From the NCBI GenBank assembly GCA_018350325.1, contig JAEVLN010000001.1:6167254-6231253 (forward strand): a stretch of DNA of 64,000 bases, read 5' to 3'. Shown piece by piece: positions 1 to 64,000 of the stretch. The notes under the pieces are model-generated. The model ran no database searches, was not told where the DNA came from, and was given only the letters and a program-made list of their open reading frames with translations. The translations under genes and the position numbers were made by a program. Position 1 is the first letter of the stretch; every line of letters starts with the position of its first letter. This stretch comes from Globodera rostochiensis. Its lineage: Eukaryota > Nematoda > Chromadorea > Rhabditida > Heteroderidae.

Positions 1-796
1 TCATATTTACTCCGATTTTTGGTCATATTCAAACATTTTAAGTAACCTGATCCGCTCGTATCAGCTTCCGCGTCTCTTCCATTTTTTCGAATTCGGCGGC
101 CACGAGTGAATAGTCCTCGGCGTTATATCCGTTCCATCGGTCTCTTTTTGCGTCGTATCCCATTTCAATGACCGACTAAACTTTCGACAGTCGTTTCAAG
201 TCCATTAAAAACAATTCATCTACCAATACGTGGTCGTCGGGAGCGATGTCAGCGTTGGTAAATTTGGCACCTTTAAGGCGCGGCTTTTCAAGGCAATTCT
301 TTTTGCTGTGTCCCAATGCCCCACAATTTTCACAAGCCCCGTCTCGGTATTTGAACGCCACTCGGTTAGTGGTGCCCTATAAATCAAAACAAATTCGGGT
401 GTTGTGAGCGAAAACCAAAATAGCACCTTCGGGTACCACTCGGCAACGGACGCCAACTGCTTTTGGCGATCCGGATGCGGACGTTGATGCTAAAACATGT
501 TACGTTTTTCTTTTTATCTCTATCCACAGCTCTTCACTCGCCTTGAGAGTAGGCCCCGTTGATGGCACATACCAGGGCGTTTTCTCAATGAACTCGGGAA
601 TGTGTGGGTTTATATCCCTTCCAGTCTCAACGTCGACCATCGCTGGCGCCGTACCGGCCTTTCGTTGCTCCTCCAAGTCCTTTTGTTTTCGATATTCATC
701 TTTGGACTTCCTCTTCCCACTCTCCATCCCAGCTTCATCTCCTAAACCGCAGCTATGTTGCTGACGAATAAGAGAAGAAACCGACAAATTGGACAT
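1..796 (-). CDS. slu7: Pre-mRNA splicing factor SLU7, 5' part (runs off the left edge)
   Basis: SLU7 is a second-step splicing factor that helps select the 3' splice site. Three exons can be read: 796-542, 489-427 and 376-47. Exon 1 gives the conserved N-terminal block containing [11 protein letters not shown] and PTLK. Exon 2 gives [20 protein letters not shown]. Exon 3 carries the CCHC zinc knuckle ([14 protein letters not shown], then [10 protein letters not shown] and NADIAPDDH), followed by KRDRWNGYN. Intron 1 (541-490) has a GC donor (GCGAGT) and a TTTTAG acceptor; intron 2 is GT-AG. An in-frame TAG at 178-176 lies between DLKRLSKV and [14 protein letters not shown], in the same frame, with no plausible intron around it. 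It would truncate the protein just after the zinc knuckle. Either the stop is real (pseudogene or allele) or it is a sequence error. The rest of the gene (human protein about 586 aa) lies outside the window. Confidence 0.9.
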
Positions 797-1324
797 TACA
801 CAATTGTAAGATTATCACTGAAAATAATACAATCAAAGTTAGAGTTCGGACCTGTACCTGTATACAATCTATACTTTTCCTGTATACAGTGGATGCCTCG
901 TATGTATTTTTCCTGTACTTTTGTACAGGTACAACAGACCCATGGACGGCAAAAAAAAGTTCGATGTGTGGCCAACTCGATTTCTGCTGTAATTCTCATT
1001 TTTTTGCATTGCATAACGCCAACGCTCAATGCTATATTTAATTGCTATTTCCTTCGTTAAGTTATAGCAGGGCTGCGATTCGTACTTGGATGCCAAGTAC
1101 AGTACTTGGAAACGGACCCTCGTACTTACAAATTTAAAAGCGTACTTATTTCCAAGAATGTACTTGGAAAATGAGAATTTGGCGTGAATGTTGAAAATTT
1201 AGGGGTTTTAATGGAAATTTTTATGTAGTGTTTCAGTTTTGGTCGAATTCATGCTTGAGGCAAAATTGATTTTTTGAAATGCTTTGAATATTCGAAAAAT
1301 TGAGTAAGAGATAGGCAAAATGGT
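797..1324. other. Intergenic spacer with degenerate repeat words
   Basis: This is the upstream region of SLU7. No convincing coding exon is seen. Positions 847-935 reiterate a word built on CCTGTA/TACAGG. Positions 1071-1165 start with CAGGGCTGCGATTCG and then reiterate GTACTTGG/CCAAGTAC. The starts TAGAGTTCGGACC and CAGGGCTGCG resemble the ends of the hAT-like short elements described elsewhere in the window, but no matching right ends are visible, so these copies look truncated or decayed. Confidence 0.4.
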
Positions 1325-1415
1325 AGCCCCGGGCAGGAATCGAACCCACGACCTTCGGTGCAGTGATCAGCTTCTCACCCAGAACCAATGCTCTTACCGT
1401 CTGAGCTACCGGGGC
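1325..1415 (-). tRNA. tRNA-like gene with a probable short anticodon-loop intron; identity uncertain
   Basis: On the minus strand the sequence folds as a cloverleaf. The acceptor stem is GCCCCGG/CCGGGGC (7 bp), the D arm GCTC-AGACGGTAA-GAGC, the anticodon stem TTGGT/ACCGA, the variable loop AGGTC, and the T arm GTGGG-TTCGATT-CCTGC. The anticodon loop is 24 nt instead of 7, as expected if about 17 nt of intron follow position 37. Read that way the anticodon could be TGG (Pro), but position 33 would be C rather than the universal U, so the isotype is not secure. The stems are intact, so this may be a working gene or a recent tRNA-derived repeat. Confidence 0.6.
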
Positions 1416-2647
1416 TTCCCATTAGCCGTCCCTCTTATGGATCTTATGCCCCCGCCATAGGCGTTTTAACCGTCCCAGCCAGCTGGACACGCTCGCTTCC
1501 TTACAATTGTTTCAATTCAGGCCCGGGGTTCAAAATCGGTCGAAATGGAGTAGATTCGAATTCTACGGTTCCGATAACCTTTAAAGGACCATTTTGTCAA
1601 CTTTTAGGACTCAGTGATCACTGATCAGTGACAAAACGAACAGCGACCAAATGATAGGTAACCTTAGAGACCGCACTTGAGCTTCGAGCGACGGAGCAGG
1701 ACGTTTGGGCCCCGCCGTTTGGGCCCCAGGGAGCTTTGAAGGGCCATAACTCTTCTTGCACCTATCCAAACGAAACAAATTTGGTATCAATCGAAAGCTT
1801 TTGTTGGATAGATTTTATATTCAAATCAACAAGGTAATTAAATCCTTTTCAAAAAAGTTATAATCGAAAATTACCACAAAACATAGGTTTTCGCTCTTTT
1901 TAAACCATAACTTTTTAAAGATTTAAATGATCGTTTAGTCCCTGCTAGATAATAGCTTCTAAACATAAAGAGCTTTCGATTGGTACCCAATTTGTTTCGT
2001 TTGGATAGTTCCAAGAAAAGTTATGGCACTTCAAATGTCCCTGGGGCCCAAACGGCGGGGCCCAAACGACCCACACTCTCGAGCGAGATCTCGAGACGAG
2101 ATTCTCGAAATTCGGATCTCGAAAAAATTCATTTTTATTTGAGCTTCAAAATTCTCCAAACTCCACCAAATTTTAGTAAGGGTAAGAAGGGAGCACTAGA
2201 AGCATGTGTTCAAAATTGACCCATAGTGGAGCGCCGGCGAGATCACATCTTTGCCCAATTTTTTGTTTGGGAGGGGTTCGAAATTTTTCATTTTGAATAT
2301 TAAATGAAAGAAAAAATGGATAAAGGGACGGCAACTCAACCGGGTTTAGCTGATCTCTAACTTCTTACTGATTGTGCACCAACGTTCATCCATCTCTACC
2401 AGCATTGGATCAATCAAATTTACTCCAGCATCAACAACCAAATTAATCAACCAATTAGGTACATAGAAATTTCAAAAAAAAAAGAAGAATATTGGAATTG
2501 ACAGAAAATTTGGAACCGAACAATGATGATTGAATGTTGCAAACAACATTGAATGTCATAAAATTTAAAAAAAACAAACCCAAGCCGATTCCAAGCATAA
2601 TCAAAACCGATCAGCAATACTTTAAAAACACTCGGATCAATGCCCGT
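1416..2647. other. Intergenic region between the tRNA-like gene and the helicase 3' end
   Basis: It contains a foldback element (1702-2069) lying inside a degenerate repeat whose left part is around 1663-1692 and right part around 2075-2135 (words such as GAGATCTCGAGACGAGATTC). The rest is AT-rich with a few short ORFs that resemble nothing. No gene is supported here. Confidence 0.5.
1702..2069. mobile_element. Foldback/MITE element with about 100-bp inverted arms
   Basis: The left arm (from about 1702 to 1803) begins CGTTTGGGCCCCGCCGTTTG. The right arm (about 1968-2069) is its near-perfect reverse complement, ending CAAACGGCGGGGCCCAAACG. The arms keep matching inward through the ATCCAAACGAAACAAATTTG block to ATCGAAAGCTTT. 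About 165 bp of AT-rich sequence separates them. No clean target duplication is seen. It interrupts a copy of the GAGATCTCGAG-type repeat, so it is the younger insertion. There is no coding capacity. Confidence 0.75.
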
Positions 2648-5600
2648 TCACTCTTCCAACAACACGCGCTCCCTCCTCGCCTTATAGCGCCACTCCTTCT
2701 CCGCCAACTCCTGACGACTTTGCGTCTCGTACTCCTTGTGGGCATCCGGGTTCGTCTCCAGAAGACCTTTGTACATCAAACGCTGCAAAATTCCACATTA
2801 ATTTATACTGTTTTAATTTGCAATATTTAAATCAGTTAAATTTTTATGATAAAATCTTCCAAAATTCCACAATGTCGGCCATGCTGATAGCGTCCACGTT
2901 GAAGTTGTTCTGTTCAATGTCCTTCCATTTCTTGCCGACTTGCTCACCTCGATCGCGTTCACCACTGAAAACAAAACAAAAAATTACTAATTTATAGACC
3001 GGGTTTCTAAAAAATTCCGGATCAGGATCAGGACCTGGATTTACCATGATTAAAAATCCTGGGTTTACGGATATTTTGATCCTGTTTGCTTCGACGAAAA
3101 TACCAGGATTCCGGGTCTGGGTCCAGGTCCTGTCCGACCTCTATTTATTTGCAAATTTAATGGGAATTAATATGCCCACCGCTGTTGGTCCAACCGCTCC
3201 ATGACAAATGCTCTGACACAAATTTCCGGCAAAAACACATTGGAATATTTGACAATTTGGCCCCAATGCTCGCCGCAGTTCGCGCACTGCCAGCGGACAC
3301 GGGTTGTTTTTTTCTAACGGGATATTTCCTTCTTTTTAATATTTTTTCACTAATAAAATTTCCATTTTTGTAATTCAATAAAACCACAAATCCAAAAAGA
3401 CACAAATCAGAATGGGGAAATGTTAACAGGGAACGATTCGCGAGGGGCGGGGAGAGAGAAAACTTTCGAAAAGCAATGCAACAATAAACGAGAAAAAGCC
3501 AAAACAAATTTCTGTAAGAGCCCTCACCGTCAATGATTGTGTCAGCGTGTGCTTGGACCGCTTCCACACTTCCGGATCACAGCACACAAACAGGGTGCCC
3601 ATCACTGATCGGACCTGATCACTGCAACAGATCAAAGTGCCGCAGGCGCACTTCAAATTGAATCTGTTGAAATTAAAAAAATGAAAATCAAAATGTATAA
3701 TAAAATTTTAACAAAAGAGTTATTTTTTGGAAAGCATTTTCTTAAAGATTCACCGTTTTCCCATAAGCTGCTCTCTTTTGTTCCCCAGTTTCTTTTTTTC
3801 TTCATTGCGAATTACATTCATCTCTTTGGTTTTCTCTTCAATCTAAAAAAGAAATAAGCTTAATCGATAAAAAAAAAGAAATTTCGTCACATAAATAAAA
3901 GTGTTGGTTTACCTTCTTGTGAAGGGTTTGCTCCTCCTGCTCCTGCATGTCCTCAATGCAACGCATCATCTGTACAAAATAAACGTTTTGAAAAATGCAC
4001 ATTCTACCATGGCCTCTTTGCGCATGTTGCTGAGTCCTTGTTGCTCAACACCGGTGTCCAGCGCCAACAGAACGGAGTTGCTGTTTTTGTGTCGACCACG
4101 GCCTATTTTTTTTTGAAGAAATAAATGAATTTAATTAAATGAATTAAAAAATATTCAACATATTTACTAATTTGTAAGCCCCACCCCTGCGCTGAATCAT
4201 TTGACGTTCGCTGCCCACATTGTTATACCTTAATCATTTTTAAAAATTCGAAATAATAGGATGGAAACACAAATTCGCAAAAATCACTTGATGATCAGAT
4301 TACAAGCGGCGATGTTCACACCTTAAAATTAAAAAAAGGAAAAACAAATTTACCAAAAATACCTTCCTCCGCCACTGAAGTGACAACAAGCACCTTAATA
4401 TAGTAATGCATTTTTATTAAACTTTTTAGAGCTTTTAGCAAAAATGCCTGTGGCTATGTGTATATGTTGTTAAAAATGCCTTTATTATTCCCTTGCTGAA
4501 GCGCTCGCGCATCAACCGCTGCTCATCCGATGATTGGCCTCCCATTGTTCCACTCTGATTGGAGCTGACCATGTAACCGACATTCTGTTAATATAAAATT
4601 GATTAATTTAAACATAACTCGATATTTATTTTAAATTTATTTTACAACAATCATTTTGGTTATATTTGCATCTATGTTCAATTGATTCCAAAAATTACGC
4701 ACATTCAGCTGATAAAACATTGGCAATTCCAAATCTAACTCCATCAAATGCTTGGCCAGGCGTTGTGCACATGCGCGAGTGGCCACAAAAATCAGCGCGC
4801 GCGAGTCCGAATCCCTCGCGAATTGTTCATAGAGTATCTGAGGAAATAATAAATAAATCCATCAAAATTGAACACTTTCCCCATTTTTTTGCAAGAATAA
4901 AAATGACCAAAAGTACGAATTCGCATTGGGTTAAAACTAGAGCCCGGACTTGAGCTTCGAGCGAGATCTCGAGTCGAGATTCTCAAAAAAATCTAGGTCT
5001 CGAAAAATTTCGTGAAGCTCATTTTTCGTCGAGCGAGATCTCGAGGTCGAGATTTTTCGAGATCCTCGAGACGAGATCTCGTCTCGACCGGGCTCTAGTT
5101 AAAACACTTCTTTCTTTTCCCAATCGCGACAAATCCCATAAAATTTCCACACCCCTCCCCCTCCCTCCACACCCGGTAAAGACTGTTCAGAATTTCCTTC
5201 TTTTCCATGCTAAAAAGGTTTTTGCTGCTGCGCCCCGTGGACAAAAGTGCCCTTTTCTTCTGCTCTTTTTCCTCGCTTTCTGAACATTCAATATCGCGAA
5301 GTTGTTGAAAAAGTTCTGAAATATTTTTAATATTAAAATATTAATACATTTTTTTTAAAATTCAAATGACTACATACGGTATTAACTTTCGCTTGCTAAA
5401 TTGCCATTTAGCTTTATGCTAATAAGTTTGATTAGGGTATTAACAAAAAAAATTGGGTTTTTTAAAACTCACCGTTGTAACGCTTCAACAAAATTGCGTT
5501 GAACTGATTGAATTGATCATTGTCTATTTTATTTTGAATTTGAATATTAACTAAAAAATAGGATTTTTTAAAACTCACCGTTGTAACGCTTCAACAAAAT

Positions 5601-8600
5601 TGCGTTGATTCGATTGAACTGGTCATTGTCTATTTTTTTTAAATTCAAATAATTATTAATCTGTTATTTGCTTAATAATTTGCAATTAAGTGCTATGTAC
5701 ATTAAATAAAATATTAACAAAAAGAATTTGGTATTTTACAAAAATAAAAATTCACCGCTGTAACGCTTCAACAAAATTGCGTTGATCCGATTGAATTGAT
5801 CATTGTCAGAACGTTTCGCATAATCCGTCATTTTTTTGTGCAAATAATCGAGAGCAAACGAATTCGGCAACAAATCGCTTATGGAAATTGCGTAGAAATA
5901 GTGCTGGAGGGGAAGGAAAATTGGCAATTAAATTTAGCAACATTCCACCGAAAGGTGATTAATGGAGCAAAGCAGAAACACCCGAGTGACCGGTTCCTCC
6001 AAATGCTGCAGGTACTTCTTCAGCATCCCCACCCGATTTTGGTACTGAGCCTGGTCGTCCAGGTTGGGGAACACAATGTCATCCTACGAAAAGAATCTAT
6101 TGAGAAGCATTTCTCTTAATTTCCATCTCACTTTTCCAATGTACGCCAACTTTTTTTGCTCCACAATGCTCTGCAGTTCCATTTGCATTGAGCGTTGAAT
6201 CTCGCCCATGCATAGTTTGATTGCCTCCACAAATTCATTGTTGTCCGGACGACTGACCTTCACAACATCTAAAAATTTAAAATTCATGAATTTTTTTCTG
6301 AAAATTGCCACTTACGGTCCGCCGAAGGTGTGACGTACTCCTTCAGATTTTCCAACTGATGCCGAACAGTGCTGATCGTTTCGGCTCTCAAATTTGCGCA
6401 CAACGACAACATATGCTAAACCATCAAACAATATCTAATTGCGCAACTATTAAATAAATTAAAAAGTTCTTAAAAAATAATCCATATAAATTGTTAAATT
6501 ATTTATTGCAAATATTTGTTTTATGATATTAAGTTTTTAACTTAGAGAAAATTAAAATTTAATAATGAATTTTCACCCGCTGGCATGCGGCCATGTCCCA
6601 GCTCGTGTCCCCGACTCCAAGCGAAGCGGTGAGCCCGACAATTTGGATTTGTGGTCGTTTGCCGTTCTTGACATTTTCGAGTGCTGCCAGCTGATCCATC
6701 AGGCCTGAAAATAAATTTTGTAAGTAATATTAAATGTTGATAAAATATACCGTATTTCCTCACCCCCAAAAAGGGGGCTCTAGAGGGGGGGGGGGGTCTA
6801 TTAAAGGAAATACAGTATTCATTTATCAAAACTGGCTGCCCACTTTTGTACGGATGCCCTTTGTCACAGTGGTGACATTCGTCGAATATCACCAGAGTGA
6901 AGTCGGCAAAATACACTCGCTCAGTCTCAAGCACCGAATTCAGCATGTTACTTAAATATTAGAGAATATAAATAAAAGATCCTTTTTGAACAAATCAATT
7001 ACTAGTAACAAATTTCCCTTTTTTAATAATAAGTAGTAATTTTTGTGAAAACAAATTTAAATGTTCCAAATTTAAAAACGAATATAAATTAATTTTTTCC
7101 TTCCCCTCTTTTAAACTTTACATCAGAATCTGTGGCGTCATAACGCAGAGGTCTAAAAGTAAAACATTAATTAGCAGAAATATGATCTGTTCCCTAATCT
7201 GATCACGTTCAGATGAGGACAGAGCCCTACCCCTTTTATTTTGGGCATAAAGATCAGATCCCACCATAATCTGATCGGACACCGTATCCATATAGAAAAA
7301 CTTTCAATTAGAAAATTATTGTTTTTTTGTCAAAAACGACCCCCCTATTTCGTAATCGCCCCTTACCACATGCCAACACGCGTTGGGCGCGTCCATCGTA
7401 GAAATTTTCGCACCCCGAGAAGCCGTCCAACCAGTAGTGACCGGCCAGATACTGTGCAATCTCGAAGCACTGCTGGTCAACCAGCAGTACGGTAGGCACC
7501 AGCATCACACACTGAGACGGCATTTTTTTGTTTTATCTTTTATCCAATGAATAATTTTTAAAACACAAAATCTTAAAGGAAAAAGCAGATCGCTGCCTTA
7601 TCACTTATGGTAGCCCGACCCCTCTGCTATTTCATTGTTTTTCTCTACCAACATTAAGCCTAAATAATTTCAAAAAAGGCCAAAAAGGGAACATTTGCTA
7701 AAGCCTAACCGTAAAAATCAACAACTAATTTTAACTTTTGAGCATTATCACGGTTTAGAATGTTTAATAATAAGGTCAATTCAGCCCACCCTGGCCACTC
7801 GTCTCTCCCTCTTCGCCCTCTCCAAATGGGTCCGAATGATGTCCGTGGCCACAATTGTCTTTCCACTGCCGGTTGGAGCACAAATAATCGTGTTTTTGTT
7901 GCTAAAAGTTTTTTTTTTATTTGCAATAAATGTTTCATCAACTTATTTGCATGGATGATCAACTCATTCTGGTAGGGACGCAACTGGTATTCGTCCGGCA
8001 CGAAATCCAAGTCTGATTAAATTTTATTTTAAATTTTCCGCAAAGCTAAAAACTAAAATAGGTAATGAGTTTATTTTTCAAAATCACCACACCTTCCCGC
8101 GCTTTTCGGAATTCCACGTATTTCTGCGGATCGCGCGGCTCCGTCGGCTCCGCATTTGAGATCACGAATTTGATGTTGGGCTCCCAATTTGGCTCGGGTG
8201 CCACCACCACCTCATTGTGCGCACGCCAACGGACTTAAAACACGCAAAATATTGTTTAATCTTGGGCACAAAAAATCCTCGTAATTTTAAAATACATATG
8301 AACTTATTTGGTACTTTTTAAAACAATTAAATCACAAAGAAAATGCAGAAGATTTTTAACAGTGACCGGCGGGATCAGGTTCCGGGGACTTTCCAGGAGG
8401 GCCGTAGGCAGGGGGGGGGGGGGGGGGGGGGATCCCGCCCCCCCCCGAAATGAAATTTGAGAAAAAACCCCCAGGCCCCAATTCCGGGCTTTTGGTAAAA
8501 CCGGTGTAAACCGGGATTCTTGGCCGGATCTCGCCATCCTTTTTCCTAAATCCCAAAAAGCCTCCGCCTCACGCGGCGATTTCTTCGTGTCCGTGCACAA

Positions 8601-10029
8601 CGGAAGGCCGCGCAACAACGCACAGGCGGCCGCATCAATGTCCATCGTGCCTAAAATTGTATTCCCATCTAAGAAGTTTCAAAAAAATTTAAAAATAAGA
8701 AAGAAAGAGAGGCAATCCATGCTGTCGACTCCGTTGCTTTAATTAATTTATTTTATTTTCATAATTTTTTCACACTGTTCCAGGTCCCAGTCCCTCTGCT
8801 CCTCCGTCTTCCCATTTCCGAGCTTCAACGACCGCTTGTACAGCGCTTCTGCCCGCACCAACAGCGGGACGTATTCGTTTGCATTACGCTTACGCAGTTC
8901 CGGGAAAATGTACTGCGATTCCAACGTCTGTTTTTTGATTTATAATGTCAATTAGGTAGTTTTAAAGTCCATTAAAACTTTTTTAATAATCGAAAGGTTT
9001 AATATTTGTCGACTCCGCCCCCTCCCCTTTGAGAAAAAATTAATCCCATTTTGACAAATTGTTTTTTGGATTTACGCTGACGTAGAATCCGGGTTTAACA
9101 TCTGTTTTGACAAGACCGAACACAAAATCACAAAACAACGCAAATCATAACATTTTTACTTACAGAAATTTACGGGTTTCGAACCCAAAATACGGAATGA
9201 TTTTCGATTTTTTTGTCAAAGTTAAGGAGGGATCTGTCAAAATAACAGATGTCAGCTTCGAATTCTGCACCTTCAAGCTCCTAAATTTGACACCTTAGAA
9301 ATCGCATCAATTTTATGCAGATTATCCATGAGCAGCTCGCGAAAGGCCTGAGGGTCATCTTAATTTTTGAAAAATTGCAAATTTTTGCCGCCCGCTCCTT
9401 ACCGTCTTTGCACTGTGCCACAACATGAAACATTTCGACAAGGGCATCCGGGTGGTCACGACAATGCATGCATATTAGCTGAAAATGATAATGAGCTCAG
9501 ATTCGGATTCTAGTTCCGGAAAGGCCTTTTCATTACCTTGAAATTTTTTTTATTGTTTTTCAAAAAAATAGGGGCAACAAACTACACTATTACCGCTGAA
9601 AAATCCGCAAATTTGTGAATTTATTTTCTAACAACGCCGACTGACCTTGAAGAGACGAAACTTGGTTACGCGACGGCACTGTTCCCCGTAAATTCCGGCA
9701 CTTTTCCATCCCTCGGCTAACCAATCGCTGATCGGCGGTTCGACGCTATCCCAACTCTCCAGACATCTCTCAGCAAATGGCATAGGCGCTAAATGGCATA
9801 TAAATTCGATTTTTTCCCGTAATTTGCTTTCGAAATATTTTACCGATGTATTTGAGACGGAATTTGTGGAATTCGGCTTCCGTCATGTAGCGGACGGCCT
9901 CAGTAGTGAACAACGTCAGGTGGGACTCGGCCTTTAGTTATTTTACGCATTTTACATTTATTTGAACTTCGAAAGCACCTGAATTCCTTTTGCCCGAAGC
10001 GCTTCCCTCCATTTGGTAATTTCGTTCAT
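2648..10029 (-). CDS. drh: Dicer-related / RIG-I-like RNA helicase (DRH family)
   Basis: This is a multi-exon gene of about 20 exons. The start MNEITKWREALRAKG lies at 10029-9979 and the stop follows RRERVLLEE at 2650-2648. Five N-terminal exons (10029-9290) give a helical CARD-like region. Helicase motifs follow in order: Q-type LRPYQNELI (about 8000), Walker A CAPTGSGKT (about 7880), VPTVLLVDQQ (about 7480), VMTPQILM (about 7145), motif II DECHHCDKGHPY (about 6880), motif III VGLTAS (about 6640), motif IV ALIFVATRACAQRLAKHL (about 4790), SSNQSGTMGGQSSDEQRLM, VTSVAEEG (about 4380) and motif VI QRRGRGR, split by an intron near 4187. The C-terminal domain has the RIG-I-type zinc site: CACGT then CANCGEHWGQIVKY and LPEICVRAFV (3650-3190). 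In C. elegans DRH-3 serves endogenous siRNA synthesis with RdRPs and DRH-1 serves antiviral RNAi; which paralogue this is cannot be decided here. Introns hold a hAT-like MITE and two duplicated mini-exons. Confidence 0.9.
4938..5097. mobile_element. hAT-like MITE with perfect 8-bp TSD (GTTAAAAC)
   Basis: The ends are TAGAGCCCGG and CCGGGCTCTA, perfect inverted repeats. The interior reiterates CGAGATCTCGAG-like palindromes. The sequence GTTAAAAC occurs at 4930-4937 and again at 5098-5105, immediately flanking the element. An 8-bp duplication is the signature of hAT transposases. The element is 160 bp, non-coding, and sits in an intron of the helicase gene. Confidence 0.85.
5473..5629 (-). repeat. 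Two duplicated 51-nt mini-exons in the helicase gene
   Basis: Two copies (5629-5579 and 5523-5473) repeat the 3' end of the neighbouring helicase exon that ends at 5756. Each copy is 51 nt (17 codons, frame-preserving), reads approximately NDQFNRINAILLKRYN, ends at a GTGAG donor, and is preceded by a TAG acceptor that the parent copy does not have. They could be spliced in as cassette exons, adding 17 or 34 residues. Whether they are used cannot be told from DNA. Confidence 0.7.
6751..6815. mobile_element. Very short mariner-like MITE, TA-flanked
   Basis: The ends CCGTATTTCCT and AGGAAATACAG are inverted repeats, flanked by TA on both sides (6749-6750 and 6816-6817). The centre is a C/G hairpin (CCCCCAAAAAGGGGG) followed by a G run. 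It lies in an intron of the helicase gene. TA duplication with CAGT-type ends suggests Tc1/mariner mobilisation. Confidence 0.55.
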
Positions 10030-12980
10030 TTTAAGTATTATTGTGATCGAAAAACAATAAATTTAATTTCTTCATGATGATAGAGTTCCTACTAATTCAA
10101 AATGTATCAGAATTTCAAAAAATGAAAAATGGGTCGGCGCTAGGACTTTTCAACAGTGGACTTTCGACAGTACAATTTAAATAAATTTATTCTGATAATT
10201 TTAAACTAAATAAATTATTAGAATTGGATCCGATGTACATTTTTTCAGCCAAACACATCTTGATTTCTCGAGTTTTCCCATAAAGAGGACTTTCTTTTCA
10301 ATGGAATGATACATGAAAGCTGTGGCATATAGACTCCCTAACCCAGTATAGGACTAATTTGTAACACGTACCTAGGATCATTGATATTTGTAACTCATTA
10401 TAAAATATAACTTAACTTAAAACCAATAAAAAATTAAAATATATAAATTTATTTATTATGAACAAATTTTAAAGAACTAAGCCACACTGAGAATAGGCTT
10501 AACCTGAGCCACCTTTAAGAGCTTTCGATTGATACTAACTACAACTAGCTAGCTTGAGCATAACCAATGTTAGGACAGGAAAGGACGAGTTTATAGGGGA
10601 CCAACCGCTTTTCAGATTCTAACTTTTTTGTAAGCCAACAGAATTAGAAGAAATTACTATCATTCGGCAGCATTAGACTGTTAATCTTTTTGCGAAAGAA
10701 AGCCAATCATTTAGAGTATTATGAAAAAGTTGTAACAAAAAAAGTCCCGAGTTGTCCGGATGGTGCTGTGTAATCTTGACAGTGACTGATTTCGACAGTG
10801 AACTATTTCGCGTCCTTTTGATCTTTTTCACTTTTTCGACAATGAAAAGATGCTCAAACCAACGCGAAAAGGCTATTTTTGGGCCGTATTCCTCAGAACA
10901 TATAAGCATACAAAATAGGTAAAAACATAAAAATCTGTTCCCTAATTATATGTATATCAATCGACTCCTCTCATCGAGACAGACTGAATGGTATCAAAAT
11001 TATTATGATTGGCCAACATAAGACAAGTTACGGTTAGTTACCCTACATTTTGCCTCTATTACGTTTTACCTCCCCAGCAAAAATGTTACTTTTTGCCACC
11101 TTAAATTTCGCACTGTTACGTTCTGCTAATGTTACGTCATGCTTTCATTTAATTGCTCAAATTCTTCAATTTTATTCATAACTTTTTTACTACTTTTACA
11201 TTTAATTTCTAATAGCGGCATTATAACAAGATTTTTACAATTATGGACGCTGATAGCGGCCTGATTATTGACGACTTGGAGCAAGAGGAGAACAGCGAAA
11301 ATCTGGACCCGGATTAAGAAGCTGCGGAACAAGTTCATTCCGAAAAAGGTACAACGACACACGGAGCATTAGCTACCGCCTACCCCCACCCCCAGAATTC
11401 CAAAAAAAATTGATGTTGGATGAGGGAATTGAAGTTGAAGACAATGAGGAAGATATTTTTGAATAATACAGTGGTGTGCAAAAGTAAATGTGCAAAATGG
11501 ATTTTTTTGTTTAAAGCGCTATAACAAACCCAAGAAGCAGTATAAGACAAAGTGTTCAGGGGCTTATTTTTTAAGGGCTACAAAACCATCAAGAGCAATC
11601 GTTCCAAAGTCCCCTCATAAAAATTAGTTGCCCTCCATGTCCATTCCAATTTTACGCTACAGTACGCCCCACATGCGGTCCCTGCGCAAGGTTGCACACG
11701 ACGCTCCCGCTCATCGGTGAAAAGAGTTAGAGCTTAGCGGTTTTTTGGGTTTTGTAGAGAATTTTGTGGGCTATCTTTCTCTCAAAATGGATTTGTGCAG
11801 AAAAATTTTCCAAGCCCTAGGGGATTTTTTTCTCAAATTTACCCCAATTTTCAGTGTATTTTGGGGTCTTCGGATCTCTATGATGGAAGGGTCTGATCAA
11901 CTTGGTCCAAATAGCTTTTTTGATCAGCATCAAAAGTTACATTAGCAAGAATTATTTCAGATTTTTAAGACCTTCTGGAATAAAATAAATATGGAACTTA
12001 AATTTTGCACATTTACTTTTGCACCAATAATTATTGACCAACTTGGACATGGAGGGCAACTAATTTTTATGAGGGGACTTTGGAACGATTGCTCTTGATG
12101 GTTTTGTAGCCCTTAAAAAATGCTACAAAAAAGCTCCTGAACACTTTGTCTTAAGTTTCCCCCACCTATACCATTCCAACATCAGAACACTGGTCACAAT
12201 TTACACATTTGTCAGTTCGCAATAAAAACTTTATTTTTTTCTGGTGGCAAATTTCGTGGCTAAATGTAACATTGTGGCTGAGGTGGCAAAATGTTACATT
12301 TTGGCTAAGGAGGCAAAAATTTTGGCTGGGGAGGTAAAACGTAATGGAGGCAAAATGTAGGGACACCACAAGTTACAGCTGTTTGAAATCGTTGCTAATT
12401 TTCAGAATCTCGGCCTGCTTAATTCCTTCGCTCATGCGCTTCACTTGTATTTTTTAAATATTATCCATTTTAAAAGTAGCTTTAAGATTGCAATTTCTTA
12501 ATTAAGTGTTGAAATCTTTTTTTTAATTTCAAAGTACTGTCGAAATCCACTCTGTCGAAGAAGCTGAAAAAGGTTAATGAGGTGGTGAAATAGTTCACTG
12601 AAATTGTCCAGTGTCGAAATCCATCATTGTCGAAAAGTGAAAAAGACCAAAAGGAGGCGAAATCAGTCTCTGTCGAATTTTCCTGGCACTGGTCACGCAC
12701 AAACACAGACCCGGTCTCGACTTTCATCAAAGTCCCGATTTTGCCCAATTCGGCACCCCCCCCCACCCATTCTGTCACACATTTCCCAAAGATTAGCCCT
12801 CTAATTAGCTGAGAACTAACTTTGTGCAAAGGGATTTGGCAAGTGTTATGATTCATTCATTCATCAATTCCATCTTCTTGTAACGTAACGTAATTCACAA
12901 AACAAAATTTTGGTTCGCAAAATTAAATTTGAGAAGGTTCAAAGTCAAAATGCATGAAGAATTTGGTCAACATTGCATCG
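10030..12980. mobile_element. Transposon-derived island of nested inverted repeats
   Basis: Three levels of symmetry are visible. The outer parts, 10145-10165 and 10775-10860, recur inverted at 12530-12690 (words such as TTTCGACAGT and CTTTTTCACTTTTTCGACA). A middle element of about 1.3 kb runs from about 11039 to 12363, with ends CCCTACATTTTGCCTC and TACGTTTTACCTCCCCAGC in inverted orientation. An inner foldback at 11468-12160 starts CAGTGGTGTGCAAAAGTAAA and carries about 90-bp arms containing CAAGAGCAATCGTTCC. A short + strand ORF at 11243-11308 (MDADSGLIIDDLEQEEN) may be a transposase remnant. No intact transposase is seen. Confidence 0.65.
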
Positions 12981-12998
12981 AATTATTCATTTTTGCTT

Positions 12999-14124
12999 CC
13001 AACTTGACAATACAACATGTACAACTTCACCATGGCGGTCTTCCGCCTCCAACCACAGAATGCCAATTCTGTAAGCACTTTTGATTTTTGAAAACAGACA
13101 GTGCGGCAACAAACAAACAAACGAACACACCTTCCGCGATGGAATCGGCCCCCACCCGCCCCATCCTCCGCCATAAACAAATTTGTTGGGGCCAATCCAA
13201 CAGCCACGGAAGAATATCGGGAAAGCACCGGCGGGCCAAAACGGATATGCCAAGGACAGCGTTTGTGTTCTTTCCGGCTCAACAGTGCCGCTTTGGTGTC
13301 GCCGTTCTTCATCATCGCTTCTGCCCCCTACGGCTTCCCGTGCCCTTTGCAGAAAATTCTCCTCATCAACGCGCCGTCGTCCTCTCCCTTCCGGCGCTCT
13401 CAACAACGGAGTAGAACTGTCCGCCGTTGTCGGGCGTCGCAACGGCGGCACTCGCGAGGACGGGCGACTGCCACTCAAAGTGCCAAGTTCCGATGCCGCC
13501 AAATGGTGTGAAGGGGTGTCGGAAAGAGTGGTGTAAATGTGAAGGCGATTGCCGCCCCTGCTGCTGGCAGCCGCCTCTCTGATTTGCCGATCGCAACGGA
13601 TAAGCACCTTTCAATGCTTGAAAAAAAAAATCTTCAATTCTATGTATTCACCTCCCGTTTATCGTAATCTTTGAAGGCCAAATTGCCCCGAAAGTTAGGC
13701 AATTCCTCATGAACACTGCGATGAAGTGCCTTTTAGTGATTTTTTGGTTTGTTACACTTCTCACACAATGTGTGTACTTCAAACAAATCTCGACAATTAG
13801 GATCCAAATGGAATTTGGCCTTTTGACCAAAATGGTTCCATGTGATGTGAAGCCGGTGCCCATTCTGCTGTTGATTTCGCCCCTTAAGCTTTATAAAAAA
13901 CGACTATGTAACTGCAAAACTAAACAGCATTTCACCGGCGACGGAGAGCTTCTGCTTCGATGAGTCCGCTTGTCGTTTGTTGAATGAATTGGTTTTGAGA
14001 GCGTATCAAAAACAGCCTCGTGAATTCGACATTCATGCGGCTTATACACTTCATCAATTCCAGCGGGCGTTTCCATTTTATGTAGCTGATTTTTTTTTAA
14101 GGTTTTTGTGGGAAAAGGGACCAA
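12999..14124 (-). CDS. Unrecognised gene, possibly one gene with a frame break
   Basis: The first exon begins near 14124 or at the inner ATG reading METPAGIDEVYK and ends at a GTGAAATG donor near 13940. The next block reads GHRLHITWNHFGQ ... LFEVHTLCEKCNK, with a possible zinc-ligand cluster, then meets an in-frame TAA near 13735. The same frame continues EELPNFRGNLAFKDYDKRE to a GTGAAT donor. A further exon (about 13604-13132) in matching phase reads VLIRCDRQIREAAASS and continues for about 160 residues rich in Ser, Arg and Pro. An intron then leads to a short C-terminus NWHSVVGGGRPPW. I do not recognise the family. The TAA may mark the end of a small gene, a sequence error, or a pseudogene. 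Confidence 0.35.
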
Positions 14125-14794
14125 ATTGTTGGTTCAGCTGCTGCTGTTTTGGTGATTTTGGCGGAAAGTGAGAATGAACTCCCACCTCAACAAAATGTTT
14201 ATGTATGTACACATATATTACTCGAGTCTCGAGCCAACCGGTCTTGATTATCGGATAAACAAAATGTTCTTCTTCCACAAGAAAAGAGTGACAGAAAGAA
14301 AAGTGAATTCATTCGCCGTTTTGTTTGTTTGCTTTTGTTCAAGTTGCCCCCTCCACCACCACCAACCCATTCACGTCCATTCATTTTTTAGAAGCTTTTC
14401 TCTCCCAATTCCCTCCCTCAACAATATGACCTCAAAAGCAAGAGATTTCTCATACAAACAGTTAGTGGAGATGGAGCACAAATGTGGCGATGGAGATGGA
14501 GTACAAATATCACTTCCTGTTTTGCGTAGGATAACAACGGCACCAATTGTTTGCGGGGAAGCTGCCGAACTCGCGGGTGGTCAGACATTTAGGGAAATAA
14601 GAACAATTGAGCGCACAAATATCTATCTAAATTCAATTTGAGATTGGACTAAAGCAGGAGGAAACCAAAATAAAATCTACCAAAAAAAATCGCATTTTCT
14701 TCTGCTCCAAAACACTAAACGCTAAGACCATTAGGCGAAAAAAAAAACATTTTTTCGAAAAGCTCTACAAATGCAGCTTCAGGACTACTTGATA

Positions 14795-15965
14795 CCCCAC
14801 ATTTGCGGCGCAGACATTTGCGGTCTGCTGGAAATCAGACATTTGAGGCCCGACATTTCGCCAAAATTCAAAAACATTAATCAGCAGGGCTGGCACTTTT
14901 AGGCAAATGCCTATTTTTTCTGCGAACTTGGCACAGTGAGTTAAGCACGAAAAACATGTTTTTAGCTTTATTTGGAGCTTCTAGAGTGGACTTTATAATG
15001 CCTATTTATGCCTATTTTGAGTTTTTTGTGCCTAATGCCTATTTGTGCCTATTTCGACATTTTTGTGCCTATTTCATGCCTATTTTGACATTTTTGGCGA
15101 TTTTTTTCAAGATTTTGAGATATTTTGCAAAAAATGCCAAAAATAAAGTCAAAAATAGCAAGCCCGAAAAAAAAATTTCAAAACACCATCACGTGTGGCA
15201 AAATTTCGAGAGCGTTTTTTTCGGCATACAAAAACATTTTTGCAGACAATTGGATGCGCTTTACGCGGAAAATATTGAACAATTTTTGATTTGTAACTGC
15301 AATAAGCAGAAATGATCGCTTATTTTTTGTTTGTTAAAACCTTCGGTAAAAAATTTTATTTGCCTATTTTTGTGCCTATTTGAGGATTTTTGTGCCTATT
15401 TCATGCCTATTTTAGAACTTTTTTGTGCCTATTTAGGCGCCTATTTTGCAATTTTTAGTGCCTAAAAGTGCCAGCCCTGTTAATCAGTAAGTCCATAATT
15501 GTTTTCACTTTATGTTTCGGTAAAAGCTCTCCGTTTCGATACTATCATTATCGTATCGCAAAATCAAGCTCTAACAAAGTTTCTTGCGTTTTTCACTTAT
15601 TTGTTAGACCTCTTGTCGGATCAAGCTTGTAAGACCTGATTCTGTTTTTCTAGTGTTCCTTTTCCAATTTTAGTACGGTGATAAATCTTTTTAAATTATT
15701 TGAAATACTTAAATGCCATCCCTCATTGCATTATTAGTCCTATGTAGGTTTAAAATAGTTGAGGCTTGCATATTCCAATCATAGTGTGAAGCAAGAGTCA
15801 AGAAATAATATATTTAATTAATGTTTTTGAATTTTGGCGAAATGGCTGGCCGCCAACGTCTTATTTTGGCTGAGGCCGCAAATGTCAGGGCCGCAAATGT
15901 CCGAAAATGGGGCATGAAATTCCTTCACATTATGGCCGCAAATGTCTGGACACGTTTGTTTGGTT
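14795..15965. mobile_element. Older inverted-repeat element disrupted by a hAT-like MITE
   Basis: Words of the type CAGACATTTGCGG and GACATTTGAGGCC occupy 14795-14865. Their reverse complements (GGCCGCAAATGTC, repeated three times) occupy about 15840-15965. This makes a pair of inverted arms about 1 kb apart. A complete MITE with its own target duplication (14885-15479) lies between them, so this element is the older of the two. Boundaries are approximate. Confidence 0.5.
14885..15479. mobile_element. hAT-like MITE with perfect 8-bp TSD (TTAATCAG)
   Basis: The ends CAGGGCTGGCACTTTTAGGC and GCCTAAAAGTGCCAGCCCTG are inverted repeats. TTAATCAG flanks both sides (14877-14884, 15480-15487). CAGGG...CCCTG ends with an 8-bp duplication are diagnostic of the hAT superfamily. 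Most of the 595 bp consists of reiterated TGCCTATTT words. No transposase is encoded, so it must be mobilised in trans. Confidence 0.9.
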
Positions 15966-16044
15966 TAATGATTTTAAACACTAGCAACGGTACATTTTTT
16001 TTAGATCAAAAAATCTTCAGGCAAAGAAAAAGCTTGTGGGAAAG

Positions 16045-16460
16045 TGAACAAATAACCGGTAATACTAAAGATGGTGCCCCATTTTTCAAAAAAATAAAAT
16101 TAGTTTTCAAAGTCGGTTATTTCTAGGGGTTCGAGGGTGTAGATCCGAATCTGACCATTTTAATTCAAAAAAAATTTTTAAAAATTCAATTTCACAGACG
16201 AAATCATTCAAAAAGCATGAATTCGATCATTACTTGTCTATTCGATGTAATTTTGTGCTTTTGAACAATTTCGAGGCCAGAATTGATTTTTGAATTTTCG
16301 AAATGTTCGAATTCGGGTCTGGGGCTCGAAATTGGTCAAAATGGAGGTCAGATTCGGACTCTACACCCTCGAATACCCCTAAAAATCTTAATCGACTTTG
16401 AAAACAAATTTTATTTTGAAAAATGGATGGCATCATCTTTAGTATTACCAAATAACCCAT
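16045..16460. mobile_element. Foldback element with about 110-bp imperfect inverted arms
   Basis: The left arm, about 16051-16165 (AACCGGTAATACTAAAGATG ... TTCGAGGGTGTAGA), matches the reverse complement of about 16335-16456. The arms are separated by about 170 bp of AT-rich sequence. Neither a clear target duplication nor a coding region is seen. Confidence 0.6.
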
Positions 16461-17430
16461 TAGAAATTTAGCAGCTGAAAAAGCACCATCAGCCTACGCA
16501 AAAAGCAGAAATTTTTAGTTTAGGGGGAAAAAGTGCCATTGGCAAAAAAATGTAAGCAGTTTTTGTGCGTCGATCGATACCTAGAGGAAGTTAATAATGT
16601 TTTGGGGAGTTCAAAATTTTAAAGAAAACCGAGCGCGGTGCATGTTTTCATTTCGTAGAGGGGATCCGCAGAGGAATGTTCAATTAGTAAATTGGTTGTT
16701 TTGTAAAAAAGGATAGGTAAATTTAAATATGTCGATGTATGAAATTATTGAAACGAATTCATATTTGGGCCAAAAATCGCGATTAAAAATTGTTGGTCGT
16801 TGACTAAAAAACAATCAGTAAAAACAGCCAAACACATTCTCAGTTTACACATTTACAATTTTTCTCGCTTTTCATTTTATTTTATTCTCTCAGATTTTCA
16901 TTCAAATCTCACTCCCCTTGCCTTGTGTCGTCGTCGCACATTTGTCATCATTATCCCTTCATTCATTTGCACTTTTGAGCAGCTGAAAAGTCTTTTCTTT
17001 CTCCTTTAACCGATGGTTAGGACGTCGAGCTGACATTCACCGCTGTCGTCTCTTCTCACATCGCTCTTATTTTCTTGTATTTTCAGCCAGGTACCTAAGT
17101 TGAGGTTAACTCGTCGTTAAGGGGCGAAGCTCTTTTGCTGGGCGAGAGACGATCAATATAAATACAAACTTTTCCTTCCATTCCCCCCCCCCCCATCCCT
17201 TCACATCAAAATCATTCTCCACACACACACCTAAAGTACATTATCAAAAACCGCCTTAGAGTTTGCTTTTCCGCTGATTATTATATTCCTTCGTCTCAGT
17301 TTTCAACCCAGTTAAAGTTTGCTTTTGCTCCTCATGCGAGAACATATGTTGAGAAAAGCAACCCCCCGAAGAATATTCCCAGTGTTTCCCAATTTTTCTG
17401 TCCTTTTTGTTTTTAAATGCTTTATGTTTC

Positions 17431-17432
17431 AG
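17431..17432 (+). promoter_or_regulatory. Candidate splice-leader or 5'-UTR splice acceptor before arginine kinase
   Basis: The pyrimidine-rich stretch ending TTTATGTTTCAG lies 25 nt upstream of the ATG at 17458. In nematodes such a site is used either for spliced-leader trans-splicing or for a 5'-UTR intron. The sequence alone cannot tell which. Confidence 0.45.
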
Positions 17433-17457
17433 CATTTATTTGACAAAATCTGAATAA

Positions 17458-18921
17458 ATGGCCGTACCAAAAGAAGTTATTGACAAAATCGAGGCGGGTT
17501 ACAAGAAGCTTCAGGTACAAAGCTACAATACTTTTTTGAGAGTTATCTTGAAATTTAAGGAAGCGTCTGACTGTAAGTCATTGTTGAAGAAGTACCTCAC
17601 CAAGGAAGTCGTCGATGCCTGCAAGGATAAGCGCACCAAGCTTGGAGCGACCTTGCTGGATGTGATCCAGTCGGGCGTTGCCAACTTGGACAGCGGAGTT
17701 GGGGTGTACGCTCCTGACGGTCAGTTAATGAGCGTCACTGTTGGTGGGAATGATTCTAACGCATTGTTTTAGCTGAGGCTTACACCTTGTTCAAGCCGTT
17801 GTTCGACCCGATCATCAACGACTACCATGGTGGCTTTGGTCCGGGCAGCAAGCAGCCGGCAACTGACCTTGGTGACGGCAAAACGCAGATGCTGACGGAT
17901 CTCGACCCCGAGGGAAAATTCATCAATTCGACACGCGTTCGTTGCGGCCGTTCCCTTAAGGTGTTCATGTTTTGAAGTTCTATCCGAAAAACAATTTGTT
18001 TGCAGGGATACCCGTTCAACCCGTGCTTGACAAAGGAGAACTACATTGAGATGGAAACGAAGGTCAAGGGCGTCTTCGAGCAGTTGAAGGGCGGTGAGAA
18101 TTTGTTTTGTTCTTGCAGTTCAATAAAGCTTATGTTACAGATCCTGAGCTGGGTGGTACGTATTACCCGCTTGAAGGAATGACCAAGGAAGTGCAAAACC
18201 AGGTTAGGATTCCCCGGATGCCTTTAAAGTTTTACACTTTTCTTTTCAGCTGATTGCCGACCACTTCCTCTTCAAGGAGGGCGATCGCTTCCTCAAGGAG
18301 GCCAATGCGTGTCGTTATTGGCCCACTGGACGTGGCATTTTTCACAATGCCAACAAAACATTCCTCGTCTGGGCTAATGAGGAGGACGTAAGTTACTTGA
18401 ATTTTTGGTGTTTGTCATAAATTGATTGATTAAGCATCTTCGCATCATCTCCATGCAAAACGGAGGGAATGTTGGGCAAGTGCTCGAGCGTCTCATCAAG
18501 GGTGTCAAGGCCATTGAGGCCAAGGTTCCTTTCTCACGCGACGACCGTCTTGGCTGGCTGACCTTCTGCCCCACCAACTTGGGAACGACTGTGCGCGCGA
18601 GTGTCCATATTCGTCTGCCGAAAATCAGTGCAAAGCCCGACTTCAAGACCATTTGTGACGGGTTGAAGTTGCAGATTCGCGGAATCCACGGAGAGCATTC
18701 CGAGAGGTTCGAAAACGAATTTTTTGTTTGAATGTGTTTTGATCATTTTTTTCTTAGTGCTGGCGGAGTCTATGACATCAGCAACAAAGCGCGTCTTGGG
18801 CTCACCGAATTCGAAGGTCTGTTTTTAGTGATTTTTAACCTCAGTGACATTTCCTAATTTAGCCGTCAAGCAAATGTACGACGGGGTGAAGCATCTGATC
18901 GACCTGGAGAAGAAGGCCTAG
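17458..18921 (+). CDS. Arginine kinase (ATP:guanido phosphotransferase)
   Basis: Arginine kinase reversibly transfers phosphate from ATP to arginine and buffers ATP in muscle, nerve and sperm. Nine exons join in frame to 360 residues, the usual length: 17458-17514, 17560-17719, 17773-17960, 18006-18093, 18141-18202, 18250-18387, 18435-18706, 18758-18816 and 18863-18921. The start [15 protein letters not shown] and the end LIDLEKKA are typical of nematode and arthropod enzymes. The N-terminal guanidino-substrate domain contains GVGVYAPD and [14 protein letters not shown]. The catalytic domain shows [13 protein letters not shown], which holds the NEED motif, and the active-site cysteine in [16 protein letters not shown]. 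Nothing is broken. All introns are short and GT-AG. Confidence 0.97.
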
Positions 18922-19276
18922 AAAGGAGCATTGGAGCTGACGACTTAGATGTCTTGTAATCCTAAGCTGTTTTATTGTGTTAGATAAGCGATGCTCTTTC
19001 GAATCTCCTCTAGGCTTTACTTATTTAAAACGACGTCCCATACTTCGCTCTCATTTTCACATTTTCTCATTTTTTGATAATGCCGATAAAGTAAGACTGT
19101 TCGAGAGATTTCAAACATGACATGGAAGATTGTTTGGGGGTTTGCATCATAAAAAGGTTACTTAATTATACAGAACATTGTATATTTGAAAACCGATTGC
19201 TCGGGGATATTTAACTTTTGACTATAATTTTAATATGTTTTTTCTTGAGTAACTCACTCACTCACTGTCTTTACAC

Positions 19277-21328
19277 ATGGCTGGGAAGCCTAAAAGAGCC
19301 AAAATTCGACTCGAATTTGCCGAGAAATTGTTTTACGAGAGAGCACTCACGGAATGGAGGGAAAAAGTGGTCAAGGACACCGGAAGCAAAAATCACTCAT
19401 TCGTTCTTCGCAATGCGTTGTGCAACCTCAAATTGTTTCCGCTCGACGTTAACGGCTTTACGGACTTGAGAAAAATCAGAGGTTAATTAATTGTCGTGTC
19501 GGAAGCGTTTTTTTTTTAAATCTTTCTGTTTGCTCAAATAGAGACTTTTTTTAGCTTAAAGTAATTGCGTAATTTAAAACAAATTAATGTACCTATTAGG
19601 CGGAAGTGTAAAGCGTGGTATTATAATTTTCGTTAATTAAGGAATTGGTGTGGACATTGCGACGCGTTTGTCGTCGGCATGGAAATTCGCTTGCGAAGCG
19701 CACTTTGGCGACGGAGCGCCCACTGTTGCGCAAATAAAAACGCTGCGAAAGGGCGAAGCGTTGGCCATTGTCGAGCGATCGTCCACCGAAAATGCCGGCG
19801 GGCGACTGCCCTTTGTCGGCACAAAACAAAGACGGCCGCTCATTCTGAGCCAAAATGGTGGGACGAATGGACAAAAGAACAAAAAGAATTCGGCAAAATT
19901 CGAACGGGCGAAAGGTTGTGGCCATTTTTTTCATTCTCTTTAAATGTTAATGTTGTGCACAGATCCGTTGGGTCGGGCCAGTTCACAAGAATGTGTTGTT
20001 GTTCACACGTTGGAGGACGCTTTGGAATTGGCGGATTATGATCATTTGTTGAACGTTTCCGTGTCTCAGCCCGCACTTTCTTTCGAGTTTGAGGTATTCT
20101 CCGTCTGTCCAAGGTCTTTAAAGCCATCACTTTTTATGTTGAGGGTCGTCAGTCATCCCCCAAAGGGCCTCCCAATTTGCCCACGTTGGACACGTTTGGG
20201 CAACTTCCTCCTCCAACTTCATCCACTTCCTCTTTGCCATCTTCATTCCGTCCGGATGGTTTGGACATTGTCCACGTGGCGTCGCCCTCTTCTCTGAATT
20301 CCGAGTCCGAGCCTGCGCTTTTGACCCATTCGGCCGAACAATTTGCACAAAGTCATCTACTGCTCATCACTGACAACCGCGAGCACTGTGCCGGTGCGCG
20401 AACCCAACGAAAAGCCAAAGGAATTGGCGAGCATTTGGCGACAATGAGTGTTTCCTTCGAGAGTCGACCTCTTTCGGTGCTTTGCTTTTCGTTTTTTGGT
20501 ATTTTTTTTTTAAATTTTAATGATTTTTTCCGGTCGGAGACTATCTTTGGGTGCTGCAGTGGACAAATTGGGCGGGTAAAAGGCACGAATTGGTGTTGGA
20601 TTATGTGGTGGAGAGGAAGACGCTCGACGACCTGAAGGTGTTTCCGTCGTTGAAAATTGGGCATAAAAAATCACTGACAAAAAAAAATTTAGAGAAGCAT
20701 CAAAGAGCCTCGCTACATGGAGCAGAAACAACGACTGCGCAAATGTGGACTCCGAAATGTGCTCTTCGTGGTGGAAGGCGGCACGACGGCTAACGACCGC
20801 GCGTTGGAGCAGGCGATGGTGTCCAGCGGTGTGGAGAGCGGCTTCCTTGTCCATCGGACTCCAAATGTCCAGGGGACGGCCAAATTCCTTCAGCATCTGA
20901 CACGACGGCTGACAGAACGTTGCGCCAAACAACAAGTTGTGTTAAACATTGCTTCCAATTTTTGTGATTTCGAATTTGGGCAAAAAGTGCCATTTCAGGT
21001 CACAGGCCCTCCATTCGACGTGTTCCAAGAGCAGTGCAAGAAGGCCCACGCTGTGACGGTGTCCGACTGTTGGCTCCGTCAACTGACCGTCTGCCCGGGC
21101 ATCAGCGTCGACAGAGCGCAGATGGTCCGAAGCCGTTTCCCGACCTTTCGTTCGCTGGTCGAATTTTGCCGTCACAACAATTCCGTCGATGGCACCGAAC
21201 CGATGATGACCACGACGACGACGACGGGTGGACAATTGACGGCCATCGGCCGCGAGTTGCCCCAATTGTCGGCTGCTGTCTGCAAAAACCTTCAAACATT
21301 CTTCCGACGTGCGATGGCTGAGGCGTGA
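19277..21328 (+). CDS. mus-81: MUS81 structure-specific endonuclease catalytic subunit
   Basis: MUS81 with EME1 cuts branched DNA (3' flaps, nicked Holliday junctions) during repair and meiosis. The N-terminal helix-hairpin-helix block reads YERALTEWREKV ... SFVLRNALCNLKLFPLDV. The ERCC4 nuclease domain shows LLLITDNRE, VGDYLWVLQW and the catalytic VVERKTLDDL, then EQKQRLRKCGLRNVLFVVEG. The C-terminal HhH region (VCPGISVDRAQMVRSRFPTF) precedes the TGA at 21326-21328. The ERK-x3-D metal site is intact. One intron looks odd: to keep the conserved VGDYLWV block, the intron after PLS (about 20475-20531) would end in CCG rather than AG. A nearby AG gives a shift that loses the GD pair. An AATAAA lies near 21555. 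Confidence 0.93.
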
Positions 21329-22078
21329 GGACGAAGTTGGAAGACTAACAAAAGGCAACCCCCCCCCCCCCCTCTCATATTTATTTCTGCACGCCTTCAG
21401 ACATTTTGTCCCTATTTCTTCATTCGTTTGTACTCTCTTTGCGGGGATGGGTTCATTTGATTTTATTGTTCTTCCAATTTTGTCCTACTAACAAGTGGGA
21501 GATTACTACTACTACTACTAGTATGTATTGGTGTCGTAAATGATGCAGACAAAAATAAAACGGACTCCGCATTTTCCCGTAAACTTTACGCCGTAATCCC
21601 TTCATCAACATTGAAGCTTTTTCAGAAGCTCTTTATTTTTGTTGATTCTTTTCACCAAACGAAAATTAGTCGATCTTTTTTCACTGTTTTTTTGAATAGT
21701 GCCAAGACTAAGTAACGGCAAACTCGCCACCCAACACCCAGCCAGATACGCTAGAAATTGAAATAATAAGTTCAGATTTGTTCAATTAACAAAATTGCCA
21801 TAAAATTCTGAATCGATGTGGTGAAGAGATAAACTGGTTGGCTGTGATAAACGTGGGAAGGACACAGTATAATAAAATAAGTCGGCGGCAGCTGGGGTCC
21901 ATATAAGATAAAATAGGATGATCAATTAGAGCAAAAGTTCCAGAGAAGGCAAACATGGTGGTGGGGGGGAGATTTGGGGGGAAGTAACGAGCTTTTTGCT
22001 AAACGAGAAAATGGGAGGACGACAAAAACAAAAAGTCCGCGAGAAATTCTTCCTATTGTGCTGTGTTTGATTGTTCTT
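21329..22078. other. Convergent 3' intergenic region between MUS81 and RIN
   Basis: It holds the 3' UTR of MUS81, a poly-C run at 21359-21371, a short ACT triplet run near 21509 and AT-rich sequence. Nothing gene-like is seen. Confidence 0.5.
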
Positions 22079-25000
22079 TTATCGGCGCTCCCGCCCATTT
22101 GCGACCATCAACGGCGGCGGGTTCATCAGCACCGTCGTGTTATTGGCGCCGAAGAAGTTGGCGACCGCCTGGCGTGACCACGAAATGTTCGTCTCGGACC
22201 GTTTGTACACGAAAAGGTGCGGTCGGGCCGTTTCGTTCATTTGGTTGCGCATCAGATGCGGAATTTGAGTGGGCTCCATGGGCGCCTCGTACTCGTCGAA
22301 GATCAAATAACTAAGAAATGGACACAAAAGTAGTTTTAAATTGCATTGGTTGGGCTTGGAGGTCTCCGGTTTTCTGCTTACAGTCTGTAATCCTCCGGGT
22401 TGGTGACCGAGAACTGATGCGCAATCATGCGACAAAGCTTAGCAACATTCATTTTTGGCAGCACTGGGAAGGAGTGATACTAAAATCGGATTTTCATAAT
22501 TTAGAAAGGGATGAGTGAGTGACAATATACTTCAATGGTTCCCTCCTGTTCATTGGGAATTGCCACTCGTAAGAGGAGGTCGGATTCGTCCGAATCTTGT
22601 AGAGTCTTAACACAATCTAGCATCATGATGACACAATTACAGTAATAAAACCAAAAACAAACAAAACAAAACAAAAACCAACCGATTGTGAGCCCATAAA
22701 GTCCGCAAATGCGTACAATTGGTGAGCCCCACCGCCACCAGACTGAGCCAACTCCACATTCTTCAGACGTCGAATGCTCTCCGGATGCTTCAGCACGTGC
22801 ACTGCCGAAAAGAGGACGGACAAAAAATAGGAGGCATCGCCGGTGCTGAGCACTTAAAAATATTAAAATTAAAATAAAAAACAAACCAACAAAATTAGCT
22901 TAAAAAGCATTACGGACCTTGTTGAGGAAGAAGCTCCCACATGTACCATGCCTCAATTTCGCAATTAATGGTCGAACTTCGTGCCAGCAAATAGACGAGC
23001 CATCGGATTAATTCTGAAATAACAACAAAAAAAAAACGAATTAATAAAATAATAACGGAAATGCGAGGACCGTCAGCCGGCGGATGTTTCAGAGCGGCTG
23101 CAGCAGCACAAGAACTGCTCCCCGAGGTCGTCCGGTGTCTTGACATCGAAAATGCGGGTGACAAAGTCGAAAGTGCGGGCGACAGTGCGTAGTAACTGCT
23201 GCTGTGTTGATATGCTTTTGGGGTGCGCAACTGTTGAGGAGGCGATGAGAGTTCGTTGGACGGCCGATGGTTGTGTTGACGCGATGAATGGTCACTGCCG
23301 CTGACTGAGGACAAACTGGCGAAAGGGACGGCCAGCGACAGGACGCGGAGCAGTAGCTGCACCTTCTTCAACGGCGAGTAGTGATTCTGCATTTTGCGCA
23401 ACTGTCTGCTGATCTGCTCCATCCGAGCAGAATCCGGCAGCTCCGTACCCTCCGGAAAGCCCAGCTCAGCCGCACTCATTGAACGCACTTGGGCAATGTT
23501 CTCGGTCAACCTGCGCAGCTCGCCGTTGCTGGTGCTCTCCAAAATCATCAGACGGTATAAATGCGCCTTCAGCTTGGCTTAACAATAAAACAAAATTGCA
23601 AAAACAAATACATACGATCTGTCAAAATTAAATGGAGACAATCTGTCTAAATCAAAAAAACATACCCAACAGAATCTTGACCAGAACTTCTTCAAGAATT
23701 GCATCAATGTTGAGAAATTCGTCAATGTTCAAACGACTTCGCTCCCGCTTAATGATCGGATGTAAATCGGCCTCCCCGATCCTCATCAGATAGTTTTTCA
23801 TTCTAAAACAAAAGAAAAATTATGTGTAAATGTCAGTCACAACGACAAGAGACGTCGCACCCACCCGTTGATAAACTGTCGAACTCGCCGTATCACCACG
23901 TACGGGTCCTTCTCCCGAGAAAGCAAAGTGCACTCGATGAATTGATGTAAAGCGGCCTCGAACAGGGTTTGATCGTCTTTGGAAAGGCTAAATAAAAACA
24001 AACAAAGTTTAAGTGAAACATAACAAATAAAAAAGTGTCTTCTTACGCTTCGACATAACGTTGAATGACTTTTGCCGGGTCCTCCTCTCCCGGATGTTCA
24101 TTGGCCAAATTGCGCAGTCGGGACGGCGAGAAAACGGGCACAAGTGAGGGACAAATCGATGTGCTTTTGTTCGGATGCGTGCTGAGCTCGTCGACGGACG
24201 ATGAACAGGCGGGGATTGGCCGATGGTGGTGGCGCTGCTGTTTGTTGCTGCTTTGGCCAAAATTGAGCCCGTTCGTTCTGCTGATGCTTTCGTTGCAGCC
24301 GCTTTCTCTGGACTTTGTGTGGTCAGTAGTGCCGGAACCAACGCCAGAAATGTCCATCAACGAGCTGGTGCCATGCGCTCGCATCAAACTCCGACGATGG
24401 GCCCCAGCCGTAATGTGAGGAAAATGTGAACGCGAACAGTTGGCCATCCTAGCCGCCTTCTCCATCATTTCCAAACTGTCACTCTCCGGAACTTAATTTG
24501 GACAATAATCCGTTACTATTCATTTTATTCAAAAAAAAAAAAAAGCAAAACCAAGTTCGGACACGCGCGGAGATTCCTCCATTCGTCCATCGCCAAAACG
24601 GGCCAAATCCATCAAATTCTCCCAAGCATTCGAATCCCATGGCTCATTAAAATCTGTGCCCGCCACACTATGCGAGTCGTCCTCCTCATCTTCTGAAAGC
24701 ATAACAACCGTGGATTGATTAACAAATATGTCAAAATAATTCTCACCAATTATTAAGCCATGTCTCGCCGTTTCGTCCACGTTCAAGTGTCCTGCTGCTG
24801 CTGTTGCTGCAGTGTTGTCGACGACCGTCTCGGCCAGTTCAGCGCTGTTCCGTTGGTCACTCCGTCGCTGTGTTAGCAATTCGCCCAGCAACGAATACTC
24901 CGAACTGTGCGATTTCACCGGCACATCCGGCGCCTTGCGCTGCTTGACCAATGTGCCGCCGTTCGGCTGCTGCATTTGCTTAAGCTGAGGCCGCACCTGA

Positions 25001-28000
25001 AGCTGAACCTCACAAAACTGAGCCATTTTAGTCTGTAAGCAAATTAAAGAAAAAATAATTGTAAATATGAATTAACAATGGTTGCTCTTTAGCGCTGTGC
25101 TTCTTCACACTAATCTTATTGAATCGCGGATAAAGTGAGTTAATGATGGAAACGCGCTCTAATTACGCCTAAGTGGAGCGACGCGCGCATGGCGTTCTTT
25201 TTGGGGGGAAATTGATGACACGAAAAAAGAAAAGCAATTTGGTAAGGGATGGATGGGTCAATTAACAAAACCATTTCAAAAAGCCTAAGTGTCTCACAAA
25301 CAGACAGAAAAAATATTTTTCCTAGCAAAAAAAAAGGGGAAGAATTGTTTTTCACAAAAAAAATTGATCATTTTAAAATTCTCACCGCTGCAATCGCCGT
25401 TTTGGAAGTTCTGTTGCTGGAGTTTGTTGTACTGCTTGAACTGTTTCTGTGCTCGCCGTTCGACGTCCGCCACAGCGTAACATCGTCACCCAAATTCTCA
25501 TCGCAAACAAAGTGCCGTCGACCAAAGTCGTTTGTGTTGTTGTTGTTGTTCTGTCGCTGACCCTTTGAAGAAGTTATCGGCAGATGGCGATGCGCCGTCG
25601 TCACCATCGGATGCCCGTCCATTGTTGTGCCTTTTTGTTGCAGTAAACGGTTGATGGGCATCGGAATATTGCTCTGATGATGACAAAGCGAAATGTCACT
25701 TTTATTCCTAGCCATCAGCAAATTGTTGCCTTGATGATGATGCTGATGGTGAAGTGATGAATTGAGACAAATCCCCTCTATTGCTGGAGTGGCGAACCTG
25801 ATTTTTGGGATTAAAATAACTGGACGAATAAAATCAATGGAGAACATGATGAGAAACAATGCGATGACTACAAAGTGTTTCGCACAAAAATGAATGATGA
25901 TGGTCAAAAAGAAGAAAAAAACACACCGTTTTTGATCCGATTTCATCGAAACTTAATTTTGTACTAAAAATTAGAGTTGGCCGGGATCGGTCGGGATTAT
26001 CCCGGTTTCTGAAATCCCAATCCCGACTTATACCAAAAATCTCATAAAAATATGCAATGATTTCGTTACGAATTCAGTCATGGACGGCAAAAAATCTTCA
26101 AAAAATTGAATAAAAAATCTTTGGCGTTCTGTAAGAATTAGTGGCGTATGGGCACGGGGGTCACTTCGGTACCAGAAATTTTGAATTTCCGGGTTCCAAT
26201 TTCTAAACCAAATCGTTTACGGATTTCCGGAATAGGACTGTTCCGGAAACTAAAGTCGTTTACAATTAAGGAACTGGAACAGTTCCGGTTACGGATTTCC
26301 GGATTCCAATTTCTAAACCAAATCGTTTACGGATTTCCGGAATAGGACTGTTCCGGAAACTAAAGTCGTTTACAATTAAGGAACTGGAACAGTTCCGGTT
26401 ACGGATTTCCGGATTCCAATTTCTAAACCAAATCGTTTACGGATTTCCGGAATCGGACTGTTCCGGAAACTAAACTCGTTTACAATTCAGGAATGGAACA
26501 GTTCCGGAAACAAAAGTAGTTTACGGATTTCCGGATTGCGATTTCTAAACCAAATCGTTTACGGATTTCCGGATTGCGATTTCTAAACCAAATCGTTTAC
26601 GGATTTCCGGATTGCGATTTCTCTGTTCCGGAAACTAAAGTCGTTTACAATTAAGGAACTGGAACAGTTCCGGAAGCAAAAGTCGTTTACGGATTTCCGG
26701 ATTGCGATTTCTAAACCAAATCGTTTACGGATTTCCGGATTGCGATTCTAAACCAAATCGTTTACGGATTTCCGGATTGCGATTTCTACTGTTCCGGAAA
26801 CTAAAGTCGTTTACAATTCAGGAATGGAACAGGTCCGGAAGCAAAAGTCGTTTACGGATTTCCGGTTGCAATTTCTAAACCAAATCGTTTACGGATTTCC
26901 GGATTGCGATTCTAAACCAAATCGTTTACGGATTTCCGGATTGCGATTTCTAAACCAAATCGTTTACGGATTTCCGGAATAGGACTGTTCCGGAAACTAA
27001 AGTCGTTTACAATTAAGGAACTGGAACAGTTCCGGAAGCAAAAGTCGTTTACGGATTTCCGGATTGCGATTTCTAAACCAAATCGTTTACGGATTTCCGG
27101 ATTGCGATTCTAAACCAAATCGTTTACGGATTTCCGGATTGCGATTTCTACTGTTCCGGAAACTAAAGTCGTTTACAATTCAGGAATGGAACAGGTCCGG
27201 AAACAAAAGTCGTTTACGGATTTCCGGATTGCAATTTCTAAACCAAATCGTTTACGGATTTCCGGATTGCGATTTCTAAACCAAATCGTTTACGGATTTC
27301 CGGATTGCGATTTCTAAACCAAATCGTTTACGGATTTCCGGATTGCGATTTCTACTGTTCCGGAATCTAAAGTCGTTTACAATTCAGGAATGTAACAGGT
27401 CCGGAAGCAAAAGACGTTTACGGATTTCCGGATTGCGATTTCTAAACCAAATCGTTTACGGATTTCCGGATTGCGATTTCTACTGTTCCGGAAACTAAAG
27501 TCGTTTACAATTAAGGAACTGGAACAGTTCCGGAAGCAAAAGTCGTTTACGGATTTCCGGATTGAAATCAGAGAGGCTAGATCACCTTCGAGAAATATGG
27601 CAACAGGCTCCAAAAATATGGCATTTTTATGGCATCGAGGGTTCAAAAATATGGCATTTTTATGGCAGTCTTTTTAAGGAATTTTCAAAAAAAAATTTTT
27701 TTTTTAAATTTTGCTTCATTTTGGGAGGGAGGGGTTTGGCGGTGCCGATAGGTTTCTGGCTTCCCTGACTGAAGTGTGTGTGCGGCACAAAGTGATGTCA
27801 TTACCAGGCCGTACCAAGATGTACTTACCAGGAGTGCCGGTACCAAGCCCCAACATATGTAAGCCCTACACGGGGAGGGGGGACGGCACAACTCACTTTG
27901 GTGGCCTCTGTTGCCCCCGGAGCGTTCCTCCACGTCCGTCCTCCCCCACTCTCATCGCCTCGCCGTCACTTTTGTTTGGCGTTCTCGGCTGTGGCAACAC

Positions 28001-31000
28001 GCGCGCCAACGGGAAGTTGCCATTGCGCGGTGTTACTCGGTTACTGCTTGTTGTCGTTGTTGTTGGTGGCTGTTGTTGTTGTTGTTGTCCGCCTTCGTTC
28101 AGTGACTTCAGTCGAACCAACGCCGAGGCGATGGCACCACCGCCCGTGTCCGTGTTGGTCCGTCGAAAGGCCAATTGACGAACGCGCAGCACTTCCGGAC
28201 TCACTGAGAAGCGGTTTTAAATCCAAAATTCTTGAAGAAAAATTCATTGGGTGACTATGAATGATGTCATTAGTAGAAATGAATGATGTCATTAGTAGAA
28301 ATGAATGATGTCATTAGTAAAAATGAATGATGTCATTAGTAGAAATGAATGATGTCATTAGCAAAAAAGCAAGAATGGGAAGTTGAAACGCTCAATAAAA
28401 GGGGCGGATTTACCCCCTCGCCCACTTTGAGATAATGTTCCGCTGCTGTCATCAAAGCTGGCGCCGCTGTTTTCTCGTTTTGGTCGGCCAACAGCAGCAG
28501 CAGCAGAAGAAGTGGAATTTGTCCGTTTGAATCCCTTCAGGCGAGCAAAAAAGGATTTTGCGCCCTTTTGCTGCTCTTCGGCCACCGGCACAACGTCTCC
28601 TCCTCCCCGCCGCTGTTGCTGATAGGACCAATCACTGCAAATGCATTTTATTGATCACTCGACAATTCCAGACCCTTTTAGGTACAGAAAGAAGTTGGCA
28701 CAGAGAGCACACAATTCTCAAATGTGACCCGTGACAGTACCCCCCGTACTGGCGCCGGCCTAGCTACCGTACCCGTTTAGTTCCGGCTCCTCCCACAGCG
28801 TCCCGTAAAAATCATTTCTATTAGCCATTGTTCGGCTTCGATTTGTCGTCGTCTTTTTGCCAATGTCCGGCGGCGGCGGTGGCGGCGGCGGCGGGTGTCT
28901 CCGCTGCGGGGACGGAGAGAACAAACCGCGTAAAAACCCGCCGTTTCCCACGCGTCCCTCGCGCAGACTCTGTGGGGACGACGGCGGCCCATCGTTTTCC
29001 CAAGAACAACGCATTCCCCGCGACGGGAAAGCATTTAACGGACGGCCATGGACCGAATGGCTTTTGCGCAGAGGCACTGAACAAAAGGGACTCTATTCAA
29101 CGAACGCCGAGGAGAGCGAGAAGTACATAAAGCCATAAACACAACGCTCACCGTGCCCATTGTGATGGTTGGACGAGGGACACGGGTTACAGCAACAGCA
29201 ACAATGGTGTTGACTAGTTGGAAAGTGCTCCATGGAGGCAGAGGAGGCGGAGCAGTACATGAAGGTAGAAGATGATGCAGTTGGGGAAGGGGAGGACGGC
29301 GGCGGTTGAAGCGACGACGGCGGATGGTGGTGAGGGAGGTGGAACAACTGTGACGGGGATGAGGCGGACGAAGTGACGGATGAGGGGGAATGAACTGCTC
29401 GAGAACGTTGTTGCTGCTGTTGTTGTTGGTGCTGTTGTCCAAAAGTCGTCATCGGGTTGTACAGCACCATCGGAGCCGGGGGCACGGGCTTTGGGGGGAA
29501 AGGAGGCGGAGGACAGGACGAATTTGGGGAGAAAGACGAGGATGAAGGTGGTGAAGCTGAGAGTGGACTCGTCCAAAAGTCTGTGGGATGGAAGGGATGA
29601 AGCAAATTTGAATTTGAGCTTGAGGGGATGGAAGTGGGGGAGGGGAGGCGATCGAAGAAGGCGGGCGGGCGTGAAAGCTGACTGACTGGTTGATTGGCCG
29701 GCCAATTATTCCGCCAAAAAGCATCCCAAAAGCTGGGGAAAGAAGACAGGTCCCCCCCCCCCCCCCCAACCCCTCCCTCCCACAAAAAGCTTTAACCCCC
29801 CCCCCCAACCGCAGTTTAATTGGGATTTGGGGACACCTTTAACTAAAATCCAGCCTTGCCTTAAAATAAAATTAAGTGATTTAAATGGTCATATTTTCTG
29901 AGTGTTCCTTTAGGCGTTTTGTCGATGATTTTCTTCTCCCCAATCGAAAAATGCGCCTCCGGGGCTTAAAGAGTGAGAGAGAGTGAAGTTCCGTCCGCAA
30001 TTTGCCCCGAGGGAATGAGGGCAAGGTCAAATTGCCTCCGATCGGCGTCGGCTATCGGATGATTTTTTTTTGCGTCGCAATGATTTGTCAGATCGACGAC
30101 GAAAACGAAATTTACTTTTTTGTTTACGCATTTTAAGTCTCTTTCTTGCCCTCCCCTTTCATATAATTTGGGTGTTTTCACACATTTTTAAAATGCCATT
30201 TTTGCCACAACCTTGGCCCATTAGTGCGATGCCCTGCAGCGTTTGGATGCTCTCACAACGTGCCAACGTTTGCGGCAAGTTCAGTCGCACTTTCAGTTCG
30301 CCTTCCCCGTCCAAGCAGTAGTGCTCCAATAAAAGAGGCAGGCTGTTGAACCTTTGAAAATTGTTTTCTCAAATTTCTGCCCCCCATTTTTTTTTGGCGT
30401 TTCGTTTTGTACGTGTAGGGGGAGCCTTCGAGGCGTACCGCCGTGCCCGAGCCGACGGCCTCCACTAGGAAATGGTCCAGCTCGGGCTCCCGCGCGTCCG
30501 GTGAAGCGCGTTCAATCGAATTCGGCGCCAAACGGACGCTTAACGCCATCACATCGACGCGACGTTTTGTCGACGGCACAGGCGGCGGCGGCGGCGCGCG
30601 GATTGAGCAGCTATTATTTGATGCCGGGGAGCCGCCGCCGACAGCGGAAGGACGAAAGCCTCGACTGGACGCCCGAACGATGAAAACCTGAGGCAAATTG
30701 TTGAGGTTTTTGTAGCGGAAAATGTGGTTGCCCCGCTTCGTGTACCCCGGGGGGTTGTGCGGTCAGAAGATGCGCAACCGCTTGCCGGTCAAGATGTGAC
30801 AGAAACCAGATGGGATGGCATTTGACCAGCCGCTCTAGCAGGCTTATGCCGTGTCGTTGCCGGGGAGAATCTGTCGCCGCCGGGGAGGAGGAACATCCGA
30901 GTCGGGGCGGAAGCGATGACGCGGTGGTCGTCGGCGTGGTGGACCCGCCGCTGACGTCGGAGCCGTCACCGGAAAATCGTGCGGCATTTGCTGACCGGCT

Positions 31001-34000
31001 TAACATATATTCGTCCTCTGCTGCTGCTGCATTTTTCGTCGTCGTCGTTGTGGTGTCGTCCCCAACCAATTGGACGATGCCGTGGCACGCAATTTCCACG
31101 GACGGATGACGCTTTAAGACAAATGACGCGGACACCGACGCCGACTGCAACGACAAAGGCTCCGCGTCGTCGTCGTCGTCGCTCGCGGTGATCAGTTGAG
31201 GCGGCACAAGGCGATCCAAAGAGAAGCGCGGGCGTTGCCTTTCCTGAAAGTGCCCTCAAGCGAATTGTTGTTTTTTGTTGAAGCAACAGCAAAAGCAGCT
31301 GTTTATAATCGGATTTTCTAACTTTATTCCCTCACTTTTTGCTACACTTAATGGACGACGACGCTCGGGGGTATATTATAAAGCGGCGCCGCCCGATCAA
31401 ACGATCTCAGCTGGTTTAAAGCATTTTGCTTCCTAACTGATCAGTGATCATAAACATCGCCCGCCGATCCCCCGAAATGTGCACGCCCATTCAATGCATC
31501 GAAATGAACTATTAAAAGTAGAGATCGGACCGATCGAAAATCCGATCGACAAATTTTTGAGTGATCTAGAACGAATCTCAATCGTTTAATTTCCAAAATT
31601 TTGCGAGATTCGAAATTTTTTGACATTCTCGATTTGATCGGTCCTCAAGTCCGAACTCTAATTAAAAGAAGTTTTGCTTGCTTAACATCAATTGGACACA
31701 TTGAGCTAAATATTAGTGATGCTCGAGAGTCTCGGTCTCTCGGGTCTCGAACACCGAAAAAAAAGAAGTTTCCGGGGTTTTTTGTGGTCTCGGTCTTTGA
31801 GTCTCGGTAAAAAATTCGGGTCTCGAGCATCACTATTAAATTCTTTGTTCCATTTTAAATTTTTGAATTCCTCCACCTCTTCCGCCTCCGGGCCCGCGCT
31901 TGCGGCGCCTTCAAATGACGTCATGTCAGCTGCCGCCGCCGCCGCCGCCGCCGCCGCAGGCGGTGAAAAGCATTCGCGCAGCAATTCTTCCAACAAAAAA
32001 TGATTTTGTTCGACGCTTTTCGGAGGCTTTTTGACCGTCGGAATATTCGGGACAATTCGCTTGGGTTCCTCTGAATTAGCAGAAAACGACATTTTTCCGA
32101 AAAATAAAAATATTATTAGTTGGAAAAAAACTCTGACTGAATTCGAAGCCGAAGCTTATGAAAGGAGGGAGCCTAAAAAGGGGGGGGGGCTTTTTGGCGA
32201 TAGGTCAAAATGCCCTTAGGCTTAATTAGCATTTTGACCGTTTTATGCTTCTGGTTGGTATTTTTGACCGTTTTATGCTTCTGGTTGGCATTTCGTCCTG
32301 ACACGGGGCGCTTTTTTGCCGATGAATGGCTTTTGCCCTACCCAAAGGTAATTGACCACAAAATATGTTAATTTTTGCATTCTACAATTGGGAAGAAAAT
32401 GGAAACAAACCAACTGATTCATCCATTTGATCACAAATTTAATTCACAAAATACGATGGGCTTAATTACTGTACGATTGATCAATTACGGAAGGCAAAAC
32501 AACGAGAATATTTAAACATTGACAAAATCAAAACTATTTTAGGAACAATCATTGCAGGTCAATCGGATCAATGTGCGCCAAAAAGGTTCAAAAATAGCCG
32601 AAAAATCCCCCCGGGGGGAGGGGCAAAACAACTGACGCGACACTGCTTAGCCCCCGCGGGGGCAGAAGAAGAGAGTGATGGGGGCAGGCAGAGAAGCAGT
32701 GAGACGGAGAGAATCTGCTGCTGCTGGGGGGGGGGGGGGCAGAATGACGCCAATTCGGGGGCAGAATGGGCGAACGAACAGCACATTTTGTTGCGGGGAT
32801 ACATCCACACACTGTACAAACAAAAAGACCCCGGAGGGGAGGGAGGGGGGGGGGTCGTTCGATGGTTACGGCCCCCCGGGGGGGGGGGGGGGGGAGGAAG
32901 TTAAAGAAGAGATTTGCACCGTTGTTCTCGAGTGTATTGTATGAGCATTTTTAAGAGGGAAGAGAGCGCTTATTTTTTAGGGTTTGGCTTCCTTAAGAGA
33001 ACAGACATTGGCGGGAGGGATTCATGCGCAGTTCGGGCGCCCTTCCTGTCCTGCTCGTCCCCGGCGGCGGTGGTGGAAGAAATGAATGTTGGGGGGGAGG
33101 CGGGCCGGGGTTTGTGGAAGAAGTAATAAACATGAAGGAAGTAGGTATATTGGTTGGGTGATGATGATTTGATGGTGGTGGTGGTCGTCGTGGCGGGGGT
33201 GGGAAGGGGCGATCCGTGAAGGGTGTTTAGGGCGGCGGTATCGATTTGATTGTCCCCCGCCCCCCCGTCCCCCCCCCCCCCCCCCCCCCCCCCGTCGACG
33301 GGGCACACTTTCCCATAGGCGACAGAAGAATGAGAATGCTTTGAAAGGATGGGGAAAGGAATGAATGTGAATGAACGAATTGCACGGGTCATCTCACCTT
33401 CATATTTACTTACAATCCCCCAAAGGCTCCCCCCCCCCCCCCCTCACACGCACAACACTCAATTCAATTCAATTCAATTTCAACATGCTCACATGAGAGT
33501 AATCCGACCGATCGGGGATTGTTTTGTACAATACACAAAACACCAAAATATTCTATTTTAGGGGGGGGGCGGGTGGCGGCACGCTGAAAGTGCCATGGAT
33601 GGATTGGTTCAGTGAACGCCGGGGGGGCATTGGGGGGGGGGCGGGAGAATGAGTTAAAAACAACGTTCAAAAATGCTTTACCTCCTCCGTCATTTGTTTT
33701 GTGTCCTCCGATGGATTTCGGCGGCTTTTGTTGGACGACCATTGGCAGTCGCTTTCCCTGAACTTTCGGTCGGCCGATTGTCCGTTGGCCGTTCCTTTTA
33801 ATGTTTGGGACAAATGGCCTAAATGTTTGAACGTCCGCGCACCTCTGCTGTTGTTGTTGTTGTTGTTGTTGTTTGCTAATTCCTTCTTTTGGTGTGCACG
33901 AGGAAGTGGGCTAAATTTTGAGTGTTTTGGGAAGGAACGAAGGGCTGGGCCGAGAACTAGATCAAAATGATCAGACCCTCCCAGACTAAGCAGGCCAAAA

Positions 34001-34951
34001 ATTGGAGGTGATCAGACTTGGAATAAGCGTCTCAGATTGGGCAATGGGATCAGATGGAAGTGATCAGACATCACCGGCATCAGAAGAAAGTGATCAGACC
34101 TAATACCGCCGAATATCAGAAGGAAATGATCAGACCCTCCCAGACTAAGCCAAAAATTGGAGGTGATCAGACTTGGAATAAGCGTCCAGATTGGGCCAAA
34201 GGGATCAGATGGAAGTGATCAGACATCACCGGCATCAGAAGAAAGTGATCAGACCTAATACCGCCGAATATCAGAAGGAAATGATCAGACCCTCCCAGAC
34301 TAAGCAGGCCAAAAATTGGAGGTGATCAGACTTGGAATAAGCGTCCCAGATTGGGTGGGATCAGATGTAAGTGATCAGACATCACCGGCATCAGAAGAAA
34401 GTGATCAGACCTAATACCGCCGAATATCAGAAGGAAATGATCAGACCCTCCCAGACTAAGCCAAAAATTGGAGGTGATCAGACTTGGTATAAGCGTCCAG
34501 ATTGGGCCAAAGGGATCAGATGGAAGTGATCAGACCCAATACCGTCGTATATCAAAGTGATCAAACCCAATACCGTTGGAATATCTGTCGAACTGACCAT
34601 ATTTTGTAATGGAAATGTGCCTCTCCTCGTCGGCGGCGGGGCATTTGGTTGCATTTGCTTTTGTTGTCCATCGCCGGCGGCGATTGTCCCGACACTTTTT
34701 CGCCTTTCTGTTCCATTTGTTGTGCCCCCGGGGTGCTGCTTTTTTTGTTCCGTTGATTCGTCCAACTTTTTCTCCGATGCCGCCTCCTTTGATGACTTTG
34801 CCAGCAGCAGATTTTGAGTGCCATCGGCGGCATTTGGACGAACATTTTTCACGGCATCATCGGACGACGCAGAAATGCCGACGGTATTATGCCGTCGTGG
34901 CTTTGGCACCGGTTTAGCCGCAATTGTAGAAGATGATGACATCGTCGACAA
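22079..34951 (-). CDS. rin-1: RIN-type Ras/Rab interactor (SH2 - proline-rich - VPS9 - RA)
   Basis: RIN proteins link activated Ras to endocytosis by activating Rab5 through a VPS9 domain. This is a large minus-strand gene. 5' exons near 34951-34595 (PVPKPRRHN, an SH3-ligand type motif), about 33850-33690, 32060-31874 and 31245-30755 join in matching phases. The SH2 domain reads SLLERLVKCHPIWFLSHLDR, AHLLTAQPPG, then after a 60-nt intron VFIVRAS, MALSVRL, and FNSLPLLLEHYCLDGEGELK (31000-30190). Proline- and Gln-rich exons follow at 29730-27900. The RH/VPS9 region runs from about 24470 to 22690 (LFEAALHQFIECTLL, LIRWLVYLLARSSTINCEIE, STGDASYFLSVLFSAVHVL). The C-terminal Ras-association part contains VAKLCRMIAHQFSVTNPEDY and ends ANGRERR at 22079. 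Introns contain three satellites and two MITEs. The exact 5' end is uncertain. Confidence 0.85.
26150..27575. repeat. 1.4-kb satellite in a RIN intron
   Basis: A unit of about 37 bp containing TTTCTAAACCAAATCG and TTTACGGATTTCCGGATTGC is repeated about 25 times. It is interspersed with a second word (CTGTTCCGGAAACTAAAGTC, then AACTGGAACAGTTCCGG) to give a higher-order pattern. Both words contain TTCCGGAA-type palindromes. It ends at about 27565; two copies of a ggcatttttatggca word follow it at 27600-27667. Confidence 0.9.
28250..28366. repeat. 22-bp minisatellite, five copies, RIN intron
   Basis: The unit GAATGATGTCATTAGTAGAA plus two bases is repeated five times almost perfectly. TGATGTCAT is a CRE-like palindrome. 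The array lies between two proline/Ser-rich exons. Confidence 0.85.
31519..31660. mobile_element. hAT-like MITE with perfect 8-bp TSD (ATTAAAAG)
   Basis: The ends are TAGAGATCGGACC and GTCCGAACTCTA. The 8-bp sequence ATTAAAAG flanks both sides (31511-31518, 31661-31668). The interior carries reiterated GATCGG/CCGATC words. It is 142 bp, non-coding, and sits in a 5' intron of RIN. Relatives occur near 43991, 53165 and 61913. Confidence 0.88.
31714..31835. mobile_element. Short MITE of the CTCGAGA subfamily
   Basis: The perfect inverted ends TAGTGATGCTCGAGA-like and CTCGAGCATCACTA enclose reiterated GTCTCGG words. No clean target duplication is seen. It lies 53 bp from the MITE at 31519-31660 and shares its internal words with the element at 63750-63967. 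Confidence 0.7.
33968..34560. repeat. About 155-bp satellite, roughly four copies, RIN 5' intron
   Basis: The unit starts GATCAGACCCTCCCAGACTA and contains several GTGATCAGAC words plus ACATCACCGGCATCAGAAG and AATACCGCCGAATATCAG. Copies start near 33968, 34127, 34281 and 34439, the last partial. The array ends just before the donor of the exon that carries PVPKPRRHN. Confidence 0.85.
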
Positions 34952-37587
34952 AACAATTAATTGATTGATTATTAATTACATTGATCAATCAATCACTTCT
35001 TAGACAATTAATTTTATTGTTCTGTTGGAGACGGACGGATAGGCGGACAGAGACACTTTTACTTTTCAAATGAATGAGAATAAACTAAAAATGTGCTGAA
35101 ATGAATGAGTTTTCTCGCAGAATTATGGACATGGACAAACAAAAAGGCGATGGACTGCTTGGGACTGCTGCTGCCGCCTTGGAGAGAGAATAAACGAATA
35201 TTGGTTCGTCCCCTGTCCGATTATGATGGATGAACGAAGGTGAATGAGTCAGCAGGTGGTCGTCGTCGTCGTCGGAGTGTTGGTGGAGGAGGGCGATGGT
35301 GGATGGGGGGAGGCGGGGGGGGGGGGAAGGCTGCTCCAAAAATGGCGGCGGCGCGAACGATTGGAGAAGAAATTGGCAAGGAAAGGGGGAGTGGGAGGGG
35401 GGGGAGGTGTCCCCTCGGGCTCTTCGTCTTTGGGGGAGGGGGGGGCGGTGTCCCCTCGGGGGCTCCTCGTCTTTCTCGCCGCTCTCTCCCCGTCGTCAGA
35501 GGCATCACAAAAAGTTTCCGCCGCAGCCACCTCTTGTTGAATGAGGGGGGGGGGGAATATTATTGTTTGATTGGGAAAGACGATTGGGAAAGACGAAAAT
35601 GATGGGGGGGGGGGTGATGACATTGGCGCGAGAAGAGAGGGGATTCGGGTCAGAAAGTGGGCGACAATCGAATCACCCCGGGGGGACGACGATTGGTGGG
35701 GACTCCTTCCTCCCCCCCCCCCCCCCCCCTATTGCCCCTCCCGAAGTCAGTCCATCCAATTTTTCGGACGGACATTGGGGGAGGCGGGGGGGGGGGCAAC
35801 TGACTCATTCAGCCGCCGACGCCGCCGTCATTCACCGCAGGCGCTGTCATTCCCAACAATTTTTCATCGACGGCTTCCGATCTGACCAGCGGCGGCGGCG
35901 GCAGTAGCGGTGGCGGCTGAATGGGTTCTTTTACAGCTTCCACCATTGGCTAAATTGGTTTTGTGCCGCGGGGGAAAATGTCATCGATCCAATTTTTGAT
36001 CATTAGAACAAATGCGACGAACAATTGGGGGGGGGGGGGGGAGGGGAGGCGGGGGGCTTAGATATATTTATTTGCCCTGCTCAATGAGGCCAACAGCCAT
36101 TTGCTCCCCTCCGGGGTTCCCTCCCCTCCCATCTGACGGCCGATGTTTGGGACGGACATTCGGTTCCGCCTTCTTTTCCCTGCCCCTTCCCTTCCTTTTC
36201 CGCTCGTTCGTTCACCTTCGCCTCGCCGATGACCACAGCCACAGCAAAGGTCCGTCCGTCCCCCCCCCCCCCCCCCGGCGCCGCTGAGAGTCCGTCGCTG
36301 CTCGTCCCGTCCGTCTGCTGTTCGTTTGTTTGTGTTTTGGAGATGATAGGGAAAAGAAAACGCCGGGGGGGGGGAGAAAACGCCGGAGGGGGGGGGGGGG
36401 GGAGAAAACGCCGGGGGGGGGGGGAGGGTTTCGCTTTTTGACATTGGCGGCGAGCAAAAACAAACAAACGGCGATTACACCACTCAACAAACTCTCGCAT
36501 TGCATGAGAGAGAAATACGTTTGATCCGCTTTTTGCAAACCACAAAACGGGGAAATTTTAGACAGGTAAAAGATACAAAACAAAAATTTGTGTTGATAAA
36601 ATACACGTAAATTTGGACGAATAAAATTCAAATTAAGGTACACCTCATTAATGGGAACTGATCGATTGATTGATTGAAATGATCAGAGAACATACAAAAT
36701 GATTGAAGGGGAAAGTTTTTTGGTGAAAGTTTAGAGGTCGAAGGACATTGGGACTCCTCCCACCATCAGATCTGCAGCAGATGATTAGCCTCATTTGTAG
36801 GAAATGTAGTTTATTAAATCACAAATCGAAATCCGCCTCCAAATCATATATCATTCGACTCCCCTCAGCCTCTAAGCCAAGAATCTGAAAACATTTTTGC
36901 GCAAAAGCAATTATGAAGAAAGTTATAAGCCTTGGACTGAAGTGTCCCCGTTCAATGGGGCTTAATGACGAAATGGTTGCCAGCGCATAAAAATAGCCAG
37001 CAAAATTATTGTCATATTAGCCAAAAAAACCAATTTGTTGATTTTTGCAAAATAAGCCTTAGACAGAAATGATGGCTTTTTTGCTTGCCAAATGCGGGCT
37101 TTTGAACATTTCATCGCCGGAAGCACTGAATTTAAAATATCGTTCGATTGACTTTTAATCGAAGCGATTGTTTTGTTACTTTCGTCGTAATTTCGAGAAC
37201 GAAAAAATAAAAGTTTGGGAAAGAAGCACAAAACACAAAGGCAGAGACAGAATAGAGAAAGAAAGGGTGAGAAACAAAGAAGCGGGGAAATTATAATGAT
37301 TTTTAGAATTCGAATTTTTATATAAATCGAATTGCTTTCATTTTTTTGACAAAAAGGAGGTTTTATGAACAATTCTTGCATTTCTGGTTATTTTTGTGCT
37401 TTGAATGTCCAAAAAATGGGATAAAGCCTCTTTTTGTCGTTTGTTTGTTGAAGCAAACAGTCAAAAACTTCCAAATTCTACTGTTCTTATCATTTAAGGT
37501 TAATATTTGAAAAAATATATAATATTTTTAGCTTATTGTTGCCTGAATTATATAGACTTTTGTTTTTGCGACTCACATTGAATCGAC
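34952..37587. other. Intergenic region rich in poly-G/poly-C tracts
   Basis: This spans the RIN 5' side and the upstream side of the DNAJA-like gene. A possible minus-strand exon near 35953-35837 reads PMVEAVKEPIQPPPLLP with an acceptor TTTAG and a GTGAAT donor. It might be a further RIN 5' exon, but this is weak. Between 35310 and 36425 there are more than ten G or C runs of 8-18 bp. Positions 36700-37560 are AT-rich; I looked there for a J-domain (HPD motif) and found none. Confidence 0.4.
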
Positions 37588-39254
37588 ATGGCATTTCCAG
37601 GTGCCGACAAATTATTTTTTTCCGATTATTTTTATAATCGGACACAACCATTTAGGTGGACGCGGTGGAGGAGGCCATGAAGAACTTTTTGAAATGCTCA
37701 ACGGCGGCGGCGGCATGGGCGGCATGCCCTTCTCGCTGGGCGGCGGCGCGGGCGGCGGCGGACTGTTCCAGCAGATGTTCGGCGGGGGCGGCAGGCAGCG
37801 TGCGCGAAAGGGCGAGACAACCGTTCAGCCTATGCCCGTTACGTTGGAGGATTTGTACAAGGGCAAGACGTCCAAATTGCAACTGACCAAGAAAACGCTT
37901 TGCAAGGCGTGCAACGGGTGAGTGGACGAGCCAAGCCCGCCCCGAACAGTCAGTCAGTGCATGGACAAAACATTGTTCAGAATTGGCGGCAAACAAGGCT
38001 CAGTCCGGCATTGTGAGCGTTGCCATGGAAGCGGCAAAATGTTGATCACACGACAGATTGGGCCGGGAATGATCCAACAGATGGCGGGACGTTGCGACAA
38101 ATGCGCAGGCGAAGGTTGTTGTACTTTTTGAGCGTCTTTTTAGAACGACTTTTTTTTAAAATTTTAATATTGTTTAATAATTCAGGAGAGATTGTCGATG
38201 AGAAGGACCGATGCAAAAAATGTGTTGGGAGGAAAACGGTGCAGGAGCAAAAGATCATCGAAGTGAAAATCACTCCGGGAATGCGCGAGAATCAAAAGAT
38301 TGTCTTCTACGGGGAGGGAGACCAGGAGCCGGGCATTGAGCCTGGCGATGTGGTGTTGGTCATCAAAACGAAGCCGCACGAGCAGTTCGAGCGGAAAGGC
38401 GACGATCTCTTCATGAAAAAGTTGGGCTACATTTGTTTTTGGTGAATTTTGGCAAATGCTGCCTTCAAATTCAGGACGATCAGTCTTGCAGACGCATTGT
38501 GCGGGTTCACAACGGCCATCAAACATCTCGACGGAAGACAACTTGTCCTTATGACGATGCCGGGCGAAATTATAAAGCCAGGTAAAAGCTGCCATCATTT
38601 GGAGTGACAAACAAAAATTCATTTGTTCAACCAGTACTTACTGCTGGTGAAAAAATGTTGAGAAATTTCTAGGTTAAATTTTTATTGAAAATTTTGGGGT
38701 TTTGAGGGTGAGGCGTTTCGCCGTTCCCCAAGTCCACATGATGACGACGTTTTTTCCTTTAGAGTCTATTCGAAGCGCCATGCAAGAGGGAATGCCCAAG
38801 CCAAATTCTGCCGATCGCGGAAATCTCTTCGTCATTTTTGATGTGAAATTTCCCAAGAAGCACTTTTTGGATTCTGAGGACAAATATAATGTAAGTTCAA
38901 GCAGTGCTATCTACAATCTCAATTTTATTAAATAAGAAATAATCCAATCGCTCGCTTAGTCGTGGGTTGGGATTGATGGTACTTTTCCAAAAAAGAACGA
39001 GTCCACAAAAATTAAAAGTTTTTTTGTACAATTTTTAGAAGTTGTTGTCTTTGTTGCCGCCTCGTCCTGACCCGCCGATGGAGATGACGAACACGGAAGT
39101 TGAGGAAGTGACGTTGGCCGAGTTCGACACGCACCGCTACGATCGCGGCTCGGGCGGGGCCGGGGCTCGCGAGGCGTACCACGACGACAGCAGTGACGAG
39201 GAAGGGGCGACGGGGTCGGGCGGGGCACAGCATGTGCAGTGTCAGCAGCAGTAA
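37588..39254 (+). CDS. DNAJA-type Hsp40 co-chaperone lacking a recognisable J-domain
   Basis: Type I Hsp40s hand clients to Hsp70. Seven exons join in frame to 364 residues: 37588-37600, 37656-37917, 37981-38114, 38186-38420, 38475-38581, 38763-38890 and 39039-39254. After MAFPG comes a Gly-rich segment ([16 protein letters not shown]). [19 protein letters not shown] and a complete four-repeat zinc finger follow ([33 protein letters not shown]). The substrate domain shows [19 protein letters not shown] and [10 protein letters not shown]. The C-terminus HVQCQQQ looks like a CaaX farnesylation site, as in DNAJA1/2. The N-terminal J-domain (about 70 aa with HPD) is absent, and the preceding 1.5 kb shows none. 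Either it is truly J-less, or the first exons lie far upstream or were lost. It is the first of four close same-strand genes. Confidence 0.88.
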
Positions 39255-39387
39255 AACTCGAAGGAGGACGGGCTAAAAGCGCATCGGGATGATGTTGACA
39301 TTGCATACCGGCGATAACGCTTTTCTCTTTTCTTTTCTTTTTGATACACGAAATTGATAAAGAATCTGGAATTTGTGTAACAGTTAA

Positions 39388-40304
39388 ATGCACTCGTTGG
39401 AACTAATTCGACAATTTACTTTCGAGATTAAAAGCGCTTTTAATTTGTATTTAAAAAATCTAAGATTGTCACAAATGGAATTAGCGAAAAAATCTAACAG
39501 TTCGTTGAACATTGCAACTGCAAAGCCCAGTTTGGCTCCAATCGCCGAGCAGGAAGAGTGTGAATGCGATCGACAGCAGTCGACATCATCGTCTTCACCC
39601 GCTGCCAATCAGCAGCAATGGGTTGAAGCAGTACAACACAGACCGTATCTTAAGGGAATGCCGAGAATGGTCCGACTGAGGCGGAAGCGACGGGAAGACC
39701 CATTTGGGACGCTGATTCAATCGACGAAGAAAATGCGGCTCAATGAGCCGGGCCACTCGCAGGCGGACCATATTGGAGCAGCAGATGACGGGTTGGTGGG
39801 CACAATTGCAAGAAGTTCTGTTGCTGCCAGTGAGCGAATGTCAAAGGGCGGTCAGAATGTGACCCAAATGGAGGGTGTACTGTTCGCGGAGGACGACGAA
39901 GACCAATTGTTGTTCTATTATGGAGGGCAGGACGAGGAGGGCGACGAGTCGGACGCGGACGGGTATGATGACGAGTCGGACTCGAACGCGGAGGACTACT
40001 ACAAGAATGAATATCCGGACGAGGACCAAGGCAACTTTATCAATTTTGCGGACAAAGTGCGCACCAACGAGTACGAGAATGACTCAACGAGTGGGGAGGA
40101 CAATTTTGGTCGGTTTGCATTTGCTCATCAAAGCGATTGACAAAAATGGGACAATTCGAACACATAGATCACTACGGAGACGAGCCGACCAAATACCGAA
40201 ACTATACATACGCGGAGGACGACGACGTGGACGGGGACGGGTTCATCTTCGGTGGAATGATTTCGGCCAGAACGAAAGCGGACAGTGAGGACGAAAGCGA
40301 TTGA
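39388..40304 (+). CDS. iwr1: Iwr1/SLC7A6OS-type RNA polymerase II nuclear import factor
   Basis: Iwr1 binds assembled RNA polymerase II in the cytoplasm and carries it into the nucleus. Two exons (39388-40108 and 40168-40304) give 285 residues. The N-terminal third has a basic stretch (MVRLRRKRREDPFGTL). The Iwr1 signature is the acidic block DSNAEDYYKNEYPDED, a close match to the SNAEDYYRNDYPDE-type consensus of the family. The second exon adds DHYGDEPTKYRNYTYAEDDD and an acidic C-terminus. Reading through without splicing would stop at 40140. The intron (donor GTCGGT, acceptor CACATAG) restores the phase. It starts 133 bp after the DNAJA-like gene and ends 464 bp before the RNA polymerase II subunit RPB11. 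Confidence 0.8.
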
Positions 40305-40768
40305 CCGGGGGGGGGGACAAGAGAAAAAGATCAAAATGATGCCGCGAATTATTTATAATTCACAGTCGTTTTTGGCTCGGTGCTTTTCTCTCACAATCAT
40401 TTTTTGGTGTATTAGCCGCTTTTTGTTTTTTTGTATTTCACATTAAGCTGTTGTTTTCCCCCCTCACATTTCGAGTTTAAGCGATGAGTTTAAATTTTTT
40501 TGAAAAAAGAAGCTAAAGAGAATTTGTCGCGGCTAACTAACAGCTTCATACTCTCGTACTTGGTATTCTTCACTTCAATTTTCCCAGCAAAACGATCACA
40601 CTTGGCCCTCCAACAAACAAAAATCTCTCTACGTTCTGACAGCAAAATGAACTTTAACTGAACGTTCATTAGTGATGTTTTGTTTTCATTGTTTAATTAA
40701 ACGAAAAGAATATTTCTTTCTCTCATTTAATTGTCAGGAAATGGTCACATAATTTTGTTTCCAAATAA

Positions 40769-41445
40769 ATGAACACCCCGGCTTCCTATGAGCCGTTTTT
40801 GTTGGCGGATGGTGAGAAGAAAATTGTGATAGAGAAGGACACAAAAGTGCCAAATGCGGCCGTCTTCACCTTCAACAAGGAGGACCACACGCTCGGCAAC
40901 CTCCTCAAGCAGTAAGTTTGTTGGTAATGCATTAAGTTAATTTGAGAGAAAAAGATCGGGGTACCCTTTTGTAAATCAAAAAAAACAAATCTGAACATTT
41001 TTATTAATATCGTAAAATCTTAAAAAATTGCGTAACCCTCCCATTCCTAGAAAGCTTCAAAAAGATACCCGTATTTTTAAAAATTAAATTTTGGGGGTTT
41101 TAGGAATGCACAAAATAAGTGGTTTGGTGAACAATATATGCATTTACTAATGAGTCTTAATTAGTTCTAATTGTCACATTTTAGTCAGCTCCTCAAAGAC
41201 CCGAAAGTGCTCTTCGCCGGCTATCGAAACCCGCACCCATTGGAGCATAAAATTCTGCTCCGGATACAGACAAATCCGGAGACAACGCCGGTGGACGCGT
41301 TGAACAACGCCATGGAGGATTTGGTCGCGGAGTTTTCACTGTTGGAGGAACGATTTCGTGTACTGTTCCAAATTGAAGTTGACGCCGCACTTAAAACTAA
41401 ATTGCTCATTTTCAGGACGCCATAAGAGAGAAGCGAGAAGAATGA
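40769..41445 (+). CDS. rpb-11: RNA polymerase II subunit RPB11 (POLR2J)
   Basis: RPB11 pairs with RPB3 to seed assembly of RNA polymerase II. Three exons (40769-40911, 41185-41359, 41416-41445) give 115 residues, the usual length (human 117). Start [18 protein letters not shown], then [20 protein letters not shown] with the GNLLK block, [20 protein letters not shown] and FSLLEERFR followed by DAIREKREE. Every part aligns with the family and nothing is missing. It follows Iwr1 and precedes the DEAD-box gene by 175 bp on the same strand. Confidence 0.96.
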
Positions 41446-41620
41446 ATTTTTCCATTTGAAAAAATGTTTTGTTTTTTTTGATTTTGCTTTTGATAAAAAT
41501 GAAAACAAATACTAATTGCTGTCATCTGATCGATCGGTCACTTTATTCTTACAATAATTATTTTTAAATTAAACAGAATTTAGTGTTTTTTTGCTCTTTA
41601 GCACTTTTTGTCAGACAACG

Positions 41621-45839
<4,219 letters not shown>

Positions 45840-46994
45840 TAGCGCCGAGAAGATATTTTTGAAAGGCGACGAAACAACGGAAATTTAATAATAAAAAAGA
45901 ATTTGTTTTTGTTGCTTTTTCTCAGCTGCTGTCTTTTCCCGTCCTCCTTCGTTTGTTTGTTTGTTCGGGCCCCAAATGTGTTTGTTTACAAACATCATTT
46001 TTATTTATCAATTTGGTAGATTTTTTTTTGTTTTTTTTGTTTCTCGACACATTCGCGCGCTTAAATTACCTCTCTTCTTTCATCTTCAAATTTTCACATC
46101 ATTCCAACAAAGCTCAGGTGTGTTTTTATATCGTCGTTCAAATTTGTTGTTTTTTTGTATTCATTCTGTTGCCCTGCCCCCAATTCTGTTGCTGTTGCTG
46201 CTGTTGCTCCCCCACATAGTCAGGGTACAACAGCAGCAGCACGTACTGACTGCAAAAGTGTGGCATGCCGTGCCGTCCGTCCGTCTCTTTTCTCACTTTG
46301 ATGTGTGTGCTCAATTTGATACTTTCTTTCTTTCATTCATCGCCTTTCCCTCCGTCCGCTCGCCGGGCCGCGCTTTATCTTTCGTAAAAACATAATTTTC
46401 AAGAATTAAAAGTCTGAGGCACATTTTCCATTTTTGTGAGTTCGGGTCCCCGCCCCCTCCCCCCATTCAATTAGCGCTTTCTCAGACGGCAGAATGACGC
46501 GAAGGGATGGAGGAGATTATCAATCCGTCCCCTACGGCGCTGAGGGATTTGTTGCCCCCCCCCCGTGGCCATTCCCTCGACCAATCAATCGGCTTCTCGT
46601 CTCTCCGCTTCCCAGCAAATTCCACGTTTTTCCAAAGCCCCCCCCCCCCTCAAAGCGCATTCATTCGTAACAACCGAAAACATTCAAAGCGCCGCCGGCC
46701 GACTTTTGGGGAGAGAATTGGAAATTTCGGTGGAAAATAAAGTGGCACAGCGGGGGGGGGGGGGGGGGCTTTATTTTGAAGTGTCCCCGCGTCCGCAATT
46801 CCGCAGAATATTTAATTTTAAAAATGTCAAAAAAATTCAAATAGCTTTGGGATAGGGACATTTGACGTCAATTTACCCTTCCATTCCACTTTCAAATTTC
46901 CTTCAAAAAAAAATGCTAATGATATACAAAACATTCCCCCCTTAAGGAGCAAAAGGGTCGGCCTCTCCCCCGTCCATTGCCTCCGGACAAATAA
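45840..46994. other. Intergenic region between the DEAD-box and EF-hand genes
   Basis: AT/T-rich 3' sequence with an AATAAAAAAG site near 45889, then C/T-rich sequence with poly-C (46555-46564, 46638-46649) and a long poly-G (46752-46769). Short ORFs on both strands look like shadows of simple sequence. A start of the EF-hand gene upstream of 46995 is not excluded. Confidence 0.4.
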
Positions 46995-49900
46995 ATGTTC
47001 CCCTCGGGCGTTGTTCCATCGGCGGCCGCGTTGCCCGGCGGCGTCGTACCCCAACAACAGAAATCGCCGCCAAAAGTTGCACAACCCCAACAAAAGGCGT
47101 TCAAAAAGGCCAAAGACCGACGTGCCTCGCGGGTTCGACTGCCCCAATTCATTTTCACTTCGCCGGCGGATTCCTCGCGCGAGCCGAGCCCCGGGGGCGG
47201 GGACAGCGGGACGGAACAGCACAAAATTCTGAAGGTCGTCGGGTGAGTGAAGCGACGCGATGTGCACAAGTTGAAGTCACTACTGCTCGGGGCCGATCAG
47301 AAACATCCGGGGCTTTTGGGCAGTGATTAGCTGATCAGACCGACCGGGCAGTGATTAGCTGATCAGACCGACCGGGCAGTGATTAGCTGATCAGACCGAC
47401 CGGGCAGTGATTAGCTGATCAAACCGACCGGGCAGTGATTAGCTGATCAGACCGACCGGGCAGTGATTAGCTGATCAGACCGACCGGGCAGTGATTAGCT
47501 GATCAAACCGACCGGGCAGTGATTAGCTGATCAGACCGACCGGGCAGTGATTAGCTGATCAAACCGACCGGGCAGTGATTAGCTGATCAGACCGACCGGG
47601 CAGTGATTAGCTGATCAGACCGACCGGGCAGTGATTAGCTGATCAGACCGACCGGGCAGTGATTAGCTGATCAGACCGACCGGGCAGTGATTAGCTGATC
47701 AGACCGACCGGGCAGTGATTAGCTGATCAGACCGACCGGGCAGTGATTAGCTGATCAGACCGACCGGGCAGTGATTAGCAGCTGATCAGACCCGACCGGG
47801 CCAGTAGTGAAAGCTGATCAAACCGAGCCGGCAGTGATTAGCTGATCAGACCGACCGGGCAGTTGATTCTGATCAAACCGACCGGGCAGTGATTAGTCTG
47901 ATCAGACACCGGGCAGTGATTAGCTGCAGCCCGACCGGGCAGTGATTAGCTGATCAGACCGACGGGCCAGTGATTAGCGGATCAACCGACCTTCAGTGAT
48001 TAGCGGATCAAACCGACGGGCAGTGATTAGCTGATCCGAACACGGGCATGTGATTAGCTGATCAAACCGCCTGCGTAATTAGCTGATCAGAGCGACGGGC
48101 TGCATTAGCTGATCAAACGACCGGGGCAGTGATTAGCTGATCAGACCGACCGGGCAGTTTAGCTGATCAGACGACCGGGCAGTGATTAGTATGATCAAAC
48201 CGACCGGGCAGTGATTCTGATTCAGACCGAAAGGCAGTGATTAGCTGATCAGGGACCGGACGGCAGTGATAAGGTGGGGGGATCAAACGAACCGGGCCCC
48301 AGTGTAGTGTTAGCTGATCAGATCCGACCGGGGTGCTTAGTCTGATCTGACGACCTGTCCGTGCAATGATTAGCTGATCATACCGACCGTGCAATGATTA
48401 GCTGATCAGAACCGACCGGGGCAGTGATTAGCTGATCATACCGACCGGAGTGATTACTGATCATACCGGCAATGATTAGCTGATCAAACCGACCGGGCAA
48501 TGATTATTATCAACAGACCGGGCAGTATTTAGCTTATCAGACCACCGAGCAGTGATTATCTGATGGACCGACCGGGCAGTGCTTATCTGATAGGACCGAC
48601 CGGGCAGTCATTAGCTGCTCAGCGTGATTAGCTGATCAAACCGACCGGGCAATGATTAGCTGATCAGACCGACCGGGCAATGATTCGCTGATCATACCGA
48701 CCGGGCAATGATTAGCTGATCAGACCGACCGGGCAGTGATTAGCTGATCAGACCGACCAGGCAATGATTAGATGATCATACCGACCGGGCAGTGATTAGC
48801 TGATCAGACCGACCAGGCAATGATTAGATGATCAAACCGACCGGGCAATGATTAGCTGATCAAACCGACCGGGCAATGATTAGCTGATCAGACCGACCGG
48901 GCAATGATTAGCTGATCAGACCGACCGGGCAATGATTAGCTGATCAGACCGACCGGGCAATGATTAGTTGATCAAACCGACCGGGCAATGATTAGCTGAT
49001 CAGACCGACCGGGCAATGATTAGCTGATCAGACCGACCGGCAATGATTAGCTGGTCCGACTGGGCAGTGATTAGCTGATCAGACCGACCGGGCAATGATT
49101 AGCTGATCAAACCGACTGGGCAATGATTAGCTGATCAGACCGACCAGGCAAATGATTAGATGATCAAACCGACTGGGCAATGATTAGCTGATCAAACCGA
49201 CTGGGCAGTGATTAGCTGATCAGACCGACCGGGCAATGATTAGCTGATCAGACCGACCGGGCAATGATTAGCTGTTCAGACCGACCGGGCAGTGATTAGT
49301 TGATCAGACCGACCGGGCAATGATTAGCTGATCAGATCGACCGGGCAATGATTAGCTGATCAGATCGACCGGGCAATGATTAGCTGATCAGACCGACCGG
49401 GCAATGATTAGCTGATCAAACCGACCGGGCAATGATTTTCAAAATTTTTTGCCCAATTATAAATTTTTTACAAATTTCGGCATTTTTAATGCTCAAGTTT
49501 TTAGGAACTAAAAATTCTGCCCTAATGATGAAATGGTAAAAGATTTCTTTGTTTATTTGCCATCATCTTTAACTTTCGAGTTTTTGGGGGGGGGGGAGGG
49601 AGGGAATGTATTTATTTATGCCACGCAAATCGTTGGCACCGCGGGGATGGCATTTCTGCTGACTTTTTGCCTAAAAAGCATCCCCCAACCAAAAAAAAAA
49701 AATCGGTTTTCAGCGCCCCCCGTCGCCAACTCTCCGAGCACACGCTTTTGCGCCCTTCCGTCAGCTTTCTCAGCTCAAAAAACATGGTGGACGAGTCGGC
49801 ACGCCGGCGCCATTCCGGACAGGACGGCACAAATCAACAGCGAGTGCCATTTGGCGTCGGTTGGAAATGGAAATTAAAAATAAAAAAAATGGAAAATGGC

Positions 49901-52532
49901 AAATTGAGTTTTGGGGGAACATTTTAAGGTGGGAATTCGAAACCCTCCAATAATTAGCGCATTGGTCGCTCCATTTATCCCCCCGAGGCATACAAATGAA
50001 ATGAAATCGATTCGAATTTGTAGCAGCAATTGCCAAGTGAATAATATTTTTGTTCTGGCAGCAGCCGATGAGAGAGAGAAAATTAATTATCACTTGGTAA
50101 ATGGCAAAAAGGCGGGTGAAAGAGTCCCCCTCCCCCCCCGGGGGCATTTGTTGACGGAGAGAATCCAACCGCCGCAGGGCACGCACAAATTGGCATCGAT
50201 TTAAGAAAAATTGTTTTGGCTAAACTTGGTTGCTCTAAAGTTTTATTGCGAATTTTCGAATTTTGCTAAATTCCATTCGGACACTGTCCGAGAATGCTGA
50301 AGCCCCCGTCCCAAGTGGGCGCTGACAAGCGGTCGAGCGAACGCATCGAACGCCTTCCCCTGCGGGCATTCAAAAAGATTGGACGTGTTGGCACTTTGCC
50401 CGCGCTCGCGCACACTTCCGCCGCTTCGACAGCCATCCAATCGGTGATGAGCAGCGCGGACGAGGCGACAACGCCGGCGCTGACCAGCGGAGGGGGCGCG
50501 AGCAGTACCCGGACGGCCGGGGGAGGCAGCGCTTTCCAACGATGGGGCGGACACATCAATCGAAGAGGTGGGGGGCGGTGGGCTGGGGAGTCGATGATAA
50601 TTGCCCGAGGCTTTGTCGATTTTAATTAATAATCGCCGGGAGGGTGGGGCTTTGTCGATTTTTTTAATAATCGCCGGGGGGGGGCTTTGTCGATTTTAAG
50701 TTAATAATAACCGCCGGGGGGCTTTGTCGATTTTAAGTTAATAATCGCCGGGGGGGGGAACTTTGTCGATTTTAATTAAATCGCCGGGGGGAGGAACTTC
50801 GATTTTAATTAATAATCGCCGGAGGGGGGGCTTTGTCGATTTTAAGTTAATAATCGCCGGGGGGGGGCTTTGTCGATTTTAAGTTAATAATCGCCGGGGG
50901 GGGGGGAACTTTGTCGATTTTAATTAATAATCGCCGGGGGGGGGGCTTGGACGTTGTAGCGCCAAAAGTTCCCCTCAGCAGGCAGTCACATGGTCGGCTG
51001 GGATTCCGCAAGGCCCCAGTCCGCCGCACGACAACAGCAACAATTGTTGGAAAGACTGTACAGCAAAAGCGAGTTGCACGAGTACCAGCAGTTGTTCAGG
51101 GTGAGAATTGCGGAAGAAAATTTTGTGGGGGAGGGGACAAAAAAGTTTGTTGCCACGCCAAGATGTTCGACACGGACGGAAGCGGGGCGATTGGATGTGA
51201 GGAGCTGAAGGGGGCAATGCTTTCCATTGGCTTGCAGGCGGACGACTCGGAAATTGAGCGACTGATCAAAGAGGTTGCTGCTGTTGGGCCGGACACTTTG
51301 GGACTAAGTAACCGGCCGTTATCTTGGCTCCTCCGTCCCCAAACACCAATATAGCTTCTCCGATGTCTGAGGGGAGCGGGACCCGGACGGAACCCGGATC
51401 CGGTCGGGATCAGGACCCAGTCGGGAACGGCATTCGAATCCGATCAAGAGTGATTGGGAGGGGGCGGGGAGGATTGAGGGGAGCGGCGGGACCCGGACGG
51501 AACCCGGATCGATCCGGTCGGGATCAAGACCCAGTCGGGATCGGCACCAGGATCCGATCAAGGGTGATTGTGGGAGGGGGGGGGGAGGAAGATGTGAGGT
51601 ATTCGGGAACAGCCAAAGGGTGGGAGAGACCGAGACTGCCTCCAGGGACAATTGTTACTAATTTGGGGAGGGGCGAACGATTATTAGGGGGGGGGGGGGA
51701 GGAAACAAAAATTTGGATGATGGAAGGGGTCGAAGGTCGATTCTGCTCCCGCCGAACATTGTTCAAAACACCAACATTAAGGTGGACGAGGACGGAAACG
51801 GGTGAGTGAGTGACTGATCGATCACTGATCAGATCGGTCGGTCGGACAATGAATGATCGATCATTCTGTCTCCCCAGCGAAATCGACTTTCCCGAGTTCT
51901 GTCAATGCATGAAGCGCAGCCAGCAGTCGGGCGGGATCAGAGGCGGTCGGCTCAGCAACGAGGAGGTGGCCCGACAATGTTTTGAAGTGTTCGACCAGGA
52001 CTGCAACGGGCTGATCACGGAAAACGAATTTATTGTGAGCACATTTTGGGGGAGGAATCGAAATGAAATTTTTTTTGTTGCCCTTTATAACTTCGAAAAT
52101 TGAAATTTTCCCGAAACTGTCTCTGTCTGTCATTATTGGAAAGTAGGGTTGCTGCCCGACCCCTCGGGGGACGGGAAAGTCGGGGTTCGGGGAGGTCGGG
52201 GACGACCCAATTTTAGGGCCTCGAGGGCTAGCCCGATTAGAAAGGCCATTTTTGCAGTACGTGGCCAAGGAAGTGGGCGGTTTCTCACAGCAACTGGCCG
52301 AATTTGTGTTCCGCGAACTGCTCGGCGACTCGGCCACCGGCCAACTCGACCAAACGCGCTTTTCCGCCATTGTGGACGATTATTTGTACAAAGTTTTAAA
52401 TAATAATAATAATTTTAAATTTTTTTTTTTTTTAGATTTTCCGATGGCGGAAGTGGCGCCGGAAACGACGGCGAAGAAAGCAAATCGCCCGACGCGTCGA
52501 CAGCGCTTTCCAACGTCGTCAACGATTTTTAG
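46995..52532 (+). CDS. EF-hand (calmodulin-like) protein with long N-terminal extension
   Basis: A chain of exons in matching phases: 46995-about 47241 (MFPSGVVPSAAALPGG ... HKILKVV), about 49712-49857 (SEHTLLRPSVSFLSSKNMVD), about 50067-50095, about 50300-50566 (SSERIERLPLRAFKKIGRVG), 50977-51100 (LYSKSELHEYQQLFR), about 51163-51270, a 20-nt exon at about 51781-51800, 51879-52033 and 52258-52385, ending at 52436-52532. The EF-hand core reads MFDTDGSGAIGCEELKGAML and VDEDGNGEIDFPEFCQCM, two canonical calcium loops. A third loop, FDQDCNGLITENEFI, is complete. The fourth, GDSATGQLDQTRFSAIV, is degenerate. The C-terminus reads FSDGGSGAGNDGEE. The core resembles calmodulin, but the roughly 200-residue basic N-terminus does not. 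Function unknown. Intron 1 contains a 2.1-kb minisatellite. Confidence 0.75.
47290..49435. repeat. 28-bp minisatellite, about 75 copies, EF-hand intron 1
   Basis: The unit is GGGCAGTGATTAGCTGATCA followed by GACCGACC. The left part (47320-47780) and right part (48640-49430) are highly regular, while 47790-48640 is scrambled with indels and substitutions. The right part carries GCAATGATT where the left has GCAGTGATT, so at least two expansions occurred. Each unit holds the palindrome TGATCA. Confidence 0.95.
50585..50948. repeat. About 37-bp G-rich minisatellite, about 9 copies
   Basis: The unit AATAATCGCCGGGGGGG plus CTTTGTCGATTTTAAGTT repeats with variable G-run length. It fills an intron of the EF-hand gene. 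Confidence 0.85.
51360..51575. repeat. Two-copy direct repeat in an EF-hand intron
   Basis: A block beginning GGGACCCGGACGGAACCCGG and ending with a GATCAAG(A/G)GTGATTG word occurs twice (about 51378-51455 and 51488-51572), about 85% identical. It is built from the reiterated words ACCCGG, GGTCGGGATC and CCGATC. Confidence 0.7.
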
Positions 52533-52924
52533 AGCGAAAAAAAGACAAAAAAAAAACATTTCACAAAAACGCTAAAGGGGAAACGAGAACGGACACTTTT
52601 TTTGGGGGGGGGGAATTTATTTGCTTATTCTTTAAATGTTTATTTTACATATTATTCCCTCATTTGTTTCGGTTAATTTGCTACAATGAAAAAAAAATGA
52701 ATGTTTTTCTGTAAAGCTTTTGCCAACAAAATTCGGCCAAAATTTGTGACGGCACATGAAGCCTAAACGGACGGACGGACAGTACGGTAATTGGATGAGA
52801 GTGTTTGAATTTGAATTTTTTGGCGTCTGGGCCTTGTGGCGTACGGATTGATTTTTGTCTTCTGCAGTTGTTGTGCTGCTTGAGTTTGTTTGTGTCGTTA
52901 TGTACCTCCTAAACATCATCATCG
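52533..52924. other. Short convergent intergenic region
   Basis: Between the EF-hand stop and the end of the GPA2-like gene. It is T-rich with a G run at 52602-52611. Nothing else is seen. Confidence 0.4.
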
Positions 52925-54478
52925 TCATCTTCGGCGTCTCCGGGAACAGTCAAAACAGCTGCAATTTGTGGCGGACGGAATTTGCACTGTGCGCGCACCG
53001 TCCTCACATGGAATGCTGACGTTCAGCTGAAAGCGTCGCGCATTTTATACGCAAAAGAATGGACCCCTCCGGCGATATTTTTGTCCATTGATTAGCGCGG
53101 ACCCTGCCCTCCAGCGCTATTCCCGTGAAACACCGATTAGAACCTAAGGACCCGGATCAAAAAGTAGAGATCGGACTTGAGGACCGATCGAGAAGGACCA
53201 AAAGTAAAGATCGGACTTATGATTTTTAAATCCAAAAACTTTAAAAAAAAATAGGACCGATCGAGAAGGATCAAAAAGTAAAGATCAGACTTGAGGACCG
53301 ATCGAGAAGGATCAAAAAGTAAAGATCAGACTTGAGGACCGATCGAGAAAGATCAAAAAGTAGAGAGCGGACTTGAGGACCGATCGAGAATCTCGATCAG
53401 TCCGGTCTCTATCAAAGAGTGATCGCTGATCGCTCTTTAACCCCCCCCCCCCCCCTCCCCCAAATTTAAGCTCTTCCCGCCCGTTTCATCCGGCCAACCG
53501 ACCATTTGCGCTTCGACCATCCGACAACATTGGGCAAAAACGGCCACCACCGGTTCACTGGCGGTGCCGTCGGCGCCGGCGGCGTTCGATTGTCGCGGGT
53601 CGACAAAAGAAAGGGACCAGCAACTGCCCGAGCAAATGTTCACGTTCACAGCAAAAAGGTCGCAGCCCGTCTCGTCGACCACGTGACGATGGCCTTCAAT
53701 TAAATGGCAAATTGTCAAATAAAGAGGCCACAAAAGATTGGGTGGTTGGGGCCAATTGCCCCCCCCCCGCCAATGGAAGAACAAATATTTATTTTAATTT
53801 TCTTATCAAATTCCAATCGCCCCCCCCCCCCCCCCCACCCCTCACAATCTGTCGGTGCTTTCAGCTTTCGTAGGTATCAAAACAAAGATTTTATTTTTTG
53901 AAGAAAGTTGCACTTTGTGCCCAGAAATCGAAAGGAAATTGAACATTTATAGACCCCCCCCCCCCCGGTGCAATCCCTTTACATTCGTAGGAACTTTTAT
54001 TTTCTGTTAAAAAGTTGCACTTTGTGTCCAGAAATCGAAGAAAAAAAAATTGAACAGAAACCCCCTGGGCAATAAATCCATTTGAATCTCAAAAACGCTA
54101 AAATTGTTGAATTATTCCCTTCCTACCGATGGGACGACATGTCCCCTGCGGTCGTTCCGCTCCTCCAAACATTGCCTTCTCGACGGAAGGACGGGCTGCG
54201 GTGGCGCTGAACTCGATGAGGAGGATGTGCAGGAGGGAGACGAGCACGGGCGTCCGAGGAGTTCGGGGCGTCCGTGGAGTTCGGGGCGTTCGGGGAGCGC
54301 GGGGCGTTCGGGGAGCGCGGGGCGTTCGGGGAGCGCGGGGCGTTCGGCGAACGGTCGGCGGGCGGAGGGGCGGTGGGGCGGCCAGGGTTGCCAAGTTCAG
54401 CGGATGAGCACGGGGACGAGGCCGGACAGGGCAGAAGCGGCATGCGCAAAACTTGGACAGACGGCCGGAAGTTGCCAA
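52925..54478 (-). CDS. flr-2: Glycoprotein-hormone alpha2-like (GPA2/thyrostimulin alpha, FLR-2) cystine-knot peptide
   Basis: Three exons join in phase: about 54478-54127, 53693-53503 and 53026-52925. A hydrophobic signal-like segment (VLVSLLHILLIEFSATA) precedes the mature part. Ten cysteines follow in the GPA2 order: GTCRPIG, ETGC, the CSGSC knot core (family C-x-G-x-C), AQCC, SIPC and the C-terminal NCSCFDCS, followed by a basic tail SRRRRR. Human GPA2 has the same layout (CVGHC, QCC, C, CQCDMC). In C. elegans, FLR-2 is a secreted neuronal signal acting through FSHR-1. The N-terminus before the signal segment is Pro/Thr/Ala-rich and overlaps an 18-bp coding repeat, so the true start may be different. 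No beta5 partner was found nearby. Confidence 0.8.
53165..53411. mobile_element. hAT-like MITE of the TAGAGATCGGAC subfamily, 7/8 TSD
   Basis: It starts TAGAGATCGGACTTGAGGAC and ends GTCCGGTCTCTA. Flanks TCAAAAAG and TCAAAGAG match at 7 of 8 positions. Inside, the half-unit AAAGATCRGACTTGAGGACC with GATCGAGAAGGATC is repeated four times in direct orientation, so the element has grown by internal duplication. It lies in intron 2 of the GPA2-like gene. Confidence 0.75.
54245..54365. repeat. 18-bp GC-rich repeat in or next to the GPA2-like first exon
   Basis: GTTCGGGGAGCGCGGGGC and shorter variants repeat about seven times. It is open in all frames on both strands, so the predicted peptides across it (PRTPRAP or RSPNAP repeats) should be treated with caution. 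Confidence 0.8.
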
Positions 54479-55523
54479 GACGGACGAATGTGCTTAACCA
54501 ATGAAGCCGAACACCGGCGGTGGGAAGCGCCGGAGGCGTTGTTTTGTTCTCCGAATTGGAAGCTTCGACTCGGCGGTCTTGGGCTTGTTGGCGCCTTGGG
54601 GGGGGGGCAGTTCGGTAGGCCAAACACCGGCGGGGCGAATATTTGAAATGGCGGACGGGGGCAATCGGAGCAAATGGAATGAATGGAACCGCTGGGCAAA
54701 ATGAAGATTGACGCGGGGGGATTGGCCACAAATTGGCTGCACTTAGTCGCTCCCCGCCGGAGGGGGGGGGGGGGGGGGGGGAGGGTATCCCCGCCAGCAA
54801 AAATGTCGTCGCTCCTCGCTGACAGTTCTCTTTCTGACGCCACCGGCGGCGGTCGCGGGAAGCGAGCGGAAGGAATTTGTGTGGAAGGGCCAATTGCCCC
54901 CCCCCCCCGGGGGGTGGAAGGAAATTCGGCAGAGAATTACAAAAACAGCATCAAAAGAGGGTATCCGATTTCCCCACAATTTCCGGGATGGCAGGGCCAA
55001 TGGACGGGGGGGGCAGACCAACGAGCGGTTTGGAGAACGCCTCGGGCGATGTTTTTGTGTTGTTTTTTTGTGCCCGCGATAATGCTAATAAATATTTTTT
55101 TCTGTTCTGTCCTTGACAAGCACAAGCAGATCGGACTCAAATTGAGGGGGGGGGGAGGCGAATTGTTGGCAAAATGGGGGAAAAATTGTGGGGGGGGGGG
55201 AGGAGGGAGTCGCCGGCGGCGTCGTCAGCAGCAGCAAAATGGGGACGAAGGCGGGTGCAAGGCGAACAGGGCGAGGAGTAAAATGATTTGCTGCTGTAAA
55301 TGGATTATTTATTAATTGATAAGAATGAACAGGACAATGTCCCCCGAGGGGCCCATAAATAGGAAGGAACGAATGAAAGGAGCTTATCGCTTTTAAAGAT
55401 TGTTTCCCGCCGCCCTCCCCCCCCCCCCCAAATTTCTTCACTCCTTTCATAGTCAAAAAATGTGTTAAAATTTGAAAATTGAATCGATCGATCGGACAAA
55501 AATTGTTTTATTTTATTTGTTTT
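54479..55523. other. Intergenic region between GPA2-like and TIKI-like genes
   Basis: GC-rich with poly-G runs at 54599-54607, 54762-54780 and 55189-55199. ORFs on both strands are proline- or glycine-rich shadows. No supported gene. Confidence 0.35.
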
Positions 55524-58500
55524 TTATGTTAAAGAATTTTTGCTCACCAACGGTCCAACAGAGGCCGCTGTCCGTGCCGTTTTTGCCCCGTTTTGTTTGC
55601 CCTCCGGCGACGACAGTTGCCGAATTTGCAGTGCAATTCGTCTCCTCTGCTGCTGCTGCGGCATTTCCGAGTGCCGTCCCCGCAGGTGTTTTCTGTCCCC
55701 GCCGGATAAGTCCAAAAATTGGACGACGTCGTCCCCGGAGGGCACCGCAGCCGCCGCATTGTCCCACGGGTCGGCAGCACTGGCGGCGATTTTGTGCTGT
55801 TCTCCGACAGGCGCTAGCCAATAGCCAAGTTGCCGGAGATGAGTCTGAAGTTGGGTTGGCACACCGACCCCGAAAACTCCGACCCCGATACTCGACGATT
55901 TTGGATCAATTCCCGACGATTTTGGGTCAATCCCCGACGATTTTTGGATCAATCCCCGACGATTTTGGAGCAATCCCCGACGATGGATCAATCCCCGATC
56001 CCCGACAGTGCCTTCCACGACAACCCCGATCCCGACAATTTGCAATTCCCCGACTCCTCCCCGACCTTTCAACCCCGATCCCCCTCCCCGAACGTCGGGG
56101 TGCCAACCCTATTCGGAAGTTGCCGGCTTTTTTGATTTCGGAAGCTTTGGGAGCCTGCTTGCCTGAATGGACTGGTCGCCGAGCAAATGTCCAGCGCCGA
56201 GGGCGAAGAACAACACAGCGGTGGGATGGGAACGGAGCAAAAGGTCTGCCCTTCTGAAACAATTTCAAATTTCAAATTTGGCGCTTTGCTCTTTGCGCCA
56301 AAAAGAGATTGATTGTCCAAGAAATCATGGCACCTGGCCATCCGTTCATTCCGTCTCAGCAAAATGTCCTCGGCCAAAAGGTTGTCCACGTGGCGCGCCC
56401 GCTGGTCCGCCTCGGGCGTGGAGGAAAAGCCGCGCTGGGCAAAACGGCGGGCGCCAAAAACAATCTGATGGTTTTCTGAGTCTTAATTTAAGCCGAGGGA
56501 ATTTCCCCCCATCTTTTTTTATTGCTTTCCCCATTTTTAAGCCTTTTGAAATGTTCAAATTAGGGTTTAAAGTTTAAATCCTGACGTTGGGGTTGAGAAA
56601 TGCGGGGTTGCGGGGTTTTTCGGGGGATGGGACTGTCGGGGAAATCCCCAAAAAATGGCATAATTTGCTGGCTCGGGGTTTTTCGGGGGGTGGGACTGTC
56701 GGGGTCGGGGAACTCCCCGAAAAAAGATGGCAGAAATTTGCGGGGTCGGGGACGGGCTTTCAACCCCGGTTCAAATCCGTGGAAAATGTTTGTGCCCTGT
56801 GCCCTTTTGTGCTGTCCGATGCCATTATTAACCTCCTCCATGCCGTCGCCCATCGTTCCGCAATTGTACAACTGCACCAACCGCTCCAATGCGGACGGCG
56901 TTTGGCTGCTAGCGTTGACAACGCTTTTCTGCTGCTTCTCCTCGTGGTGGTTCATCTCCAGCCCGTGCTGTTCCTTCTCCCGCCCGCCGTCGGTTTGCCT
57001 TCCCTCCGCCCACTCCAAATAGGCCAAAGTGTAATTGATGGCGAACACCAATTGGCCCGTCTGTGTGAAGAAGTGTCCGCTTTCATCGAGCGATCAAAGC
57101 CCGAAAAGAATGGCATTTTTCACTGACCTGGACGGACTCCAACGGATCGCACTGTTCCTCAACACTTTCCACCTGAGGGCAAATTTTCGTTATTTTCAAA
57201 TAAATGTGTCCGTGCCGTGCCGACCGACCGATAAGAGCTGTTTGCCCTGGCCAAGTGCCATCTGCGCCAAATACAAGTCGAGCATTGGCACGCGCTGTTG
57301 TTGTTCACTGAACTGCTCGGACCAGTGGTGGTGTTGTTCGTCGTCGCCGCCCATTTGTAACAGCAGAAACAGCAGCCAGGTCGGTTTCCGTCGTGCCCAG
57401 TCGTCTCAAAAAGGGGCAAATTTTTTCAAATTTCAATTCGGACAAAAGCCCCCCGAGACTTGGGAATAGGCGGCGGACGTTCTGCCGCGCCTTTTGCCGA
57501 TCGTTTCCGTTCGCCCGAAGGCTCCACCGAAACATTCGCTGCCTGAGGCGGTGCATAACTGAAACAAATCGATCAATCGGAGTGCCTTTGATCGGCCGGC
57601 GTGTGTGTTCATAGGCTAGGGTTGGACCCCGATCCCCCGACTTGGCAAACTCCGATCTCCCCGACCCGGAAAATTTGGACGTCCCCGACATGGCCAGACC
57701 TCCTCGACCCCGAAAATTGGGTTGTCCCTGATCCCCGACATGGCAAAGCCCGGCCTCCTCGATCCCGAAACTTTGGACGTCTCCGATCCCCGAAATTGGG
57801 CCGTCCTCGATCCCCGACCTCCACGACTTCCCGGCCCCCGAGGGGACGAAGACCAACTCCAGTTCATTGCCCCCACATAATGCCCCCACCAACTGACATG
57901 CTCTGATGCGCGTGAACACATCCGGCGGCAACAAATGCCGTAAGTTGCCGTCCCTTTCCAATTGTTTGCATTTTGCCAATCGCAGCACTAAAAAAAAAAC
58001 AGAGACAAATTCTTTGAAATCTTTCAATTGCTTTAAACAAATTGAATTTTGATTTAAAATGCTTTTTCTTTTCTGACCGGTGTCCGAATTTTGCAGTTCC
58101 AACTCAAAAACAATCGCTTCCGCCGCCCCAAAAGCTTCTTTAACGCGCGCGGACACTGTATGTGAAAAGGTAAAACAATTTGCCAATTTATTTAATTCCT
58201 TTTTTTCAAAAATCGATTTTTTGTCCCTTCCCCCCCCCCCCCCCGGCCATATGGCGAAAAGGTCATTAATTTTTGCTAATTACTTCCCATGCCCCGCAGA
58301 ACAAACACAAAAATTGCCTTTTGTTTTTTTGTTGCAAATGGACGGACCTTCCCATTTTTGTCCCCAACAAAATTGGGTCAAATTTTGTGCAAATGAAATG
58401 AAAATTTGGTTAGGTGTGTTGCTCATCAAATTACCGGACCGTATTGCCACACTTTGTCGTACGGTACGTGAATAGTGCCTGAGGGGAAAATTGAATTATT

Positions 58501-59716
58501 TTTGAATTATTGTCTTTTTAAAGGAGAGATTAATGGTTGGGTTGTACGGGTCCCCGGGACTGTGACGGGATTTCCCGGCTTTTTCAGGTCCTGGTCCTGG
58601 TTGAAAATCTTGGTCCCGGCTTTTCCCAAAAGTCCCGGATCCCGGCTTTTCCCAAAAGTCCCGGATCCCGGCTTTTCCCAAAAGTCCCGGATCCCGGCTT
58701 TTCCCAAAAGTCCCAGTCCCGGCTTTTCCCAAACGTCCCGGATCCCGGCTTTTCCCAAAAGTCCCGGTCCCGGCTTTTCCCAAAAGTCCCAGTCCCGGCT
58801 TTTCCCAAAAGTCCCAGTCCCGGCTTTTCCCAAAAGTCCCGGATCCCGGCTTTTCCCAAAAGTCCCAGTCCCGGCTTTTCCCAAAAGTCCCGGATCCCGG
58901 CTTTTCCCAAAAGTCCCGGTCCCGGCTTTTCCCAAAAAGTCCCGGATCCCGGCTTTTCCCAAAAGTCCCGGTCCCGGCTTTTCCCAAAAGTCCCAGTCCC
59001 GGCTTTTCCCAAAAGTCCCAGTCCCGGCTTTTCCCAAAAGTCCCTGATCCCGGCTTTTCCCAAAAGTCCCGGATCCCGGCTTTTCCCAAAAGTCCCAGTC
59101 CCGGCTTTTCCCAAAAGTCCCGGATCCCGGCTTTTCCCAAAAGTCCCGGATCCCGGCTTTTCCCAAAAGTCCCAGTCCCGGCTTTTCCCAAAAGTCCCGG
59201 ATCCCGGCTTTTCCCAAAAGTCCCGGATCCCGGCTTTTCCCAAAAGTCCCGGTCTCGGCTTTTCCCAAAAGTCCCGGTCCCGGCTTTTCCCAAAAGTCCC
59301 GGTCTCGGCTTTTCCCAAAAGTCCCGGTCTCGGCTTTTCCCAAAAGTCCCGGTCTCGGCTTTTCCCAAAAGTCCCGGTCTCGGCTTTTCCCAAAAGTCCC
59401 GGTCTCGGCTTTTCCCAAAAGTGCCGGTGCCGTACAATCCAAGAAAATACCGAAGAGAAAGCTGCGGACACTGCGCGCGGGCGAGTCGATGGACCACAGA
59501 AAAGTGGACTTGACCTGCGGCGAGTATATTTAATACAAAACGGGCATAAAAATGCCATTCTCTCTCTTTTTTGACCTTCCGAACATTTTCGACGTGCGGC
59601 GGTTGCGCGGCGCGCAGCGCGCTGAGCGTGAGGAAAAGGGCCAAAAATTGGGGGCAAATTCGCCCGCAGGGCATCCGCCGCGGCACAAAAATTCTCGACG
59701 ACGACGACGACGGCAT
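55524..59716 (-). CDS. trabd2: TIKI/TRABD2-type secreted Wnt-cleaving metalloprotease homologue
   Basis: In vertebrates TIKI removes the N-terminus of Wnt ligands. Exon 1 (59716-59576) encodes a signal peptide (CPQFLALFLTLSALRAAQ). Exon 2 (59514-59451) reads STFLWSIDSPA ... FLFG, and exon 3 (58478-58440) the catalytic TIHVPYDKVWQY (GTIH motif). Exon 4 (58155-58078) reads VSARVKEAFGAAEAIVFELE, aligning residue for residue with the family. Then come LRLAKCKQLERDGNLRHLLP with PDVF, HRLRQRMFRWSLRANG, VPMLDLYLAQMALGQGKQLL, VESVEEQCDPLESVQ, GQLVFAINYTLAYLEWAEG, LVQLYNCGTMGDGMEEV, LLRRNERMA, FFALGAGHLLGDQSIQ (GAGH motif) and LRQLGYWL, ending near 55524. Both His motifs are intact. A low-complexity tail follows and the stop position is provisional. 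Intron 2 holds an 830-bp satellite. The last intron has a GC donor and is mostly a MITE. Confidence 0.88.
55851..56111. mobile_element. MITE forming most of the last TIKI intron, sitting on its splice acceptor
   Basis: The ends are TTGGGTTGGCACACCGACCC and the inverse CGGGGTGCCAACCCTA. The interior reiterates ATCCCCGACGATTTTGG. Flanks GTCTGAAG (55843-55850) and TTCGGAAG (56112-56119) match at 6 of 8. On the minus strand the first flank reads CTTCAG/AC, that is, the intron acceptor plus the first two exon bases. Confidence 0.7.
56580..56775. repeat. CGGGG-rich repeat insert in a TIKI intron
   Basis: Words such as CGGGGTTTTTCGGGGG and GGGACTGTCGGG are reiterated. The start GACGTTGGGGTTG and the end TTTCAACCCCGG are weakly inverted. 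It is probably a relative of the 55851-56111 element. Confidence 0.5.
57612..57842. repeat. GATCCCCGACATGG-word repeat insert in a TIKI intron
   Basis: It starts CTAGGGTTGGACCCCGATCC. ATCCCCGACATGGC and CCCGACTTGGCAAAC words are then repeated with variation for 230 bp. It resembles the 55851-56111 family, but the right end is unclear. Confidence 0.5.
58600..59432. repeat. 25/26-bp satellite, about 33 copies, TIKI intron 2
   Basis: The unit CCCGGCTTTTCCCAAAAGTC followed by CCGGAT or CAGT is repeated continuously from about 58600 to 59430. Because 25- and 26-bp units alternate and none contains a stop, long open frames arise on both strands across it. The true donor of TIKI exon 2 (GTATTTTC, 59450) lies immediately beyond the array's right end, and exon 3 lies beyond its left end. 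Confidence 0.95.
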
Positions 59717-60492
59717 TTTGGCGGGCAAAGGCAAAAGCGCCTCGGGCGTTTTCCGCGGAAATTTGGTCGGGGGGCGCCGAAAATTGAGAGCACAGAATTG
59801 CTGCGGGGGAGGAACAATTATTTGCACCTAAAAAGGTGGCGGTGGCGGCCAAAATGGGGCCATTGGGCCGCAAAATTGGCCCACACCTTTTGGCATTTGT
59901 CTTGAGAAAATTGTGCAAATTTTGTGCCGGGATTTTGGAGGAAGGAAATGGCAAATGAATGAGTGGACAATGCCAACAATGTTTTGGCACTGAATGAATG
60001 CAAAATTGGCGGGCGCGATGGGTGCGCAACTGTTGAGGCGTACGGACGGATACGGTAACTCAATTTGGAAATGCTTATTACCGTACATGGAAAGGGAAGG
60101 AGGGGAGGGGGATACGGTACGTAACAAAACAATGGCAACAGGCCGAAAGTAACAACAACAATTAATAAATACTAATGCCATTGTGATGAATTGTGTGGGG
60201 GCGCCAATAAATTTGCGTTCTTCAAAATCTTCCCCCTCCCCCCGGGGGCTTTCCCTTCCCCCCTCCCCCCTGGGCCCCCGGGGGCGCTTCCGTGCAAAGG
60301 GCGCGGCGCCTCTCTCCACTTATTCAACTTACACCACTTACTTCGTGGTCTTCCCCTCCTCTTCTTCCACAGCATCTTCGTCCTCTCTTCCTTCCTTCTT
60401 TTCCACTTCCTCCTTCTCTTCCACTTCCTTTCTTCTCTTCCACTTCATCTTCCTCTTCCTCGTCTCCACATTCTTCCATTCCTTTCGTCCCA

Positions 60493-60524
<32 letters not shown>

Positions 60525-61305
60525 TCCTCCTCCTCCTCCTCCGGCATATCAACAGTCCCCCCCCCCCCCCCCCCCCCCCAATCAGCAAATACTGAACGAG
60601 GTGAAGTGCTGCTCTAAGGGGCGATGTTCTCCCGCGAGCAGCCCCCCAAGGGATGTGTTTGGTGTTTGGATGCGTTGTGTTTATTTGCGGAAAGGGCTTT
60701 GCCCCGCCCCTCCCCCCCCCCCCCCCCCCCCCCCGGCGGCGGCACTTTCTTCAAAGGCACCGCTTTTGTGGTGCGGCAACATCAAAGAGAGTTTGGCTTT
60801 TAAACAGACAAATGGAAAAGCCAAATGCGGGAGAGCAAAGTCCAAAAATTGGGCGAATTTTGACAAATTCCAGAGACCACAGAGAGTGGGGGGGGGGGGG
60901 AGGGGGACAAATGAAGTTGGGGAAGTTCGGAGACAAAGCGATTTCGATGGCATTCACAAAGTGATGGCACGGGTGGGGTCTGAAGATGACCAGCAAAGCA
61001 AATAAATTGATTTTTGAACATTTGGCGCCGATTCGGACAGAAAAAAGTGTCAAAAGACAATGGACGTTCATTTTGAAAAATAATAAAATATTAATATATA
61101 TAATTCAAATATATTTTTCAACAATAAACAATTTGTTTTATTCCCGATTTGGACCTTTTGTCTACGCCGCGAGGGACAATGAAAGCGTTTCGTTCGTTCG
61201 TTTGTTTGTTTTGATGGGACGGTGGGGGGGGGACAAAATCCGTTGGCTTAATTAATCAAAAAGCCGCCGGGGAAACATAATTTGTAATTAATTGCACCTC
61301 CAAAA
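59717..61305. other. Divergent intergenic region with extreme poly-C and CT tracts
   Basis: This is the shared upstream region of the TIKI-like and astacin genes. A CT-rich stretch (60345-60480, CTTCCTCTTCCA words) is followed by a poly-C run of more than 30 bp (60488-60521), CTC repeats, another long poly-C (60558-60579) and one at 60712-60734. A PyTACGGTA word recurs near 60050, 60081 and 60115. No coding exon is supported. Confidence 0.5.
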
Positions 61306-64000
61306 ATGAATAATAACCGCCGGTGCCGTTGCCATTGCCAAAAGTCGTCTTTAAAATTTGGCCAAATTCTCTTTGGTTGTGCCCTCCTTTTCCCGCCATT
61401 TTATCCCCAAATTTTGTCGGCACAACAATTTATTGAACGAATTCGCATCCAATTTTTGTTGCCGCCTGCTAAACACCCGAGCACACAGGTCCCCCCCCCC
61501 CTCCCCCACAAATTGGGGGCGTACTTTCACGCCGAATTCTGACGATTTGTTTAGGCCCGGGATGACTTTGCCCGTGCCATGGGTCCCCGGGGAATGGCAC
61601 AAATGCGCCAGGTACGTGCCGACCTTGTCGAACTCCGGCGGCGTCTCATGGCCACTTGGGAGCGGCAGGACCGGTTTGAACCCGGCGCTTTGCTTGCCGA
61701 GGCCATGGTCAGTGAGTGGGGGGGGGGGGTCTTCTTGAAAGTTGGCACATTTTCATCCCCGCAGGCGATGGCACGTCAACGGAAGGCCAACCCGGACAGA
61801 CTGTCCAAAGGCAGCGAAAGCGTTTCGATGCTAAACGGTGCCATCCGCGACTTCCTTTTTCAGGTCGGTTTTGAAAATGAATTATTATTACTTTTTTAGG
61901 AGAATTTAATTGTGATCGGACCGATCGAGATCGATCCAAATCTTGATCGGGTGGTCCTCAAGTCCGTTTTCAATTAGCTATTTTAGAGTGACATTCTGTT
62001 GAGCGCAAACCAGACTGGCGAAATGCTCAGAGAGATGGCGGAGGGGCGCGAGGACGACGACGTGGCAGAGATTGTACTGGTCGAGGAGGACGCCGACGAC
62101 GACGCCGAGACGGACGGAGGGGGGCGCCGGCGTCGCCGGCGACAGGCGCAGACGGGGCTCAACTTCCCGCGCAACCAGTGGAACCCGGCACGGCCAGTGC
62201 CATTCATTTTTGACCCCAAACTTGGTAGGGTTGCCAATTTTGTCTCACAAAATAGATAGATCCATTTCCTAATCGATCAATAATAATAATTTTGGCATTT
62301 TTTTTTAATCTGCCTATGGCAAAAAATTGTGTAGGAAATTCCGCGCGGAAGGCCGTCCGTCAGGCCGTGCAGTTCTGGACCGCCCACACGTGCCTGTCGT
62401 TCGTCGAAAACGGCGCCGGCTTCCCGCGCGTCAAAATTTTTTCTGGCGGCGGATGTTTCAGGTCGAAATTATTTAAATTTTAAAAAATTTGGGTTCAATT
62501 TTCAATTTTTTTTTTCAGTCAGGTCGGCAAGGCCTTTCACCAAAGAGAGCAGGTGGGTGAGACGATTGGTTGTTGTGCTTAATTACATCACTAATTAATC
62601 ATTCACATTTGAAAGGTTATTTCGTTGGGTCGCGGCTGTGAACAGGTGGGACACAAATGGCACTGATCAGAAGAAACAGCGATCGATCAGTTCCGGTCCC
62701 TCTTTTTCCCCAATTTTAAGTTTGGAATTGCGGCTCACGAACTCGGCCACACGCTGGGCTTCTTCCACGGCCAAGCGCGTGCCGATCGGGACCAATTTGT
62801 GAACATTGTCTACTCAAATTTGAGGCATTTTCCCCCGGGGGGCCAAAACAATTCGACGCATTTCCCCTTAAAGTCCTCAAATGGCCGGCCAATTTGCCAA
62901 ACAAAACAGCGAAAACAACAACAATTTTGGCGTCAAGTACGACTACGGAAGCGTAAGAAAGTGGCACCGGGCCGCAAAAGCGTAATATAATCGTTCATTA
63001 AACCGCAGATAATGCACTACTCGGACACGGACTCGACTACAAGTCGGGTGACAATGTTGGCAAAAGAAGTAAGCATTAGTTGCACACCGGCGGGGATGTA
63101 ACCAAATGCCAAAAACAAAATGCCGGGATGTAACCGGATGCCAAAAAATGCCGGGATGTAACCGGATGCCAAAAAAAAATGCCGGGATGTAACCGGATGC
63201 CAAAAAAAAATGCCGGGATGTAACCGGATGCCAAAAAATGCCGGGAAGTAACCGGATGCCAAAAAATGCCGGGAATAGAAGAACTTGTGCCATTCATTCA
63301 ACAACCTTTCAGTCCGTCTACCAGCACACAATGGGCAACAACGTGGCGCCGTCCTTTCTCGACGTGTTGGAGGTTTGGTGGGGACAAAAAAAATGTGCCA
63401 AAACGCGCCAAATGTGAGAGAGAACGTGACGTTGTTGTAGATGAACCTCTACTACAAGTGCACGGACAGATGCAAAAAAGACGGGGCCAATTGTACAAAC
63501 GGCGGATACCGGTCCGTGCCCAACAAAACTTTGAACAAATTTGAGGGGGGGGGGACACACGGCACACAATGGGCCCAATTTACCAGACACCCCCGCAACT
63601 GCTCCATGTGCTTGTGCCCCTCCGGCTTTGGCGGCTTTGACTGTTCCGAGCGCGGCCCACCGGAGAATGGCGCCGCCCCGGCGGGCTGTGGCGAAACTGT
63701 TGAGGTGTGCCAAAGACTTCTTAACAAAGTCAGAAGCCTCCGTGTTTAGTAGAGATGATGTTCGAGAGTCTCGGGTCTTGGACCGACAAAAGGTCTCGGT
63801 CTCAATTCTCGGGGTTAAGTCTCGTGGTCAAGTCTCGGGTTCGAATCCCAGTCTTAAGTCTCGGGGTCAAGTCTCGGGTCTCGAGTCTCGGGGCCAAGTC
63901 TCGAGTCTCGGGGTCAAGTCTCGAGTCTCGGGGCCAAGTCTCGGGTCTCGAGTCTCAAACATCCCTAGTGTTTAGGCCTCTGAGGGCGGCGACCTTCAAG
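61306..64000 (+). CDS. Nematode astacin metalloprotease (NAS family) with EGF module, 3' end outside the window
   Basis: Exon 1 (61306-61488) is a signal peptide (FGQILFGCALLFPPFYPQ). Exons 61555-61707, 61765-61863 and 61987-62224 form the propeptide, ending at a basic site (GGGRRRRRRQAQTG) just before the mature start. The catalytic domain begins NFPRNQWNPARPVPFIFD. It continues with AVQFWTAHTCLSFVENGAGF, then IAAHELGHTLGFFHGQARAD with the zinc motif HELGHTLGFFH, and the Met-turn YDYGSIMHYSD. An EGF-like part reads LYYKCTDRCKKDGANCTNGG, then CSMCLCPSGFGGFDC. A CUB-like segment begins CGETVEASEGGD at the window edge. A GC-AG intron (about 62827-62873) is needed to connect YSNL with SPQMAGQF. 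Such astacins process cuticle collagen or matrix proteins. A MITE occupies the last visible intron. Confidence 0.92.
61913..61975. mobile_element. Decayed TAGAGATCGG-subfamily MITE in an astacin intron
   Basis: GATCGGACCGATCGAGATCG on the left and GGTCCTCAAGTCCG on the right are the two characteristic ends of this subfamily. The terminal bases and target duplication are eroded. Confidence 0.55.
63075..63285. repeat. 28-31-bp minisatellite, eight copies, astacin intron
   Basis: The unit GCCGGGATGTAACCGGATGC plus CAAAAAAT repeats eight times. The A run varies in length. It lies between the exon ending MLAKE and the exon starting SVYQHTMGNN. Confidence 0.9.
63750..63967. mobile_element. hAT-like MITE with perfect 8-bp TSD that contains a splice acceptor
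   Basis: The ends are TAGAGATGATGTTCGAGAG and CTCAAACATCCCTA. GTGTTTAG occurs at 63742-63749 and again at 63968-63975. The downstream copy ends at the AG of the acceptor for the exon starting GCCTCTGAGGGC. The interior reiterates GTCTCGGGTCTCGAG. It is 218 bp. Confidence 0.9.

What the first reader, a model, noticed from the sequence alone, without database searches (positions are those of the whole stretch)
63742..63975. A hAT-like MITE whose target duplication duplicates a 3' splice site
The 8-bp duplication GTGTTTAG flanks the element exactly. Without the element the exon ending CGETVE would join ASEGGD through an intron of about 45 nt ending GTGTTTAG. Insertion therefore landed on the acceptor, copied it, and lengthened the intron to about 270 nt without touching the exon. 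A mobile element that lands on an acceptor and carries the acceptor in its own duplication resembles intron-growth or introner-like behaviour.
Basis: partly seen in the sequence, partly recalled or inferred. Interest (0 to 1): 0.8.

Follow-up and report, generated by a model that had tools for sequence, protein, structure and literature searches.

The report
Jumping element on a splice acceptor
A short non-coding jumping element in a nematode landed exactly on the end of what was very probably an existing intron and copied that splice signal, likely because the signal resembles the element's favoured landing site, so the intron grew while the coding sequence stayed whole.

Summary
GTGTTTAG (63742-63749, 63968-63975) flanks a 218-bp element with imperfect inverted ends, in intron 63705-63975 of an astacin-type gene. 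A 17-intron model stays open across the junction, and Heterodera and Meloidogyne homologues read continuously there. Minus the element and one repeat, the intron is 45 nt.

The element belongs to a hAT-type MITE family: 937 end matches against 6 for a control; other copies' duplications fit nTnnnnAn; a 4.5-kb element with near-identical ends holds a hAT domain. A second acceptor hit lies in a GH32 gene, with six element-free, closely related paralogues.

The introner reading is not supported: the evidence points to a lengthened older intron. Duplications ending in AG (54 of 218) do not exceed those ending in AC (40 of 100 listed among the other 164). Target preference largely explains the coincidence: the acceptor octamer ranks first of 38 windows in the 45-nt intron, with 62% of target weight. 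Not tested: which AG is spliced, and an empty site at the focal locus itself.

The parts
63742..63749 (+). first copy of the 8-bp target duplication GTGTTTAG (upstream, potentially competing AG)
   Evidence: sequence; use of this AG would give an in-frame TAG stop at once
63750..63967 (.). 218-bp non-autonomous hAT-type element (MITE)
   Evidence: ends TAGAGATG.../...CATCCCTA; family in the genome
63798..63956 (.). internal diverged GTCTCGGGGTCAA-like repeats of the element
   Evidence: family D1
63968..63975 (+). second copy of GTGTTTAG, last 8 nt of the intron; its AG is the acceptor in use (inferred)
   Evidence: reading frame and homologues
63705..63975 (+). intron holding the element, donor GTGTGCC, 271 nt (45 nt without element and one repeat)
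63587..63704 (+). upstream exon ending CGETVE (EGF-like part, named by eye)
63976..64000 (+). start of the downstream exon ASEGGDLQ..., CUB-like part; runs on past the window end

Best explanation
A hAT-family transposase inserted a short non-autonomous element into a pre-existing 45-nt intron of an astacin-type gene. The target octamer GTGTTTAG was both the intron's 3' splice site and a good hAT target (T at position 2, A at position 7). The staggered cut copied the octamer, leaving one acceptor on each side of the element. The distal copy still abuts the exon, so splicing from the old donor to the distal AG gives the old mRNA, and the insertion was tolerated. Shown here: element, duplication, family, reading frame across the junction, target match. 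Inferred: the order of events at this locus, use of the distal AG, tolerance.
For: Exact duplication and inverted ends. 937 end matches with up to 2 mismatches, reversed-pattern control 6. In 29 exact duplications read both ways, T at position 2 in 52 of 58 and A at position 7 in 52 of 58, the pattern given for the hAT transposon Hermes in PMC10368747 (passages read). A 4.5-kb element, C10:1066935-1071486, has ends TAGAGCTGTTCGAGA (a subgroup one base off), ATATGCAA on both sides, and a hAT dimerisation domain between. Junction. Target weight: the acceptor octamer ranks 1 of 38 windows with 62% of the weight, matrix made without the focal, GH32 and same-gene duplications. Parallel event: GH32 gene with duplication ATGTTCAG ending at the acceptor; L154-L159 are element-free paralogues. 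Use of the upstream AG would give a stop at once.
Against: No empty site for the focal locus: its CUB part has only weak other matches in the genome (46% and 34% identity), and no relative's genome was on hand. No RNA evidence. The 5' inverted end is diverged. The target matrix comes from insertions that survived. The six GH32 empty sites are one near-identical cluster on C80 and read ATGTTTAG, one base off the duplicated ATGTTCAG.
Confidence: 0.87

Rival explanations
1. Introner-like gain: the element created the intron and recruits its splice sites through the duplication.
For: The duplication starts with GT and ends with AG, so element plus both copies could in principle be spliced out; splice sites recruited from target duplications are described for introners (PMC9860276, passages read).
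Against: Splicing GT of copy 1 to AG of copy 2 would keep 37 extra nt (63705-63741) and break the frame. H. schachtii and Meloidogyne proteins lack such residues. An Aphelenchoides protein has 13 extra residues exactly here, which would fit an older unspliced intron (inference). In the GH32 case six paralogues have the intron without the element.
Confidence: 0.04
2. The family is drawn to 3' splice sites beyond its sequence preference, for example through transcription or chromatin.
For: Two independent acceptor hits (astacin, GH32), and one element that begins 8 nt into a P450 intron, right after its donor octamer (L045). AG ends are 54 of 218, against 15.3% G in the background.
Against: AC ends are at least as common (40 of the 100 listed among the other 164) although the background has as much C as G (15.4% and 15.3%). 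Besides the focal copy, 2 of 41 complete copies, one duplicated event, are proven acceptor hits.
Confidence: 0.07
3. The upstream AG copy is used in part of the transcripts, so the element is partly exonised or triggers decay and acts as a regulatory switch.
For: Both acceptor copies are identical, and the upstream one keeps the original 45-nt spacing from the donor.
Against: It would give a stop codon at once; there are no transcript data.
Confidence: 0.15

Closest known systems
hAT superfamily MITEs (non-autonomous Ac/Hermes/hobo-type elements; group names recalled)
   Same: 8-bp duplication, T at 2 and A at 7, short inverted ends starting TAG[AG]G, many copies, a larger element with near-identical ends and a hAT dimerisation domain in the same genome
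   Different: nothing essential; the focal copy's 5' end has one extra base
Introners with splice sites recruited from the target duplication (PMC9860276, passages read)
   Same: DNA element with inverted ends whose target duplication holds a splice site
   Different: here an older intron was lengthened; no new intron is indicated
Plant Ds/dSpm elements spliced from transcripts (recalled, no call)
   Same: element removed by splicing with host splice sites near the insertion
   Different: as recalled, those sit in exons and are removed imperfectly; here the insertion is inside an intron

Membership tests
hAT MITE | 8-bp target duplication | tested here: met
   exact in the focal copy; 31 of 42 complete copies exact, 11 with one mismatch
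hAT MITE | target consensus nTnnnnAn | tested here: met
   52 of 58 at each key position; the focal octamer fits
hAT MITE | short terminal inverted repeats | tested here: met
   family ends TAGGGATGTTCGAGA in inverted order; imperfect in the focal copy
hAT MITE | related larger element with hAT transposase | tested here: met
   C10 element with near-identical ends (TAGAGCTG subgroup), ATATGCAA on both sides, Dimer_Tnp_hAT match between; only its ends and 251 bp inside were read
hAT MITE | mobilised by that transposase | not testable with these tools
   needs a transposition assay
Introner | insertion creates a new intron in coding sequence | tested here: not met
   an older 45-nt intron is implied by frame and homologues; for GH32 shown by six element-free paralogues; no direct empty site for the focal locus
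Introner | many copies each forming an intron end to end | tested here: inconclusive
   no copy looked at was recognised as an intron with ends equal to the element's, but no annotation was at hand and most flanks were not gene-modelled

The most novel reading that the evidence does not exclude
In nematodes the 3' splice site is a compact signal of seven intronic bases that reads like a hAT target (nTnnnnAG), and the 8-bp hAT duplication is just long enough to copy it whole. Acceptors would then be recurrent, almost harmless landing sites, making acceptor-copying hAT insertions a standing route by which short nematode introns grow, and a source of tandem acceptors.
Probability: 0.35. Interest if true: 0.55.

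Novelty: new member of a known kind. Interest (0 to 1): 0.4.

Why it matters
It offers a simple sequence reason why a DNA transposon can land on a splice acceptor without harm: target preference and splice signal share one octamer, and the duplication copies the signal whole. That makes a testable prediction for intron-length evolution in nematodes, and it cautions against calling every splice-site duplication an introner.

Tried and rejected
Introner gain: rejected on frame and homologues and on the GH32 parallel. Searching the genome with the whole element mostly matched internal GTCTCGGG repeats, so the ends were used instead. A focal empty site was sought among paralogues, but the CUB part has only weak other matches. 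A codon score trained on the astacin gene was too weak to call exons alone: reversed flanks reached 20.3 bits, 109 stretches tried. So the two acceptor cases called proven rest on frame plus homologues (astacin) or frame plus paralogues and a Pfam match just under its cut-off (GH32). The other genic placements are marked as likely. The two element scans used different rules: one search listed 40 elements, one search listed 42; one search dropped the elements of L034 and L114 and added the focal one, L038, L067 and one in the window. Literature listings (titles and starts of abstracts seen) showed no report of hAT duplications on nematode acceptors; that is no proof of absence. Three further candidate elements in the window were checked for acceptors and none was recognised.

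Full report
What is there. The window end lies in a plus-strand gene for an astacin-type metalloprotease. Removing 17 introns gives one open frame. Pfam finds Astacin at 1.1e-58, ShK at 1.3e-6 and CUB at 3.1e-3, the last below its cut-off; the EGF-like part is named by eye. Named homologues are from Meloidogyne, Heterodera, Aphelenchoides and Soboliphyme. Two of the 17 introns start with GC, a trait reported as raised in Heteroderidae, 3.46% in Globodera rostochiensis (PMC4901422, passages read). The genome is therefore probably that of a cyst nematode or close kin; the species is not shown.

The junction. One exon ends CGETVE at 63704; the next begins ASEGGDLQ at 63976. H. schachtii P0002 reads CGETVQAHEGELQELSGNVS and Meloidogyne P0001 CGATIKANNSDFQILNGEVS. 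An A. besseyi protein (P0005) has 13 extra residues exactly here, which would fit an unspliced intron at the same place (inference). The intron is 271 nt, or 45 nt without the element and one repeat. The 15 of 17 introns without an element of this family run from 42 to 244 nt.

The element. GTGTTTAG flanks 218 bp. The ends match TAGRGATGTTCGAGANTC at 937 places with up to 2 mismatches, against 6 for the reversed pattern; an element with two good ends counts twice. In the sequence held, 42 end pairs carry an 8-bp duplication (31 exact, 11 with one mismatch), and none do in the reversed sequence. The 42 include the focal copy, two copies of one GH32 insertion and one doubtful copy at window 26233-26350. 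Some loci were brought in by element or acceptor-like patterns, so the set is not a random sample; the two GH32 copies were however also in the unselected list of end matches (L074, L102). Of the 29 exact duplications (focal not among them), read both ways, 52 of 58 have T at position 2 and 52 of 58 have A at position 7. This is the nTnnnnAn preference stated for Hermes (PMC10368747, passages read). The search for the hAT dimerisation domain reported 100 matches, 150 of 156 candidates scored. One, C10:1069108-1069323, lies between two ends of the TAGAGCTG subgroup 4.5 kb apart (C10:1066935-1071486), flanked by ATATGCAA on both sides. Only its ends and 251 bp inside were read.

Same gene, second element. 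A 161-bp relative lies in intron 17 (L001:2456-2616, duplication CTGTACAT), in mid-intron; without it and one repeat that intron is 53 nt.

Second acceptor case. In a GH32 gene (GH32C at 2.4e-4, 21.6 bits against a cut-off of 21.9) the duplication ATGTTCAG ends at the acceptor...KRTW with its last codon split TG|G, then VTSNKRLVVYN. It occurs in two gene copies, C80 and C21 (L133, L130), best read as one insertion later duplicated. One search found 19 matching exons; besides these two, 12 were fetched and 5 were not. Six (L154-L159), a near-identical cluster on C80, show the whole intron without the element and with a single ATGTTTAG, one base off the duplicated octamer. Of the other six, L160 and L161 carry other repeats, L162 and L163 have other upstream sequence, L164 has a shorter intron, and L165 does not align well. 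This is a paralogous empty site for the mechanism, not for the focal locus.

Why the acceptor. A matrix from 26 distinct duplications, leaving out the focal, GH32, same-gene and doubtful ones, was run over the 17 introns with the two elements left out. In the 45-nt focal intron the acceptor octamer ranks first of 38 windows with 62% of the weight (71% with 28 duplications). The GH32 acceptor ranks 4 of 120 with 5.9%. Over the 17 introns the acceptor window holds 10.2% on average, 6.9% without the focal intron, against 1.9% if windows were equal; in 20,000 draws of one random window per intron, 0.5% reached the observed sum without the focal intron. Donor windows average 5.1%. In this gene, then, acceptors, and to a lesser degree donors, look like hAT targets. 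But the range is wide: 9 of the 17 acceptors, by their octamers, lack T at position 2. In C. elegans the 3' splice site is a conserved UUUUCAG/R motif (PMC4889670, start of abstract seen), which fits the same register. This rests on one gene and on surviving insertions.

Is there a pull beyond sequence? With exact ends of the family and its TAGRGCTG subgroup, 54 ends follow TnnnnAG and 164 follow TnnnnA[A, C or T]. Of the 164, 100 are listed: 40 AC, 49 AT, 11 AA. Segmental duplicates were not removed. Background nTnnnnAn sites end A 41.7%, C 15.4%, G 15.3%, T 27.6%. AG (24.8%) is above background but not above AC, so no special pull to acceptors is seen. Of the 54 AG ends, 39 were read, 20 of them on the upstream side only, and 15 were not fetched. 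Two of the 39, the duplicated GH32 insertion, are proven acceptor hits; long introns would have been missed. Likely placements of others: an element directly after the octamer AAG|GTAATCAG at a P450 donor (p450 at 1.3e-4, 21.4 bits against a cut-off of 22.8), second duplication not found (L045); elements 10 and 13 nt after donors recognised by eye (L144, whose exon matched no Pfam family, and L145); one 27 nt before a likely acceptor (L052, PAP_RNA-bind at 0.0057, below cut-off); one near a donor in a GH2 gene (L090, 6.9e-18). So besides the focal copy, 2 of 41 complete copies, one event, are proven acceptor hits, a lower bound. A rough expectation: about 111,000 introns (3,835 GC-AG introns being 3.46% in G. 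rostochiensis), about half with a fitting acceptor (8 of 17 here), against 7 to 8 million nTnnnnAn sites (0.074 per base in the window, 0.088 in all sequence held) gives 0.6 to 0.8% per insertion. One event in about 40 is no clear excess, and the focal copy was pointed out beforehand.

How it works. The transposase cut the acceptor octamer in a staggered way, and repair copied it. The distal copy keeps the old exon border. If the upstream copy were used, translation would stop at once (VE*). Use of the distal AG is therefore likely but not shown.

Verdict. The introner reading is not supported. The remaining interest is the shared octamer, hAT target and nematode acceptor.

Noticed in passing
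L001:2456-2616 (about 700 bases past the window end): A second MITE of the same family, duplication CTGTACAT, in intron 17 of the same gene; without it and one repeat that intron is 53 nt.
   Followed up: yes
window 62825-62873 and L001:2001-2042: Two GC-AG introns in the astacin gene, supported by the open frame and homologues.
   Followed up: partly
window 63069-63312: A 244-nt intron with tandem GGGATGTAACCGGATGCC-like units.
   Followed up: no
window 4938-5097, 14885-15479, 31519-31660: Three other candidate elements with exact 8-bp duplications (GTTAAAAC, TTAATCAG, ATTAAAAG) and inverted ends of other sequence; no acceptor recognised next to them.
   Followed up: partly
L045:1450-1510: P450 gene: a family element begins 8 nt into the intron, right after the donor octamer GTAATCAG, so the donor may have been the target; the second duplication was not found.
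   Followed up: partly
L160 and L161: GH32 paralogues with different repeats ending CACTA just before the same exon, as if this intron collects elements.
   Followed up: no
G000:C10:1066935-1071486: 4.5-kb element with ends of the TAGAGCTG subgroup, duplication ATATGCAA and a hAT dimerisation domain inside: candidate source of transposase.
   Followed up: partly
P0005 (Aphelenchoides besseyi protein): 13 extra residues exactly at the focal intron position, possibly an unspliced intron in the public gene model.
   Followed up: no
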